From the NCBI GenBank assembly GCA_018398995.1, contig CP073759.1:62001-126000 (forward strand): a stretch of DNA of 64,000 nucleotides, given 5' to 3'. Positions 1 to 64,000 of this stretch are shown one piece after another. This stretch comes from Methylophilaceae bacterium. GTDB lineage: Bacteria; Pseudomonadota; Gammaproteobacteria; Burkholderiales; Methylophilaceae. The notes under the pieces are model-generated. The model had not been told where the DNA came from, did not search any database, and saw only the letters and a program-made list of their open reading frames with translations. A program made the position numbers and the translations under genes. How positions within the stretch are numbered: position 1 is the first letter of the stretch; every line of letters begins with the position of its first letter.

Positions 1-223
1 TACGCTCAGCATCGGACAAAAGCTCGCCTTTGCTATTTTTTACATTGCTCATGGTGCGAAATTTATAAATATAAAAAACATTTCCATTAAGTCCAGGACG
101 CATCTGTTTAAAAATAACTGGACTACCGATAACGCAACGAATCATCAGCACCAATACCAAAATGATGGGTAAAAATATCATCGTAGCTACAATTGCCAAC
201 AAGAAATCAAATAAACGTTTCAT
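1..223 (-). CDS. Initiating sugar-phosphate transferase, PglC-like (partial)
   Basis: Only the first 74 codons are present; the gene runs off the left edge. The product starts MKRLFDFLLA, has one hydrophobic N-terminal segment (about residues 5-30), and then the bacterial sugar transferase signature (GSPVIFKQMRPG, followed by FYIYKFRTM). Members of this monotopic family move a sugar-1-phosphate from a nucleotide sugar to undecaprenyl phosphate and so start repeat-unit assembly on the inner face of the membrane. The single membrane segment with the catalytic domain close behind suggests the small PglC type rather than the large WbaP type, but the truncated sequence cannot prove this. It is the last gene seen of the polysaccharide locus, just downstream of vapBC. 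Confidence 0.88.
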   Translation of the reverse strand, partial: MKRLFDFLLAIVATMIFLPIILVLVLMIRCVIGSPVIFKQMRPGLNGNVFYIYKFRTMSNVKNSKGELLSDAER

Positions 224-254
224 CAAATTTCCACTTTAAGTACTCTATAACAAG

Positions 255-677
255 TTACAAACACGACATACCTAACAACTTAGCAGCTTTGTTCAAGCGA
301 GAATCAAAGCATGCAAAAAAAATAGGGGTCTGCGAGACGCTACCTGCCTCAAAAGCGGCCGCAAGTTGAATACTGTCATATCCACGTAACGCAAACGTAT
401 CTGCATACTCACCTGCACGCTCCACCAAGGGCTGATCAATTTCTAACACGACAAAATGTGGCCAATCAGCCGCCAAAGCGACTTTAGCTTGCTCAATATT
501 ATCTACATCTGCAGGCAACTCTCGTGCACGTCTAGACAACGCCGCATAGGCTTCTGCCCATGCGATACGACAGACAGCTACCGCTTCTGATTCCTGCAGC
601 CGTATTTTCAGCTCACTACTTCCATCCTCATCAATATACAGCTTAATGAGTGCAGAAGTGTCGCAAAATAAAATCAT
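255..677 (-). CDS. vapC: VapC-family PIN-domain ribonuclease toxin
   Basis: A 140-residue PIN domain protein, the usual VapC length. The four acidic residues expected for Mg-dependent RNA cleavage are all visible: Asp6 (in FCDTSALIK), Glu42, Asp101 (in YDSIQLAAA) and Asp125 (in CFDSRLNKAA), so the toxin looks intact. Family members cleave tRNA or rRNA and are held inactive by the cognate antitoxin. The ATG overlaps the stop codon of the upstream antitoxin gene by 4 bp (ATGA), the usual coupled toxin-antitoxin layout. The RNA target cannot be told from sequence. Confidence 0.88.
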   Translation of the reverse strand: MILFCDTSALIKLYIDEDGSSELKIRLQESEAVAVCRIAWAEAYAALSRRARELPADVDNIEQAKVALAADWPHFVVLEIDQPLVERAGEYADTFALRGYDSIQLAAAFEAGSVSQTPIFFACFDSRLNKAAKLLGMSCL

Positions 678-937
678 CTTCTATCTTCCAGCACCATCGC
701 AGAAACTGATTTGTGATATGCATTTAACTTTAATGAAGCGCCAATTGGCTTACCACCCTGCCAAGTTGCAGCTCCTGAAGCTAAAAGCCGTGAAACACCC
801 GTAACATCACTTGGCGGAACACCAATCACTTTAGCCACCACCTTGCGATGGGATGTTAGTTCAATTAGCAATCCAGACTGCGCATCACTCACATAGCGAG
901 ATAAATGTGACTTGAATTCTTGTATGGAAACGCGCAT
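674..937 (-). CDS. vapB: VapB-type antitoxin (Phd/YefM-like)
   Basis: An 87-residue protein starting MRVSIQEFKSHLSRY, which matches the N-terminal DNA-binding fold of Phd/YefM-type antitoxins (motif around V-S-x-x-E-F-K). The C-terminal half is the likely toxin-binding segment. I chose the ATG at 937 and not an in-frame start 17 codons further up, because an AAAGG ribosome site lies at the right distance before it and the longer version would run through the promoter -10 element. Antitoxins of this family neutralise the toxin and repress their own promoter. Overlaps vapC by 4 bp. Confidence 0.82.
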   Translation of the reverse strand: MRVSIQEFKSHLSRYVSDAQSGLLIELTSHRKVVAKVIGVPPSDVTGVSRLLASGAATWQGGKPIGASLKLNAYHKSVSAMVLEDRR

Positions 938-968
938 ATAAGACCTTTTTTTATTTAAAAACTTTTTA

Positions 969-996
969 ATTATGTCCTTTTTTAACAAAAAGTCAA
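969..996 (-). promoter_or_regulatory. Probable vapBC promoter
   Basis: On the minus strand, TTGACT (991-996) and CATAAT (969-974) are separated by 16 bp, each one base off the sigma-70 consensus. They lie about 32 bp upstream of the chosen vapB start. The run between here and vapB is AT-rich. The promoter would let the toxin-antitoxin pair be transcribed independently of the polysaccharide operon. Confidence 0.5.
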
Positions 997-1099
997 ATCA
1001 AATTAACATTTTGAATGTTGATAGTCAGCTTCTAATTCACGAAGAGAAACAAAGGTAATAGGTGCTCAATATTTAGCAATCAATCAAATAGCCTTTTAC

Positions 1100-2242
1100 T
1101 CATGATGTACCTAATTTATATTGATAGAAATCGACCCATGTCTGCGTAATCAGTTCGCTACTAAAATCTTTACTTACACGCTGTCTTGCCTGCTCACCTA
1201 ACGCATGCCTCAACGCTTCATTGCTAGCAATACACGCCATTAAGCCTTTAATCGCGTTAACATCACGTGGCGGATGTAGTAACCCTGTTTGATTATCCAC
1301 CACAGCATCAGTAATACCATAAATGCGAGAAGCAATTGCAGGAACACCACAAGCAGCCGCCTCTATTAATACAGCACCAAACCCTTCACGATAGCTCGGC
1401 AAACACAACACATCTGCAGCCGCCATAAAAGCTTCTGGTTTATCTGTATGCCCAACAAAATGTACATTCTTTTTGTTGTTTTGTAGATTGATTATTTCAG
1501 CCCGCATATTCTGTTCATCAGGACCAACAAACAATAAGTGTAGATTTTCATCATTAAGTTGTGCAAAAGCATGTGCAAGGTCTAAAACACCTTTATCAAT
1601 GTTTAAACGCCCAATAAACAGAAAAACAAGCTGATTATCTGCAATTTTTAATTGTTTGCGAATAGCCAGCTTTTGTTCAACGTCTGTCTTAAATCTAGCC
1701 AGATCAACACCTGAAATAGAACCTTTAGCAAAAACAGTAGATTTAGCTTGTTTTGTAACTCTTTCATCTATCAAAAATTGCAACTGCGAAGGACTATCAA
1801 CTAAATTATGCGTAGTTAATGCCGCAATTAAACAATCAACCCACTTTAATATAAGGCGCTTAATACCACTTTTTGAAGCCCAAACCTGCCCTGTAAACAT
1901 ATGCACCCTCAAAGGAACTCGCACCATCCAAGCAGCCAACATAGCCAACAACCCTGCTTTTGGTGTAACCGAATGCACCGCATCAAAACGCATGTTATAA
2001 AACAAGTTAATGAGCGCTAATAAACTCTTCGCATCTGCCAGCAGATGTATATTCCGCGCAATATTAAGTGGAATTACTTTAACAGGAATACCAAGCTCTA
2101 TTAAGAAATTTGGATTATTGGTGTTAGTCACTACCGTAATATCAAAATGCGCTGATAATGCTTTTATGTGCGCTAATAGAAAAGCTTTTACTGAAAAATC
2201 AGTTGTCAATATAAAACAAATTGATGGTTTTAACTTAGCCAC
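1100..2242 (-). CDS. Glycosyltransferase family 4 (GT-B)
   Basis: A 380-residue retaining GT4 transferase. The donor-binding C-terminal Rossmann domain starts near residue 205 (VFLFIGRLNIDKGV), and the E-x7-E signature is Glu286 to Glu294 (EGFGAVLIE), followed by CGVPAIAS. Similar proteins (PglA, CapM and WbnK-like) add the second or third sugar of a lipid-linked repeat unit at the cytoplasmic face. It starts at GTG 2242, 8 bases inside the preceding epimerase gene, with AGG as ribosome site 8 bases upstream. Sugar specificity cannot be read from the sequence. Confidence 0.88.
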   Translation of the reverse strand: MAKLKPSICFILTTDFSVKAFLLAHIKALSAHFDITVVTNTNNPNFLIELGIPVKVIPLNIARNIHLLADAKSLLALINLFYNMRFDAVHSVTPKAGLLAMLAAWMVRVPLRVHMFTGQVWASKSGIKRLILKWVDCLIAALTTHNLVDSPSQLQFLIDERVTKQAKSTVFAKGSISGVDLARFKTDVEQKLAIRKQLKIADNQLVFLFIGRLNIDKGVLDLAHAFAQLNDENLHLLFVGPDEQNMRAEIINLQNNKKNVHFVGHTDKPEAFMAAADVLCLPSYREGFGAVLIEAAACGVPAIASRIYGITDAVVDNQTGLLHPPRDVNAIKGLMACIASNEALRHALGEQARQRVSKDFSSELITQTWVDFYQYKLGTS

Positions 2243-3206
2243 TTTTAGTGCCTATATATTCTCTCAACTGTATCAATACCGAAGCTTTCGGTGACCATTT
2301 GAGGTATTTTTTTAACTTATTATTACTATAATATGTTTGTCGCATCATCACATCAATATAAGCATTGCTAATAGGCAACTTTACCCACTTCCCCACTATA
2401 TTCAAGAGCTTTCGCAATATCAATTCATTCAATACTAATCGTGGTCTTGATACAGCCAATGTATCAGCGATAGCATTAATGAAATCACTAAACTTACAAT
2501 CATTTGAAACAATAAACGTTTGGTTATATGCCACCGTCTTTTGGCTAGATAATATCATTGCGCTCACAACATCCTCTACATGTACATAGTTTGCCACTGC
2601 ATTTTTATTGCCCACATAGAAAAAAAACCTTCTTTTAATCAAATTAGATAAGCGCGCAATAGCAGCACTCCTCATACCCTGACCAAAAACAATGGTAGGT
2701 CGAATAATCGTATATTTAAACCAGTCGTGCTTTTCAGCAAAGTTTATTATTAATTGATCAGACTCTGTTTTTGTACGCTCATATTCTCCATTAGGACTCT
2801 CTATCGTATATTCATCCACATAACGCGCATCAGATGGGTGTGAATACACTTGACCGTATGCACCACAGCTACTTAACTGAATCCAATGAAAAATTTCTTT
2901 ATTTTCCGAATGCAACTGTTCAACAACTTTTAATAAATTAGCGGTGCCAAGAACATGTGTACTTCGCATTTGAGACTCATCATTAATCTCGCCAGCGCAG
3001 TGATAAAAAGTGTTTACGTTGCTTAGAAATGGTAGCAGTTGACTAACACAAGAGTTCACATCTCCAATACAAGCATTGGCTTTAGAAATAGCCTGCCTAT
3101 CTGTGCGCGTAAGATAACGAACCTCGTTGTTAGAGTTTAAATGATGCTCGACCACTTTTCTGCCTATAAAGCCAGATGCGCCAGAAATTGCAATTGCTTG
3201 ATTCAT
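2235..3206 (-). CDS. NAD-dependent sugar epimerase / reductase (extended SDR)
   Basis: A 323-residue extended short-chain dehydrogenase. The nucleotide-binding motif is GASGFIG (residues 9-15), the catalytic pair is Tyr142-x3-Lys146 with Ser112/Ser113 upstream, and IIRPTIVFGQG follows the active site as in UDP-hexose epimerases. Its exact reaction is unknown: candidates are 4-epimerisation of a UDP-HexNAc or 4-keto reduction of one of the deoxysugars made upstream. The second option is attractive because the CDP-sugar branch otherwise lacks a ketoreductase; that link is inference. Adjacent to the last glycosyltransferase and the initiating transferase, as in many O-antigen loci. Confidence 0.8.
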   Translation of the reverse strand: MNQAIAISGASGFIGRKVVEHHLNSNNEVRYLTRTDRQAISKANACIGDVNSCVSQLLPFLSNVNTFYHCAGEINDESQMRSTHVLGTANLLKVVEQLHSENKEIFHWIQLSSCGAYGQVYSHPSDARYVDEYTIESPNGEYERTKTESDQLIINFAEKHDWFKYTIIRPTIVFGQGMRSAAIARLSNLIKRRFFFYVGNKNAVANYVHVEDVVSAMILSSQKTVAYNQTFIVSNDCKFSDFINAIADTLAVSRPRLVLNELILRKLLNIVGKWVKLPISNAYIDVMMRQTYYSNNKLKKYLKWSPKASVLIQLREYIGTKSG

Positions 3207-3218
3207 TTTGAGATAAAA

Positions 3219-4085
3219 CTAATACTTACGCCCGGTAAAAATTAGACGCAATAATTTGATTATTTGTAGAAAAATACTTTTCACATACTTAATAGGTATT
3301 GCTAATAATATTAATGGTTTATACTTTGGTTTAACAATTCTTAAACAATAAAGATATGGACTGATTGGGAACGTATGATATATGTACCTTCTCAAGCCTA
3401 GCCAGTCCTTAGAAAACTTTTTTGTTGTACTCATCGTATGCTGTCGATAGTATTGATTAGTACCTTCAACAACTCTTAAGTTACCGTACTGTACTAAACT
3501 TGTAATAAAATAGGTATCTGAACCAAAAACATTATCTAATGAAGTAAGATCAATTTTTTGTAATAATTGATTATCAAATAGTCCATACCAGTAAAATCCT
3601 CTACCATGAGATTCATTATCTAAAAAAGTTTTAACAACTTGATTTTTTTTAAATGATTGAATATTAGTTTTCCACAATGTGGAACCATTTTCATTTATAT
3701 TAATTACAGTTCCTCTTAAAGATAAATCGCCAACTTTGAAATTAGCAATTAACACCTCAAGCCAATTCTTATCCCATAAGTCATCATGCGCTGCCCACAT
3801 GAAATATTTGGCATGCGTCCCTTTTTCTTTCACAAATCTGAAGTTATTAAAAATACCTATATTTGTTTCTTGTCTATAATATCTAATTCGGCTATCTAGT
3901 AATGCGTATTTTTCGCAAATGTTCTGAGTACCATCACTTGAAGCATTATCTGAAATAATTAGCTCAAAACTTTCAAAGGATTGAGAAAGCAAAGATTTGA
4001 TAGATTCTTCTAAATAGTTTTCACCGTTGTATACAAATAGCCCTATGCATGCAATGGGTTGCAAATTAGTTTTGGATTTTTTCAT
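3219..4085 (-). CDS. Glycosyltransferase family 2
   Basis: A 288-residue inverting GT-A transferase. The N-terminal strand CIGLFVYNGENYLEESIKS, the DNASSDGT segment (46-53) and the metal-binding acidic pair Asp101-Asp102 in AAHDDLW are all visible. The C-terminus (about 245-288) is basic and hydrophobic and probably touches the membrane. Expected role: adding one sugar to the growing lipid-linked repeat. Donor and acceptor unknown. Lies between the flippase gene and the epimerase gene in the AT-rich part of the locus. Confidence 0.88.
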   Translation of the reverse strand: MKKSKTNLQPIACIGLFVYNGENYLEESIKSLLSQSFESFELIISDNASSDGTQNICEKYALLDSRIRYYRQETNIGIFNNFRFVKEKGTHAKYFMWAAHDDLWDKNWLEVLIANFKVGDLSLRGTVININENGSTLWKTNIQSFKKNQVVKTFLDNESHGRGFYWYGLFDNQLLQKIDLTSLDNVFGSDTYFITSLVQYGNLRVVEGTNQYYRQHTMSTTKKFSKDWLGLRRYIYHTFPISPYLYCLRIVKPKYKPLILLAIPIKYVKSIFLQIIKLLRLIFTGRKY

Positions 4086-4086
4086 T

Positions 4087-5487
4087 CTAAACGCCTTGTT
4101 TTTTTATTAACAGCAGCACACATATAATCAGTATTAATATTGGTAAACTTACCTTTTTATAAAAGAGCCACATTAAGCCGCTAAGAATATTTTTGTGCAG
4201 GTAATTTAAAGTAAAACACAAATATAAAATACTAATAATGACCCATCCAGCAGCCGCGCCCAAGACACCATATTTTAATGCGCCTAAAATAGAAATTGGC
4301 ATTAAAAGCATGCTAACCAAAGATACATTTATCCCATACCTAGTCCAACCATAAGCCAAGCTTAATGCATAAGGGATATACTGTAGGCTGTGAATTGCGT
4401 AACCAATCATTAATAAAGAGAAAACTGGCGCAACTATTACCGCCTTATGCTCACTTCCTAAATACAATGTTAAAAACTCCTGGCTAAAAATAATGAGCAA
4501 TCCGGAAAGCGGCAATATAACCCATGCGACTAAAGATGATGAATTTAAGTAAACTTTTTTTATAGTCTCTGTATTATGCGTTGCGACTAACTGCGTCAGG
4601 CGAGGAAGAACCGCCTTTGAAATAAGGCCGGCACCACCTGCAATAGTTACTGCAATACTAACGGCTATCGTATAGTACCCAAATTCATCAAGGGGAATTA
4701 ATTTACTCAAAATAATTTTATCTGCTTGCATGACTAAGATCGAGCATGTACTTATCACCGCCATTCCAGCAGCGAATTTTTTAGTAGCATTGAATCTTTC
4801 AATACTAAATCTCCCTTTAATATAAGAGATTAAACTTAATTGAGCTCTACTCCTGACTTCATCAATAGGCAGTACGCAATATAGAGAATATGCGGTTAAC
4901 AATAACCCAATAAAAGTAGCCAATAGCTGGCTAAAAAAATAGTTGGTTAAATTAGGTGGTAAGAATATTAAGACGCTTAACCCTGCAAATGCACGAATTG
5001 TATGGTTTATTGATAAGACAATATTTGCCCTTGCCATTTGTTGTAATCCAACTAGGCCGTTGTTGTAATAATTAGTTAGAAATTGCAGAGAACATTGAGA
5101 CCCCATCAATATCAAACAGTCTGTAATGAGCGCTTTAGGCAATTGATTTTGAATTAACCAATGCTCAGCTATAAAAGATGAGGTAAGATAAAAAAATATG
5201 ATGATAGTTAATGATATAAAAAAATAGATACTCTCTAATGTTGTGACTGTTGAACGGATCAAATGTACAGAGTTTGGTAATGCAGACAATCTTGCCAACT
5301 CTCTAGAAAGTGCAGGTGAAAGCCCCATATCTAACATGCTGATAGATGCAAGCAAAGTTAAATAAACCCCCACTAAACCATAAGCCTCAGCCCCTAAATA
5401 CTTTAATAAAAAGGGGACTAGAGCAAATTGCAATATTACTACATAGCCATTACCCAAAAAATTGAAAATAATATTACGCTTTAGCAA
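4087..5487 (-). CDS. wzx: Wzx-type oligosaccharide flippase
   Basis: A 466-residue, strongly hydrophobic protein with about 12 membrane segments, of the MATE-like polysaccharide transporter superfamily. The N-terminus (FLGNGYVVILQFALVPFLL, then LGAEAYGLVGVYLTL and MLDMGLSPALSRELARL) is typical of Wzx. It would flip the undecaprenyl-linked repeat unit to the periplasm. No Wzy polymerase gene is recognisable within the window; it may lie beyond the left edge. The start is taken at TTG 5487 because the conserved N-terminal helix begins at once and no ATG precedes it in frame. One base separates it from the next gene. Confidence 0.85.
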   Translation of the reverse strand: MLKRNIIFNFLGNGYVVILQFALVPFLLKYLGAEAYGLVGVYLTLLASISMLDMGLSPALSRELARLSALPNSVHLIRSTVTTLESIYFFISLTIIIFFYLTSSFIAEHWLIQNQLPKALITDCLILMGSQCSLQFLTNYYNNGLVGLQQMARANIVLSINHTIRAFAGLSVLIFLPPNLTNYFFSQLLATFIGLLLTAYSLYCVLPIDEVRSRAQLSLISYIKGRFSIERFNATKKFAAGMAVISTCSILVMQADKIILSKLIPLDEFGYYTIAVSIAVTIAGGAGLISKAVLPRLTQLVATHNTETIKKVYLNSSSLVAWVILPLSGLLIIFSQEFLTLYLGSEHKAVIVAPVFSLLMIGYAIHSLQYIPYALSLAYGWTRYGINVSLVSMLLMPISILGALKYGVLGAAAGWVIISILYLCFTLNYLHKNILSGLMWLFYKKVSLPILILIICVLLLIKKQGV

Positions 5488-5517
5488 TTTTTTAATTATC
5501 CGATTTGCAGCAATTAC

Positions 5518-6297
5518 TTATTTAATTCTTTTTAAATAGCCATCAGGGGCTACTGTAATAAGCAATTTACTTTCTATAGATTTATCTATTTCAAACTCTG
5601 GATGTGTTTTCAAATATTCCCATACTGCTGTTTTAGGATTATTTCCAGGTCCCCAAGGACGATTATCAGAGAGACTTTCAGGCATATCTTCAACCGCTGT
5701 ATCATAAACAATACAGTAACTACCTTTGCTGGTTAACCCTGCATAAGCCTCTAATTCGGCCAAGACATGGTCATGCGTATGATTAGAATCGAGGCAAACA
5801 AGAATTTTTTTAAATGATTTTGCAATTTCATGTACTTGCGAAACTATATTTACATCTATTGAAGATCCCTGAATCATTTGTATTCTCGATGACATTGGAT
5901 GTGCTTCGATCGCAGTTCTATTGTGGTCACGTATATCAATATCTAGTCCAAGTACTTTTCTTTTAGAATCGTTTGGATCAAAAGACTTTCCCGACTCTAT
6001 TGCATCGCTCATGTCTAATAGCGCGAGCATTGACGCACTAAAAACAAGTGATCCGCCATGAGCGATTCCTGTCTCAATAATCAAATCTGGTTTAATTTCC
6101 CATATAAGCTCTTGTAGCGCAACTTGATCCTGAGGAAATTGAATAGCAGGCCTACCTAACCAACTAAAGTTATAGGCATATTTATGTGGACTTATTTCTC
6201 TTATCCATATTCTTGATAATGCCTGAACATCCTTATCGCTTTTCAAACTTTCAATGTTTTGAGCCACTTCAGTTTTGAATTTTTCTATTTCATTCAT
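5518..6297 (-). CDS. CmcI-family methyltransferase (cephalosporin hydroxylase / rhamnosyl O-methyltransferase-like)
   Basis: A 259-residue protein of the CmcI family. The SAM-binding segment is IETGIAHGGSLVFSASML, followed by LGLDIDIRDHNR and a metal-site-like CLDSNHTHDHVLAEL, all typical. Despite the database name (cephalosporin hydroxylase), bacterial members in polysaccharide loci are generally thought to be O-methyltransferases acting on sugars. Here it would most simply cap or decorate a repeat-unit sugar. The ATG lies 8 bp inside the WbqC gene, so the two are translationally coupled. Confidence 0.75.
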   Translation of the reverse strand: MNEIEKFKTEVAQNIESLKSDKDVQALSRIWIREISPHKYAYNFSWLGRPAIQFPQDQVALQELIWEIKPDLIIETGIAHGGSLVFSASMLALLDMSDAIESGKSFDPNDSKRKVLGLDIDIRDHNRTAIEAHPMSSRIQMIQGSSIDVNIVSQVHEIAKSFKKILVCLDSNHTHDHVLAELEAYAGLTSKGSYCIVYDTAVEDMPESLSDNRPWGPGNNPKTAVWEYLKTHPEFEIDKSIESKLLITVAPDGYLKRIK

Positions 6298-7006
6298 TTA
6301 AAAAACCTTTCCAATATTTAGTTCCAGAATTAATATATTCAATTCCTTCTTTTCCCACGTTTGCTATCAAATCCAGTATGCTTACATATGGGTTAAATTG
6401 TCCAAACAGCTGCGGGTACTCTGTTTTTTGGTAATCCATGTATTCAACTTTAATTCCTTTATTTTCAAATATATTATGGTCTAAATACTTGCTAGCTCCA
6501 TGGCCTGTAATATATTCAGTGGCACCAAGTTTAAGTGCAATTGATAACACTCTATCTGAGCTTGCTCCCTCAATTTTTAGTGATGCTATATCTAAGAACT
6601 GCTTACCTTCATGCAACTTGAAATATTGACAGATAGCATCTAGGCTCGCTTGTGATAGCTGTCCTATTGATAGCCATTCTTTTCCATACAAGTGCTCAAC
6701 TATAGAAATCATCTCGGAATAAAAAGGTGCATCTTTGTAGCAACTTTTTAACAAATCAAGGTGTTTACTTTTCCAGCCTTGTAAATTGTTGATTTCAACT
6801 TCATTGATGGGTTGACCAAGATGTACCTTTTTTAGAGGAACTGTCATCCACTGGCTACCGTTTTCAGACTTAACCTGCACTCTATTTGTAAAGCTTCCTT
6901 TAGAGTATTGAACATCATCGTAGTTAACATACGTGTCACAAAGTTTTATTTGTTCAAAAAAACCTACCCAGGGTAAGAACATCGGTTGTGATATTACCAA
7001 TTTCAC
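6290..7006 (-). CDS. WbqC-family protein
   Basis: A 238-residue WbqC-like protein; family hallmarks are the N-terminal VISQPMFLPWVGFFEQI, YDDVQYSKGSFTNRVQV and later YQKTEYPQLFG with the conserved C-terminal NVGKEG region. The biochemical role of the family is not established; members recur in O-antigen and antibiotic sugar clusters. I choose the GTG at 7006 because it overlaps the stop of the formyltransferase gene as GTGA, leads straight into the conserved VISQP, and the longer in-frame version would overlap that gene by about 80 bp. The overlap with both neighbours implies a joint function. Confidence 0.78.
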   Translation of the reverse strand: MKLVISQPMFLPWVGFFEQIKLCDTYVNYDDVQYSKGSFTNRVQVKSENGSQWMTVPLKKVHLGQPINEVEINNLQGWKSKHLDLLKSCYKDAPFYSEMISIVEHLYGKEWLSIGQLSQASLDAICQYFKLHEGKQFLDIASLKIEGASSDRVLSIALKLGATEYITGHGASKYLDHNIFENKGIKVEYMDYQKTEYPQLFGQFNPYVSILDLIANVGKEGIEYINSGTKYWKGFLNE

Positions 7007-7695
7007 AGTATTGCGCCTTGCATTTGTTCCTGTGTTTGGTAAGTCGCAAATAAATTTCTCAAGTAGCTCGTCTGCACACAAGGGTTTGCTGAAGGGCTTA
7101 CAAGAAGTTTACCCTCATGGGTGACTGTCCCATTTTCACCTACTTTTAATGCCCCAGTTTGTAATGCATCAATAAACATGAGCATTAAATAGGTTTTTTG
7201 CAAAAATGACAGCTTATCAAGCCACGCTTTATTTGCATTCATTTCAATAGGACTGGAAACTTGTCCTATAATTTGCCCATCATCTACTTCTTCAGTTGTT
7301 AAATGTATAGTGGCACCTAAAAATTTTACGCCCGACTCTAAAGCTTGATCTACTGCCTTCATCCCTTTAAAAGCAGGTAACAAAGCAGGATGAATATTGA
7401 ACGTTGGTAACCTTAAATATAAGTCACTTGATACCAACCTACTATAGAGCATTAAAACTACAGTCACCTGTTCTTCGATTAATATATCTGTAACCGTTTG
7501 TGAAAATTTACTCTTAGATTCGAACTCGACCCTCTTATAAGATATTCCTCTATCTTTTGCATTCTGCTCAGCCTGACAAGCCCTATCAGTAACAACAATA
7601 AAATCCTGGCATGCAAACCGGCTCGTTTGAATTAACATGTCGTAAGCTGTAAAGAACGCAGCACCTCCAGCCGAACAAATAATAGCAATCTTCAT
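7003..7695 (-). CDS. PurN-like sugar N-formyltransferase
   Basis: A 230-residue formyltransferase with the fold and active site of glycinamide ribonucleotide and methionyl-tRNA formyltransferases. Asn100 and His102 are in FNIHPALLPAFKG and the catalytic Asp138 lies in EEVDDGQII, 36 residues after the histidine, the same spacing as in PurN. It should use 10-formyltetrahydrofolate. Because it sits in a polysaccharide operon with an aminotransferase, the likely substrate is an amino sugar nucleotide (compare VioF or WbkC), not a purine precursor; this is inference. Purine genes are elsewhere (purF at 55.4 kb). Gap of 4 bp from the preceding methyltransferase gene. Confidence 0.8.
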   Translation of the reverse strand: MKIAIICSAGGAAFFTAYDMLIQTSRFACQDFIVVTDRACQAEQNAKDRGISYKRVEFESKSKFSQTVTDILIEEQVTVVLMLYSRLVSSDLYLRLPTFNIHPALLPAFKGMKAVDQALESGVKFLGATIHLTTEEVDDGQIIGQVSSPIEMNANKAWLDKLSFLQKTYLMLMFIDALQTGALKVGENGTVTHEGKLLVSPSANPCVQTSYLRNLFATYQTQEQMQGAIL

Positions 7696-7699
7696 GGCA

Positions 7700-8845
7700 T
7701 TAAATGTAGAAGTATGAAATATTTCTAGTTGAAAGACATTCTATTTCACTGATGATTGCTTTCGAATGTTTAGGATTTAATGCAACGTATATGACATCAA
7801 TCTCTTTGGGAAGCTCTTTAGGGTGGATAATAGGCCGACCCATTAGTTTTGTACCATGTAAAAAAGGATTCTGATCAAGGAAATATTTAACGGAATCAAA
7901 TTCGTTCAAATTAGATGCTAAGAAAGACCCATAAAAACCTGCTCCGTAAATAGCACAAACTAGTCCTTTTGCCTCATTTTTCTCAAAATTCTTTACTCTT
8001 AGGGCGGCATCCTTCCAGAAATCACCCATCGCACTAATTACTTCTTCTAAACTCTTGTCTGGAGTTTGAGGCCTCTTTTGAGGAGTGGTTTTTTCTGCGA
8101 CAACTACATATGCACCACGATGAGCAGTGTCGTCAATTTCTATAACCGAAAAATCATTATCAAACAAAAGCCTTTCTAATGAAGCCTTTGTAAAATGGTT
8201 TGGATGGTCAACAACAATTAAATCAGCAGGATTGGTTTGAGTATTAGGGATAATTGCATACAGCTTTCCACCGTCAATCAATACTTTCCTTATGCTCTGT
8301 AGTGTTTCACTTAACTTTGATATGTGTTCCAATGAGAAAAAAGAGGTCACTACATTAAAGTGATTATTCCAGTCTTCAGGGATTTTATAAGTCGCCCATT
8401 TTCCATCTTCAATAAACTCTTGCCAATAAGAAGTATATCTCTCACTTATGTCAAAAAGATATGGTGTAATAGAAAGCCCACGTCTCGTGAGTTCTCTCAT
8501 TGTTGAGCTTTTAGCACATCCATAATCAAGCACACGACTGCCGTTTGGTAAAACTAATTTTTTCAGCATCGTTGTTACTTGATGCTGTGTTCTATATACA
8601 ATTTCGCCATCTTCAACGATATATACCTGATCTTCTTCTTCGCTCTCAGCAAGGAAGTTATATGTTTCATCATAGTATGAGAGCTCATCTGGCATTTCTA
8701 AAGTCTGAATATGCTCACAACACGTACAATAATAAACTTCTGTTGGATACTCTACTGTAGTACAAACTGAAGTTATTGAAGTTGCTCCCGCTGTGTCATA
8801 AACCTTATTAATTAAGCTTGAATTACATACATTACATTTAATCAT
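7700..8845 (-). CDS. Zn-binding class I SAM methyltransferase, NovU-like three-domain type
   Basis: A 381-residue protein in three parts: an N-terminal zinc ribbon (Cys4, Cys7, Cys40, Cys43), a class I SAM domain with motif I VLDYGCAKS (105-113), and a C-terminal Rossmann-like domain starting near 300 (YGAGFYGSFLASNL). This is the layout of sugar C-methyltransferases such as NovU and TylC3, shared with the gene at 10817-12043, but sequence between the domains differs and the substrate may not be a nucleotide sugar. It overlaps the PhyH gene by one base (TAATG). Confidence 0.75.
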   Translation of the reverse strand: MIKCNVCNSSLINKVYDTAGATSITSVCTTVEYPTEVYYCTCCEHIQTLEMPDELSYYDETYNFLAESEEEDQVYIVEDGEIVYRTQHQVTTMLKKLVLPNGSRVLDYGCAKSSTMRELTRRGLSITPYLFDISERYTSYWQEFIEDGKWATYKIPEDWNNHFNVVTSFFSLEHISKLSETLQSIRKVLIDGGKLYAIIPNTQTNPADLIVVDHPNHFTKASLERLLFDNDFSVIEIDDTAHRGAYVVVAEKTTPQKRPQTPDKSLEEVISAMGDFWKDAALRVKNFEKNEAKGLVCAIYGAGFYGSFLASNLNEFDSVKYFLDQNPFLHGTKLMGRPIIHPKELPKEIDVIYVALNPKHSKAIISEIECLSTRNISYFYI

Positions 8846-9702
8846 TATTTACTTTCCTCGTTGATGCATAGCTCTGGGTGAATATCTCTAAAGTCGACAC
8901 CAGAAGCAAACCCACCCTTCCATCCGTGTGAAAGGCCCGTTTTTTCTAAATAGTTAAAATACCGAAATTGCATTGACCATAGAGCTCTATCGCTTTTATT
9001 AAATCCAGACGCATGGAGCAACAGAAAGTCTATGACTATTAAGTCGGTTGGTTTTGATAATGGTGCGATTTGATTATACTTATCAATTAAAGCAGACTCA
9101 TTTTCGAGCACTAAAGAATAAGCACCCGTTCTTTCTTTGTGTTTAGGGTCATTTGTATAAACAGCTATTGGTCCCTCTTTATGTGATTCTGGGCAAATCG
9201 TGACAGGGCCTAACTCTTTTGTTACGCTAACTAAAGGCGACCAAAATACTAATCCATCAAGACTTCTAAGTTGAGCAGGGTATTCCTGATGCCAATTAGC
9301 CCTGAATTTCTCTTCAAATGGGTTGTTAATTCTCAAGCCATATCCTGCCGCCGCCACCCCAGGACAAGACTGCGGTCTAAGACTTTTAAATACATCCTCA
9401 TTTTTTTGTGCCGAGACTAAACGAATAAAAGCAGGAATCTGTTTGACAGCATCATAAATTTCCCCTCCATAGGCCCTGTTTATTTTGATAATTTCCATGT
9501 ATCCATTGTCAAACGTTGATGCCGAAAATGGTAGTCTGCAAATATTGATGTCATATTTATTTGCAATAATACCTATAATTTCATAAACACCTTTTTGAAT
9601 ATCGCTTATTTCACTCAATTCATAAAAATTCGGTAATATAAGATATCCATCGTTATTGAATGCTTCAATCTGACGCTCACTTAACAAGGCTTGATTACTC
9701 AT
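8845..9702 (-). CDS. Phytanoyl-CoA dioxygenase (PhyH) family Fe(II)/2-oxoglutarate oxygenase
   Basis: A 285-residue member of the PhyH family. The iron facial triad is visible as His138-x-Glu140 (in NWHQEYPAQ) and His230 (in FLLLHASG), with Arg239 as the likely 2-oxoglutarate anchor. PhyH enzymes hydroxylate or otherwise oxidise small molecules; in surface-sugar loci the substrate is usually undefined. Here it lies between the aminotransferase and the second Zn-type methyltransferase, which suggests it modifies the same amino sugar or its acyl group. No close function can be assigned. Confidence 0.78.
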   Translation of the reverse strand: MSNQALLSERQIEAFNNDGYLILPNFYELSEISDIQKGVYEIIGIIANKYDINICRLPFSASTFDNGYMEIIKINRAYGGEIYDAVKQIPAFIRLVSAQKNEDVFKSLRPQSCPGVAAAGYGLRINNPFEEKFRANWHQEYPAQLRSLDGLVFWSPLVSVTKELGPVTICPESHKEGPIAVYTNDPKHKERTGAYSLVLENESALIDKYNQIAPLSKPTDLIVIDFLLLHASGFNKSDRALWSMQFRYFNYLEKTGLSHGWKGGFASGVDFRDIHPELCINEESK

Positions 9703-9707
9703 ATCTA

Positions 9708-10820
9708 TTAACCTATTTGTAAAAATTTTTTAATTACATCTACCACTTGATCTTGCTCTTCAAGAGTAATATCAACAAAACTGGGTAAATTAATAGCTCT
9801 ATTGGGGATGTCCCACGCAATAGTGTTTGACAATCTATTATTGAACATATCTAAACTGGATAAAGGGTAAAAAAACACACGCGCATCAATATTTTCTTCA
9901 GCAAATGCCGCTTGTAGCTTTTCTCGTGTGATGCCAGTAGATTTATCAAAAACGACTGTGGGCATCCAATAGCCATTAATCGTATTAGACTTTTCTGGGT
10001 TCATTTCGATGTTTGTTACTGCTGCTAATTGAGTTTTATAGTATTGAAAAACTTCACGCTTACGTCTTATTAAGTCTTCAATTCGCTCAATCTGGCCAAA
10101 GCCAATTGCCGCCTGAATGTTGGACATTTTATACTTAAAACCAATTTCATCTGGCCAAAACTGCTTTGTTTGTCCTTTTGCTCTTCCATGGTTTGAAAGC
10201 GTTAATACTTTTTCGTACAATTGAGCATCATTTGTAATGAATATCCCGCCTTCACCTGTCGTTAGCGTTTTTGTCCCATGAAATGAAAATGTGCCAAACT
10301 GACCAATAGTTCCCGCATGCTTGCCATGCCATTGGGAGCCAATGGCTTCTGCTGCATCTTCTATAATTGGTATGCCATGCTTTTGACCAATCGCCATTAA
10401 CTTATCCATTTCACAAACGTTGCCATAGATATGCGTAGCTATAATTGCCTTTGTGTTAGGTGTAATTGCGGCTTCTATTTTTTCTGGGTCAATACACCAT
10501 GTATCTTCTAGAATATCGACAAAAATAGGTTTGGCTCCTAAATACGTGATTGGTGCTGCTGTTGCAATCCAGTTAGTATCTGCAAGTATAACCTCATCTC
10601 CCAAACCAACGCCGATTGCTGCCAAACCCATATGCAGAGCGCCTGTACAGCTAGATGTCGCTATTGCATACTGAGCACCTGTGAATGCTTTGAATTTAGT
10701 TTCAAATTTTTCTATATATTCGTAACACTTTTCACCCCAACCATTTTTTGCTGCATCAGTTGCATAAGCAACTTCTAAATCGGTTATTGATGGTTTTGTA
10801 TAATGTATTTTTGATTTCAT
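9708..10820 (-). CDS. per: DegT/DnrJ/EryC1 PLP sugar aminotransferase, perosamine-synthase-like
   Basis: A 370-residue sugar aminotransferase. The PLP lysine is Lys184 in FSFHGTKTLTTGEGG, with the pyridine-binding Asp155 in IIEDAAEAIGS. The segments around the active site and YGNVCEMDK, GFKYKMSNIQAAIGFGQ resemble GDP-perosamine synthases, which transaminate C4 of GDP-4-keto-6-deoxymannose. The gmd product from this same operon would supply that substrate. An alternative substrate is the CDP-4-keto sugar made by RfbG. I chose the ATG at 10820, which overlaps the preceding stop by 4 bp (ATGA), over an extension of 15 codons. Confidence 0.8.
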   Translation of the reverse strand: MKSKIHYTKPSITDLEVAYATDAAKNGWGEKCYEYIEKFETKFKAFTGAQYAIATSSCTGALHMGLAAIGVGLGDEVILADTNWIATAAPITYLGAKPIFVDILEDTWCIDPEKIEAAITPNTKAIIATHIYGNVCEMDKLMAIGQKHGIPIIEDAAEAIGSQWHGKHAGTIGQFGTFSFHGTKTLTTGEGGIFITNDAQLYEKVLTLSNHGRAKGQTKQFWPDEIGFKYKMSNIQAAIGFGQIERIEDLIRRKREVFQYYKTQLAAVTNIEMNPEKSNTINGYWMPTVVFDKSTGITREKLQAAFAEENIDARVFFYPLSSLDMFNNRLSNTIAWDIPNRAINLPSFVDITLEEQDQVVDVIKKFLQIG

Positions 10821-12043
10821 AAAACTTCCAACTGTGGAACTGCAGTCACAAATTTGCCTGACCATGTTCTGACGTAATTTAATTGCTCCATTACTTCGCG
10901 CTTAAGATTCCAAGGTAAGATAAGGATGTAGTCTGGCTTTAATTCTTTGATTATATCTTCGTTCACTATTGGCACCCTGCTGCCCGGCAAATATTTATTT
11001 TGCTTTGCTGGGTTTTTATCTACAACAAAGCTTAATAAATCTTCTTTTATGCCAGCAAAGTTTAGCAATGTGTTGCCTTTAGCAGCCGCGCCGTAAGCGA
11101 TGACTTTTTTGCCTGATTCTTTGGCTTCGATTAAAAATTTGGTTAAATCATATTTAACTTTGTTTGCTTTTTGTTGGAAATTTGCATAAAAAGCGGCTGT
11201 GTCCATGCCTAAAGATTTTTCTTTATCTAATAATGCTTTATAGCGATCGCTGGCTGTGTGTTGACCCGTTTCGGTGCGCTGCGCAAAGACACGCAAGCTA
11301 CCGCCGTGCGTTGTGATTTCTTCTACATCAAAAATGCTGAGCCCGTTTGCTTTGAATATTGTATTGACGGCTATTAATGATAAATAGGAAAAATGCTCAT
11401 GATAAATCGTGTCGAATTGATTTTTTTCTATTAAGTTGAGCAAATGCGGAAACTCAAATGTAGCCACGCCATTTGGTTTTAATAAATGCGTAAATCCAGC
11501 AACAAAGTCATTAATATCTGGCACATGTGCCAATACATTATTGGCAGCGGTTAAATCTGCTTGTTTGCCTTCTGATACCAATTTTTTGGCGAGTGATACG
11601 CCAAAAAATTCTTCAACAATATCAATGCCTTTTTCTCTAGCCGCGTCTGCTGTGCTAGTTGTTGGCTCAACCCCTAAACATGCGATGTTTTTTTCTTTAA
11701 CGTATTGCAATAAATAGCCATCATTAGCGGCTACTTCTATCACCATGCTTTTGTCCGTTAAACCAAAACGGTTAACCATGGTTTCAACATAGTGTTTTGC
11801 GTGCGCTAGCCAAGAGCTTGAAAAGGAGCTGAAATAGGCATATTCAGCATCAAACAGCTCTTCTGCGCCTGCAAAATCTTCCGTTTGTACTAGCCAGCAA
11901 GACTGACAAACTAATACATTCAGCGGAAACCATTTTTCTGGTGCTTTTAATGTCTTTTGCGTTAAATAAGCATTTGAAGGTGGCGAACTACCTAAATCAA
12001 CTAGTGGCATAGTTAGCTCTGTGTGGCAATGGCGGCACTTCAT
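10817..12043 (-). CDS. NovU/TylC3-type sugar C-methyltransferase
   Basis: A 408-residue three-domain C-methyltransferase: zinc ribbon (Cys3, Cys6, Cys46, Cys49), SAM domain with motif I VIEVAANDGYLL (101-112), and the C-terminal domain with YGAAAKGNTLLNF. Family members such as NovU and TylC3 methylate C3 or C5 of 4-keto-6-deoxy nucleotide sugars. It sits right behind the RmlC-like epimerase and CDP-glucose 4,6-dehydratase genes, so a CDP-4-keto-6-deoxyhexose is the most likely substrate. It overlaps the epimerase gene by 4 bp and the aminotransferase gene by 4 bp. Confidence 0.85.
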   Translation of the reverse strand: MKCRHCHTELTMPLVDLGSSPPSNAYLTQKTLKAPEKWFPLNVLVCQSCWLVQTEDFAGAEELFDAEYAYFSSFSSSWLAHAKHYVETMVNRFGLTDKSMVIEVAANDGYLLQYVKEKNIACLGVEPTTSTADAAREKGIDIVEEFFGVSLAKKLVSEGKQADLTAANNVLAHVPDINDFVAGFTHLLKPNGVATFEFPHLLNLIEKNQFDTIYHEHFSYLSLIAVNTIFKANGLSIFDVEEITTHGGSLRVFAQRTETGQHTASDRYKALLDKEKSLGMDTAAFYANFQQKANKVKYDLTKFLIEAKESGKKVIAYGAAAKGNTLLNFAGIKEDLLSFVVDKNPAKQNKYLPGSRVPIVNEDIIKELKPDYILILPWNLKREVMEQLNYVRTWSGKFVTAVPQLEVL

Positions 12044-12600
12044 ACAACAATTCCTTCAAAATGATGATTAATCATAGGGTGAGATTTGTCTCTCTCTGAC
12101 ATATCTGTAATGGCTAGCGGTAATGTAATAGCAAGTTTAGTGTCGGCTATATTAATGGCTGATTCTGATTCTTTTACATAAGGGGCAGAATGCAAATAGA
12201 GCATTTCACAATCATTAGTTAGTGTTTGAAAACCGTGCGCGAACCCTTCGGGTATAAGCAAACTACGTCTATTGCTCTCGCTCAATACTTCAGCATGCCA
12301 ATATAAAAAAGTTGGTGAGTCTTTGCGCAAATCGACTGCAATGTCCAGCACTTCGCCCTTAATGCAGCTGACTAATTTGATTTCGGTATGTGGTGGTAAT
12401 TGATAGTGCAAACCTCTTACCGCGCCTTTTTGGCGAGTAAGTGTTTGGTTAATCTGATTAACTGCTTTTTCAAAACCATATTGTGCAAATTCTTCAGCAC
12501 AAAAAACTCTACTCAAAAAGCCGCGTTCATCCTCAATGGCTTTTCTTTGTATTATTTTCAATCCGTTTAACGGCGCATCAAAAAAATCAAATCGACTCAT
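12040..12600 (-). CDS. rfbC: RmlC-like nucleotide-sugar 3,5-epimerase
   Basis: A 186-residue cupin epimerase of the RmlC family. The catalytic histidine is His65 in VRGLHYQ; PEGFAHGFQTL and the tyrosine-containing LHSAPYVKE follow as in dTDP-4-dehydrorhamnose 3,5-epimerase. No rmlA or rmlB gene is present here; the neighbours make a CDP sugar, so the true substrate is probably CDP-4-keto-6-deoxyglucose (3- and/or 5-epimerisation before C-methylation). The gene symbol is used in the family sense only. Lies 3 bp after rfbG. Confidence 0.85.
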   Translation of the reverse strand: MSRFDFFDAPLNGLKIIQRKAIEDERGFLSRVFCAEEFAQYGFEKAVNQINQTLTRQKGAVRGLHYQLPPHTEIKLVSCIKGEVLDIAVDLRKDSPTFLYWHAEVLSESNRRSLLIPEGFAHGFQTLTNDCEMLYLHSAPYVKESESAINIADTKLAITLPLAITDMSERDKSHPMINHHFEGIVV

Positions 12601-12603
12601 GAC

Positions 12604-13680
12604 TTAAATGCTTTCCGCTTGTTGATAGTTGGCAATTTGGCCTAAAGAAAACTGATGCATATCTTCCTTATTATGCCAAGCTTGATGCCAAGCCATAATA
12701 TTCACTAATGCTGTTTCTAGCGACCATTTAGGTTGCCAGTTGAGCTGGGTATTTGCTTTGGTGCTGTCTAATTTTAAATAATGTGCTTCATGCGGTTGGG
12801 GTGAGTCGTCAATTCTCCATTTTGCATTTGGCAAATGCTCAACCAATTTTTTAACAATCCATTCGACCGTTTTAGCATCATTTTCTGCGGGGCCAAAGTT
12901 CCATGCTTGTGCAAAAGGCTGTCCTTCTGTGAGCAGTTTTTCTGCCAATTGTAAATAACCTGATAATGGCTCTAGCACATGCTGCCATGGCCTTATTGCA
13001 TAGGGTGAGCGAATAACTAATTCTTCTTTTTTACCTAACGCTTGCAAGAAGTCTGGAATGAGTCTATCAACCGACCAGTCGCCGCCGCCAATTACGTTGC
13101 CTGCTCTTGCCGATGCTAGAGCTATGCCTTTTTCTGCTAAAAACGATTGTCTGTAGGAGGATGTCACTAACTCAGAGCAACCTTTACTGCTGGAATATGG
13201 ATCAAAGCCGCCCATTGGAGCATCTTCGGCATAGGGCGTTAAGGTTTCTTTATTTTCATAGCACTTGTCGGTAGTGACATTCACCACAGCACGAATGGAG
13301 GCTGTTTTACGCACAGCTTCTAGCATATTAACTGTGCCGATTACGTTAGTTGTGTAGGTTTCTACTGGGTCAACATACGATTGACGCACCAACGGCTGCG
13401 CTGCTAAATGAAAAACAATATCAGGTTGTGCTGTTGCCATTGCACGTTCAAGGCTAGTGGCATCGCGTATATCAGCAATGGTATTGCTAGCGAGAAAACT
13501 TTCTACATTCGCTGCATTAAAAAAACTGGGGGTTGTTGATGGTACCAATGCATAACCATGCACTTGTGCGCCTAGACTATTAAGCCAAAGCGCTAGCCAG
13601 CCGCCCTTAAAGCCTGTATGGCCTGTTAAAAAGACTTTTTTATCTTGCCAAAACTGACTTTGGTTTAACGGATAGGTCAT
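12604..13680 (-). CDS. rfbG: CDP-glucose 4,6-dehydratase
   Basis: A 358-residue extended SDR. GHTGFKGGWLALWL (20-33) is the variant nucleotide-binding loop typical of CDP-glucose 4,6-dehydratases, and the catalytic pair is Tyr162-x3-Lys166 (PYSSSKG). It converts CDP-glucose to CDP-4-keto-6-deoxyglucose with internal NAD. I chose the ATG at 13680, which shares ATGA with the rfbF stop, and rejected a 28-codon extension that lies inside rfbF. Its partner rfbF is directly upstream, so the pair forms a complete two-step CDP-deoxysugar module. Confidence 0.93.
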   Translation of the reverse strand: MTYPLNQSQFWQDKKVFLTGHTGFKGGWLALWLNSLGAQVHGYALVPSTTPSFFNAANVESFLASNTIADIRDATSLERAMATAQPDIVFHLAAQPLVRQSYVDPVETYTTNVIGTVNMLEAVRKTASIRAVVNVTTDKCYENKETLTPYAEDAPMGGFDPYSSSKGCSELVTSSYRQSFLAEKGIALASARAGNVIGGGDWSVDRLIPDFLQALGKKEELVIRSPYAIRPWQHVLEPLSGYLQLAEKLLTEGQPFAQAWNFGPAENDAKTVEWIVKKLVEHLPNAKWRIDDSPQPHEAHYLKLDSTKANTQLNWQPKWSLETALVNIMAWHQAWHNKEDMHQFSLGQIANYQQAESI

Positions 13681-14450
13681 TCCCATACTTTCCATGGTGC
13701 TTTGCCAGATTCCCAAAGGCTTTCTAGCAGGTTTTTCTCTCTTAATGTGTCCATTGGCTGCCAAAAGCCTTCATGCTCAAAAGCCATTAGTTGGTTCTCA
13801 GACGCAATTTGCATTAATGGGGCACCTTCCCAGCTTGACTGATCGTTGTCTATATATTTTAGGCAATCAGGTGAGAGCACAAAAAAACCCCCATTGATTT
13901 TGCCGCCATCGCCTTTAGGTTTTTCAGAAAAGCCTTTCACTAATTGATTCTCTAAACTGAGGGCGCCGTAACGTCCAGGTGGTTGTACAGCTGTCACTGT
14001 TGCGAGCTTACCGTGGCTTTGATGAAATTTGACTAAGGCAGAAATATCAATATCCGCTACGCCATCGCCATAAGTAAAGCAAAAAGCTTCTTCATCTTTT
14101 ATATAGCTCTCAACGCGTTTTAAACGGCCTCCTGTTAAGGTGTCTTCGCCTGTATCGACCAATGTCACCTTCCAAGGCTCTGCATTGCGTTGATGCACTT
14201 GCATTTCATTTTTTTGCATATCAAAAGTAACATCTGACATATGCAGAAAGTAATTGGCAAAATATTCTTTGATAATGTAGCCTTTATAGCCACAGCAGAT
14301 GATAAATTCATTAATACCGTGTGCAGAATATAGTTTAAGAATGTGCCAAAGAATTGGTTTACCGCCAATTTCTATCATTGGTTTTGGCTTAATATGCGTT
14401 TCTTCTGAAATGCGCGTTCCTAAACCACCCGCAAGAATGACAGCCTTCAT
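13677..14450 (-). CDS. rfbF: Glucose-1-phosphate cytidylyltransferase
   Basis: A 257-residue nucleotidyltransferase, the usual RfbF size. The N-terminal [16 protein letters not shown] and [17 protein letters not shown] are the NTP- and sugar-phosphate-binding motifs; YGDGVADID carries the metal-binding aspartate. It makes CDP-glucose from CTP and glucose-1-phosphate for RfbG. Overlaps both fcl and rfbG by 4 bp, so translation is coupled through the module. Confidence 0.94.
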
Positions 14451-15424
14451 TCTGTTTTTCCTTTTTCTAAATAGTTTGCATAGGCCGATTTAAGCCCTTC
14501 ACTCAACGTTATTTTGGCTTGCCATCCTAATGTATTAAGAAGGCTCACATCCATTAACTTACGCATCGTGCCATCTGGTTTAGATGTATCAAAAACCAGT
14601 TCTCCTTTGTAACCAATCGTAGTAGCTACTAATTCTGCTAATTGTTTGATTGTCACGTCCTTGCCATACCCCACGTTAACCAATGGAGGTAATCCTTTTA
14701 GGCTGTTTTCTTCAGTTAATTTATGGAACGTTTCATCAGGCAGCGATATGAGGTGTAAGCATGCTTTTGCCATATCATCGCTATATAAAAACTCTCTAAG
14801 CGGTTTACCTGTTCCCCATACTGTTACTGTCGGCTGCTTGTTGACTTTGGCTTCGTGAAATTTGCGTATTAAGGCTGGAATCACATGGCTATTTTCTGCG
14901 TGATAATTATCATCAGGACCATATAGGTTGGTTGGCATTGCGGCTAAATATTGTGTGTCGTATTGACGGTTATAACTCCAACACATTTCAATACCTGCAA
15001 TTTTTGCCAGTGCATATGGTCTGTTTGTTGGTTCTAATAATCCAGTCAGTAAATACTCTTCTTTAATCGGCTGCGGGCAATCTCGCGAATAAATGCAGCT
15101 TGATCCTAAAAATAATAAACGTTTGACACCATGCACATAAGATTGGTGAATAACATTGGTTTGAATCGCCAAATTTTGATGAATAAATTCCGCTGGATAA
15201 GTGTTGTTTGCATGAATGCCACCTACTTTGGCGGCAGCTAAAAATACATACTCTGGTTTTTCTGATGCAAAAAAAGCTTCAACGTCTGCTTGATTGGTTA
15301 AATCCAGTTCCGCGTGCGTACGTACAATTAGATTTGTATAGCCTTGCTCTTTCAGCTGGCGCATTAAGGCTGACCCTACTAGTCCACGATGCCCTGCCAC
15401 ATATATTTTTGCGTGTTTATCCAT
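14447..15424 (-). CDS. fcl: GDP-L-fucose synthase (GDP-4-keto-6-deoxymannose 3,5-epimerase/4-reductase)
   Basis: A 325-residue SDR with GHRGLVG (11-17), the SSCIYSR segment and Tyr137-x3-Lys141 (PYALAKIAG), all diagnostic of Fcl/WcaG. It epimerises and reduces the Gmd product with NADPH to give GDP-L-fucose. The start is set at ATG 15424, 7 bp after the gmd stop; an in-frame start 13 codons earlier would overlap gmd. With the aminotransferase it may compete for the same GDP-4-keto-6-deoxymannose pool. Confidence 0.94.
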
Positions 15425-15431
15425 AGCCAGT

Positions 15432-16514
15432 TTATTCGTGATAGTCCATTGTTTGAAAACCATGTTTTTTAATCAACTCATCTCGTTGAGCTGACTTATA
15501 GTCTTCTCGCACCATTTCAGACACTAGTTCGTCAAATGTGATTTTTGGTGTCCAGCCTAGCTTTTGTTTAGCTTTGCTTGGGTCTCCAAGCAGAGTCTCA
15601 ACTTCTGTTGGTCTAAAGTATTTTTCATCAACTTGAACAATACATTTTCCATCCATATACCCTTTTTCGTCTACACCACTTCCTTGCCATGTGATGTCCA
15701 TTTTTAGCTCTTTAGCCGCTGAGTTTACAAAATCTCGTACGCTATACTGCACACCAGTTGCAATCACAAAATCTTCGGCTTTTTCTTGCTGCAACATCAT
15801 CCATTGCATCTCTACATAGTCTTTAGCATGGCCCCAGTCACGCAAAACGTTTAAGTTGCCAAGATAAAGTGTTTCTTGCAAGCCTAGCTTAATACGCGCC
15901 AACGCACGCGTAATTTTGCGGGTAACAAACGTTTCGCCACGTAATGGGCTTTCGTGATTAAACAAAATACCATTGCAGGCATAAATACCATGCGCTTCAC
16001 GATAGTTAACGGTAATCCAATAAGCATACATTTTGGCAACGGCATAAGGACTACGAGGATAGAAAGGTGTGGTTTCTGTCTGAGGTGTTTCTTGGACTAG
16101 ACCATATAGCTCAGAAGTGGACGCTTGATAAAACTTTGTTTTTTTCTCAAGCCCTAAAATTCTGATTGCTTCTAGGATACGTAATGTACCTAAACCATCA
16201 ACATCGGCCGTATATTCTGGCGACTCAAAGCTAACAGCGACATGACTCATTGCTGCTAGATTATAAATTTCATCAGGTTGCACCTGTTTAACAATTCGGA
16301 TGAGATTTGTTGAATCGGTTAAATCACCATAATGCAAAATAAAGTTCTTATTATCTAAATGCGGGTCTTGATATAGATGGTCGATACGATCGGTATTAAA
16401 TGAAGAAGCGCGACGCTTAATGCCATGAACAACATATCCTTTATTTAACAAAAGTTCAGCAAGATATGCGCCATCTTGCCCTGTTACACCTGTAATTAAT
16501 GCGACTTTTTTCAT
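15432..16514 (-). CDS. gmd: GDP-mannose 4,6-dehydratase
   Basis: A 360-residue extended [18 protein letters not shown] at residues 9-23, the [11 protein letters not shown] stretch and Tyr157-x3-Lys161 ([11 protein letters not shown]) mark GMD. It turns GDP-mannose into GDP-4-keto-6-deoxymannose, the branch point for GDP-fucose (Fcl) and GDP-perosamine. Overlaps manC by 4 bp, so enzyme pairs follow pathway order in the operon. Confidence 0.96.
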
Positions 16515-17914
16515 GTTTCCGCCCTACCATATTGATCATCAAACCGAATAATATCATCCTCACCGACATAGTCGCCGCATTGCACTTCAATGATTGCAAG
16601 AGGCGATTTGCCTTTGTTTTCTAGGCGATGGTGATGTGTTTTCGGAATATAAGTTGATTGATTTTCTTGTAAAGTTATAGTGTTGCCGTTATTGGTAATG
16701 GTTGCTTCTCCTGCTACGACTACCCAATGTTCAGAACGGTGGTTGTGCATTTGCATGGAAAGCTTTGCGCCTGGGTTCACAACGATGCGTTTGATTTTAA
16801 AGCTTGTCGACTCTTCAAGCACTGTATAGGTGCCCCAAGGGCGATGAACCGTTAGGTTTGTTTCTGCTAATTCTGCTTTGTGCTCTTTGACGCGTGCCAC
16901 CAGCGATTTAATTTCTTCTGTTCTGCTTCTGTCACAAACCAGTGTTGCATCGGCCGTTTGTATCACCACCACATTATCTAATCCTGCAGTGGCTAGTAAA
17001 TTAGATTGGCTCCAAAGCAGGCTATTGGTTGTGTCTTGTGCAAACACATCACCGTGCATGACATTGTTATTTTCATCTTTAGTTTGCTTTTGATAAATTG
17101 ATTCCCAACTGCCTAAATCACTCCAAGCCATATCAACGGGCACTACGGCGATTTTTTCTGCTTTTTCTGCTAAGCCATAATCCATGGATAGATTGGCAAA
17201 ATTAGCATAGGTTTGTGCAAAATTCTCTGTTGTCATGTTGCTTAATTGGCTGGCCATTTCTGGCTGATATTGGGTGAGCATTTTCATAAAAACACTGGCT
17301 TTAAATACAAACATGCCGCTATTCCATAAATAGCCTTTTTCCACATATTGTTTTGCAGTTTGTGCTTCTGGTTTTTCTACAAATTGCGCCACTTCAAAAA
17401 CAGGCATATTGCCATTTGCAATCTGTTTACTTGGTTGGATATAGCCGTAACCAGTTGCTGGAGCATCTGGTTTAATGCCCAATAGCACTAAATAATCTTG
17501 CTCAGCGATTGTTTCTGCTGTTTGCCATGCTTCGATAAACGCAATTTGATTATCAATAGCATGATCGGAAGCAAATACGCCAATAATGGCATCTTTGTCA
17601 CGTTGTTGGATTTGATTGACTGCCCAAGCAATGGCTGGCAAGGTGTTTCTAGCGCAAGGTTCGGCTAGCACATTAGCGACAGCGTCTGGTGCTACTTCAG
17701 CCAGTTGCCCTTTTACTTCAAACTTGTGATCTTCGTGGGTAACGGTATAGAGATGTTGGGCAGGCACATGCGCTAATAAACGCATTGCTGTTTGTTGTAA
17801 TAACGTTTCTTTGCCATTTAATGCTAGCAATTGTTTAGGTCGTAATGTGCGCGACAATGGCCATAAACGTGTGCCAGATCCACCACTTAGAATAAGCGCG
17901 TAATGCTTGCTCAT
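16511..17914 (-). CDS. manC: Mannose-1-phosphate guanylyltransferase / mannose-6-phosphate isomerase
   Basis: A 467-residue bifunctional enzyme of the ManC/CpsB/AlgA type. The N-terminal nucleotidyltransferase carries [14 protein letters not shown] (9-22) and FVEKP; the C-terminal cupin isomerase domain has [21 protein letters not shown] from about residue 370. It supplies GDP-mannose to Gmd. It is the first biosynthetic gene after the regulator, which it overlaps by 4 bp. No phosphomannomutase gene is seen in the window. Confidence 0.95.
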
Positions 17915-18258
17915 GAGTGATAAACCTCGGCATCTATTGTCTTTTTCGCTTCAGCCCTAAGTGCTTCAATCTCCGCTTCTAAAGAAGCGTATTCTTGCAA
18001 TTTGGCTTTTAGGAAGCGTTCGGTAATGGCAGATTTTTCTTTTACGCCACTTGGGGTCAATAGATACATATAGGCTAGTTTATTTTTGCTATTTTTAAAA
18101 TTGGACACTTTAAGTAAACCAACATCAATCAGCGCTTTTAAACAATAGTTCGCGCGACCCAAGCTAACACCTAATTCACACGCCAAATCGCGCTGACTAA
18201 TCTCAGGATTTTTTTCTAATGCTTTTAAAATTTTGTAGCGGTATTCGTCAGTTAGCAT
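17911..18258 (-). CDS. MarR-family EPS-associated transcriptional regulator
   Basis: A 115-residue winged-helix protein: HTH about residues 18-45 (ISQRDLACELGVSLGRANYCLKAL), wing to about 75, then a C-terminal alpha-helix or coiled coil rich in Glu, Ala and Lys (80-112). It matches the small MarR-type regulators found at the head of exopolysaccharide loci. Being the first gene of the operon it probably controls its own transcript and the whole cluster. The ligand and the operator are unknown. Confidence 0.85.
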   Translation of the reverse strand: MLTDEYRYKILKALEKNPEISQRDLACELGVSLGRANYCLKALIDVGLLKVSNFKNSKNKLAYMYLLTPSGVKEKSAITERFLKAKLQEYASLEAEIEALRAEAKKTIDAEVYHS

Positions 18259-18350
18259 GCTGAAATGGTTTTACCGTTCAATGAATGAACGCAGTTTATC
18301 AATAATTGTTTATGGATTGCAAGCTTTTTGAGTAAAAGTAGCAGTTTACT

Positions 18351-18412
18351 GGATTGCTTCGCGATGCTCGCAATGACGAATGAGTCACTGCGAGGGTGAA
18401 AGGCGTGGCAGT
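18351..18412. repeat. REP-like palindromic repeat, copy A
   Basis: Starts GGATTGCTTCGCGATGCTCG, then CAATGAC, and after a short spacer TCACTGCGAGGG ... GCGTGGCAGT. The left half and the right half are imperfect inverted copies of each other, so the unit can fold. Part of a group of four related units at 18351, 18434, 19242 and 21131. The 309-bp stretch from 18259 to 18567 holds only copies A and B; I see no gene in it. Confidence 0.75.
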
Positions 18413-18433
18413 GCACGGTGTTTGAAGCTGTCT

Positions 18434-18500
18434 GGATTGCTTCGTCATTACATTCCTCGCAATGACAGCACTCGTCACTGCGAGCGAAGCGTGGCAGTCC
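18434..18500. repeat. REP-like palindromic repeat, copy B (full length)
   Basis: Left arm GGATTGCTTCGTCATTACAT with CTCGCAATGAC, right arm GTCACTGCGAGCGAAGCGTG then GCAGTCC. The ends pair (GGA-TGC with GCA-TCC) and CTCGCAATGAC pairs with GTCACTGCGAG with one mismatch. Units of this wording (GGATTGCTTCG...CTCGCAATGAC) are familiar dispersed intergenic repeats in several proteobacterial genomes; the origin is not known to me. Confidence 0.8.
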
Positions 18501-18567
18501 ATGGAATTGAAAGATAACTATATTGCTTCGCTTGGCTCAGAAAGATGGGTTAATAACTACAACATTA

Positions 18568-18891
18568 CTAAGCGATACCAACAAATACTGCGAGCGCTCT
18601 GTTGACTGCGAGCATTGCTTCATCAGATAGGTGTCCGAACACTTGACCTACCTTGTCGCGAGGCACAGTTTGTATTTTATCTATCATAATCTCAGATAGT
18701 TTACTCAGTCCATTATTTGAATCGGGCTGAACCCCTATGCGAAATAAAGGCAAATCACGAAGTTCGCTTGTCACAGGCAGTATGGTGACGGAAGGATGCT
18801 CTTTAAATAGGTCGGATTGAATAATGATTGCTGGGCGTGGTTTACCGTATGCACCTGCTAGTACAATTGTGACTAAATCACCACGCCTCAT
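18568..18891 (-). CDS. mazF: MazF/PemK-family mRNA interferase toxin
   Basis: A 107-residue MazF/PemK toxin. RRGDLVTIVLAGAYGKPRPA is the family N-terminus with the catalytic arginine region, followed by ILPVTSE and a C-terminal DKIQTVPRDKVGQVFG. Family members cut single-stranded RNA at short motifs. The ATG at 18891 overlaps the antitoxin stop as ATGA, with GAAGG six bases before it; an in-frame TTG two codons earlier is less likely. Its cut site cannot be predicted. Confidence 0.9.
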   Translation of the reverse strand: MRRGDLVTIVLAGAYGKPRPAIIIQSDLFKEHPSVTILPVTSELRDLPLFRIGVQPDSNNGLSKLSEIMIDKIQTVPRDKVGQVFGHLSDEAMLAVNRALAVFVGIA

Positions 18892-19100
18892 TTCCAACCT
18901 TCAGTATCGGCAACTTCTTCCATCCAACCCAATAACTCAGCTTCCTTAAAGTCCCTTTGCAACGCAAGTGATTGTCGTTGGCATTCTTCTGCAAAGCCTT
19001 TTTGGCGCGTATCTGGAACCCAGATTTGTACAGGACGTAATCCAGATGCACGTAAAGTGGCACGATGTTTTTGTACGCGTGAAGCATTATTTGATTGCAT
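18888..19100 (-). CDS. mazE: MazE-family antitoxin (DUF3018 type)
   Basis: A 70-residue protein of the antitoxin MazE family formerly called DUF3018. SRVQKHRATLRASGLRPVQI is the conserved N-terminal half that contacts DNA, and the acidic tail (EAELLGWMEEVADTEGW) is the likely MazF-binding part. AGGAG lies 7 bases before the ATG. It overlaps mazF by 4 bp, and a palindromic operator with promoter lies directly upstream. Confidence 0.85.
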   Translation of the reverse strand: MQSNNASRVQKHRATLRASGLRPVQIWVPDTRQKGFAEECQRQSLALQRDFKEAELLGWMEEVADTEGWK

Positions 19101-19110
19101 TGTTATACTC

Positions 19111-19164
19111 CTAATTGTGTTACATGTAACAACTATACTCGGAAGTTACATGCAACACAATTAG
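19111..19164 (-). promoter_or_regulatory. mazEF operator: 20-bp inverted repeat enclosing the promoter
   Basis: Left arm 19111-19130 (CTAATTGTGTTACATGTAAC) and right arm 19145-19164 are inverted copies matching at 19 of 20 positions, with a 14-bp spacer; each arm also contains the near-palindrome GTTACATGTAAC. On the minus strand a -35-like TTGTGT (19155-19160) and a -10-like TATAGT (19132-19137) are 17 bp apart and fall inside it. Binding of MazE or MazEF here would block the promoter directly. Confidence 0.72.
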
Positions 19165-19241
19165 TTTCTATTTGGGTGTTATGTAGCATGCTGGATGGAT
19201 AGTTTATTTTGGCTGTTATAACGCTTAATTACTGAAAGACT

Positions 19242-19274
19242 GGATTGCTTCGTCATTACATTCCTCACAATGAC
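19242..19274. repeat. REP-like repeat, copy C (half unit)
   Basis: GGATTGCTTCGTCATTACAT followed by TCCTCACAATGAC, identical to the left arm of copy B but for one base. The right arm is missing. Lies in the gene-free stretch 19101-19413 together with the mazEF operator and the decayed S4 fragment. Confidence 0.75.
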
Positions 19275-19323
19275 CGTTGGGCTGAAATGCGCAATCACAG
19301 CAAAAAGTCTTTAAAGCGTTTCT

Positions 19324-19403
19324 TTAAATCCCGTCGTAGTTTTTAATGCCAGTAAACTGGACGATATTCCGTAATTGGCATTTGGTTGGGAACCTGCGCT
19401 TAA
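19324..19403 (-). pseudogene. Decayed duplicate of the 3' end of the S4-domain gene
   Basis: Read on the minus strand this encodes PTKCQLRNIVQFTGIKNYDG(I) and a stop, which aligns without gaps to the C-terminus PTKRQLREIAKFTGIKNYDG(L) of the intact S4 gene at 20684-21094. At DNA level 46 of 59 ungapped bases match, with 19 of 20 in the last block (19331-19350 against 20691-20710). No start codon or S4 domain remains. It begins directly after the DUF4143 gene ends. See the finding on the insertion scar. Confidence 0.8.
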
Positions 19404-19413
19404 CTCCGTAATA

Positions 19414-20547
19414 TTAAACCGCTAAAGCGTTTAGCCAATTGGCTGCATTTCGAACCTGCACTGTTTGTATATCGGCCTCATTACTGCACTCTTTTACTAA
19501 TTGAATCGCTTTTGCTAACGGCCACTGCGCGGAAAATCGATGAAGCGGTTTGTGCGAGCTAGTGGCATGAAGCTTGCATTCAATTAAATCGGTGATGCTG
19601 CCTGCTTGGCTTAATACAAAATCAACTTCTGCATCATCTTTCGTTCTAATGTAATGCAAATTGACTGTTTCTCCCGCTACATCTTGTTGCCATTGAACTT
19701 TTTTTAATAGATGGCAGGCAACCAAATTTTCAAATCGAATGCCCTCATCTCCTAATACTAATCCCGTGTCATAAAAGTAGACTTTGGGAGATTTCAATAT
19801 CGCTCTAGCGATATTGTGGTGCCACGGTCTGACAGAGAAAACAATAAAAAGTGACTCCAGTATTTCTAAATATCGAGCTAATGTTGTTGGTGAAACGCTA
19901 AGGTCTCGCGCTATAGAGGCAAGTGACAGTGGAGATCCAACGCGGGAGCGCAGCATCTCAGCAAAAAGGCGCATGGTGTTAATTTCTTGCACTCGTGAAA
20001 ACTCAAGCACATCCTCTCTAATCAGGTCGTTAAAATAACTGTAACGCCAACGGTCAGCCTCAGTATCATTATCTGCAAGTGCAGGTTCGGGAAACCCCCC
20101 TCTTTTCAATAGGTGGTTAAGCGCAAGTTGTGGTGAAACGCGTTGCACCTCCACCCACTCTCGTACTGATAAGGGATGCAATCTTAATCTAAAATATCGT
20201 CCAGCAAGAGAATCTCCTCCTTGCCTAAATGTCTCCATGCGCGCGCTTCCAGTGACGAGAATTTGTTGCTGAGCTGCACGACCATCAAATACGCCTTTTA
20301 ACCAAGTCTTCCAATCTTGCATTTTATGTATTTCATCAAAAATCAGCAGTGGTGAGCTCTGACGCCATTGTTGCGCATTGATGACTAGCCTGTGTGGTAG
20401 TACATCAAAATTCAGATACTGGCTATCAGGTAGCGCCTCCATTAGCTGCTGACTCAGCGTGGTCTTGCCGATCTGCCGAGGACCAGTCAGCACTACGAGT
20501 TTTTTCTGCAGATCTTGACGAATCTGTTCGTATAAATATCTTTTCAT
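19414..20547 (-). CDS. AAA+ ATPase with DUF4143 domain
   Basis: A 377-residue protein. The N-terminal AAA_14 ATPase has Walker A GPRQIGKTT (22-30) and Walker B LLIFDEIH (Asp71-Glu72); the rest is the DUF4143 domain, with a PD-(D/E)xK-like patch (DDAEVDFVLSQAGSITDLIECK) near residues 300-325. The function of the family is not established; members are often found with toxin-antitoxin genes or as lone accessory genes. No ribosome site precedes the ATG. It lies between an intact and a decayed copy of the S4 gene 3' end, so it was probably acquired. Confidence 0.85.
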   Translation of the reverse strand: MKRYLYEQIRQDLQKKLVVLTGPRQIGKTTLSQQLMEALPDSQYLNFDVLPHRLVINAQQWRQSSPLLIFDEIHKMQDWKTWLKGVFDGRAAQQQILVTGSARMETFRQGGDSLAGRYFRLRLHPLSVREWVEVQRVSPQLALNHLLKRGGFPEPALADNDTEADRWRYSYFNDLIREDVLEFSRVQEINTMRLFAEMLRSRVGSPLSLASIARDLSVSPTTLARYLEILESLFIVFSVRPWHHNIARAILKSPKVYFYDTGLVLGDEGIRFENLVACHLLKKVQWQQDVAGETVNLHYIRTKDDAEVDFVLSQAGSITDLIECKLHATSSHKPLHRFSAQWPLAKAIQLVKECSNEADIQTVQVRNAANWLNALAV

Positions 20548-20590
20548 GCGACTATTTTACACAATAATGGATAAAAGTCGCGACTATTTT
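20548..20590 (-). promoter_or_regulatory. Palindrome and direct repeats upstream of the DUF4143 gene
   Basis: The 11-bp direct repeat GCGACTATTTT occurs at 20548-20558, touching the start codon, and again at 20580-20590, 32 bp apart (about three helical turns). The second copy overlaps a perfect 10-bp palindrome AGTCGCGACT (20576-20585). A TATAAT box lies on the minus strand just upstream (cactATAATgc near 20592-20597). This looks like a self-regulated promoter region, but no -35 box is clear. Confidence 0.4.
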
Positions 20591-20683
20591 GCATTATAGT
20601 GCAATATGGTCGATAAATAGGTCTTTTTTGTGCTTTGTCTCTTTGCTTTTTCACTGATGGTAGTGACAGATTTTGACAAATTT

Positions 20684-21094
20684 TTATAGCCCATCGTAGT
20701 TTTTAATGCCTGTAAATTTGGCAATCTCACGCAGTTGTCGTTTGGTTGGACGCCCTGCTCCACGCTCTCGCTCGGCGTGTTCATTGCTGCGGGTGGTTTT
20801 GATATTGTCACGCTTGGCTTTGCTTTCTTTGGTTTCTTTGTACAAAAATGTAGCATCCGTCGCGCTGCGTCGCGTATTCGATAAGCCTGTTACTTCTATC
20901 ACCATTTCCATGTCTTTGGTGGTGATTTGTATTTGCATACCCAGTTGCACTTCTTTTGCGCTTTTAGCGCGGTCGCCATTGACGCGCACCTTACCACCAC
21001 TCACGGCATCGGCCGCCAGACTACGCGTTTTAAAAAAACGTGCTGCCCACAGCCATTTATCTAATCGACATTTTTCATCAAGGTTAGTTACCAT
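20684..21094 (-). CDS. S4-domain RNA-binding protein (Hsp15-like)
   Basis: A 136-residue protein with an N-terminal S4 domain (about 9-60: RLDKWLWAARFFKTRSLA ... GGKVRVNGDRA) and a basic, lysine- and arginine-rich tail, the layout of Hsp15 (HslR), which binds 50S subunits carrying stalled nascent chains. The C-terminal FTGIKNYDGL is duplicated in decayed form at 19324. A single gene here; flanked by a REP-like unit toward the Lon-like gene. Confidence 0.85.
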   Translation of the reverse strand: MVTNLDEKCRLDKWLWAARFFKTRSLAADAVSGGKVRVNGDRAKSAKEVQLGMQIQITTKDMEMVIEVTGLSNTRRSATDATFLYKETKESKAKRDNIKTTRSNEHAERERGAGRPTKRQLREIAKFTGIKNYDGL

Positions 21095-21130
21095 CTATGT
21101 CCCTTACACACTTAACATAATTAACATACT

Positions 21131-21157
21131 AGACTGCCGCGCTTCGCTCGCAGTGAC
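21131..21157. repeat. REP-like repeat, copy D (half unit)
   Basis: AGACTGCCGCGCTTCGCTCG followed by CAGTGAC, the inverted form of the right arm of copy B (GTCACTGCGAGCGAAGCGTG). It lies in the gap between the Lon-like gene and the S4 gene. Confidence 0.65.
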
Positions 21158-21197
21158 GGATGTTGTCATTAAGCGGCATAGTGTGACGCGTTTTTTA

Positions 21198-23333
21198 CTA
21201 CATGTTATGTTTTGTTTGCGGTTGGTTTGTTTCTAGGGTTTTACGATACTCTGCCAACACTGCTTGCGCATGTCCCATGACGGTATTAGGCGGGTAGCTG
21301 CCAGTTGCATCTTTTTCGCCAGCATTAACGCCAACTAAATGTTGGATGCCTTCTAATACATGATCAATGGTAATAATCTGGAATTGGCCATCTTTGACCG
21401 CTTGCACTACTTCATCATCCAGAAGTAAATGGCGTTGATTACGTTTGGGAATAATGACGCCTTGTTTGCCATCTAATCCTAGCGCTTTGCATACTCTAAA
21501 ATAACCTTCTATTTTTTCATTGACGCCGCCAATTGGCATTACTTCGCCAAACTGATTTAACGCACCAGTGATGGCAATGCCTTGTTGAATAGGCAGATTG
21601 GCCATTGCAGACAACAGCGCGAATAGCTCTGCACATGATGCAGAATCTCCTTCTACGCCGTTATATTCTTGCTCAAACACCAATGATGCATTGAGGCTTA
21701 ATGGCGCCAAATGTGAAAAACTGGCGCTGAGCCAATTTTGCAAAATAAAAATGCCTTTATCGTGATTGGGGCCACTCATATTCACTTCGCGGTCGATATT
21801 AATCAAGCCTTTTTGACCAGGATAACAGCGTGCAGTGATACGAATGGGCGAGCCAAAACTGGCATCGCCTAGCTCGATATGGGTTAAGCCATTAATTTGA
21901 CCCACTACTTCGCCATGCACTTGAATGAGCAACTCATTATCAATGATTGATTCACGAATTTGCGTCTCAAAATATTGGTGGCGTCGATTTCTGGCATTAA
22001 TCGCCGCGTGGACATGCTCGCGTGTGACTACATCTGCCTCACCTGCGTAAGAGGCGCTCTCTAGCATGAGGCGCTCTAAAAAGGCAAAGTTGGTGCTAAT
22101 GCGCACTTGATCTTCCTCTAAACGTTGCAGCGCACCAATCAGCGTTGCCACCGCCTCGGCGTTAAAATGCGCGCATTGATGCTGCTCACACTTTTGTGCC
22201 ACATAACCAGCCACAGCCGCATAACTTTCTGCATTGGCATTAATGCTATCGGCAAACTCTACTTTGATGGGAAAGTGATCAAAAAAATCGGGGTTTTCTT
22301 CAAGCAAGCTATAAAAATCTTCGCGCATTGCTATTAATATTAATTTAACCCGCAATGGAATAAGCGTGTTGGCCAGCACATAACCTGCACTTTGTCCGCT
22401 TCCTGCAACATCTTCAAATTGCAAGGTGCCGTTGCGCAAAAAGCGATACAGCTTTTCTATCATTTGTGCACCGTTTTGCTCATCGTTCAAAATGTCGCGC
22501 AATTGCACCAATAACATGCCGCCATCGGCTTTATGTAATTTACCTGCCCGCAAGCGCATAAACTCGTGTGTGTGTTCTGCGCCAGATTCTAAACTGCCAA
22601 ACAATGATTGATAGCTTGGGTCGTTATCATAAACAATGGGTTGCAACAGCCCTTCGGCAGCGGCAATGCTATTATCCACCAATAGATTGACGCGGAAACG
22701 ATTCAAAAAGCCATCGCTCATCAGCGCTTCTAAAGCGCCTTCCACATCGTTATTGGCTGGTGTTGGATAGACTTTTAAAAAGCCAATCACGTCTTTTTTA
22801 ACCAATTCAACATATTGCATCAATTGGCCATTATCTTGAGCCAGTTCTAGTAAATCTTGCAAGGCACTGGCTAGCCATGGCTTTGCCTTATTTATTGCCT
22901 CTGTTTTATCTTTAATGGTAATGAGCGTTGGCAATTCGGCCATAAATACGCGGGAAAACGCATCCATGTGTGCAGACAGCTCAGCGCCTAAACCAACAGG
23001 TAATTTGATTAAGAAAGGTTGGTTGGTGCGACTAAAATGATAGACCGCGACCAAATCGTGCAATTGCCCGCCCGTTTCTTTTGCCACTTGTTGCATGGCA
23101 CTTTGCATTAAAGACGTGCGACCGCTGCCATGTTGTCCTAGCACCAGCATATTAAAGCCTGCTTGGCGCATTTTTAGACCAAACATGGCCGCTTTTTTGG
23201 CTTCTGCTTGCGCTATCCAGCCATGCACATGTGGTTGATTTTCTTGTGCGTGAATCAACTCTTTAGTGGTTTTAAACGTCAAATCATGTAAAGGCACACT
23301 CGCATTGAGTGCTTGTTCATTTAAAATTTGCAT
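21198..23333 (-). CDS. Lon-like ATP-dependent protease (AAA_32 / Lon_C)
   Basis: A 711-residue protein of the LonB-like proteobacterial type. The P-loop is GQHGSGRTS (66-74), with Arg in place of the usual Lys, as is common in this subfamily. The C-terminal protease domain has the catalytic dyad Ser564 (EGDSASCAE) and Lys607 (GGVNEKIEG), 43 residues apart as in Lon. It should degrade proteins in the cytoplasm, though whether ATP drives it is unclear for the family. GGAAAG precedes the ATG. Confidence 0.88.
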   Translation of the reverse strand: MQILNEQALNASVPLHDLTFKTTKELIHAQENQPHVHGWIAQAEAKKAAMFGLKMRQAGFNMLVLGQHGSGRTSLMQSAMQQVAKETGGQLHDLVAVYHFSRTNQPFLIKLPVGLGAELSAHMDAFSRVFMAELPTLITIKDKTEAINKAKPWLASALQDLLELAQDNGQLMQYVELVKKDVIGFLKVYPTPANNDVEGALEALMSDGFLNRFRVNLLVDNSIAAAEGLLQPIVYDNDPSYQSLFGSLESGAEHTHEFMRLRAGKLHKADGGMLLVQLRDILNDEQNGAQMIEKLYRFLRNGTLQFEDVAGSGQSAGYVLANTLIPLRVKLILIAMREDFYSLLEENPDFFDHFPIKVEFADSINANAESYAAVAGYVAQKCEQHQCAHFNAEAVATLIGALQRLEEDQVRISTNFAFLERLMLESASYAGEADVVTREHVHAAINARNRRHQYFETQIRESIIDNELLIQVHGEVVGQINGLTHIELGDASFGSPIRITARCYPGQKGLINIDREVNMSGPNHDKGIFILQNWLSASFSHLAPLSLNASLVFEQEYNGVEGDSASCAELFALLSAMANLPIQQGIAITGALNQFGEVMPIGGVNEKIEGYFRVCKALGLDGKQGVIIPKRNQRHLLLDDEVVQAVKDGQFQIITIDHVLEGIQHLVGVNAGEKDATGSYPPNTVMGHAQAVLAEYRKTLETNQPQTKHNM

Positions 23334-23380
23334 ACTTTCCTATTGTCTAATCTTACGTATTGCTGACTTGTACCAATTGC

Positions 23381-23839
23381 CTAGTCATGATTGTTCCAGC
23401 GTGATTGCGCTTGATCATCGCTACTTTTTGCCTCTACCCAACGCTCTCCATCAGGGGTCGATTCTTTTTTCCAAAACGGTGCTTGTGTCTTTAAATAATC
23501 CATCATAAATTCACAGGCTTTAAAGGCCTCACCTCTATGGGCACTACTGACCGCGACCAATACAATTTGATCGAGCGGCTTGAGGGTGCCGACCCGATGA
23601 ATAATCAAGCTGTTTAGGATATCCCAACGCGATTTTGCTTCAGTTTCAATCTGCTCAAGTGCGCGCTCTGTCATGCCTGGATAATGTTCCAACGTTAGCG
23701 TCTTCACGGTATCGCCATCATTCATGTCGCGCACCTGCCCAACAAAACTCACCACAGCACCAACATCAGCACTGGCGGTGCGGATGGCCGTCAATTCGAT
23801 TGCCACATCAAAATCTGCTGTTTGTACGCGCACTGTCAT
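23381..23839 (-). CDS. moaE: Molybdopterin synthase catalytic subunit MoaE
   Basis: A 152-residue MoaE. The family segments VVSFVGQVRDMN, LEHYPGMTERALEQI, HRVGTLKPLDQIV, SSAHRGEAFKACEFMMDYLK and the active-site lysine block PFWKKE are present. It adds two sulfurs, carried by MoaD, to precursor Z to give molybdopterin. moaD lies directly upstream with a 14-bp gap; the rest of the Moco pathway is not in the window. Confidence 0.95.
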   Translation of the reverse strand: MTVRVQTADFDVAIELTAIRTASADVGAVVSFVGQVRDMNDGDTVKTLTLEHYPGMTERALEQIETEAKSRWDILNSLIIHRVGTLKPLDQIVLVAVSSAHRGEAFKACEFMMDYLKTQAPFWKKESTPDGERWVEAKSSDDQAQSRWNNHD

Positions 23840-23853
23840 ATCGATTAATTAGC

Positions 23854-24111
23854 CTATCCGCCTGTTACCGGTGGAAAAAATGCCACTTCATCGCCATCAT
23901 TAATGGTCATCATGTCATCCACCAACTCATGATTAATGGCAGCGCGCACCAGCTGTTTGCCGTTAAATAAATCTGCCCACACTGCACCACGTTGCGCCAA
24001 AAAACTTTTAAGGGTGCTGATGGTTGAAACCTCAGCTGGCAATACGATGTCCTCTGTTGAATAATTTACAGATTCTTTAATTCTTGCAAAATACAATACT
24101 TTTATATTCAT
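23854..24111 (-). CDS. moaD: Molybdopterin synthase sulfur carrier subunit MoaD
   Basis: An 85-residue ubiquitin-fold protein beginning MNIKVLYFARIKE and ending in the required Gly-Gly (FFPPVTGG), the C-terminus that is thiocarboxylated to carry sulfur. Pairs with the adjacent MoaE. Size and both ends fit the family well. Confidence 0.94.
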   Translation of the reverse strand: MNIKVLYFARIKESVNYSTEDIVLPAEVSTISTLKSFLAQRGAVWADLFNGKQLVRAAINHELVDDMMTINDGDEVAFFPPVTGG

Positions 24112-24155
24112 ATGTTTTAATTCAGATAGTTAATTACTTTATTTAACGTGTTAAA

Positions 24156-25490
24156 TTAATCTTCATCAACCGCATCTAATAAGTCAAGATTAGGATCATT
24201 GGTGAGTTCTACACGCTCAATACGGGCAAATGTGCGCGATATTTTTTGGCTACTAATATGAACATCTTGTGCATTTTCATGCGCCTGCCGGATGTTATCG
24301 GCCAGTTTTTTCATACGGGTATCAAAGCGTTTAAAATCAACGCTCAGCTTACCAAGCTCATCTTTAATAATATGCACTTGTTTGCGCATTTCGACATCTT
24401 TTAACACGGCGCGTGCGGTGTTTAACACCGCCATTAATGTGGTGGGTGAAACCACCCAAACGCGCTTATTCATCGCATAATCAATGACATCGGGATGGTA
24501 TGCATGAATCTCAGCAAAGACGGCCTCTGCAGGAATAAACATCACAGCACCATCAGAAGTCACGTTGGGAATAATGTATTTAGTGGCAATATCATCGACA
24601 TGACGCTTCACATCGGCTTTAAATTGTTTGGTTGCCAAGGCTTTTTCAAGATCATTTAGCGATTTATCAAACATGCGGTGATAATTTTCTAACGGAAATT
24701 TACTATCCACCGCAACGGTGCCAGTTGGCTCTGGCAAAAACAAGGCGCAATCCACACGTGTGCCGTTGTCAAATTGATGCTGCATTTTAAAACTTTGCTC
24801 TGGCAATACATTGCGAATCAAGCCCTCTAACTGTACTTCACCGTAGGCGCCTCGGCTTTTTTTATCTCCCAGCAACTCTTGCAAACTCACCATATTGCTA
24901 CTTAAACCATCAATTTTTTTCTGCGCTTCGTCAATGGTGGCAAGGCGTTGCATCACGCTCACAAAGGTTTCATTGGTCTTTTTAAAGCCCTCTTCTAAGC
25001 GTTCAGAAACTTTGCCGCCTATCTCTTCTAAGCGCGCATCGACCACTTTGCTCAAGCTTTCTATGGTTTGCGTTAGCGTGGTGGTTGCTTTTAGCATGGT
25101 GTCGTTAATCAAACCTTGTTGTGACTTGCCTTGCTCGGCCAAGGTGATATGTAGTTTTTCGAGTACTGTTTCGCGTGTTTGCGACAAATTATTGGCTTGC
25201 TCAATTTGTAATTTTTGCATCGCTTCGCGCGTGGATGCTAGCTCTTGCGCTACACTCGTTTTTAAGCGGTCACTATTATCTTGTGCAACCGCATTTAAAC
25301 GATCGCCTAATTTATTCAAGCCATCGTGCAAATCCATCAGCATGGCCCTGTGCTTTTCTTCTAGACGCTTTTCTTCTTCAGCGCGCTGTTGCAACTTAGC
25401 TTTTGTTGTTTGCATGGTTTGCCACACCAACCAGAGTACCATGCAGGTGAGCAAAACAAGCAAAATGAGTAGTAGTGTGAATGCGTTCAT
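24156..25490 (-). CDS. rmuC: RmuC-family DNA recombination protein
   Basis: A 444-residue protein: an N-terminal membrane segment (about 2-24), a long coiled coil (30-200), then the RmuC nuclease-like domain with GAYGEVQLEGLIRNVLPEQ, DCALFLPEP and VDSKFPLENYHRM. RmuC limits certain DNA inversions and is predicted to be a restriction-like nuclease. The start is the ATG at 25490, which opens straight into the membrane helix; a 37-codon upstream extension lacks family similarity. Confidence 0.9.
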   Translation of the reverse strand: MNAFTLLLILLVLLTCMVLWLVWQTMQTTKAKLQQRAEEEKRLEEKHRAMLMDLHDGLNKLGDRLNAVAQDNSDRLKTSVAQELASTREAMQKLQIEQANNLSQTRETVLEKLHITLAEQGKSQQGLINDTMLKATTTLTQTIESLSKVVDARLEEIGGKVSERLEEGFKKTNETFVSVMQRLATIDEAQKKIDGLSSNMVSLQELLGDKKSRGAYGEVQLEGLIRNVLPEQSFKMQHQFDNGTRVDCALFLPEPTGTVAVDSKFPLENYHRMFDKSLNDLEKALATKQFKADVKRHVDDIATKYIIPNVTSDGAVMFIPAEAVFAEIHAYHPDVIDYAMNKRVWVVSPTTLMAVLNTARAVLKDVEMRKQVHIIKDELGKLSVDFKRFDTRMKKLADNIRQAHENAQDVHISSQKISRTFARIERVELTNDPNLDLLDAVDED

Positions 25491-25787
25491 GCCTTGAATT
25501 ATAACCGAGTTAACGCCATGCGAAAAAAGCACAAAAGGCAAATCGCTGATGGTTAAACACAATCTTAAGCCTAGCATGCCTCTGCTTGCGGGCGCTAGCA
25601 TGGGTTGTGAACCTTGTTATATGGTTTACTATCAATGCGACCACACCATTGCCACTGTACAAAAATGCAGTTGATAAAACAACATTTAGCCATAACAATG
25701 TTGATTATCGCATTGGTTGTAAAGTGGCATTAATCGTAAATAAAACTGACCATGGTATGCTTTGAATGGCGTATTTGAGATATCTGA
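25491..25787. other. Intergenic gap between rmuC and the secreted-protein gene
   Basis: About 300 bp between two divergently read genes. It contains the promoters for both directions by position, but I cannot point to clear -35/-10 pairs. A 62-codon open frame on the minus strand here has no recognisable features. No RNA gene is recognisable. Confidence 0.4.
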
Positions 25788-26519
25788 ATGACCATACTAA
25801 TAAAACCAATCTTTATCATTGCTTTATTTCTATCTGCCTCTTACGCTTTTGCTGAGGCAAAAGTAGAGATGATAAATGACAGTGTGCCTAACAATTGGAT
25901 TTTGGTTTATTACGCCTTAGGTGATATCAATCAAGATGGTCAAGAAGATGCCATTATGGTGATTGAAAATACCGATAAGCGCTATCTGAGTAGGAATCGC
26001 AGAGTTGGACCCACTATCTTGAATATGAACCCGAGAAAAATGCTGATTTTGTTTCAAACGCCAACAGGCTATCAAGAAGTGTTGAATGTTGCTAATGGCT
26101 TTCCTACGCAGCATAGTATGGAAAAGCCTTGTTTAGCTGACCCTTTAGTTGAGGCAGGTGAAATTAACATTATGGATGGTATTGTGAAGGTGATATTAAA
26201 CTATCAATTAAACTGTAGCGGCTATGATACAACGCAGCATACGTTTAGCTTTCGCTATGAAAACGAACGCTTTCGATTGACTGGATTTGATAAGCGAGCG
26301 CTTGAACGTATCAGTGGTAATGCCACTGAGGAACATTTTGATTATGTGTTAGGTCAGCAGACAATTGTCACTGGAATTAACATTTATGAACAGCACAAGA
26401 AAACAACAAGACTTGAAAAGCTGTTAATCAACAAGGTACTATATCTTGATGAAATGAGTCTTGCTTGCGAACCGCATCAGCAAGCACGTTGTCATTCAGT
26501 CATGGCAGCAACACAATGA
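25788..26519 (+). CDS. Secreted protein of unknown function with a calcium-loop motif
   Basis: A 243-residue protein I do not recognise. Residues 1-22 form a signal peptide (IIALFLSASYAFA, then EA). After it comes GDINQDGQEDAIMVIEN, a DxNxDGxxDA loop of the FG-GAP/dockerin calcium-binding type. Three cysteines after the signal could form a disulfide. Probably periplasmic. A single gene on the plus strand, followed 47 bp later by the DUF202 gene. Confidence 0.7.
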   Translation: MTILIKPIFIIALFLSASYAFAEAKVEMINDSVPNNWILVYYALGDINQDGQEDAIMVIENTDKRYLSRNRRVGPTILNMNPRKMLILFQTPTGYQEVLNVANGFPTQHSMEKPCLADPLVEAGEINIMDGIVKVILNYQLNCSGYDTTQHTFSFRYENERFRLTGFDKRALERISGNATEEHFDYVLGQQTIVTGINIYEQHKKTTRLEKLLINKVLYLDEMSLACEPHQQARCHSVMAATQ

Positions 26520-26566
26520 AACGGCCTTTAGGCGCTTAATAATAGTGATATTAAAAAGGAAATTGA

Positions 26567-26941
26567 ATGGCAGTTGATCATGATCCACGTATATTTTTTG
26601 CAGCTGAGCGTACTTTACTGGCTTGGCTACGCACTGGCTTAACCATTATTGCGCTAGGTTTTGTGATTTCGCGCTTTGGTTTATTTGTAAAATTGGTGGC
26701 TTTGGAGTCGCCAGCGTTGGCACATAATGTGAGTTCGCCCTTATCATCCGCGCTGGGTATAGCGTTTGTGATTATTGGTTCGTTGGCAATTGGTACCGCA
26801 GCGATTCAACATCAGCGTTTTTACGATACGCTGGCTGACACACAACTTCCTGCAATTTATTCTAGTAAGATTGCATTTATCTTATCTATCACGATTGCAA
26901 TGCTAGGCTTGGGATTGGCGGCTTACCTGTGGCATGCTTAA
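26567..26941 (+). CDS. DUF202 (YidH-like) membrane protein
   Basis: A 124-residue protein beginning with the DUF202 signature (DPRIFFAAERTLLAWLRTGL) and holding three membrane segments at about 18-38, 62-82 and 100-122. Function unknown for the family. A ribosome site AAGGA precedes the ATG. Followed convergently by the AI-2E family permease gene. Confidence 0.86.
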   Translation: MAVDHDPRIFFAAERTLLAWLRTGLTIIALGFVISRFGLFVKLVALESPALAHNVSSPLSSALGIAFVIIGSLAIGTAAIQHQRFYDTLADTQLPAIYSSKIAFILSITIAMLGLGLAAYLWHA

Positions 26942-26956
26942 TTTAAATATAGGGCT

Positions 26957-27991
26957 TTAAATCAGTTCACGTACTCTTAATTCGGTTTTTATATAAGCAT
27001 AATAGATTGGCGCTGCTACCACGCCCGCAATGCCAAATGTTGCTTCCATTAATACCATTGCGATGAGTAGCTCCCACGCATTGGCTCTGATTTTTCCACC
27101 GATAATCCGTGCGTTTAAGAAATATTCTAATTTATGAATGACGATCAAAAAGGCAAGCGATCCCAATGCGGTTGCAAACGAATGACTCATACTCACAATC
27201 ACAATGATGGTATTGGATATTAAATTGCCAATGACTGGCAATAAGCCCACAATAAACGTAAGTAGTATCATGGTTTTGATGAATGGAAGCTCAACCCCCA
27301 TTAATGGCAAGGCAATAGAAAGATAAATAGCGGTAAAGATGGTATTGACTGCTGAAATTCTAACTTGAGCAAATACAATGTTTCTAAACGCGCGGCCAAA
27401 TTGTGTCGTTCGCTGAATCATTGCTTTTGCAAACGGTTTGTAATGATCATCCGTCATGGCTTCGCGCAGTGCCAACATGCCGCCAATAATCATGGCAATC
27501 AAAATGTGTGCCAGGTAGCGCCCAACCTCTTTACCCAAAAATTGCAGATTGGTGGCGTTATTACGTAACCATTCTGTTACTAACTGCTGCAATACGACGG
27601 CATCGGCTGGGAGCCGTGAATCTAGCCAATCTGGCAATATAGTGCGCGAATCTTCAATAATCTGTGCCATTTTACCGATTAAGTTAGCAATACTCCCGGC
27701 GTCTGATTTAAAGAATGCTATTAGACCAACAGTAGTAAGTATCAACACCCCAACTACCGCTACTGCTAATAATCCAACAGCAATCACTTTAGATCTGTAA
27801 CCAGGAAATTGTTGGGCAATATAGGGTGAAATAATATGCACCAATTCAAACACCAGTAATCCTGCTAGCAAGCCAGGTAATAGGTGAAACTTTAAAATAT
27901 AAACCATGGCTATCGCCATGATGAGCCATGAAGCAATATCGATTGTGGTTACCGGCTTTATTCGGCTGATTGGTTTAGTTGGCATATTCAT
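26957..27991 (-). CDS. AI-2E transporter family (PerM-like) membrane protein
   Basis: A 344-residue integral membrane protein with about eight segments; LPVIGNLISNTIIVIVSM and the C-terminal GIAGVVAAPIYYAYIKTELR are family signatures. Some members export signal molecules and others act in sodium/proton exchange; the substrate here is unknown. The start overlaps the yigZ gene by 11-17 bp, depending on which of two near ATGs is used. Confidence 0.85.
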   Translation of the reverse strand: MNMPTKPISRIKPVTTIDIASWLIMAIAMVYILKFHLLPGLLAGLLVFELVHIISPYIAQQFPGYRSKVIAVGLLAVAVVGVLILTTVGLIAFFKSDAGSIANLIGKMAQIIEDSRTILPDWLDSRLPADAVVLQQLVTEWLRNNATNLQFLGKEVGRYLAHILIAMIIGGMLALREAMTDDHYKPFAKAMIQRTTQFGRAFRNIVFAQVRISAVNTIFTAIYLSIALPLMGVELPFIKTMILLTFIVGLLPVIGNLISNTIIVIVSMSHSFATALGSLAFLIVIHKLEYFLNARIIGGKIRANAWELLIAMVLMEATFGIAGVVAAPIYYAYIKTELRVRELI

Positions 27992-28580
27992 TGGTAAATC
28001 GATTCATAAAAGCTTGTTGTTCGGCTAGTGGTAAACGGATAACAATATGGACTTTTTCATCAAAGCTTTTATCCAATATTTCCCCATTGATGTGTGATAA
28101 GGCCTTGGTCAGGGCATCAAGGCGATTGTATGCTATTGTGAGGCTTAATTGTTGCATTTCGATGTAAGCACCTAATGTTGATGCATCTAGGGCTAATTTA
28201 GCTGTGCCGCCATAAGCGCGCGCCAAGCCGCCCTTACCTAAATTAATACCGCCATAATAACGAATCACACCAACACAGGCATTCATTAAATGTAGGCCTT
28301 CTATCCTTTGTAAAATTGGCATGCCAGCCGTGCCAGATGGCTCTCCTGCATCAGAAAATCTTGGCACAATGCCGTCGGATGTTTTTAATCGAAAGGCATA
28401 GGCAAGATGACTGGCATGTGGGTGCTGGGCAGCGATTGCTCGCAGAAATGCAGCAACTTCTCGCTCATTTTCACAATACGCTGTCCAAGCCAGAAATTTA
28501 GATTTACTAATGGTTTGCTCGGCGACTGCGCCTTGTTCAATAATTTGATCGGCGACTGCGCCTTGTTCAATGATTTGCAT
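27975..28580 (-). CDS. yigZ: YigZ/IMPACT family protein with a duplicated N-terminus
   Basis: A 201-residue protein with the IMPACT N-terminal domain (SKSKFLAW, HASHLAYAFRL, FSDAGEPSGTAGMPIL, VIRYYGGINLGKGGLARAY) and a small C-terminal ferredoxin-like domain. Role unsettled; homologues are linked to translation control. The first 20 residues are two near-identical copies of IIEQGAVA(D/E)Q caused by a 30-bp tandem repeat in the DNA. The next methionine lies far downstream, so the repeat is probably translated. Confidence 0.87.
   Translation of the reverse strand: MQIIEQGAVADQIIEQGAVAEQTISKSKFLAWTAYCENEREVAAFLRAIAAQHPHASHLAYAFRLKTSDGIVPRFSDAGEPSGTAGMPILQRIEGLHLMNACVGVIRYYGGINLGKGGLARAYGGTAKLALDASTLGAYIEMQQLSLTIAYNRLDALTKALSHINGEILDKSFDEKVHIVIRLPLAEQQAFMNRFTNEYAN
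28521..28580. repeat. 30-bp tandem duplication at the 5' end of yigZ
   Basis: 28521-28550 and 28551-28580 share 26 of 30 bases, including the uninterrupted block GGCGACTGCGCCTTGTTCAA. The unit is a whole number of codons, so the frame is kept. Looks like replication slippage that added 10 residues to the YigZ N-terminus. Confidence 0.85.
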
Positions 28581-28601
28581 ATAATGCGACTATGACCTTG
28601 A

Positions 28602-30260
28602 TTAAGAAAGCCCCGAGATAGTACCTGCTTGGTCAACATTGATACGCTCACTCGCAGGTCTTATTGGCAAGCCTGGCATGGTCATCATGTCGCCACATAA
28701 TGCAACAACAAAACCTGCGCCGCGCGATAAACGCACACTTTTCACTTCTAAAACATGGCCTGTAGGTGCGTTACGTAGTGTCGCATCGGATGAAAACGAA
28801 TATTGTGTTTTGGCAATACAAATAGGCAAATGCGCGTAATCATGACTTAAGTTTGATATTTGTTGCTCGGCTTCGTCGCTTAGCTTAATGCCAGCAGCGC
28901 CATAGAGGCGTGTGGCAATGGTTGCCAATTTGTCTCGTAAGGGCAACTCATCTGGGTAAAGTAGTTTAAATTGCGATTGTTTTGCGTCTATACTGGCCAC
29001 CACTTGTTGCGCCAAATCTGTTGCGCCAGCGCCGCCTTCTGCCCAATGTTTACAAACCACCACTTGACAGCCTAATGGCACAACTGCTTGTGTTAAAGCA
29101 GCGAGTTCTGCTGGCGTGTCATTACTGAAGTGATTAATAGCCACAATTACTTGCATGCCAAAATATTCATGTAGATTATTAATATGTCTTTTTAAATTAT
29201 TGATTCCATTATTTAATAAATCAATATTTTCATTGTTAAGCTCATCTAATGCTGCGCCACCGTGATACTTTAATGCGCGTACTGTAGCCACCAACACAAC
29301 GGCATCTGGCTGTAAATGCGCTTGCCGACATTTAATATCAAAGAACTTTTCTGCGCCCAAATCGGCACCAAAACCTGCCTCTGTTACCACATAATCCGCC
29401 AACTTAAGTGCTGTTTTGGTGGCAATGACTGAATTGCAACCATGGGCAATATTAGCAAAAGGACCACCATGAATAACGGCAGGGTTACCCTCCAACGTTT
29501 GTACTAAGTTAGGTTGAAAGGCATCTTTTAAGAGTGCTGTCATTGCCCCTTCTGCTTTAATATCGCTTGCAAAAATAGCTTTGCCTGTGACACTTCTGGC
29601 TATTTGAATCTTGCCTAGACGAACCTTTAAATCATCTAAACTTTCTGCCAAGCAAAAAATAGCCATCACTTCACTGGCAACTGTAATATCAAAGCCGGTA
29701 TCGGTCTCGTGACGCAATTGATGTAAGTGCACTTTACGTAGTGCCCTGTCATTCATGTCCATACATCGACGCCAAGTAATGCGAGCCAAATCAATAGCTA
29801 GAGCATTACCGTGATGAATATGATTATCGATCAGCGCAGCCAACAAATTATTAGCTGCAGAAATTGCATGAAAATCACCAGTAAAATGCAAATTAATATT
29901 TTCCATCGGCACTACTTGCGCATAACCACCACCAGTAGCGCCGCCTTTCATACCAAATACTGGCCCCTGAGAGGGTTCACGTATGCACACGACCGTTTTT
30001 TTACCAATACGATTTAACGCATCTGCAAGACCAACGGTAGTGGTTGTTTTTCCTTCGCCTGGTGGTGTTGGACTAATCGCAGTGACTAAAATTAATTTGC
30101 CGTTAGGTTGATGTTGTAGTTGATTTAATCCCGCATAGCTGAGCTTTGCAATGTGATGCCCGTATGGGATTAAATCTGCCTCAGCAAAGCCAATTGATTT
30201 TGCAATGGCTTGAATAGGCTTTAGTGTGGCTGCTTGCGCTATTTCAATATCGCTCAACAT
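28602..30260 (-). CDS. fhs: Formate-tetrahydrofolate ligase
   Basis: A 552-residue enzyme, the full length for the family, with the ATP-binding [14 protein letters not shown] (65-78) and the conserved [18 protein letters not shown]. It makes 10-formyl-THF from formate, THF and ATP. In methylotrophs this links one-carbon oxidation to biosynthesis. It also supplies the cofactor used by the polysaccharide formyltransferase (inference). Stops 21 bp before yigZ and may share its transcript. Confidence 0.95.
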
Positions 30261-30363
30261 TATATTTATCTACCACCTGAAAGTTGAAATCGTCAAAATA
30301 ATAGTACGATGAATTGATGCCTGAAAGCAACCTCAACAGCCAGCGCATCCTATCATCATGCAA

Positions 30364-31434
30364 TTATGTAGATTGAAAATAGTAACAATTGCGGCCGTTG
30401 CGCTTACCGTGATACAAGGCTTGATCTGTTCTAGAGATTAACGATTCAACCGTGTCTCCTGCTATTAGGCTTGTGCCCCCTACCGTTGCAGTAATTGATA
30501 AATGTTTGTTTTTATATACATAGTCTGTATGCATAATTGCCAGACGGAGACGATCGGCTAGCAAGCCTAAAGTTGACGCATCTGTGTCTGGCAATACCAC
30601 CATAAATTCTTCCCCACCCCACCGACCAAGTTCATCTTGCGCTCTTAATGCGCCTTGCATCACCTTAGCCACTGTTGATAAAACAGCATCACCACATAAA
30701 TGGCCATAGTGATCGTTAACTATTTTAAAGTAATCAATATCAACCATGAGCATAGATAATGGCTTGCCATTTTGTTTACTTTGTTCGACATTGGATTCAA
30801 CAAATGCTTCTAAACTGTATCGGTTATGTAGGCCTGTTAACTTATCAAATGTGGCCATTTCTAATAGTGCGTCTTGGCTCAAATTGGTTGCCTTGGCAAA
30901 GGCAAATGAAATGCTGCCAGACAACAATACAAAACCAGATAAATTAGCGTAGCGTATGATTTGCAGCATGTGTTGATCTAAGCTTACTTGCGGAACGATC
31001 TGACTTACCCATTGCTCTAGAAATATATAGCCAGCAGCGATAATGCATAATCTGACAATCGTTAACATTAAGTTGCCAGATTTTGCAAACAATGGAAAGG
31101 CTGTTAATGGGAAAATATAATATTGGAAGCCACTTTCTAGGCCTAAATAATAGCAGGCCAAATAAGCATGCAATATCACCTCAGCCGTAATTAACCAGAC
31201 AAGTGTTCCAAAATCTTGATTAATCAGTGAACGAATAAATAGTTTTAGGCAGCCAAGGTAAAACACCACACTTGCCACATTAATAATCGACATAGCGGGA
31301 ACATTGATTATCCAAAATAAAAAAATGAATAATAAATGCATGAGCGTTACAACGAGCAAAGTAAAGTAAAGCACCCTGAAGTCTTCTCGGCACTTTTTAA
31401 TCATACTTAACTCTGCTTGAATCTGTCGAATCAT
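30364..31434 (-). CDS. Membrane diguanylate cyclase (GGDEF)
   Basis: A 356-residue protein: about six membrane helices (residues 20-180), then a GGDEF domain with FDKLTGLHNR and GGEEF at 273-277. Asp231 (VDIDYFK) and the active GGEEF suggest it makes cyclic di-GMP from GTP. An RxxD inhibitory site, Arg264-AQD, sits exactly five residues before GGEEF, so product feedback is likely. The N-terminal sensor is not a recognisable named domain. Confidence 0.9.
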   Translation of the reverse strand: MIRQIQAELSMIKKCREDFRVLYFTLLVVTLMHLLFIFLFWIINVPAMSIINVASVVFYLGCLKLFIRSLINQDFGTLVWLITAEVILHAYLACYYLGLESGFQYYIFPLTAFPLFAKSGNLMLTIVRLCIIAAGYIFLEQWVSQIVPQVSLDQHMLQIIRYANLSGFVLLSGSISFAFAKATNLSQDALLEMATFDKLTGLHNRYSLEAFVESNVEQSKQNGKPLSMLMVDIDYFKIVNDHYGHLCGDAVLSTVAKVMQGALRAQDELGRWGGEEFMVVLPDTDASTLGLLADRLRLAIMHTDYVYKNKHLSITATVGGTSLIAGDTVESLISRTDQALYHGKRNGRNCYYFQST

Positions 31435-31761
31435 CTAAGAACCCTCACTTAATTTCGATGATAAAAATAGCCACGACCATTTTTTAACGTCAACGAAAAG
31501 ATGAAAAAGAATCTACTGTATTGGAACCCTAATTTGATAGACCGGCATCATAATTGATATTGACACTGGATTATGATAGCGCATTGTAAAAAAAGTATTA
31601 AACGGATTTAAGCGGTTATAGTGAGCTTTTTTATTCAATTCAAGCTTCTATTTTTTGGTTTTGCTTGATTATTATGTATTTCAATGTGATGAATGATCAG
31701 TGCTTTTCCCATCTTGTCACCAAACATCGTAAACAATTGTATGCTCTGTAGCGGCGCTGTA
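31435..31761. other. Gene-free stretch between the GGDEF and DUF302 genes
   Basis: About 330 bp, AT-rich, with no open frame of interest and no repeat that matches the others in the window. It must contain the promoter of the GGDEF gene on the minus strand. I see no clear terminator hairpin for the DUF302 gene. Confidence 0.4.
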
Positions 31762-32283
31762 TTAAAAATCACCAACACTGGCTTTTCGTATCAAACTGAT
31801 CAATGCATCTTCTAATTGCTGTGCTGATTGTTTGGCACGCTCTGTTGGATTTTTGATGCTTTTTAAGTCATAAGTAGGACGAGCTAAACCAATGAATAAT
31901 TGATGCTTATTGTTGGCGTCTAACTTTTCGTAGATGGCAATTCTGCACGGTGCAAATACTAAAAATTCAGGATGATCAAGCATGATGTCTGCACCCATAC
32001 TTAAGTTACAAAAAGAGTGTACTTCTTTGATTCCTTGCGGGTCAATGCCACGCAATTGTAGATGCTCACCTATTGGAAAGTTAGCAGGATTAACAAAATT
32101 CATGCCTTCTGAAATGCTTTTTAAACTTTCAATCACCTCTTGATAGCTGATACCTTCTTTAACTGCCACTTCAAAAATAGCAGTTTTAGGATTGATTTCA
32201 CTGAATTCGGACATGGCGCTTTGGCTTGTGACACAAGCAGCCATCATCAGTCCAAGTAGTGCTATACAACAACGTGCAAACAT
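31762..32283 (-). CDS. DUF302-domain exported protein, probable lipoprotein
   Basis: A 173-residue protein with an N-terminal hydrophobic segment ending LMMAACVTS, a weak lipobox whose cysteine could be acylated. The remainder is a DUF302 domain, found in small bacterial proteins of unknown role. The ATG at 32283 is preceded by AAGGAG at the right distance, so I prefer it to an in-frame start ten codons earlier. It follows cysB by 31 bp and may share its transcript. Confidence 0.78.
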   Translation of the reverse strand: MFARCCIALLGLMMAACVTSQSAMSEFSEINPKTAIFEVAVKEGISYQEVIESLKSISEGMNFVNPANFPIGEHLQLRGIDPQGIKEVHSFCNLSMGADIMLDHPEFLVFAPCRIAIYEKLDANNKHQLFIGLARPTYDLKSIKNPTERAKQSAQQLEDALISLIRKASVGDF

Positions 32284-32314
32284 ACTACTCCTTATCAACA
32301 ATGCCCTTATCATT

Positions 32315-33241
32315 CTATCTTGTTATTTTAAATACTTCATCAATGGTAGCCCGATTAAATTGTGGCGATAGCATCGTAATGAAGTCATAGAGATAACCAC
32401 GCATAAAAGTATCTTTACGCATGCCCAAAAAAGTGGTGCTTTGCGGAAAGAGATGGCTACAATCGAGACGAACCAGCTGTTCATCGCGCTTATCATCAAA
32501 CGCCATGTTGGCAATTAAACCAATGCCCAAACCTAAATTGACGTAGGTTTTAATAACATCGGCATCAATTGCCGTGAGCACGACGTTTGGTATAACACCA
32601 GCATCATGAAACACTTTCGATACTGTGGTACTACCAGTAAACGCAAAATCATAAGTAATCAAAGGATAACTCGCAATATTATCCAAACTTAACTGAGTAA
32701 CCTTTTCTAAATCATGGCCTTTCGGCACCACAACACTACGATTCCACTCATAGCATGGCAAGCATACCAACCGCCCTTCTTGGCTAATCGATTCAGTTGC
32801 AATGCCAATATCCGCTTCTCCTGTCGCCACCCAGTCTGTCACTTGCGTTGGATTGCCTTGATGAATATTTAACTTCACTTGCGGGTATGTTTGCATAAAC
32901 TGTTGAATAGCCGTTGGTAATTTATAACGTGCTTGCGTATGCGTTGTTGCAATGGTCAGCATACCTGTTTCAACTTGACTAAATTCATCGCCCACCCGCT
33001 TAATGTTTTCTAACTCAAACATCACATTGGCAGCAAGTTTTAAAATTTGTTTACCTGGTTCAGTAATACCTGTTAGGCGCTTGCCATTGCGTTGAAAAAT
33101 TTGCAGGTTTAACTCTTCTTCAAACAATTGAATTTGCTTACTCACCCCAGGTTGTGATGTATGCAAAGCCTCAGCAGCCGCAGAAACGCTTAGTCCTTGT
33201 CGCGCCACTTCATGTACATATTTTAGTTGGTGTAATTTCAT
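32315..33241 (-). CDS. cysB: LysR-family sulfur regulator CysB
   Basis: A 308-residue LysR protein whose N-terminus (MKLHQLKYVHEVARQGLSVS, HTSQPGVSKQI) and TTHTQARYKLP effector-domain block match CysB/Cbl. In CysB the binding of N-acetylserine activates the sulfate assimilation genes. It is divergent from the TauE-cysI operon across an AT-rich 151-bp gap, the natural place for its operators. Confidence 0.92.
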   Translation of the reverse strand: MKLHQLKYVHEVARQGLSVSAAAEALHTSQPGVSKQIQLFEEELNLQIFQRNGKRLTGITEPGKQILKLAANVMFELENIKRVGDEFSQVETGMLTIATTHTQARYKLPTAIQQFMQTYPQVKLNIHQGNPTQVTDWVATGEADIGIATESISQEGRLVCLPCYEWNRSVVVPKGHDLEKVTQLSLDNIASYPLITYDFAFTGSTTVSKVFHDAGVIPNVVLTAIDADVIKTYVNLGLGIGLIANMAFDDKRDEQLVRLDCSHLFPQSTTFLGMRKDTFMRGYLYDFITMLSPQFNRATIDEVFKITR

Positions 33242-33392
33242 ATCATGCCCTTATAGATGCCTACAATTATGCATACCTTTGCTATATAACAAAATAACAT
33301 AAATTAATAATTAAATAATATTAAATGATTATATAAAAAACTGCTATATTACGCGCCTATCATCAAAAAAATCGAATTTACGCTAAACAAGT
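33242..33392. promoter_or_regulatory. Divergent cysB / sulfur-operon regulatory region
   Basis: 151 bp, strongly AT-rich (long A/T runs from about 33290 to 33350), between cysB and the TauE gene. A TATATT at 33345-33350 on the plus strand is a possible -10 box without a good -35, as expected for a CysB-activated promoter. No exact CysB site can be given; the motif is too loose to call by eye. Confidence 0.4.
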
Positions 33393-34238
33393 ATGGATAT
33401 TTTTCACATTTTAGCTGGCTTTGTTGTAGGGCTGCTGGTGGGACTCACCGGGGTTGGTGGCGGCTCGTTAATGACGCCTATCCTGTTGCTGTTCTTTCAT
33501 CAACCCGCTGCTGTCGCCGTTGGTACCGATTTGCTTTATGCTGCAATCACCAAATCGGCTGGCATTATTGCCCATGGCAAGCTCGGCAACATTGATTGGC
33601 GCATTGTCAGGCTATTGGCATACGGCAGCGTACCTGCGTCCATTATCACAACTACTTTACTGGCCAATATCGATATTTCTTCTGATGGCGCTGTACAAAC
33701 CATAAAGTTTTGGCTTGGTATTGCACTGATGTTGACGGCACTTTCTGTTATTTTCCGCAATCAACTAGCAAGCTTTTCTAAAAACGGCCATTGGATTAAC
33801 CCCCAATATGCAGCAACGCTGACTGTATTATTGGGCATCCTCTTGGGGTTTTTGGTCACATTAACGTCTGTTGGCGCAGGCGCCCTGGGTGTCACTGCTT
33901 TATTAATGTTGTATCCTAAGGTATCTATCACCAAAATTGTTGGAACCGATGTCGCTCATGCTGTGCCACTCACACTTGTCGCAGGCTTGGGTCATGTTAG
34001 CTTGGGTACGGTTGATTACACATTACTCGGCACATTATTAATTGGGTCTATCCCAGGCATTTGGTTGGGCAGCCATTTAAGTGCAAAAGTGGCAGAACAT
34101 TGGATTCGATTATTATTAGCACTGATTTTGGTTTATGTGGGACAAAAGCTTGCTTTCCCGCATATGCATGTTGCCATTGGGCTGGCGTCGCTCTGTATCA
34201 TCATTGCATTAAAACAGCTTAATTATCGAAAAAGCTAA
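33393..34238 (+). CDS. TauE/SafE-family sulfite/sulfur anion permease
   Basis: A 281-residue membrane protein with about eight helices and the repeated glycine-rich GLLVGLTGVGGGSLMTPIL and TLTSVGAGALGVTALLML of the TauE/SafE family. It is the first gene of the sulfate assimilation operon, which suggests sulfite export, or uptake of a sulfur anion. Direction of transport is not known. Confidence 0.86.
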   Translation: MDIFHILAGFVVGLLVGLTGVGGGSLMTPILLLFFHQPAAVAVGTDLLYAAITKSAGIIAHGKLGNIDWRIVRLLAYGSVPASIITTTLLANIDISSDGAVQTIKFWLGIALMLTALSVIFRNQLASFSKNGHWINPQYAATLTVLLGILLGFLVTLTSVGAGALGVTALLMLYPKVSITKIVGTDVAHAVPLTLVAGLGHVSLGTVDYTLLGTLLIGSIPGIWLGSHLSAKVAEHWIRLLLALILVYVGQKLAFPHMHVAIGLASLCIIIALKQLNYRKS

Positions 34239-34316
34239 CACAAAAATTTACACAAAGCCTTATTAAAAAAGGCGTTTTAGATTAAAATAGAGGGCTAACT
34301 TTAAGTAGCAAAAACC

Positions 34317-35987
34317 ATGTATAAATACGACAAAATTGATCAACAACTGGTAAATGAACGCGTAACCCAATACCGCGACCAAACCCGCCGCTATTTGGCT
34401 GGCGAATTAACTGAAGAAGAATTTCGACCTATCCGTTTACAAAATGGTTTGTATATTCAACGCCTAGCGCCAATGCTACGCATTGCAATCCCTTATGGCT
34501 TACTGTCAAGCCGTCAATTACGCAAACTGGGTGACATCGCCAAAAAATACGATAAAGATTACGGTCACTTTAGCACACGTCAAAACTTGCAGTTAAACTG
34601 GCCTAAATTAGAGGATGTGCCTGATATTTTGGCTGAGCTAGCTACTGTTGAAATGCATGCCATACAAACTTCGGGTAATTGTATTCGCAATATCACAACA
34701 GACCAATTTGCTGGCGTGGCGCCTGATGAGCTGTTTGACCCGCGAGCAATGGCTGAAATTATTCGACAATGGAGTACTTTCCATCCTGAATTCGCTTTAT
34801 TGCCACGTAAATTTAAAATTGCTGTTTCAGGTACAAAAAACGATCGCGCAGTCGTGCAAATGCATGATATTGGTTTGGAGTTTTTTAAAAATGAAAACAA
34901 CGAACTGCGCATTAAAGTATGGGTTGGTGGTGGTTTAGGTCGCACGCCAATTTTGGGCAGCGTTATTCATGACAATCTAGAATGGCAGCATGTCTTGAGC
35001 TATTGTGAGGCGATTATCCGCACCTATAATATTCATGGCCGTCGTGATAACTCTTACAAGGCGCGAATTAAGATTTTAGTCAAGGCGATTGGTATCGAAG
35101 CTTTTAAAGAACAAGTAGAGGCTGAATGGGCACACACAAAAGATGGTCCACTCACCATTACACAGGCGGAATTTGATCGTGTTTCTGCTTATTTTGAGCC
35201 GATGCCTTACGAAGTTTTGCCAGCTAACGATGCAAGTTTTGATACTCAGCTTGCCAGTAATCCTGCCTTTGCTGCATGGGTAAAACGTTGTGTACATTCG
35301 CATAAAATAGCAGGCTACCGCGCCGTTACATTGTCTCTCAAAAAGCATGGCGAAGCACCGGGCGATGCATCTAGTGCACAAATGCATACGGTGGCTGATT
35401 TGGCCGATGCTTATAGCTTTGGTGAGCTACGCGTTTCTCATGAACAAAATTTAATTTTGGCTGATGTTAAATTGAGCGATTTGTATGCGGTGTGGGAAAA
35501 AGCGCGCGCTGCCGGTTTAGCAACGCCAAATATTGGCTTATTAACCGATATTATTTGTTGTCCTGGTGGCGACTTTTGTAGCTTAGCCAACGCAAAAAGC
35601 ATCCCAATTGCAACATCTATTCAAGCGCAATTTGATAATTTAGATTATTTACATGATATTGGTGATATTGAAATTAATATTTCAGGCTGTATGAATGCTT
35701 GCGGGCATCATCATATTGGTCACATTGGCATTTTGGGCGTTGATAAAGGTGATACTGAATGGTATCAAGTGTCTATTGGTGGCAAGCAAGGTAACGATGC
35801 CAGCTTAGGCAATGTGATTGGCCCTTCTTTCTCAGCCGAAGAAATGCCAAGCGTGATACAAAAGCTAATTGATGTGTATGTAAAAGAGCGTACACCTGAA
35901 GAACGTTTTATTGATACCGTGAGACGCTTGGGGCTAGAGCCTTTTAAAGCACATGTTTATGCTGAGAAAGTAGAGGCAACAGCATGA
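34317..35987 (+). CDS. cysI: Sulfite reductase, siroheme-Fe4S4 subunit
   Basis: A 556-residue nitrite/sulfite reductase with two half-domains. The siroheme-[4Fe-4S] ligands are Cys415-x5-Cys421 (CPGGDFC) and Cys458-x3-Cys462 (GCMNACGHH), the same spacing as E. coli CysI. HFSTRQNLQLNW near residue 80 is the substrate-side signature. It reduces sulfite to sulfide. No CysJ flavoprotein is in the window, so electrons probably come from ferredoxin or an unlinked reductase. Overlaps the DUF934 gene by 4 bp. Confidence 0.93.
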   Translation: MYKYDKIDQQLVNERVTQYRDQTRRYLAGELTEEEFRPIRLQNGLYIQRLAPMLRIAIPYGLLSSRQLRKLGDIAKKYDKDYGHFSTRQNLQLNWPKLEDVPDILAELATVEMHAIQTSGNCIRNITTDQFAGVAPDELFDPRAMAEIIRQWSTFHPEFALLPRKFKIAVSGTKNDRAVVQMHDIGLEFFKNENNELRIKVWVGGGLGRTPILGSVIHDNLEWQHVLSYCEAIIRTYNIHGRRDNSYKARIKILVKAIGIEAFKEQVEAEWAHTKDGPLTITQAEFDRVSAYFEPMPYEVLPANDASFDTQLASNPAFAAWVKRCVHSHKIAGYRAVTLSLKKHGEAPGDASSAQMHTVADLADAYSFGELRVSHEQNLILADVKLSDLYAVWEKARAAGLATPNIGLLTDIICCPGGDFCSLANAKSIPIATSIQAQFDNLDYLHDIGDIEINISGCMNACGHHHIGHIGILGVDKGDTEWYQVSIGGKQGNDASLGNVIGPSFSAEEMPSVIQKLIDVYVKERTPEERFIDTVRRLGLEPFKAHVYAEKVEATA

Positions 35988-36583
35988 GCCAGTTAATTAA
36001 AGGCAATCAAATTGCACCCAATGAATGGACAATCGTAAAACCGCCTATTTTTGGTGATGAGCCGGTGAGAAAGCAAGCTGGTAAAGTGGTTATGTTTAAA
36101 TTGCATGGCGAAGAAACCTTTACCCAAAAGCAAATTGATGCAACTGAAATCCCAGCATCAGGAAAAATACTGGTGCCTTTGACAATTTGGCTAGCAAAAA
36201 AAGAGCACTTGGTCGCTCGTTTAGCGGCTGGTGATATTGGAATTGTACTTCAAACGCATGAGCCAATCGAAAATTTAGTAGCGGCATTTGATGATATAAA
36301 TAGCTTGCCTATCATTGCTATTGATGTGCCGATTTTTGCGGATGGTCGCAACTTTACATTAGGCAATTTATTACGCACACGCTACGGTTTTAAAAATGAG
36401 TTACGTGCAATTGGCGACATTATGCGTGACCAATTATTTTTCTTAAAACGCTCTGGTTTTGATAGTTATTTAATCAAAGAAGGTCGCAATGCCGAAGAGG
36501 CGATTGCAAGCTTAAATGACTTCACACAGCCCTACCAAGGCGCTGTGGATGATGTGCCAGTCTGGCGCAGATTGAGTCGCTAA
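35984..36583 (+). CDS. DUF934 protein of the sulfite reductase operon
   Basis: A 199-residue DUF934 protein. RDQLFFLKRSGFDSYLIKEG in the C-terminal half is the family signature. Members are almost always next to cysI and cysH and are thought to help sulfite reduction, but no reaction is established. Overlaps cysI by ATGA and cysH by one base (TAATG), so the three are made together. Confidence 0.88.
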   Translation: MSQLIKGNQIAPNEWTIVKPPIFGDEPVRKQAGKVVMFKLHGEETFTQKQIDATEIPASGKILVPLTIWLAKKEHLVARLAAGDIGIVLQTHEPIENLVAAFDDINSLPIIAIDVPIFADGRNFTLGNLLRTRYGFKNELRAIGDIMRDQLFFLKRSGFDSYLIKEGRNAEEAIASLNDFTQPYQGAVDDVPVWRRLSR

Positions 36584-37341
36584 TGACATTCGGCGTGACC
36601 ATGCTTAAGCCATTAGCAAATAACCCTGCAACATCGCCTGAGTTAACAGATGCCTTAAAACAACGTGTCATGGCAAAACGTGAACAGGTGCTGGCTTTGT
36701 TGAAATCGGCTAGCAGTGAGTTTGCTGCCATCACCTTTGCCAATAGCTATGGCGCGGAAGACATGGTGCTGACTGATATGATTGCCAAAGAACAGTTGGC
36801 GATAGAAATTTTTTCACTCGATACAGGTCGATTGCCTGCCGAAACCTACACGTTGATGGATGAAGTGGAAAAAACATACCAAATAAAACCTGTTGTGTTT
36901 TTTCCCAAGCATGATGCGGTAGAAGATTATGTGAGAACCAAAGGTATTAACGCTTTTTATGAGAGTGTTGAATTACGTAAGGCATGCTGCTTTATGCGTA
37001 AAGTAGAGCCGCTCAAACGTGCATTAAACAATAAAGGCGCCTGGGTGACTGGTATGCGCGCAGAACAAGCGGCTACGCGTACCAGCTTGCCAATACGCGC
37101 TTTTGATGAAGGCAACCAGCTGGAAAAGTTTAATCCATTGAGCGATTGGACTGAGCAAGAAGTTTGGGCTTATATTCGTATGTATGAAGTGCCTTACAAC
37201 GCGCTTCATGATCAGTTTTATCCAAGCATTGGTTGTGCACCTTGCACGCGCGCGGTAGCGATGGGCGAAGATGTTCGTGCTGGCCGTTGGTGGTGGGAAG
37301 ACCCCAATAGCAAAGAGTGCGGACTGCATGTAAAGAAATAA
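36583..37341 (+). CDS. cysH: Adenylyl-sulfate (APS) reductase, thioredoxin-dependent
   Basis: A 252-residue CysH. Cys135-Cys136 (KACCFMRK) and Cys218-x2-Cys221 (GCAPCTR) bind a [4Fe-4S] cluster, the mark of APS reductases as opposed to PAPS-specific CysH. The catalytic Cys246 is in the ECGLH motif. It reduces APS to sulfite using thioredoxin. The lack of a CysC kinase domain in the neighbouring cysN fits direct use of APS. Confidence 0.93.
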   Translation: MTFGVTMLKPLANNPATSPELTDALKQRVMAKREQVLALLKSASSEFAAITFANSYGAEDMVLTDMIAKEQLAIEIFSLDTGRLPAETYTLMDEVEKTYQIKPVVFFPKHDAVEDYVRTKGINAFYESVELRKACCFMRKVEPLKRALNNKGAWVTGMRAEQAATRTSLPIRAFDEGNQLEKFNPLSDWTEQEVWAYIRMYEVPYNALHDQFYPSIGCAPCTRAVAMGEDVRAGRWWWEDPNSKECGLHVKK

Positions 37342-37380
37342 GAATTTAAATTAAATATATACAATAAAATATTGAATAAT

Positions 37381-38307
37381 ATGACTAAAAAAACATTATC
37401 TCATTTAGATTGGCTAGAAGCTGAAGCCATTCATATCTTGCGTGAAGTGGCAGGTCAATGCAGTAATCCTGTGCTTCTATTCTCTGGTGGCAAAGATTCA
37501 CTTTGTATTGTGCGTTTAGCAGAAAAAGCGTTTAGACCAGGCCGCTTTCCCTTCCCTTTAATGCATATTGATACCGGTCACAATTACCAAGAAGTGATTG
37601 ATTTTCGCGACCGCCGCGTAGCAGAAATTGGCGAAAGATTGATTGTGCGCTCATTAGAAGATTCGATGGCACGCGGCACAATAGTGCTCAAGCACCCAGA
37701 TGAGCCACGTAATAAACATCAATCAGTGACTTTATTAGAAGCCATTGAGGAATTTGGATTTGATTGCTGCATTGGTGGCGCAAGGCGTGATGAAGAAAAA
37801 GCGAGAGCCAAAGAGCGCATCATGAGTTTTCGTGATGAGTTTGGTCAATGGGATCCGAAAAATCAGCGTCCTGAACTATGGAATTTATACAATGCACGCT
37901 CACATAAGGGCGAAAATATCCGTGCTTTTCCCATTTCCAATTGGACCGAGATGGATGTATGGCAATATATTGAACGCGAACAATTAGAATTGCCCAGCAT
38001 TTACTTTGCGCATCAACGTGATGTGATTCTCCGCAATGGCGACATTATTCCAGCTAATGTGCCACTGGCAAGTGGAGAAATCATTAACAAACCTAAAGCT
38101 GGCGAACAAATTGTTAGCAAACAAGTGCGCTTTAGAACGGTTGGCGATATTACATGTACTGCTCCCGTTTATTCTGATGCCGATACTACTGCGAAAATTG
38201 TGATTGAAACCGCTACAACCACGATTACTGAACGCGGGGCAACGCGTTTGGATGACCAAACCTCTGATGCCTCTATGGAGCTACGTAAGAAAGAGGGTTA
38301 TTTCTAA
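37381..38307 (+). CDS. cysD: Sulfate adenylyltransferase subunit 2
   Basis: A 308-residue CysD of the PP-loop ATP pyrophosphatase fold, with SGGKDS at 35-40. It activates sulfate to APS together with CysN. I chose the ATG at 37381; a TTG three codons earlier is possible but starts the protein with no conserved residues. Overlaps cysN by one base (TAATG). Confidence 0.95.
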   Translation: MTKKTLSHLDWLEAEAIHILREVAGQCSNPVLLFSGGKDSLCIVRLAEKAFRPGRFPFPLMHIDTGHNYQEVIDFRDRRVAEIGERLIVRSLEDSMARGTIVLKHPDEPRNKHQSVTLLEAIEEFGFDCCIGGARRDEEKARAKERIMSFRDEFGQWDPKNQRPELWNLYNARSHKGENIRAFPISNWTEMDVWQYIEREQLELPSIYFAHQRDVILRNGDIIPANVPLASGEIINKPKAGEQIVSKQVRFRTVGDITCTAPVYSDADTTAKIVIETATTTITERGATRLDDQTSDASMELRKKEGYF

Positions 38308-39614
38308 TGACTACAATACACCAAGATAACAACCAAGCAGATACCATGCAGCACAACGACTCTTTATTACGGTTTATGACATGTGGTAGTGTGGATGACG
38401 GAAAAAGCACCCTGATTGGGCGTTTGCTATTTGATAGCAAAACCATCCTTGCCGACACCATGACCAATATTTCTAACACCTCTAAAAAACGTGGTATGGC
38501 GGCAGTTGACTTGTCATTACTCACCGATGGCTTACAAGCAGAACGTGAGCAAGGCATTACGATTGATGTCGCCTATCGTTATTTTAGTACTGGCACACGT
38601 AAATATATCATCGCCGATGCGCCTGGGCATGAACAATATACGCGTAATATGGTGACAGCAGCATCGACAGCAAACCTTGCGATTATTTTGATTGATGCCC
38701 GCAGAGGTGTATTAACGCAAACACGTCGCCATAGCTACTTAGCCCATTTGGTTGGTATTCCGCATATTGTGGTTGCTGTTAATAAAATGGATTTGGTTGA
38801 TTACAGTCAAGACGTTTATGACAAGATTTGTGCAGACTATACCCAGTTTGCAAAAGAAATTGGCTTGGCTGGTGCACGTGATATTCGCTTTATTCCGATG
38901 TCAGCACTCAATGGAGATATGCTGGTTGATCGTTTGGATAATATGTCTTGGTATCAGGGTGAAACGCTATTAGAAATGCTAGAAAAAGCACCTGCCGCAC
39001 ACACTGAACAATCCGAACAGTTCCGTTTCCCTGTGCAATTTGTTTGTCGTCCGCATGCAAGTGCCGATGCCGATTTACATGATTTTAGAGGCTTTATGGG
39101 CAGGATAGAATCTGGTGAAATTGCAGTCGGTGATGCAGTGACTGTATTGCCAAATGGCTATCAATCAACTGTAAAAGCAATTCAGCTTGGCGATAAGCAA
39201 CTACAAAGCGCGATCACTGAACAAAGTATTACATTGCTATTAGAAGATGAAATTGATACTTCTCGTGGCGATATGATTGTAAAAAGCAATGAAGCAACAG
39301 AGCCCGTCAAGCAAATTGAAGCATTTGTATGCTGGCTGGGCGAAACGCCACTGTCTACAGCGCGTACTTATATCGTGCGCCATACAACACGTGAGTCGAA
39401 AGCTAAAATTGGTGCGATTCATTATAAAGTGGATGTGAATACATTAGAAGAACAGCAAACCAATGATTTAAAAATGAATGATATTGCCCGTTTAAGCTTC
39501 AAACTTGCACAACCATTAATGATAGACAGCTATAAAACCAATCGTGCCACTGGCGCGTTTATTGTGATTGATGAAAGTACGAATAGCACGGTTGGTGCAG
39601 GCATGATTGTATAA
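38307..39614 (+). CDS. cysN: Sulfate adenylyltransferase subunit 1 (GTPase)
   Basis: A 435-residue GTPase of the EF-Tu superfamily: G1 GSVDDGKST (27-35), the DAPGHEQYTRN block and NKMDLVDY. It couples GTP hydrolysis to APS formation by CysD. It ends after the translation-factor-like domains, with no fused CysC APS kinase, consistent with the APS-type cysH upstream. Confidence 0.95.
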   Translation: MTTIHQDNNQADTMQHNDSLLRFMTCGSVDDGKSTLIGRLLFDSKTILADTMTNISNTSKKRGMAAVDLSLLTDGLQAEREQGITIDVAYRYFSTGTRKYIIADAPGHEQYTRNMVTAASTANLAIILIDARRGVLTQTRRHSYLAHLVGIPHIVVAVNKMDLVDYSQDVYDKICADYTQFAKEIGLAGARDIRFIPMSALNGDMLVDRLDNMSWYQGETLLEMLEKAPAAHTEQSEQFRFPVQFVCRPHASADADLHDFRGFMGRIESGEIAVGDAVTVLPNGYQSTVKAIQLGDKQLQSAITEQSITLLLEDEIDTSRGDMIVKSNEATEPVKQIEAFVCWLGETPLSTARTYIVRHTTRESKAKIGAIHYKVDVNTLEEQQTNDLKMNDIARLSFKLAQPLMIDSYKTNRATGAFIVIDESTNSTVGAGMIV

Positions 39615-39662
39615 AGCGAAAATTAGATTAAAATGACAAAAGATTAACAAAAGGAATGAAAA

Positions 39663-39986
39663 ATGACGTATGTAGTCACCGAAAATTGTATTCAATGTAA
39701 ATATACTGATTGTGTAGATGTTTGCCCTGTCGACTGTTTTGTAGAAGGCCCAAATTTCTTAGCGATTAATCCTGATGACTGTATTGATTGCACACTGTGT
39801 GTTGCAGAGTGCCCAGCAGAGGCAATTTTCGCTGAAGATGATGTGCCAGCAGATCAACAGCATTTTATTGAGTTAAATGCCCGCCTGGCTAAGACTTGGC
39901 CCATTATTTCTGCGCGCAAAGAGCCATTAGAAGATGCAGATGCGATGAATGGCGTACCAGGAAAATTAGATTTGCTAATTGAGTAA
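39663..39986 (+). CDS. fdxA: 7Fe ferredoxin (3Fe-4S/4Fe-4S)
   Basis: A 107-residue seven-iron ferredoxin: [20 protein letters not shown] gives the first cluster ligands, and [15 protein letters not shown] the second. Family members carry low-potential electrons. Its place at the end of the sulfate operon suggests it may serve the sulfite reductase, but the gene could be independent. Followed by a strong terminator. Confidence 0.93.
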
Positions 39987-40001
39987 TACATAATAGTCAT
40001 T

Positions 40002-40030
40002 AAAAAAAGAGACATTGCGTCTCTTTTTTT
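40002..40030. terminator. Bidirectional terminator between fdxA and the porin gene
   Basis: A perfect inverted repeat, AAAAAAAGAGAC and GTCTCTTTTTTT, with a 5-base loop. The T-run serves the plus-strand sulfur operon and the A-run gives a T-run to the minus-strand porin gene, which ends 25 bp away. Confidence 0.9.
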
Positions 40031-40054
40031 ATTTAGAATCGTGCGATTAAACGA

Positions 40055-41293
40055 TTAAAAAAGATGCGTATATTGCAAACTCAGTATATCGACACTTCCT
40101 TGAAACTCACCAATTAGCCTTCCATTGCCGCTATCTAATTGATTATTATCAATTCGGGCATTACGCATAAACAAATGTGCATAACCAATATCCATTGTTG
40201 ATGCTGGCGATAGTTGCCAGCCTGCACCTAAAGTCAACCATGTCCTATCATTAGCTGGCGTACGAGCCGAACGAAATGCATCACTGTTTGCTTCTTCATC
40301 ATAAGCTAATCCAGCACGTAATTTAACAGTGTCGCTATAGCGATAATTAACACCCATAGCATAGCGTAGCGTATTTTCCCAGTTTTCTGGCGTCACCGAC
40401 AAAGTCGATCCGTTATCTCTCAAAATGCGCAACGCTTGAAAACGGCTCCATCGGGTCCATGTTATATCTGCCATCACGTCCCATTTAGCATTGATGTGAC
40501 TAAATATACTTGCTGACAAAGTCTCGGGCAAATCAATGTTTGCAATGACGTTGCCATCAGCAGCAGCGCCTGCATTAGGAACAAGTGCGGGTCGTATAAA
40601 GCTTGCTTTACCTTCAAGCTTTTGTTTCACATTCGAGCGATAAGCAAATCCAATACGGGTGTCTGTTGTTGCTTGATAAATTGCGCCCAAATTAAAACCA
40701 AAACCCCAGTCATCACCCTCAACCTTCACATTTCCTTCACCCGCAAGACCAAAATTAACGGATCGCGTCAATGTTGCTTCCGCACGCATTGCAGAAAGAC
40801 CTAATCCGAAAGAAAGCTGATCATTCACTTTAAAAGCAATGGAAGGATTGATATTAACCGTTTTAAGCTCTGATTTATTGGCCTGAAAACGCCCTATCCA
40901 ATGATCATCATATTCCGTTGTAAGCCCAAATGGCACACTCACACCAAGGCCTAGTTTAATAGCAGGTGTTAGCTCGGTCATGATATAAAAGTTTGGTATC
41001 AATGCCAAACTACCTGCATTAGGGCCTTGATCGCCTGTTGCACCCAATGAACCTTTATCATGAAACGCTATACTAGGGTTAATCAGATGTATGGCACCCA
41101 CCATTTGAGTGCCGTCTATATAAGTCATACCTGCCGGATTAAAAAAGATAGTGCTTGCATCTTCTGCCTCAGCTGCTGCGCCAGCGTAGGCATTTCCCAT
41201 TCCGCTGGCATTTTGCGTCATTAAGGCAAACCCTCCCGCCTGAGCGTTGGTGCTAGTGATGAATACAAGCCAAAGTAATTTATTTTTTATCAT
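40055..41293 (-). CDS. FadL/OmpP1/TodX-family outer membrane transport protein
   Basis: About 412 residues: signal peptide (LLWLVFITSTNAQA), then GGFALMTQNASGMGNAYAGA, the FadL-type N-terminal hatch, with NPAGMTY and a C-terminal aromatic residue (YTHLF) typical of outer membrane beta-barrels. Family members take up hydrophobic molecules. The ATG at 41293 has AGG six bases upstream; the ATG two codons before has no spacing. Confidence 0.87.
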   Translation of the reverse strand: MIKNKLLWLVFITSTNAQAGGFALMTQNASGMGNAYAGAAAEAEDASTIFFNPAGMTYIDGTQMVGAIHLINPSIAFHDKGSLGATGDQGPNAGSLALIPNFYIMTELTPAIKLGLGVSVPFGLTTEYDDHWIGRFQANKSELKTVNINPSIAFKVNDQLSFGLGLSAMRAEATLTRSVNFGLAGEGNVKVEGDDWGFGFNLGAIYQATTDTRIGFAYRSNVKQKLEGKASFIRPALVPNAGAAADGNVIANIDLPETLSASIFSHINAKWDVMADITWTRWSRFQALRILRDNGSTLSVTPENWENTLRYAMGVNYRYSDTVKLRAGLAYDEEANSDAFRSARTPANDRTWLTLGAGWQLSPASTMDIGYAHLFMRNARIDNNQLDSGNGRLIGEFQGSVDILSLQYTHLF

Positions 41294-41585
41294 ATGCATC
41301 CTGCACGTATTACTTGAAATTGAAGTGATTACATTAACGAAAAAATAGAATTGCGATACTATGGGTAATCATTTGGTTAAATCCTACTGATTTTTATCGC
41401 ATTAGTACAGTATTAATGGTTTTAAATATTGATAGTGTTGTAGCGCCGAAAAGTCAGAATAGAAGCGAGCTTTGCTGATACTATCTTTTAATATTTGATA
41501 ATGATATTGTGCGCTTGTCGTCGCTTTAGAAACAGTTGATGACATCACGCTGATTGCTTATTTTTTTTATTTGATTATTTTTATC
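41294..41585. other. Divergent intergenic gap upstream of the porin and metallopeptidase genes
   Basis: About 290 bp, AT-rich, holding the promoter regions of two divergent genes by position. No gene, hairpin or repeat found in it. Confidence 0.4.
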
Positions 41586-42083
41586 ATGTCAGAATTTCAT
41601 TATATCCAACACTACTCTTTAGCATTACAAGAACAAGTTCGACAGCTTCAAGCACAAAATAAACTTGAGGACTATTTTGATTCTCGTTATCCGCGATCAC
41701 ATGCTATTCAAACAAGCAAAGCGCTATTTGTGTATTGCAATGACATTAAACAACGTTATATGCGTAATGTCTCTGCACTGGCTAAGGTAACTTATGATAG
41801 CCGTTTAACCATGCAGCAACATGCATTTGGCTTAAATACGTCTATTTCTCGTGTACAAGGTGGGAAACTGACAACCAAAAAAGAAATTCGTATCTCTGAT
41901 TTATTCAAAAAGATGCCAGAAGCATTTTTGCGGATGATCGTGGTGCATGAACTGGCGCACATGAAAGAGCGGGATCACAACAAAGCCTTTTATCAATTAT
42001 GTGAACATATGGAACCAAACTACCATCAACTTGAATTTGATTGTCGTGTTTATTTGAGCTGGCAAGCAATGACTGACGTTTAA
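41586..42083 (+). CDS. YgjP-like zinc metallopeptidase (M48-type)
   Basis: A 165-residue protein with the zinc motif His121-Glu122-x2-His125 (VVHELAHMKERDH) and a third ligand candidate His131. This is the YgjP/WLM-type fold (DUF45). The substrate is not known. I chose ATG 41586; an in-frame TTG five codons earlier has no better ribosome site. Confidence 0.82.
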   Translation: MSEFHYIQHYSLALQEQVRQLQAQNKLEDYFDSRYPRSHAIQTSKALFVYCNDIKQRYMRNVSALAKVTYDSRLTMQQHAFGLNTSISRVQGGKLTTKKEIRISDLFKKMPEAFLRMIVVHELAHMKERDHNKAFYQLCEHMEPNYHQLEFDCRVYLSWQAMTDV

Positions 42084-42087
42084 TCAG

Positions 42088-43278
42088 CTATTTCAAATGG
42101 CTTTTTTGCCACAAGCGAGTCATTGTAATAACAGATAAACCAACTAACACATACCCTAACATTGCCATCGCTAATCCTGATGGTGCATACCAAACAAATG
42201 GCACAACTATGCCAGCTGAAACAGTCGATAACAACATTTGCATAAACGCCTGCCCTGAAGAGGCTGTCCCGCGAATCTTAGCATGCCTATCCAATGCTGC
42301 TAGCGAAAGAATAGGCATACATACCGCCATTCCGATGTTATACAGTGCAATTGGTACAATATTTATAACAGAACTAGCTGACTGGGTGAGGCAAAGAATA
42401 ACATTGAGCAAAGCAATAGAGATCATCCACGCATATGCTAATTTCACAACCCTATCTGATGGCCACTCGCCCGCTAGACGTTTAGCTAAGTATGATCCAG
42501 CAATCATACCAATCACAGTAGGAATAAATAGATAGCCATATTGTTGTGGTGATAAATGTAGATGCTTGGTTAAAAAAACTGGGCTTGCTAATACGTATAG
42601 AAAGAAGCCTGAAAAATTGGCACCTATTGCAATGATCAGCTTCATGTACTCTCTATCGCTAAAGATAATCTTGTAACTCGCTATTATGTTGTTTACAGAA
42701 AGTGTCAATCGCTTTTCTGGTGGCATCGTTTCAGGCAAAAATTTCACAGCTGCCCACAAACTAAAACTTGCATAAATAGCGAGAAATATAAAAATAAACT
42801 GCCAGTTTATCCCCAATAAAATCCCGCCAATAATGGGTGCTACTGCAGGGGCAATACCAAATAGCATTTGCACTGTAGCCATGACACGTTGCGCCTGCGG
42901 ACCTTCAAACAAGTCTCTTACCATTGCGCGCGCAACGGTGTTCCCTGCCCCGCCACTTACCCCCTGCATGGCTCTAAAAAACCATAGTGTCTCAACATTA
43001 GGCGCCAATGCACAGCCAATGCTAGCCAATACAAAAATACCTAACCCCCATTTAATGGTGGTAATCCGTCCAATGGCATCTGATATTGCACCATGCCATA
43101 AAGTCATGGCCGCATAGGGTAGCAAATAAAAAGTCAGACTTTGTTGAATTTGCAAGTCAGTGGCACCAAGCGCCTCGCCTATGACATGAAAAGCGGGCAA
43201 ATAGGTGTCAATTGCAAAAGGAGCCAATGCTGCCAGTGCCGCGAGTGCATAAGCTAAAAATATTGAGTGTGCTTTCAA
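42088..43278 (-). CDS. Bcr/CflA-family multidrug efflux MFS transporter
   Basis: A 396-residue transporter with 12 predicted helices. ALAPFAIDTYLPAFHVIGE and the RAMQGVSGGAGNTVARAMVRD loop are Bcr/CflA signatures. It would pump out drugs or other small molecules by proton exchange. The start is taken at a TTG because no ATG leads into the conserved first helix. Separated from pqqE by a terminator. Confidence 0.87.
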   Translation of the reverse strand: MKAHSIFLAYALAALAALAPFAIDTYLPAFHVIGEALGATDLQIQQSLTFYLLPYAAMTLWHGAISDAIGRITTIKWGLGIFVLASIGCALAPNVETLWFFRAMQGVSGGAGNTVARAMVRDLFEGPQAQRVMATVQMLFGIAPAVAPIIGGILLGINWQFIFIFLAIYASFSLWAAVKFLPETMPPEKRLTLSVNNIIASYKIIFSDREYMKLIIAIGANFSGFFLYVLASPVFLTKHLHLSPQQYGYLFIPTVIGMIAGSYLAKRLAGEWPSDRVVKLAYAWMISIALLNVILCLTQSASSVINIVPIALYNIGMAVCMPILSLAALDRHAKIRGTASSGQAFMQMLLSTVSAGIVVPFVWYAPSGLAMAMLGYVLVGLSVITMTRLWQKSHLK

Positions 43279-43300
43279 AATAACTTCTTTTAGTATGAAA

Positions 43301-43323
43301 AAAGGCGCAGTTTCTGCGCCTTT
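43301..43323 (-). terminator. Terminator after pqqE
   Basis: Perfect 10-bp inverted repeat AAAGGCGCAG and CTGCGCCTTT with a 3-base loop; on the minus strand it is followed by TTTC after the stem T-run. It closes the pqq operon before the MFS gene. Confidence 0.85.
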
Positions 43324-43342
43324 GATTATAACGTTTTAATGT

Positions 43343-44572
43343 TTAAGGTAGCGCATGAAAATCTTCAACACGCTCTTTGTCGCCAGCCACATATTTCTTA
43401 GAGTTTTTATCCGTTCTAAAGATAATAGGTTGCTCAGATAACACTGGATTTTTTGAATCCTCAATCGCTTTTTCTATCAGATAATGATTGGGTGAAAGCG
43501 AACAAACAGGATCTGCACTTTCTGCATCACCAGAAAGTAAAAACGCCTGACAACGACAACCGCCTAAATCATTCTCTTTTTCTGGGCAACTACGGCATGG
43601 CTCTTTCATCCAATCATCACCACGATACTTATTAAATGCAGGACTTTCCTTCCAGGCATATTCCAAGCCTTGATCGCGAACGTTTGGAAATTCCATATTA
43701 GGCAATACGCGAGCAGAATGGCAAGGCAATACGTCACCATTTGCAGTGACAATCATGAAAACTTCGCCCCAGCCATTCATACATTTTTTGGGTCTATCGC
43801 CAAAATAATCTGGCACCACAAAAAATATTTTCATCTTACTGCCAGCTTTTTCTCTAAATTCGTTGGTAATTCTTTCTGCCTCTTCCACTTGCTCTTTAAG
43901 CGGCATGAGTTGACTACGATTAACCAAAGACCAACCATAATATTGGGTGTTTGCCAACTCAATATAATCTGCACCCAAGGCCTCAGCCATTTCCAAAATT
44001 TCTTTCATGTGGCCAATGTTATAACGGTGTATCACTACATTCAATACCATCGGATATCCATGATTTTTAATCATAGCAGCCACTTTTTTCTTGAGCTCAA
44101 AGGTTTTCGTATTAGTAATAAAGTTATTAATTTCTTCGGTAATATCATGCATAGAAAGCTGGATATGATCCAAACCACCCTCTTTAAATGCCTGAATCCG
44201 TTTTTCAGTTAACCCAACGCCTGAGGTAATTAAGTTGCTGTAATAACCGAGTTTTTTCGCCTCAATCACAATATCTTCGATATCATCGCGCAATAACGGC
44301 TCGCCACCTGAAATACCTAATTGAATAGCGCCCATTTTTCTGGCATCACGCAAGGCTTTTATCCACTGTTCAGTAGAAAGCTCATTTTGTGTATGCTTAT
44401 CATAATCGGTAGGGTTATAACAGAATGCACAATGCAAAGGACAACGGTATGTGACTTCTGCAAGTAGCCATAATGGTTGTGTTTGCGTAATATTGGCAGC
44501 CACACCATTGTTTTTAGCTTGTGCTTGCACTGTTTTTTGTACCGCTGATTCACCTAATGAATTTTGTGTCAT
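43343..44572 (-). CDS. pqqE: PqqA peptide cyclase, radical SAM enzyme
   Basis: A 409-residue radical SAM/SPASM enzyme with Cys44-x3-Cys48-x2-Cys51 (RCPLHCAFC) binding the SAM cluster, GISGGEPLL, and a cysteine-rich SPASM tail (CRSCPEKENDLGGCRCQAF). It joins the Glu and Tyr side chains of PqqA when PqqD presents the peptide. AGGAG lies before the ATG. Located after pqqD with a 17-bp gap. Confidence 0.96.
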   Translation of the reverse strand: MTQNSLGESAVQKTVQAQAKNNGVAANITQTQPLWLLAEVTYRCPLHCAFCYNPTDYDKHTQNELSTEQWIKALRDARKMGAIQLGISGGEPLLRDDIEDIVIEAKKLGYYSNLITSGVGLTEKRIQAFKEGGLDHIQLSMHDITEEINNFITNTKTFELKKKVAAMIKNHGYPMVLNVVIHRYNIGHMKEILEMAEALGADYIELANTQYYGWSLVNRSQLMPLKEQVEEAERITNEFREKAGSKMKIFFVVPDYFGDRPKKCMNGWGEVFMIVTANGDVLPCHSARVLPNMEFPNVRDQGLEYAWKESPAFNKYRGDDWMKEPCRSCPEKENDLGGCRCQAFLLSGDAESADPVCSLSPNHYLIEKAIEDSKNPVLSEQPIIFRTDKNSKKYVAGDKERVEDFHALP

Positions 44573-44589
44573 GTGTTACTCCTAAGTCC

Positions 44590-44874
44590 TTAGTTAACTT
44601 GACGTAACCAAGCTTTACCTACTGCCATGTCAAACATCCCAATGATGTCTGCCTCGATATTTTCTGCATCTGGAAATGCCGCTTTTAATTCACTGACAAT
44701 CTCACCAACTGTTGCTTTTCCATTAACACGCTTAATTACTTCTCCAGCACCGCCATGTAATTTCACCATACCTTCTGGAAATAAAATGACATAACTATTT
44801 TGTGCTTCTTCCCACTGAAAGCGGTGATGCAAAGCAATGTCATAAATGTCAGTATGTTTAATATTGTTTTCCAT
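44590..44874 (-). CDS. pqqD: PQQ biosynthesis peptide chaperone PqqD
   Basis: A 94-residue PqqD; YVILFPEGMVKLHGGAGEVIKR and the winged-helix core that binds the PqqA leader are visible. Delivers PqqA to PqqE. The ATG at 44874 is chosen over a TTG one codon before. Confidence 0.93.
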   Translation of the reverse strand: MENNIKHTDIYDIALHHRFQWEEAQNSYVILFPEGMVKLHGGAGEVIKRVNGKATVGEIVSELKAAFPDAENIEADIIGMFDMAVGKAWLRQVN

Positions 44875-44889
44875 CAATTTGCTTTTCTT

Positions 44890-45651
44890 TTAATTAAAAT
44901 GAATGACAGGCTGACGATTATAGGCGCGTCCTTCTGTCGTTATCGTTGTAGATGCCAACATAATTGAGTCTGCAATAACCCACAGAACATTCAACTTAAA
45001 CTGCAAAATTTCTAACGCTCTCAATTGCATTTCACGAGAAGTACTAAAGTAATTCAGCGTCACATCCAAACCCTGCTCTACATCACGACGAGCTTCTGTT
45101 AACCGTTTTTTAAAGTAGATTAAACCCGTTTCATCTATCCATGGATACATACTAGGCCATGAACTGATACGCTGCTGATGAATATGCGGTGCAAACAACT
45201 CAGTCAAGCTAGAACAAATACTTTCTTGCCATGGACGTTGTTTAGCAAAATTGATGTAGGCATCTACTGCAAAACGCACACCAGGACTTACCATCTCTAA
45301 ACTAGTCACTTGCTCGCGTGTCAATCCTACGGCTTTACCCAGTTCAATCCACGCTTCAATGCCACCCATTGCACCATCGATACCATCATGGTCGGTAATA
45401 CGCACAATCCATTGTTTACGCACTTCAACATCTGGGCAATTTGATAATATTGCGCCATCTTTCATTGGAATGGCAATTTGATAATAAAAACGATTAGCCA
45501 CCCAGCTTTGCAATTGCTCTTTCGTGAGTTTGCCTTCATACATCATCACATGAAAAGGATGATAAATATGATAGCCTCTGCCTTTTTCACGCAGCTTCTC
45601 TTCAAACTCTTCACGTGACCAAGGTTGTAGGTTGTTGTTAGTTTCAGTCAT
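44890..45651 (-). CDS. pqqC: Pyrroloquinoline-quinone synthase PqqC
   Basis: A 253-residue cofactor-free oxidase; [14 protein letters not shown] and the HDG and [18 protein letters not shown] blocks are family hallmarks. It performs the last ring closure and eight-electron oxidation to PQQ. AGGAG lies before the ATG. Located after pqqB with 11 bp between. Confidence 0.95.
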
Positions 45652-45662
45652 TGTTGATTCTC

Positions 45663-46577
45663 CTAAAGTGTAATGTCCATACCGTCGTAAGCTAATTCAA
45701 TGCCTGCTGCATTTAATGTTGCTCGCTGCGGTGAATCTTCATTCAGAATCGGATTGGTGTTATTGATATGAATCAAAATTTTTCTTGGTTTTTGCATAGC
45801 ATTTAAAATACTCATAATGCCGCCGTCACTAGATTGATCTAGGTGACCCATTTCGCTGGCGCGCTTATTACTTATGCCTTCTTTAGACATTTCATCATCG
45901 GTCCAAACAGTGCCATCTACTAAAATACAATCTGCGTTACGCATATAATCCAACACATGCGGTTCAGCTACGCCCAAGCCGGGCGCATAAAATAGACTTT
46001 TACCTGTGCGCGTATCTTTAATCAGCATACCGATATTGTCACCAGGCACAGTATTGTCTCGATGTGGTGAATAAGGTGGCGCATTACTCAGCAATGGTAC
46101 AGCAGTAAACTCAATACCTTCGGCAGTTGGAATGGTGAATATGGATTGATCCGTCGCAATTTCGTGATTATTAATCCCCCGGAAATGCCCCAAAATATTA
46201 AAAACAGGGAATCCAGTTGTTAAGTCTTCTTTAACAGCATCCGTACAATAGATATCCCAAGGCTTATTATGTTCACGTAGCGTTAATAAACCAGTCACAT
46301 GATCGATTTGTGCATCTGTTATCACAATCGCTGTAATCGCAGTGTCACGCACCATGCGGGCGGGTTGAAAACCTGGAAAACTGTCGAGTTGTTTCTTGAT
46401 ATCTGGTGAAGCATTAAATAATATCCAATCAGTACCGTTGGCACTAACTGCAATGGATGATTGTGTGCGTGGCGAAGCTTTGATTGTGCCGGCGCGAACA
46501 CCTTTACAGTTCTCGCAATTACAATTCCACTGAGGAAATCCACCACCAGCGCCTGAGCCTAATACGTGTATATACAT
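45663..46577 (-). CDS. pqqB: PqqB, metallo-beta-lactamase-fold hydroxylase
   Basis: A 304-residue MBL-fold protein with [28 protein letters not shown] and [12 protein letters not shown]. PqqB hydroxylates the tyrosine-derived part of the cross-linked dipeptide. The first gene after the internal terminator behind pqqA. Confidence 0.95.
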
Positions 46578-46609
46578 TGGTTTCTTTGACTAATAAAATT
46601 AAAAACAAA

Positions 46610-46635
46610 AAAGACCGCCTCACTTCACGGTCTTT
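46610..46635 (-). terminator. Hairpin terminator/attenuator between pqqA and pqqB
   Basis: AAAGACCG (46610-46617) pairs with CGGTCTTT (46628-46635), loop of 10 bases, and on the minus strand the T-rich tail TTTGTTTTT follows. Partial termination here would give far more pqqA message than pqqB-E message, fitting the need for the peptide substrate in excess. Confidence 0.8.
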
Positions 46636-46645
46636 AGAAAATAGA

Positions 46646-46717
46646 TTACTTATTCATTACATACATCGTAACTTCAAAGCCAAAACGCATTTCTGTTACT
46701 ACGGGTGTTGTCCACAT
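46646..46717 (-). CDS. pqqA: PqqA, PQQ precursor peptide
   Basis: A 23-residue peptide, MWTTPVVTEMRFGFEVTMYV then MNK. Glu15 and Tyr19 (E-V-T-M-Y) are the residues fused to make PQQ, in the conserved E-x3-Y spacing. Three ATGs lie in tandem (46715-46723); I take the last because AAGG is 8 bases before it, and the first has only 2 bases of spacing. Too small for routine gene callers. Confidence 0.93.
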   Translation of the reverse strand: MWTTPVVTEMRFGFEVTMYVMNK

Positions 46718-46895
46718 CATCATATCCTTGTCATCATCAAAATTAACTAAGTTGTTAATATGAGGCTTATCTTAACCATTGGTTCTCAATCATCCATGCA
46801 AGCTACAATGAGTTCGTGCTAGTGATTTTCATGATGCTTTGACAAGCGATTAATCTAGACAAAAAGCTGATAAAGCACACCTTATCAATGTGCCA

Positions 46896-47978
46896 TTATG
46901 CTTGACGACGCTGCCGAACTGCATCAGCGAGTTGCAATAAAATATGCTCAGTATCTTCCCAGCCTAAGCATGCATCAGTAATGGATTGGCCATAAACAAG
47001 CTCGCAACCAGGCGTGTGTACTTGTTTACCTGGTTTTAGATGCGACTCTAACATGACACCAGCTATGCGTTGTTCTCCATTGATCATTTGGTTTGAAATA
47101 TTGGCTGCTACATTGATTTGTTGCGCGTATTGTTTCTGACTATTGGCATGACTGCAATCAACCATAATTTTAGGCAATAGCCCTGCTTCTTTTAGTTGAT
47201 TTCCAACTGTATCAATATCCTGCGCCTCATAATTGGGTACTTTTCCTCCGCGCAAAATAATATGACAATCATCATTACCGGATGTCACAATAATGGCAGA
47301 TTCGCCTTCTTTAGTCACCGATAAGAATCGATGCGGGCTACTCGCTGTTTTAATTGCATCAATTGCAACGCCTACACCGCCATCAGTGCCATTCTTAAAA
47401 CCAACTGGGCAGGATAAGCCAGATGCCAACTCTCTGTGCACTTGTGATTCAGTTGTGCGCGCACCAATGGCACCCCAGCTAACTAAATCAGCGGTATATT
47501 GTGGCGTTATTGTGTCTAAAAACTCCATACCCGCTGGCATTCCAAGCTCATTGACATCTAATAAAAACTGGCGGGCTTTTTCTAAGCCTAAGTTAATATC
47601 ATAACTACCATCTAAATGTGGGTCATTGATTAAGCCTTTCCAGCCGACTGTTGTTCTTGGCTTTTCAAAATACACCCGCATCACGATTAGCAAATCATCT
47701 GATAAATGTTGGCGAACCGCTAATAGTCGACGCGCATACTCTAAGCCTGCTTTGGTATCGTGAATAGAACAAGGACCAACAACCACCAAAAGACGATCAT
47801 CTTCACCATGTAATACACGATGAATAGCCGTGCGTGTTGCTAAAATATTCTCTGTACTAACGTCACTCTCTTTTAGCTTCTCAATGATTTCAGCTGGTTT
47901 AATTAAAGGTTTGATTTCAATAATGCGAACATCATCTGTTGCCAGCTTCTCAAGTTTTTGTTTCTCGTATTCAGTCAT
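46896..47978 (-). CDS. aroG: 3-deoxy-7-phosphoheptulonate (DAHP) synthase, class I
   Basis: A 360-residue class I DAHP synthase of the AroF/G/H type (VGPCSIHD, RVYFEKPRTTVGWKGL, DCSHANSQK). It starts the shikimate pathway from PEP and erythrose-4-phosphate. Feedback type (Phe, Tyr or Trp) cannot be told. Overlaps hisC by 8 bp. Confidence 0.93.
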   Translation of the reverse strand: MTEYEKQKLEKLATDDVRIIEIKPLIKPAEIIEKLKESDVSTENILATRTAIHRVLHGEDDRLLVVVGPCSIHDTKAGLEYARRLLAVRQHLSDDLLIVMRVYFEKPRTTVGWKGLINDPHLDGSYDINLGLEKARQFLLDVNELGMPAGMEFLDTITPQYTADLVSWGAIGARTTESQVHRELASGLSCPVGFKNGTDGGVGVAIDAIKTASSPHRFLSVTKEGESAIIVTSGNDDCHIILRGGKVPNYEAQDIDTVGNQLKEAGLLPKIMVDCSHANSQKQYAQQINVAANISNQMINGEQRIAGVMLESHLKPGKQVHTPGCELVYGQSITDACLGWEDTEHILLQLADAVRQRRQA

Positions 47979-49080
47979 TGTCTTTTACAATTAATGCTAG
48001 CGTTTCTAAAAAACGCTGGTTCTCAGAAAATAGCCCTATACTAACGCGTAAATAATCAGGCATTTCATAATTGGCGATGGGACGCACAATGATGCCGCGT
48101 TCCAATAATTGCTGATTAACTGCTGCCGCATTGTTAACAGAAAAACTAATAAAGTTAGCATAAGAATCAATACGTTTTAAGCCCAATTGATCAAGGCCTT
48201 TTGTTAATTGCAACATCCCTGCTTGATTGGCCGCATAGCTTTTCATGACAAAGTCATCATCGTCTAACGAAGCAACTGCCGCCGCTTGTGCAAGTGAATT
48301 CACATTAAATGGTTGGCGCACGCGGTTTAAAATATCAGCGATATCGGCATGCATTAAACCAAAGCCAACACGCAAGCCAGCCAAACCATAAGCTTTAGAA
48401 AATGTGCGTGAAATAAGAAGATTATCAAACTCGGCTAACCAACTAATCGCTTCGGATTTATGATCTGCCGACAAATATTCATCATAAGCTTCATCCAACA
48501 CAACCAAAACATTGCTAGGCACTTGCTGTAAAAATCTTTTTAAGACGGTTTTTTCAATGAGTGTGCCTGTTGGATTGTTTGGGTTGGCAATAAAAATTAA
48601 GCGCGTTTTTGGTGTAATGGCGGTTAAAAAAGCATCTAAATCATGTCCAAATGCTTTTGCTGGGACAACAACACCTGTCGCACCAACTGCCTGTGTCACC
48701 AATGCATAAACAGCAAAAGCGTGTTGTGAATAGATAGCCTCATCACCTACTTGTAAAAACGCACGAGCCGATAACTCTAAAATATCATTCGACCCATTGC
48801 CAAACACAATTTGTGCTGGCCTAACATTAAATTTTTGACTAACTGCTTCACGCAACAAAAACCCATTACCATCGGGGTAACGTGCAATATCAAGTATTGC
48901 ATCGTCAATTGCTGCCTGTGCTTTAGGGCTCATACCCAAAGGATTTTCATTGGATGCCAATTTCACGATGTCCGCTTCATCAATACCAAATTGACGCGCA
49001 ATTTCGGAAATAGGTTTACCGCCTTGATAAGGCGCTATAGCACGGATATAAGATGGTGCAAGATTAGATGATTTGCTCAT
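47971..49080 (-). CDS. hisC: Histidinol-phosphate aminotransferase
   Basis: A 369-residue PLP enzyme with Lys229 in RTFSKAYGLAGLR and the LASNENPLG N-terminus. In this operon position between aroG and pheA it may also accept aromatic amino acid precursors, as some family members do; this is inference. Located 23 bp after pheA. Confidence 0.92.
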   Translation of the reverse strand: MSKSSNLAPSYIRAIAPYQGGKPISEIARQFGIDEADIVKLASNENPLGMSPKAQAAIDDAILDIARYPDGNGFLLREAVSQKFNVRPAQIVFGNGSNDILELSARAFLQVGDEAIYSQHAFAVYALVTQAVGATGVVVPAKAFGHDLDAFLTAITPKTRLIFIANPNNPTGTLIEKTVLKRFLQQVPSNVLVVLDEAYDEYLSADHKSEAISWLAEFDNLLISRTFSKAYGLAGLRVGFGLMHADIADILNRVRQPFNVNSLAQAAAVASLDDDDFVMKSYAANQAGMLQLTKGLDQLGLKRIDSYANFISFSVNNAAAVNQQLLERGIIVRPIANYEMPDYLRVSIGLFSENQRFLETLALIVKDND

Positions 49081-49103
49081 ATATATTTATGTCTATCAAA
49101 AAA

Positions 49104-50186
49104 TTAAACAATCGCAACAGGATAAGACCCAAGCACTTTTATGACAGACGCTCGTGCCGCTAATTCAGCAATAGCAACCGCAACTTTTGTGTCAGTTTGA
49201 TGGCCTTCAATATCAATAAAAAATACATAATCCCACAAGCCTTGTTTTGAAGGCCGAGATTCTAATTTGGTCATGCTGACACCATGACGTGAAAGAGGCT
49301 CCAACAAATCAAACATTGCGCCAGGCTTGTTTTTTGTACTAAGCGCCAATGATGTTTTATCTTTACCTGAAGCAGCCACATCATGTTTACCCAATACTAA
49401 AAACCGTGTCGTATTTTTTGGATCATCTTCAATATTCGATGCGAGTATATTCAGATCAAATAATTCTGCCGCTCTTTTGCTGGCAATGGCTGCGGCAAAC
49501 GTACCATCTGTAGCCACCAAGTCATGAATCATTTTTGCTGCAAACGCGTTACTGGTAACAGCTTCTCTTTGCACAGTTGGCAAGTTTTTATTGAGCCATT
49601 GGTGACATTGCGAGAGTGATTGCCCATGCGAAAAAACATGGGAAATTTGGCCAATGTCTGTTTGTTTTGATAATAGGCAGTGATGAATAGGTAGTGTTAC
49701 TTCGCCACATACTTTTAGCGAGCTAGAGAGTAATAAATCTAATGTTAGACCCACGGCGCCTTCCGTTGAATTTTCAACAGGCACAACAGCATAATCTGCT
49801 TGATCAGCTTCTAATGTCCTAAATACTTCATCAATTGTGCCACAAACAATAGCATGACAACCCTGCCCAAACTGTTTCAATGCCGCTTCTTCGGTATAGG
49901 TGCCAATCGGCCCTAAAAAAGCAATTGATAGTTCTTTTTCTAGTGCCCGGCAGTTAGACATAACTGCACGAAATACATTGCTCACCGCTTCACTTGAAAG
50001 CGGCCCTGCATTAGCGGCTTGCATAGCTCGCAACACTTGTGCCTCTCGCTCAGGACGATAAATAACACCATCCTCTTTAACGTGGCCAATCTCTCGCGCA
50101 AGATTTGCTCGCTCGTTTATAAGCTTCAGTATTTGCGCATCAATTGCGTCAATTTTCTGTCTAAACTTTTTTAATAAATCTGTCAT
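49104..50186 (-). CDS. pheA: Chorismate mutase / prephenate dehydratase (P-protein)
   Basis: A 360-residue fusion: an AroQ chorismate mutase helix bundle (1-90), prephenate dehydratase (about 95-270, FLGPIGTYTEEAA) and an ACT regulatory domain with the ESRPSKQGLWDYVFFID motif (270-355). Makes phenylpyruvate and should be inhibited by phenylalanine through ACT. Confidence 0.95.
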   Translation of the reverse strand: MTDLLKKFRQKIDAIDAQILKLINERANLAREIGHVKEDGVIYRPEREAQVLRAMQAANAGPLSSEAVSNVFRAVMSNCRALEKELSIAFLGPIGTYTEEAALKQFGQGCHAIVCGTIDEVFRTLEADQADYAVVPVENSTEGAVGLTLDLLLSSSLKVCGEVTLPIHHCLLSKQTDIGQISHVFSHGQSLSQCHQWLNKNLPTVQREAVTSNAFAAKMIHDLVATDGTFAAAIASKRAAELFDLNILASNIEDDPKNTTRFLVLGKHDVAASGKDKTSLALSTKNKPGAMFDLLEPLSRHGVSMTKLESRPSKQGLWDYVFFIDIEGHQTDTKVAVAIAELAARASVIKVLGSYPVAIV

Positions 50187-50199
50187 TTTTAAATTTTAG

Positions 50200-51270
50200 C
50201 TAATGCGATTGCTCAAAAATTTGCATGTAATCGACGAGTGCCTGCACCCCTTCTAAAGGCATTGCATTGTATATGCTAGCACGCATACCTCCAACGGAAC
50301 GATGTCCTTTTAGTTGCAACAAACCATTGGCTTCTGCTCCCGCAATAAACGCATCATTCAGTGTTTCATCTTTCAAGAAGAAAGGAATGTTCATGCGTGA
50401 GCGATTTTTAATAGCGACATCGTTAATATAAAAATCAGTTGAATCAATGTAGTTATACAACAAATTAGCTTTTGCAATATTTAACTGCTCAATCGCGACA
50501 ACACCGCCCTGGTCAAGTAACCATTCAAATACCAATCCCGCCATATAAATACCATAGGTGGGCGGGGTATTCACCATGCTTTGATTTTCCGCTTGCTCTT
50601 TCCAATGAAAAACACCAGGCGTTGAGGGTGATGCTTGATTGAGCAAATCTTCTCGAACAATCACGATACACAATCCAGCTGGCCCAATGTTTTTTTGTGC
50701 CCCAGCGTAGATAACGCCATATTTTGACACATCGATAGGGCGAGAAAGAATATGGGAAGACATATCGGCTACAATCGGTACATCACCAGCATCAGGCAAA
50801 CCATCAAACTCGACACCATTCACTGTTTCGTTTGTGCAGATATGCAAGTAAGCAGCTTCTGTATTTAATGTCCAATCTGCAAAGTTTGGTACATATGTAA
50901 ATGGCTCACTATTGGCCACAACATCAATATTGCCTACCATTTTTGCTTCTTTTACACTGCGTTGGCTCCAGCTTCCTGTAATCGCATAATCGGCACGTTT
51001 TCCATTCAACAAGTTAAGAGGAACCATCACATTCTCAGCAATCGCTCCACCCTGTAGAAAAAGCACTTTATAAGTCTTGGGTATATTGAGCAAATGTCGA
51101 AAGTCATCTTCTGTTTTCGCTAAAATACTTAAAAACTCTTTTCCGCGATGTGACATCTCCATCACCGACATGCCACTGCCGTGCCAATCTAACATCTCTG
51201 CTTGCGCACGTTTTAATACGGATGGCGGCAACACCGCCGGCCCAGCTGAAAAATTATAGATTTTCTTCAT
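50200..51270 (-). CDS. serC: Phosphoserine aminotransferase
   Basis: A 356-residue PLP enzyme beginning [13 protein letters not shown] with the Schiff-base Lys193 in [12 protein letters not shown]. It acts in serine and pyridoxal phosphate biosynthesis. Lies 12 bp after gyrA, the order common in betaproteobacteria. Confidence 0.95.
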
Positions 51271-51281
51271 CTGTTGCGTCG

Positions 51282-53831
51282 CTATTCTTCGTCATCTTCT
51301 GTTTCAACTACTTTTTCCAGCCCAGATAATTTTTCACCTTGACCTAAATTAATCAGCGTCACGCCTTGTGCCGCACGCCCCATATCACGAATCTCTTTCA
51401 CACGTGTACGTATCAGCACGCCACCAGTTGTAATCAACATAATCTCGTCTTCTGCACTCACTAATCTAGCCGCAATCGCTTTACCATTACGTTCACTAAT
51501 CGCAATTGCTTTTACGCCTTGTGTACCCCGACCTGAATGACGGAAATCGGATAATATCGTCCGTTTACCGTAACCATTTTCAGTTGCAACCAATACCGAC
51601 TGCTGATCATCGTCAGCAATCAACAACGACAACACTTGCTGACCAGCGGCAAGTTTCATGCCGCGCACACCGCGCGTAGCACGACCCATTGGGCGCACAT
51701 CATCTTCGCTAAACCAAACCGCTTTACCACCATCAGATACTAAAACAACGTCATTTTTACCATTCGTAATTTCAGCGCCAATCAGATAATCACCCTCATC
51801 TAACTTAATGGCAATAATGCCTGATTTACGGGGTTTATTAAACTCGGTTAATGCTGTTTTCTTAACGGTGCCTTTGGCTGTTGTCATGAAAATATATTCA
51901 TTCTCAGTAAACGCTTTTACTGGCAGTATGGCGTTAATTTTTTCACCTTCTGCTAACGGGAATAAATTAACAATCGGTTTACCACGACCAATTCGACTAC
52001 CTTGCGGCACTTCATACACTTTCAACCAATAGACTTGTCCCAGGCTGCTAAAACATAAAATATAATCATGGGTATTGGCAATAAATAACTTATCAATAAA
52101 GTCATCTTCTTTTGTTGGCGCGGCTGTTTTACCTCGACCACCGCGTTTTTGAGCACGGTATTCTTCTAACAACTGTGATTTTACGTAACCGGTATGCGAC
52201 AGAGTTACCACGACATCTTGTGGTGTAATTAAATCTTCTAGTGATAAGTCTTGTGTGTTTTCAACAATTTCACTGCGTCGCTTATCACCAAAACCTTTAC
52301 CTATTTCAGTCAATTCATCTTTAATCATTGTTGTGACACGGTGCGCGTTTGCCAAAATATCCAATAAGTCAGCGATCACATCCATCACTTCTTTATATTC
52401 ATTAACAACTTTATCCTGCTCTAAGCCGGTTAAACGTTGCAAACGCATCTGTAGAATTTCTTGCGCTTGTACACCAGAGAGTTTGTAGCCAGTCGGCGTT
52501 AAGCCAAAGTCGACCGACAAACCATCAGGGCGTGAGGCCTCCATTGCCGCACGTTTGAGCATTTCCTCGACTACTGGCGATGTCCATGCGCGCTCCATTA
52601 ATTTTTCTTTTGCTTCTGGTGGTGTTGGCGCAGCTTTAATGATGGCAATCATTTCATCCACATTCGCTAAAGCAACAGCCAAGCCTTCCAACACATGACC
52701 TCGATCGCGTGCTTTTCTTAATTCAAAAACAGTTCTACGCGTAATCACCTCGCGACGATGACGCAAGAATGCTTCAAGAATTTGCTTGAGGTTTAATAAA
52801 CGAGGCTGACCATCTAACAAAGCAACCATATTCATACCAAAGGTATCTTGTAATTGCGTTTGCTTATAGAGATTATTCAACACAACTTCTGGCACTTCAC
52901 CACGCTTTAATTCAATGACAACGCGCATACCAGACTTGTCAGATTCATCACGTAAATCAGAAATGCCTTCGATTTTTTTATCATTGACTAACTCTGCTAT
53001 TTTCTCAATTAAGGTCTTTTTATTTACTTGATATGGTAGTTCATCAATAATAATGGATTGACGGTTACCGCCTTTATCCATATCTTCAAAATGGGTGCGG
53101 CCACGCATCACAACGCGCCCACGACCTGTGCGATACCCCTCTTTAACACCCGTTGTGCCATAGATAATGCCGGCCGTTGGGAAATCAGGCGCAGGGATTA
53201 AATCAATTAATTCATCTACTGTTGTTTCTGGATTTTCTAGCAAAGCTAGACAAGCCTCCAACACTTCATTTAAATTATGCGGTGGGATATTAGTCGCCAT
53301 CCCCACAGCAATTCCAGAGCTACCATTAATCAGCAAATTAGGAATACGCGCAGGCATAATAAGTGGTTCATTTTCAGAGCCATCATAGTTTGGGCCAAAG
53401 TCTACGGTTTCTTTTTCGATATCTGCAAGTAGCTCATGTGCAATTTTTGCCATACGAATTTCTGTGTATCGCATTGCAGCCGCGTTATCGCCATCAACCG
53501 AACCAAAGTTACCTTGCCCATCGACTAACATATAGCGTAATGAAAAGTCCTGCGCCATACGCACAATAGTGTCATAGACCGCCGTATCACCATGCGGATG
53601 GTATTTACCAATCACATCACCAACAATACGCGCTGATTTTTTATATGGCTTATTGTAGTCGTTGCCTAACTCATGCATCGCATACAATACACGTCTATGT
53701 ACAGGCTTGAGTCCATCGCGCACATCTGGTAACGCTCTTCCCACAATCACGCTCATCGCATAATCCAAGTAAGAACGACGCATTTCGTCTTCTAAGCTAA
53801 TCGGCAGGGTTTCTTTTGCGAATTGATCCAT
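51282..53831 (-). CDS. gyrA: DNA gyrase subunit A
   Basis: An 849-residue GyrA. Catalytic Tyr122 is in AMRYTEIRM; the quinolone region reads HGDTAVYD, with Thr83 and Asp87. The C-terminal beta-pinwheel begins after the GyrA box KRGGRGK. It makes negative supercoils with GyrB. Ends acidic (ETEDDEE). First gene of the gyrA-serC-pheA-hisC-aroG run. Confidence 0.97.
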
Positions 53832-53954
53832 GTTTTATTCCGTTTTTGATATAAGATAGCAACTTTTTATAAGTGCATTTTTATAAGATGTTTAATCATC
53901 AAATTTTAGCATGTTTACGTTATGAAGGCAGTCTTTTCAGTAATTATTCACTTA

Positions 53955-53983
53955 ACAAAACGGGGCTTAAAGCCCCGTTTTGT
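53955..53983 (-). terminator. Terminator after metZ
   Basis: Perfect 13-bp inverted repeat ACAAAACGGGGCT and AGCCCCGTTTTGT with a 3-base loop, lying 15 bp after the metZ stop on the minus strand and upstream of gyrA. Confidence 0.88.
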
Positions 53984-53997
53984 TATGGTTGTACAAA

Positions 53998-55182
53998 TTA
54001 AGAAGTTAATAATCCAAGATCGGCCATTAAATCATCTTCATGCTCCAATCCTACTGCAATCCGAATTAAACTGTCTTTAATCCCAGAGGCTTCTCTTGCT
54101 TCGCGGGTAATGCGACTGTGTGTTGTTGTTGCGGGATGTGTAATGGTACTTTTAGCATCGCCTAGATTCGCGGTAATCGATATCATCTCTGTTGCGTCAA
54201 TCACCGCCCAAGCTGCTTGCTGTTCAGTTTGCCCCTTTTTAGGCTTCACTTCAAAACTCACTATACCGCCGCCATTGGTTTGCTGGTGCATTGCAAGCTC
54301 GTGTTGAGGATGTGATTGAAGCCCAGGGTAAAATACGCGAGCAACTTGCGGCTGAGCTTCTAACCAAGCCGCCAAGTTCATCGCCTTACGTGCATGTGCC
54401 TCCATTCGGATAGGTAAAGTTTCCAACCCCTTCAAAAAGACCCAGGCGTTAAATGCGCTCATGGTTACGCCTGCTGTACGTAAATATGCATAAACAGGCT
54501 CCATTAATACCGTTGAGCCAAGTACAGCACCACCCAAACAACGCCCTTGCCCATCAATATATTTGGTTGCTGAATGAATAATAATATCAGCACCCAATGC
54601 CAATGGTCGCTGGATTGCAGGTGTACAAAAACAATTATCTACTACTAAATACACGCCCGCTTGGTGCGCAATATTTGCTAGCGCTTGAATATCACAGACC
54701 TCAGTTAATGGATTTGACGGTGTCTCAACAAAAAATAATTTAGTTTTTGGCGTAATGGCCGCTTGCCATGCTGCTGAATCAGTTAATGACACTAACGTCA
54801 CCTCCAGCCCCCAACGTTTTAATATATTAGTGAATAATTGTACCGATGTGCCGAAAATACTTTGTGATGCAACCACATGATCGCCTGTTGAGCACAAGCC
54901 CATCACGCACGCCAAAATTGCAGACATGCCACTAGCGGTGGCCACACATTGCTCTGCCCCCTCCATTGCAGCAAGCTTATCTTGAAATGCCGTCACTGTT
55001 GGATTGGTAAAACGGGAGTAAATATTGCCTTGCTCCTCTCCACTAAATCGAGCTGCAGCTTGGGCGGCACTTTCAAACCTAAAACTAGAGTTCAAAAATA
55101 TAGCCTCAGAATTTTCACCCAAGGCAGTTGGTGCGTTGCCAGCTCGAACACTGATTGTATCTGGATGGTATTTTTTATTCAT
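53998..55182 (-). CDS. metZ: O-succinylhomoserine sulfhydrylase
   Basis: A 394-residue Cys/Met-metabolism PLP enzyme. The PLP lysine is Lys207 in HSATKYIDGQG. The overall length and blocks (YSRFTNPTVTAFQDKLAAME) match MetZ, which makes homocysteine directly from O-succinylhomoserine and sulfide. It would use the sulfide made by the cys operon. I see no SAM riboswitch upstream. Confidence 0.92.
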   Translation of the reverse strand: MNKKYHPDTISVRAGNAPTALGENSEAIFLNSSFRFESAAQAAARFSGEEQGNIYSRFTNPTVTAFQDKLAAMEGAEQCVATASGMSAILACVMGLCSTGDHVVASQSIFGTSVQLFTNILKRWGLEVTLVSLTDSAAWQAAITPKTKLFFVETPSNPLTEVCDIQALANIAHQAGVYLVVDNCFCTPAIQRPLALGADIIIHSATKYIDGQGRCLGGAVLGSTVLMEPVYAYLRTAGVTMSAFNAWVFLKGLETLPIRMEAHARKAMNLAAWLEAQPQVARVFYPGLQSHPQHELAMHQQTNGGGIVSFEVKPKKGQTEQQAAWAVIDATEMISITANLGDAKSTITHPATTTHSRITREAREASGIKDSLIRIAVGLEHEDDLMADLGLLTS

Positions 55183-55245
55183 CTACTTCTCTTTATCATC
55201 GTTTAATCGTCATAACTGTTAATCATCAAGTCGCAGCTAGGCACT

Positions 55246-55285
55246 AAAAAACCCGCATTAGCGTGTTGGCTAAAGCGGGTTTTTT
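55246..55285 (-). terminator. Terminator after purF, usable in both directions
   Basis: A 12-bp stem, ACCCGCATTAGC with GCTAAAGCGGGT (one mismatch), a 6-base loop, and A6 on one side, T6 on the other. It lies about 110 bp after the purF stop and before metZ. Confidence 0.85.
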
Positions 55286-55394
55286 GTCTCGCTTTAGCAG
55301 AATTTATATTGCGCTCGCAAGCTGAGTTAGGCTTTGTTTAATGTTGGCCACTCAAATCAGCGCACTTTTATTTAACGCCCAAATCTGACGAATG

Positions 55395-56942
55395 TCAAGC
55401 TCCGTGCCCTGCCAGTTCTTCCTCTTCAGTACCAACCAAATTCAAATCCATTTGTGTGGTTGAGTTGGGTGGTCTCACTGTTTGAGTTAAATCACCGCGC
55501 AAGGTTTCAATACGGTTTAAATAAACCGCATCAATATCACCTGTTACATAGTGCCCATCAAAACAACTAGAATCAAAGTCTTTAATTTTCGGATTCAATG
55601 CAAGTATATTATCTTCTAAGGCTTTTAAATCTTGATAAATCAAAGCATCGGCACCAATCTCTTCACAGATTTGTTGATCTGTACGATCTGTTGCTAACAA
55701 TTCATCGCGACTTGGCATATCAATGCCATATACATTGGGAAAGCGAACTGGTGGCGCAGCAGAAGCAAAATATACTTTTCGAGCACCTGCATCACGTGCC
55801 ATTTGTACAATTTGTTTTGACGTTGTACCTCTCACAATTGAGTCATCAATCAGCAGTACATTTTTACCCTCAAATTCGACTTTAATTGGGTTTAATTTTT
55901 GCCGCACTGACTTTTTACGTAATGCCTGACCAGGCATAATAAAGGTGCGTCCAATATAACGATTTTTAATAAATCCTTCTCGGTACTCCAACCCTAATGC
56001 AATCCCCACTTGCAGCGCACTTGGGCGGCTGGTATCGGGAATTGGAATGACCACATCAATATCTAAATGTCCCCATTCTCGTTTTATTTTTTCTGCTAGA
56101 CTGGCGCCCATATCGAGGCGTGTTTGATAGACCGAAACACCATCAATGAGAGAGTCAGGTCTGGCTAAGTAAACATACTCAAAAATACAGGGTGTTAGTT
56201 GTGGGTTTTCAGCACATTGCTTACTAAATAAATTACCATCCATATCAATGAATATTGCCTCGCCAGGCTCAACATCTCGCATCAAGGTAAATCCAAGCAC
56301 ATCAAGTGCAACACTTTCAGAAGCAACAATATATTCTGATCCTTTTTCTGTATCCATTTTCCCAATGACTAATGGACGAATACCATGTGTATCGCGGAAG
56401 GCAAGCAATCCAAAATCAGCAATCATGGCCACAACCGCATAAGCGCCTTTGCAACGACGGTGAACATTGGTAACAGCATCAAAAACCATATCGTTATTGA
56501 GCACTGCACTTTTAGAAGTCTTTTCAATTTCATGCGCTAACACATTCAGCAATACTTCAGAATCTGACGTTGTATTGATATGCCGCAAATCCTGCTTAAA
56601 GATTTCTGATTTCAGTTGTTCAGAGTTGGTGAGATTGCCGTTATGTCCTAGCACAATGCCAAATGGAGAGTTAACATAAAACGGCTGTGCTTCGGCAGCG
56701 CTGGAAGATCCTGCTGTTGGGTACCGCACATGTGCGATCCCTGCGTTACCAATCAAGCTTCGCATGTGTCTGGTTTGAAATACATCTTTAACTAAACCAT
56801 TACTTTTATGCATAAAAAAAGTATTCCCATCACAAGTAACGATGCCAGCAGCATCTTGACCTCGATGCTGTAATACCAATAAACCGTCGTACAACAGTTG
56901 ATTGACTGGATTTTTACCTACAACTCCTATAATTCCACACAT
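55395..56942 (-). CDS. purF: Amidophosphoribosyltransferase
   Basis: A 515-residue glutamine amidotransferase beginning MCGIIGVVG, where Cys2 is the glutaminase nucleophile after removal of Met1. The PRPP-binding block [13 protein letters not shown] is present. First step of purine synthesis. Follows cvpA in the conserved cvpA-purF pair. Confidence 0.96.
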
Positions 56943-56986
56943 ATGATGGCATCATCCTTAAAAAACTAAGCTATTTAATCACAAAA

Positions 56987-57478
56987 TTAATCATATTTAA
57001 CATGCTTGCTGACACCTTCAGGCAACCACGGCAATACTGATTTTACTAATATTTCAAGTGGATCACTTAATAGCGCATCAGTCCACATTTGTTCTTTTGG
57101 TAAATTGGTTAATCCCGCTAAAAAAACCAATAGACAAGCGATTAACAATCCTTTTGCAAACCCAAAAAGCACACCAAAAAATCGATTTAACCAACCCAAG
57201 CCTATTTTACTCACCATGCTAGAAATTGCCATCGCTAGTAGACCAGTTAGAAACAATACTGCGATTAATATAATCAAAAAAGCGATGAGTGTTTTTAATG
57301 CTTCTGTCGGAATCCCCTCAGGAAGAAAATCGGCCAGCATCACTGAGTATGCTTTAGAAACATAAAAAGCAACAAACCATCCTACAATCGCCAGCATCTC
57401 TTTAACAGCACCTCGCATCATGCTAACCACTACGGATAAAACAATAATGGCTATAACAATATAGTCGAAACTGGTCAA
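56987..57478 (-). CDS. cvpA: CvpA-family membrane protein
   Basis: A 163-residue protein with four membrane segments, beginning TSFDYIVIAIIVLSVVVSMM-like and GAVKEMLAIVGW. CvpA was first linked to colicin V production; its general role is not settled. TTG start, with GGAA upstream. Confidence 0.9.
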   Translation of the reverse strand: MTSFDYIVIAIIVLSVVVSMMRGAVKEMLAIVGWFVAFYVSKAYSVMLADFLPEGIPTEALKTLIAFLIILIAVLFLTGLLAMAISSMVSKIGLGWLNRFFGVLFGFAKGLLIACLLVFLAGLTNLPKEQMWTDALLSDPLEILVKSVLPWLPEGVSKHVKYD

Positions 57479-57490
57479 ACGATAGTTTCC

Positions 57491-58123
57491 TTATTTTTGA
57501 CTAACGACCATGCCGGTAAGCCCAGCATCTTTAATATTCTCAAGCGCGATAATTGCATCATTCTTACCAACAAATGTGGTTGTACGTAATCGTGTTTTTT
57601 CGCCTGTTTCAGTCGTTAGTTTTTCAATAACTGATTGATAGCCTAGCTCATCTAATTTCAATTGTAGTTTTTTAACATTTTCTGGGTCAGAAAAAACACC
57701 TATTTGTACATAAAATTGATTCGATACATTTTGTGAAGGGACTTTTGTAGCATCGATGACTGGCATTACTTTGATGTCTGTTATTGGCTCATCAACTATT
57801 TTTGTTGTTTCTTTAGGTTGATTAGCCGTCACTTGACTGTCTAGCTTAGCCATTTTTTCAGGCGGCTCAATCGCATCAGGCTTTTCTGGCGCAATCACAA
57901 TGTCTGTGGGCGTATTATCATTAATTTCAGTAGGCGCATTATCTGGAAGTGTCTCATTTGAAATAACGATCGCAATTTCTTGCGATGTGTTGGATAAGGC
58001 ACGATCTTTTAACAAAACAGGCAACAATGTAATCATGAGCAACACTAAGGCAATTGCACCCACTAAACGGCGTCGTGCGCGTTTTTTAAAAATCAACTCT
58101 AGATCAGATTGATCGCCCTGCAT
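57491..58123 (-). CDS. dedD: SPOR-domain membrane protein (DedD-like)
   Basis: A 210-residue bitopic protein: one membrane helix (about 20-40), a flexible periplasmic linker rich in acidic residues and proline, and a C-terminal SPOR domain (about 130-208, FYVQIGVFSDPENVKKLQ) that binds denuded septal peptidoglycan. Directly abuts folC with no gap. Confidence 0.88.
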   Translation of the reverse strand: MQGDQSDLELIFKKRARRRLVGAIALVLLMITLLPVLLKDRALSNTSQEIAIVISNETLPDNAPTEINDNTPTDIVIAPEKPDAIEPPEKMAKLDSQVTANQPKETTKIVDEPITDIKVMPVIDATKVPSQNVSNQFYVQIGVFSDPENVKKLQLKLDELGYQSVIEKLTTETGEKTRLRTTTFVGKNDAIIALENIKDAGLTGMVVSQK

Positions 58124-59407
58124 TTACACCCCTTGAACATTTAAAGCATCGATGGCATCGGCTACCGTGTAGAACGAACCAAATACGATTATTCTATCAT
58201 TTTTATCAGCCTCTTTACAGGCAGCTTCTAAAGCTTCCGCAACGCGGTGAAAGACTTTTGTTAGGCCATTTTTTGCTTTTGGCTGCAAATACTGGATTAA
58301 ATCATCTGCCGTTGCACCTCGCGCATGATGATTATCGGCCAAATACCAAATAGAGATATAAGGTAAAAGTGCATTAACCACTTGTTCAATATCCTTATCT
58401 GCAAGCATGGCAAAAACGCCTAATGTTCGTCCTTGATGGCTATTATTTTTAAGGTTATTCGCCAAAGATAACGCTGCTTGCGGATTGTGGGCGACATCTA
58501 AAATAATGTCAGGATTTTGACTAACTTGATAAAATCGCCCAAGTAAGGTAACTGTTTTTAGCGTTTCATCAATCGCCTCCATTTTTACTGGGAGCTGTTG
58601 GTTTAATTGTTCTACTGCACAAATGGCACATGCTGCATTATTGAGCTGAAAATCGCCTTGTAATGCTAATGGCGACATGGATAAAGTAAGGTCTGACGTT
58701 TGATATTGCCAGCCATTTGGCGATGATTGCACAAAAAAGTCACGATTAATCAAATGTAGATCTGCACCAATGGTATTAGCGTGATGAATGACTGTCTGAG
58801 GAGGATTCACATCTCCGCAAATTGCTACCTTATGCGGACGATAAACGCCTGCTTTTTCCGCACCTATTTTTTCCCGCGTATCGCCTAAATACTCTAAATG
58901 ATCTAAATCGACACAGGTAATAATAGCGCAACTTGGTTCAAATACATTCACTGCATCCAAGCGGCCACCCATACCAACCTCTAGAACAGCAACATCCAAA
59001 TGAGATTGTTCAAAATGCCACATTGCAGCTAATGTCCCCATTTCAAAGTAAGTCAGCACTACATCACCGCGCGCACGTTCAACGGCAGAAAAAGCGACAC
59101 ATAATTCCTCATCAGAAGCCTCTTGATGATTAACTCGAACACGCTCGTTATAACGCTTTAAATGAGGGGAAGTATAAGCACCGACACGATACCCAGCAGC
59201 AAGATAGATTTGCTCTAGCATGGCGCAAGTGGAACCTTTCCCATTGGTGCCAGCAATACTAATAATGGGAAATTGTGGTGACAAACCTAACCGACAAGCC
59301 ACTTCACTGACGCGATCTAAACCCATCGCGATAGATTTGGGGTGTAGTGCTTCTATATACGTCAACCACTTCGCAAGTGATTGTGGCTGGGCAAGTAAAT
59401 CATTCAC
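58124..59407 (-). CDS. folC: Folylpolyglutamate synthase / dihydrofolate synthase
   Basis: A 427-residue Mur-ligase-fold enzyme with IAGTNGKGSTCAM (51-63). It adds glutamate to folates. The start is a GTG at 59407; the next in-frame ATG would delete the conserved LAKWLTYIEALHP. Confidence 0.94.
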   Translation of the reverse strand: MNDLLAQPQSLAKWLTYIEALHPKSIAMGLDRVSEVACRLGLSPQFPIISIAGTNGKGSTCAMLEQIYLAAGYRVGAYTSPHLKRYNERVRVNHQEASDEELCVAFSAVERARGDVVLTYFEMGTLAAMWHFEQSHLDVAVLEVGMGGRLDAVNVFEPSCAIITCVDLDHLEYLGDTREKIGAEKAGVYRPHKVAICGDVNPPQTVIHHANTIGADLHLINRDFFVQSSPNGWQYQTSDLTLSMSPLALQGDFQLNNAACAICAVEQLNQQLPVKMEAIDETLKTVTLLGRFYQVSQNPDIILDVAHNPQAALSLANNLKNNSHQGRTLGVFAMLADKDIEQVVNALLPYISIWYLADNHHARGATADDLIQYLQPKAKNGLTKVFHRVAEALEAACKEADKNDRIIVFGSFYTVADAIDALNVQGV

Positions 59408-59434
59408 AAGTAATCGCCAAACAAATATGAACGT

Positions 59435-60292
59435 TTAAACAGCGTGCATTAAATTAGATAACAAATTATGTAATTTCTCTCGCATTTCGCGTCGATCAAT
59501 AATTAGATCAATTGCTCCATGCTCAAGTAAAAATTCGGCACGCTGAAAACCATCTGGCAGCGTTTCGCGTACTGTCTGCTCAATCACACGTGGTCCAGCA
59601 AACCCAATCAGGGCATTCGGTTCGGCAATGATAATATCACCCAACATAGCAAAGCTGGCTGATACCCCGCCCATTGTAGGATCAGTCAAAATTGAAATAA
59701 AGGGCAATCGAGCTTCAGAGAGCTTTGTTAACGCTGCACTTGTTTTTGCCATTTGCATTAATGACAATAAGCCTTCTTGCATACGCGCACCGCCACTGGC
59801 TGCTATACAAATAAATGGGCTTTTGTTTTCAATTGCAGCATTAACACCCCGCACAAAACGCTCTCCGACTACCGATCCCATTGAGCCACCCATAAATTTA
59901 AATTCAAAAGCAGCAACAACAACTGGCATTTCTAGAATTGCACCTTGCATCACAATTAAAGCATCCATTTCTTTAACTGTTTTTTGTGCCTCTTTCATGC
60001 GCTCAGTATATTTTTTACTATCTTGAAATTTTAAGGAATCGATAGGTGCTACATTTGCACCAATTTCTGTTTGACCTCCTTTATCTAACAAGAAGCCAAT
60101 TCTAGCTCTCGCTGAAATGCGATTATGATGGTCACATTGTGGACAGACTTCTGCATTGCCTTCCAAATCCGTTTTATATAATACGGACTGGCATGCATCG
60201 CACTTGCTCCATAAACCCTCGGGCATGCTGCGCTTTTGTACTTTACCCACTACATGTTGAATCTTTTGTGGAATTTTATCTAACCAACTCAT
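59435..60292 (-). CDS. accD: Acetyl-CoA carboxylase carboxyltransferase beta subunit
   Basis: A 285-residue AccD with the N-terminal zinc finger Cys31-x2-Cys34 and Cys50-x2-Cys53, and the carboxyltransferase core [19 protein letters not shown]. First committed step of fatty acid synthesis. accA is not in the window. Confidence 0.96.
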
Positions 60293-60311
60293 TGCTCACC
60301 CCAATATTGAT

Positions 60312-61106
60312 CTAATCGATTGCTACGCGCAATTCTTCTATTAATGCACGAATGTTTGCAAACAAGTTTTCTTCCGTTGATTGCTCTATCGTTAATACTG
60401 TGCGACTTCCAACGACAACAGCATCAGCAAAGGCAGCTACAGATTTTGCTGTTGCTGCATCTTTAACGCCAAAGCCAACGCCAACAGGCAAGTTGGTTTG
60501 TTTTCGAATATTGGCAACACGTGCTTTTACTTCTTCAACATCCAAATTAGCTGCACCAGTCACACCTTTTAACGAAACATAGTATAAAAAGCCTGTGGCT
60601 TGCTTTACTACTAAATCAATGCGTTTTTCTTCTGTTGTAGGTGACAGTAAAAAAATACTATCAATACCATGCTGATTAAGTTCAGTAATAAAGCCGTCAC
60701 ACTCTTCAGGCGGATAATCCACTGTTAATACACCATCAACACCAGACTCTTTAGCACTTGCTGCAAAAATCGCAGTGCCCATTGCCTCAATTGGATTAGC
60801 ATAACCCATCAATACAACAGGGGTACGGTCATCTGTCAGGCGAAATTCTTTTACCAATGCTAACACTGTACGCAAACCAATTTTGTGTGCGAGCGCCCTC
60901 TCACTTGCTCGCTGAATAACGGGGCCATCTGCCATTGGGTCAGAAAATGGCACCCCTAGCTCTATAATATCTGCACCTGATGCAACCATCGTATGCATCA
61001 ATTCAACCGTGAATTTTGGATGCGGATCACCTGCTGTGATGTAAGGAATAAGTGCTTTTTTATTGTTTGCTTTTAATGCAGCAAACGTAGATTGTATTCT
61101 TGACAT
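60312..61106 (-). CDS. trpA: Tryptophan synthase alpha subunit
   Basis: A 264-residue TIM barrel; [25 protein letters not shown] (with the catalytic Glu and Asp region) and GFGVKD are family signatures. Cleaves indole-3-glycerol phosphate. Lies 20 bp after trpB. Confidence 0.96.
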
Positions 61107-61126
61107 AAATTGATTCTGATATAGAT

Positions 61127-62329
61127 TTATAGAGTGATATTTGCAAGCTGAGCTACTGTATTGATGTCTTTATCGCCTCGGCCAGACAGATTGATTAAGA
61201 TAATCTCATCTTTACGCATTGTTTTAGCCATTTTTTCGGCATGGGCCAATGCATGGCTCGATTCCAATGCAGGTATTATGCCCTCTGTGCGACACAAACT
61301 ATGAAATGCAGTCATCGCCTCATCATCGGTTATACCAACATATTCCGCACGCTTAATATCTTTTAACCAAGCATGCTCAGGGCCAACACCTGGATAATCT
61401 AAACCAGCAGAAATTGAATGTGTTTCAACAATGTTGCCGTCTTGATCTTGCATTAAGTAAGTTCTATTTCCGTGCAACACCCCAACATCACTATTGGTAC
61501 TTAAGGGCGCCGCATGCCGCCCAGTTTCTAGGCCATCTCCAGCCGCCTCAACACCAATTAAACGTACATTTGGCACATCAATATAGGGATAAAAAATGCC
61601 CATCGCATTTGAACCGCCACCAACACAAGCAACAACCGCATCCGGTTGACGGCCTACCATATCTTGCATTTGTTGTTTTGCTTCAATGCCAATCACTGCT
61701 TGAAAATCACGGACCATCATAGGATAAGGATGCGGACCAGCAACAGTACCAATAATATAAAACGTATCTGAAATATTAGTAACCCAATCACGCATGGCTT
61801 CATTTAAAGCATCTTTTAACGTTTTGGATCCACTTTCCACAGGCACCACTGTTGCACCAAGCAACTTCATTCTAAACACATTGGGGGCTTGGCGTTTAAC
61901 GTCCTCACTACCCATGTACACCACACATTTAAGCCCTAGTCGCGCTGCAATTGTAGCCGTTGCAACTCCATGCTGGCCTGCGCCCGTTTCTGCAATCACT
62001 CTGGGTTTGCCCATGCGCTTTGCCAATAAAGCTTGGCCGATGGTGTTATTCACTTTATGTGCACCGGTATGATTGAGATCTTCGCGTTTTAAATAGATTT
62101 GGGCACCACCAACTTTATCAGACCATCGTTGTGCATGGTAAATCGGACTAGGCCTTCCAACGAAATGTTTTAAGTCATAGGCATATTCGGCCAAAAAGGC
62201 AGGATCATGCCGATACTTTTCATACATGAGACGTAGTTCATCTAGTGCTTCAACCAATGTTTCTGCAACAAAAGAACCTCCAAATTGACCAAAATGACCT
62301 CTTTCGTCTGGCATATCGTATAACTGCAT
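61127..62329 (-). CDS. trpB: Tryptophan synthase beta subunit
   Basis: A 400-residue PLP enzyme with Lys92 in [16 protein letters not shown]. Joins indole and serine. Followed by trpA and accD in a conserved order. Confidence 0.97.
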
Positions 62330-62401
62330 AACTTACCCTTTGCTTTTGGTGTACGTGAATGACACCAAATTAATCATTTTCATAAATTGCGTTCAATCGT
62401 T

Positions 62402-63016
62402 TCAAGCATTAATTGCCGCCATAAACGCGGCTATCTTTTGTGTATCTTTAATACCTTTACTTTGCTCAACACCACCACTCACATCAACGGCAAACGGCCG
62501 CACATGATGTATCGCTTGCTTTACATTCTCTGGCGTTAAGCCACCAGCTAGAATAATGGGTTTAGGCAATTGTTTGGGAATTAAATTCCAATCAAATACC
62601 AAACCAGTACCGCCAACCGCAACATCAGAATATGCATCTAAGAGCAGCGCTTTAGCATTTGCATAGTCATGTGCATATTGTATCAAATTTGTGTCAGGTT
62701 TAACGCGAATTGCCTTTAAATAAGGTAATCCGTATTGTGTGCACGCGGGCTCGAGCTCGTCTCCATGAAATTGCAATAAGTCTATCCGTACATTTGACAA
62801 CACCGCATTGATCTCTTGTTGACTAGCATTAACGAATAAAGCAACAACACTAACAAAAGGCGGCAATGCTGCACTAATCAAGGCCGCCTGAGCAACACTT
62901 ACACAACGTGGACTGGGCGCATAAAACACCAAACCAATGGCGTCTGCGCCATGTCGAACTGCACATAATGCATCTTCTACCCGAGTAATACCACAAATTT
63001 TGGTTCGTGTTCGCAT
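62402..63016 (-). CDS. trpF: Phosphoribosylanthranilate isomerase
   Basis: A 204-residue TIM barrel with the N-terminal [12 protein letters not shown] carrying the catalytic Cys, and [10 protein letters not shown] near the end. Chosen start is ATG 63016; an in-frame GTG four codons earlier (63028) is an alternative. Followed by trpB after a 72-bp gap. Confidence 0.93.
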
Positions 63017-63101
63017 AAATCTTGCCACATAGTTGATTGATAAAGATGTAAGACTATCTTAAAGCGGTCATATTGTCACAATTTCATCGCAATCATGCAG
63101 G

Positions 63102-63881
63102 CTAAATAACTGTAATGACGCGTTCATTGCTTGGCAATTGCCACCGTTCATCGTAGCTAACTCCAGTTAAATACAAGCCATTCGCTGAAAATGTTGGTGG
63201 GGAAATCGTTCTATCTTGTTGCAAAAGTAAATCGCGAATGAATGACGGCGGGTTTTTTCCATTACCCACATAAATCAATGCACCCAGCATATTACGAACT
63301 TGGTGTTGTAAAAATGCATTAGCCGCAAACTTAAAAATAAATTTTTCATCAAATTGTTCTACACTTGCTTGGTATATCGTTCTTACTGCTGTATTGGCTT
63401 GACATTCGCTTGCTCTAAAGGCGCTAAAGTCATGCTCTCCAATTAAATAGTGAGCAGCTTCTTGCATTGTTTTTAAATTGAGTGGCAGATGATACCAACC
63501 TGCTTTGGTGGCTAAAATAGCCGGGGCAACTGAATGATTAACTAATAAATACTGATAACTGCGTCGCTGTGCTGAAAATCTTGCGTGAAAATCATCCATA
63601 ACAGTTTTAGACCAAATCACTCGCACCGCATTAGGTAGTAATGCATTAACACCGCGCAGCCATGCGTTCTCAGGTCGATTAGCTGTCGTATCAAAGTGTA
63701 CAACTTGCATCAGCGCATGGACACCAGCATCTGTTCTGCCAGCGGCATGCAAGCGTATTGGATGCTGTGCAATGGCGCAAATTGCAGCTTCCAAGACATC
63801 TTGTACGCCACATCTATTAGGCTGGCTTTGCCATCCACAGTAGTTTGACCCATCGTACTCTATACCCAATACAATTCGCAT
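63102..63881 (-). CDS. truA: tRNA pseudouridine(38-40) synthase
   Basis: A 259-residue TruA with catalytic Asp51 in AAGRTDAGVHAL and the C-terminal RNMLGALIYVGNG. Modifies the tRNA anticodon arm. Its start is 3 bp from the stop of the upstream gene. Confidence 0.96.
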   Translation of the reverse strand: MRIVLGIEYDGSNYCGWQSQPNRCGVQDVLEAAICAIAQHPIRLHAAGRTDAGVHALMQVVHFDTTANRPENAWLRGVNALLPNAVRVIWSKTVMDDFHARFSAQRRSYQYLLVNHSVAPAILATKAGWYHLPLNLKTMQEAAHYLIGEHDFSAFRASECQANTAVRTIYQASVEQFDEKFIFKFAANAFLQHQVRNMLGALIYVGNGKNPPSFIRDLLLQQDRTISPPTFSANGLYLTGVSYDERWQLPSNERVITVI

Positions 63882-63884
63882 GTA

Positions 63885-64000
63885 TCAACCTAAATAGAGG
63901 GTTACCATGAATAATAAAGCCATCAGCACAATGACAACATAGTCCATCGTAGCCTGCGGTGGATTTTCTAATGCTATCGCCAAATCCATGTCCGGCACCT
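63885..64000 (-). CDS. Small membrane-anchored protein end (partial)
   Basis: The last 37 codons of a minus-strand gene that enters from the right edge: ...PDMDLAIALENPP, then a single helix DYVVIVLMALLFMVTLYLG and stop. An internal ATG (MDLAIALENPP) with AGGTG before it could also start a complete 34-residue product. In many relatives fimV lies here; this tail does not resemble the FimV C-terminus that I know. Function unknown. Confidence 0.5.
   Translation of the reverse strand, partial: VPDMDLAIALENPPQATMDYVVIVLMALLFMVTLYLG

Follow-up and report, generated by a model that had tools for sequence, protein, structure and literature searches.

Duplicated ends of an hsp15-like gene around a DUF4143 gene in a Methylophilaceae genome: an insertion scar possibly formed without an integrase

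The analysis of the window (the whole 64-kb stretch of DNA under study) showed that a DUF4143 ATPase gene is enclosed by two copies of an hsp15-like S4 gene's 3' end, one intact and one decayed, and that this arrangement is an insertion scar. At about even confidence, we explain this locus by an integrase-free insertion through homologous recombination in the shared S4 tail, which left a partial duplication of the gene. Scars of some related bacteria around small defence or toxin–antitoxin (TA) genes suggest that such genes may enter chromosomes at the ends of other genes although they carry no integrase. This wider pattern, in which small defence/TA genes are enclosed by duplicated ends of conserved genes, is more interesting than the window case. 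Genomes and loci used for comparison are designated below by G and L numbers, respectively.

Results

Structure of the hsp15-like locus

The gene order on the minus strand of the window is the hsp15-like S4 gene, the DUF4143 ATPase gene, the S4 tail remnant, mazEF and the MarR_EPS gene (Table 1). The repeat search revealed an ungapped direct repeat of 67 nt, identical at 52 positions (78%), whose two copies are spaced 1360 bp apart and enclose the DUF4143 gene alone. The preliminary description had already placed the ATPase between an intact and a decayed S4 3' end, which agrees with this repeat; the 46 of 59 identical bases that it reported are a shorter cut of the same 67 nt.

The remnant is in frame up to its stop codon. 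It reads PTKCQLRNIVQFTGIKNYDG, followed by one further residue and the stop, while its counterpart in the S4 gene is PTKRQLREIAKFTGIKNYDG, and 16 of the 20 residues are identical. In the protein search, the remnant was the sole other S4 match at E ≤ 0.001 in the 2.03-Mb genome (residues 116–136, 76%, E = 8e-4). Chance similarity as the source of the repeat is practically negligible, since the match reached E = 2e-9 (blastn within a 5.5-kb piece), is in frame, ends at the stop and adjoins the very gene that it resembles.

The Pfam families assigned at the locus were S4, AAA_14 with DUF4143, PemK/MazF, MazE-like and HTH_24. The S4 protein is Hsp15-like, with a score of 95 bits for PRK10348 that lies under the 148-bit cut-off. 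The Pfam scan of the window found no integrase among the three proteins separating S4 from the MarR_EPS gene, as had been stated before, and ARAGORN found no tRNA within the 64 kb. The mazEF genes are bordered by 35-bp repeats that are 97% identical and belong to a family with more similar copies elsewhere in the genome. An inverted repeat with 20-nt arms, 95% complementary, is situated just upstream of mazE (19111–19164) and is perhaps the mazE operator.

Table 1. Features of the hsp15-like locus, with positions counted from the first letter of the window.
Feature	Position	Strand	Evidence
Intact hsp15-like S4 gene, 136 aa	20684..21094	-	ORF list, Pfam, PRK10348
S4 gene 3' end, intact direct-repeat copy	20683..20749	-	Repeat search
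Operator-like palindrome AGTCGCGACT (20576–20585) and half site GCGACT (20548–20553), just upstream of the DUF4143 start	20548..20585	.	Motif counts in homologues
DUF4143/AAA_14 ATPase gene, 377 aa, candidate defence family PDC-S01	19414..20547	-	ORF list, Pfam, PADLOC models, structure model
Decayed S4 3'-end copy, 67 nt, 52 identical	19323..19389	-	Repeat, protein and blastn searches
35-bp dispersed repeat, one side of mazEF	19240..19274	.	Repeat search
MazE-like antitoxin gene	18888..19100	-	ORF list, Pfam
PemK/MazF-type toxin gene	18568..18897	-	ORF list, Pfam
35-bp dispersed repeat, other side of mazEF, 97% identical direct copy	18432..18466	.	Repeat search
MarR_EPS regulator gene, directly 3' of S4 in several relatives	17911..18258	-	ORF list, profile match

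The DUF4143 protein and its operator-like site

The cargo protein matched the Pfam families AAA_14 (91.7 bits, cut-off 27) and then DUF4143 (108.8 bits, cut-off 28.1). Like the PDC-S01 system of PADLOC-DB, it is recognised by the models of that family, seven of which match it (best 2.4e-61). The family match makes the gene a candidate phage-defence gene, while the operator and the gene-tail context are what was observed here.

The structure model (mean pLDDT 89) showed an AAA+ domain close to Hda/RuvB/ORC-type ATPases, followed by helices with a weak HTH_11 match. The C-terminal unit of the model is composed of helix 268–291, strands 295–301, 307–314 and 317–325, helix 333–341 and strand 346–351. 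In 39 sequences, E273, D309 and E323 are invariant and K325 is nearly so. On the basis of the model and these residues, we infer that the C-terminal part of DUF4143 may be a PD-(D/E)XK-like nuclease. The fold searches performed with the whole protein listed AAA+ proteins (RuvB, Hda, ORC/RFC, archaeal ATPases) and no nuclease, and the PDB sequence search gave two weak matches only.

Of 82 homologous rows, in which two genomes were counted twice, 75 had at least two AGTCGC/GCGACT half sites in the 110 nt preceding the gene, whereas none of 74 control windows did. The full palindrome was found upstream of DUF4143 in 68 of the same 82 rows. These counts show that the DUF4143 gene travels with its own operator-like site and suggest that it may be autoregulated.

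The empty site and the interval downstream of S4 in relatives

The search covered 187 genomes of the family, of which 122 had an S4 match and 120 were examined downstream (the fragments G188 and G101 were left out). The sequence downstream of these 120 loci extended from 52 bp to 26 kb, and absences there are lower bounds. In G003, which belongs to the same genus as the window, 82 nt separate the S4 stop from the MarR_EPS start, with neither DUF4143 nor mazEF between them. Because of this empty site, the window locus is an insertion scar, as the preliminary description had proposed. It had also foreseen that strains without the ATPase would have the S4 end joined to the mazEF side; an empty site does exist, in G003 and more widely, the MarR_EPS match beginning 73–260 nt past the S4 stop in 16 of the 120 family loci, but it joins the MarR_EPS gene and not mazEF. 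The mazEF pair of the window is itself extra relative to the empty site.

In many other loci the interval downstream of S4 is filled, mostly, as judged by eye, with polysaccharide genes and TA pairs, and the S4–MarR_EPS interval is a variable spot bordering a polysaccharide cluster. No DUF4143 or PF02452 (mazF) matches were obtained from the remaining five genomes of this genus, not all of which are complete. The S4 match is missing from three of these five and present in the two others; one genome of the genus, G001, is 99% complete and has no hsp15-like S4 match at all. A second full S4 copy was found in none of the 122 genomes with S4. Neither a relative carrying both tails without the ATPase nor a full second S4 paralogue from which the remnant might derive was encountered, the genus contributing only two other genomes with S4 to this comparison.

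A different arrangement was seen in G149 (L166), where a 76-nt piece of S4 lies upstream of S4 and a 76-nt piece of MarR_EPS directly after it, the full MarR_EPS gene being 3.9 kb off, beyond TA-type genes.

Copies of the S4 tail around other cargo

Downstream copies of the S4 tail were found in three of the 120 family loci, i.e., in the window, G168 and G169, and the latter two have other cargo next to duplicated S4 ends, for which the preliminary description had suggested a search. In G168, the full S4 gene is followed by two nucleotidyltransferases and a weakly HEPN-like gene, a partial S4 gene and MarR_EPS; the partial gene runs from about codon 27 to the stop (338 bp) and is 93% identical. 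In G169 (L236, Methylotenera), nucleotidyltransferase and HEPN-like genes similar to those of G168 occur about 10 kb past the full S4 gene; they are followed by a 15-residue S4 tail, and DUF4143 separates this from a further tail of ~229 bp. The inner end of the S4 repeat differs between the cases, with lengths of 45, 67, ~229 and 338 nt. Near the S4 tails of G169 there are also second pieces of a GDP-fucose-synthase-like gene and of another gene's end (L067 13420–13528 and 16405–16500), and the stretch is therefore pieced together from the ends of several genes.

Between the window and G169, the DUF4143 proteins share 64% identity, and they belong to separate clades (support 100/98 and 100/99), that of the window grouping with Rhodoferax and other Burkholderiales at up to 73% identity. 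Because the two proteins fall into different supported clades, DUF4143 is judged from sequence to have reached the S4 tail at least twice. Among the 80 loci searched, an S4-tail copy beside another DUF4143 gene was found only in L236, which has the same upstream sequence as G169 and is the locus already described; L243 has a weak internal S4-domain match.

The comparison of the two G168 copies with the nearest relative, G166, showed that the intact S4 gene is 98% identical in the head and 84% in the tail, whereas the remnant is 96% identical in the head and 94% in the tail. Compared with each other, the two copies share 97% identity over the head but 85% over the tail. By these values, the working S4 gene of G168 carries a foreign-looking tail.

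Duplicated tails of thiC and rep/uvrD

The genes called thiC and rep/uvrD here, like the other target genes, are what we take them to be from their sequences. A second thiC tail was detected in six of the 49 matched genomes of one genus (52 genomes), namely G138, G166, G142, G149, G148 and G146, and G160 has a thiC tail only. The genes between thiC and the next tail are a DUF4143 gene in G138 (where the tail is 54 bp long), a cytosine methyltransferase, a restriction-type ATPase protein and a PIN/Phd pair in G166, Fic with MazE-like genes in G149 and a monooxygenase in G142. In the last genome more thiC fragments occur, placed between an antiporter gene and a PDC-S06 ATPase further on. In G146, the thiC tail is succeeded by genes for a methyltransferase and a type II restriction enzyme; neither this genome, with the tail at a contig start and the full gene on another contig, nor G148, whose contigs end at the thiC tail copies, gave a cargo order. 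The inner ends of the thiC remnants vary from query position 289 to 403 of 448.

Likewise, a second rep/uvrD tail was found in three of 20 matched genomes of another genus. The scanned cargo of G084 consists of two nucleotidyltransferase/HepT-type pairs; that of G087 and G097 resembles it by eye and has MntA-profile matches, and the three cases may share one ancestor. In all seven thiC and rep/uvrD loci with both copies on one stretch there are ORFs between the copies, and no integrase family was found among the scanned cargo proteins, small and unscanned ORFs being outside the scan.

As a control, the 3' part of a LonB-like gene gave a second copy in none of 46 matched genomes out of 52. This control is imperfect: the query stops 34 nt short of the gene stop, the gene is less conserved than thiC and short copies could be missed; one split match in G139 and a 37-bp match in G162 (E 6e-4) were left uncounted.

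In G166, the intact thiC copy is nearest to G136/G132 and the remnant to G167/G158 (137/144, 134/144), and the two tails therefore differ in origin. This gene was considered as a second clear case of a foreign tail and then dropped, as the last 85 nt of the intact tail, with 68/85 identities to G168, still have 77/85 to G136 and 78/85 to G132.

Direct repeats in the flanks of DUF4143 genes

Direct repeats on both sides, with 600-bp flanks, were found for 10 of 90 DUF4143 genes and for 3 of 261 other ORFs (Fisher p = 1.2e-4, for loci that are phylogenetically non-independent). A first count of 10/92 vs 5/273 had included the controls L274 and L281, which are antisense ORFs over DUF4143 genes and were removed together with those genes; identical proteins and short-flank loci are also excluded from the 600-bp count. 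With 900-bp flanks, 13 of 86 DUF4143, 2 of 25 MazF and 4 of 24 MntA-profile loci were positive vs 6 of 231 other ORFs, one of the MazF positives being the window mazEF itself with its dispersed repeats. DUF4143 as the specific maker of the scars was rejected, since the MazF and MntA-profile rates with these flanks are similar to its own. A looser test with 2-kb flanks gave a weaker contrast (14/73 vs 14/156 control intervals). G169, with a 29-nt match only, is below the strict repeat threshold.

Roughly one half of the positive DUF4143 loci have dispersed repeats or repeats that were not assigned. Dispersed or palindromic-looking flanking repeats occur at L051, L224, L226, L268 and L281, and those of L219, L274, L278, L291 and L345 were not assigned to any class. 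The gene-end cases besides the window are the 3' end of tRNA-Met (L045), thiC (L048), rep/uvrD (L346), a glycosyltransferase-like gene end in three copies (L237), and the ygiQ-like (L047) and HD/GAF-type (L273) gene-end repeats, both of which end ~40–100 nt before the stop. The length of the gene-end repeats is 43–541 bp. Head or 5' pieces of genes are duplicated at L234, L322, L331 and in G149.

In L045 (G140), the tRNA-Met gene is on one side of a distant DUF4143 gene and a 60-bp copy of the tRNA-Met 3' end, 96.7% identical, on the other. In L234, from a Nitrospirae MAG, DUF4143 is enclosed by a complete sugar-transferase-like gene and a 541-bp copy of that gene's head. The two L234 copies are 80% identical over the 541 bp, near-identical at the start and more diverged later, a gradient assessed by eye.

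Discussion

Under the explanation favoured here, a fragment with the candidate defence gene (DUF4143/PDC-S01, with its own operator) would have entered beside the 3' end of the hsp15-like gene, and homologous recombination in the shared gene tail would have left two tails, of which the working gene has one and the other follows the cargo. In its simplest form, this would be a single RecA-dependent crossover between the chromosome and the circularised fragment; alternatively, the exchange might have had one homologous and one illegitimate end. Either form would produce partial gene copies of variable length, and the tail–cargo–tail block, once formed, could spread to relatives via ordinary crossovers in the flanking genes. 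According to the available text of PMC3240628, when E. coli received one-end-homologous DNA, PCR showed that part of the matching locus was duplicated in 56 of 60 clones; the duplications measured 109–950 bp in the 14 sequenced clones and were ascribed to a RecA-dependent single crossover of circular molecules. This homology-facilitated illegitimate recombination, or single-crossover integration, is RecA-dependent, as is proposed for our cases, and like them it gives mostly partial locus duplications. It is unlike them in being, as that text presents it, a laboratory event with a plasmid, whereas here there are natural scars, with the same gene ends reused and with defence/TA genes enclosed.

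The empty S4 site in G003, the different cargo at the S4 tails of G168 and G169, and the recurrence at thiC and rep/uvrD all argue for homologous integration. The variable repeat length, the duplicated gene heads and the foreign-looking tail of G168 fit such integration, by which a gene is partly duplicated, better than they fit an att site at a fixed position. In favour there are also the ComEC and DprA families, although 10 and 11 of 14 control genomes, respectively, have them as well. A native-to-foreign switch inside the flanking gene is clear in G168 and ambiguous in G166, while the two window tails are equidistant from the congener G005 (46/54 each, and 42/54 to each other). Because of this equal distance, we infer the homologous route for the window from its relatives, and likewise which of its tails would be native. 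The comparison with G003 and G005 as a direct way to name the native tail did not decide between the two: besides the equal match to G005, their downstream similarity to G003 is within the shuffle range (460 of 500 shuffles were as high for the remnant and 124 of 500 for the intact copy). No foreign segment was seen in the body of the window S4 gene, which is 84% identical to that of G005 (LonB 83%).

Some observations stand against this reading. A single crossover with a foreign circle would not lead one to expect the native-like head of the G168 remnant (96% to G166), and the intact thiC tail of G166 is not clearly foreign. The 60-bp tRNA-Met 3' end around the distant DUF4143 gene of G140 resembles an integrase att site, and recurrence at the same gene ends, like the predominance of 3' ends, is also expected of site-specific systems.

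Genomic islands enter the 3' ends of genes or tRNAs by means of tyrosine recombinases, and their cargo lies between an intact and a truncated 3' end of the target. The window has the same arrangement and is unlike such islands in that no integrase was found, the repeat length is variable and some repeats are of the head type. A cassette, or a larger island since reduced to DUF4143, might have been inserted at an att site in the S4 3' end by an integrase since lost or supplied in trans, the tail brought in by the cassette restoring the gene. This is possible but doubtful, and we keep it because 3' ends recur and the tRNA-Met case, textbook in form, looks att-like. Most of the clear cases are gene 3' ends, most of these repeats end at the stop or within ~16 nt of it, and the distribution of tails in G168, foreign-looking on the working gene and native on the remnant, is what site-specific insertion predicts. 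However, the scanned cargo proteins, which do not comprise all small ORFs, include no integrase family, duplication also affects the heads or 5' pieces of genes, and the head of the G168 remnant is not element-like. The inner ends of the thiC and S4 remnants also vary, though decay may shorten old remnants and few independent events are known. The term "site-specific" in the preliminary description is accordingly not retained: no recombinase was found, the inner S4 boundary is not fixed, heads are duplicated elsewhere and the G168 pattern fits homologous recombination better. Its second suggestion, that homologous tails recombined, agrees better with the wider data and may also apply to the window.

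A long target duplication, made by a transposition-like or end-joining process and possibly aided by the nuclease-like DUF4143 protein, is unlikely. It would suit the window, G138 and G140, where gene-end repeats enclose no gene but DUF4143, as well as the putative PD-(D/E)XK-type order of elements with conserved E, D and ExK in the C-terminal part. Nevertheless, nucleotidyltransferase/HEPN, R-M and Fic cargo without DUF4143 leave the same scars, and the copies should start identical, whereas those of G168 differ far more in the tail than in the head. It is very improbable that a tandem duplicate, or a captured second S4 allele, decayed to its tail while DUF4143 landed between the copies independently. 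G168 does keep codons 27–129 of a second S4 copy, but two full copies occur in none of the genomes with S4, and the thiC and rep/uvrD copies enclose ORFs wherever both are on one stretch.

Returning to homologous integration, a close natural parallel is given by the hotspots of PMC5635113. In the available text of that source, many hotspots are without mobile-element genes, recombination takes place at flanking core genes and tRNA integration sites are mentioned. These hotspots are alike in that variable cargo lies between conserved neighbours, often without an integrase and with more recombination in the flanking genes; they are unlike in that double crossovers at the flanking core genes are proposed and, in the same text, partial ends of flanking genes beyond the cargo are not mentioned. 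The transformation-induced merodiploids of PMC3784515, so far as the available text describes them, share the origin of host-sequence duplications from partly homologous foreign DNA. They differ in being mostly ~100–900 kb long between IS repeats, with one of 3.3 kb without repeats, and are not short gene tails. Narrow searches of partly available literature found no prior description of small defence/TA genes between duplicated ends of conserved genes.

It is a tentative idea, and one that we consider rather less than probable, that defence cassettes flanked by gene tails form a class of mobile unit in their own right, composed of a small defence/TA gene without its own recombinase and of a conserved-gene 3' end serving as homology arm. 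If this were true, any relative with the conserved gene would be a landing site, and the gene would be left working after the insertion. Repeated use would then give serial arrays of cargo, tail, cargo and tail, such as those of S4 in G169, thiC in G142 and the glycosyltransferase-like gene in L237.

Where small defence/TA genes have entered chromosomes without an integrase, the event can be read from the scar that it leaves, a direct repeat of the adjoining gene's end. Second copies of core-gene tails can serve as a search handle for cargo that is not known beforehand, as with thiC, and the foreign one of two tails can be recognised when near relatives are compared. The recurring ends of hsp15, thiC and rep/uvrD make the mechanism testable.
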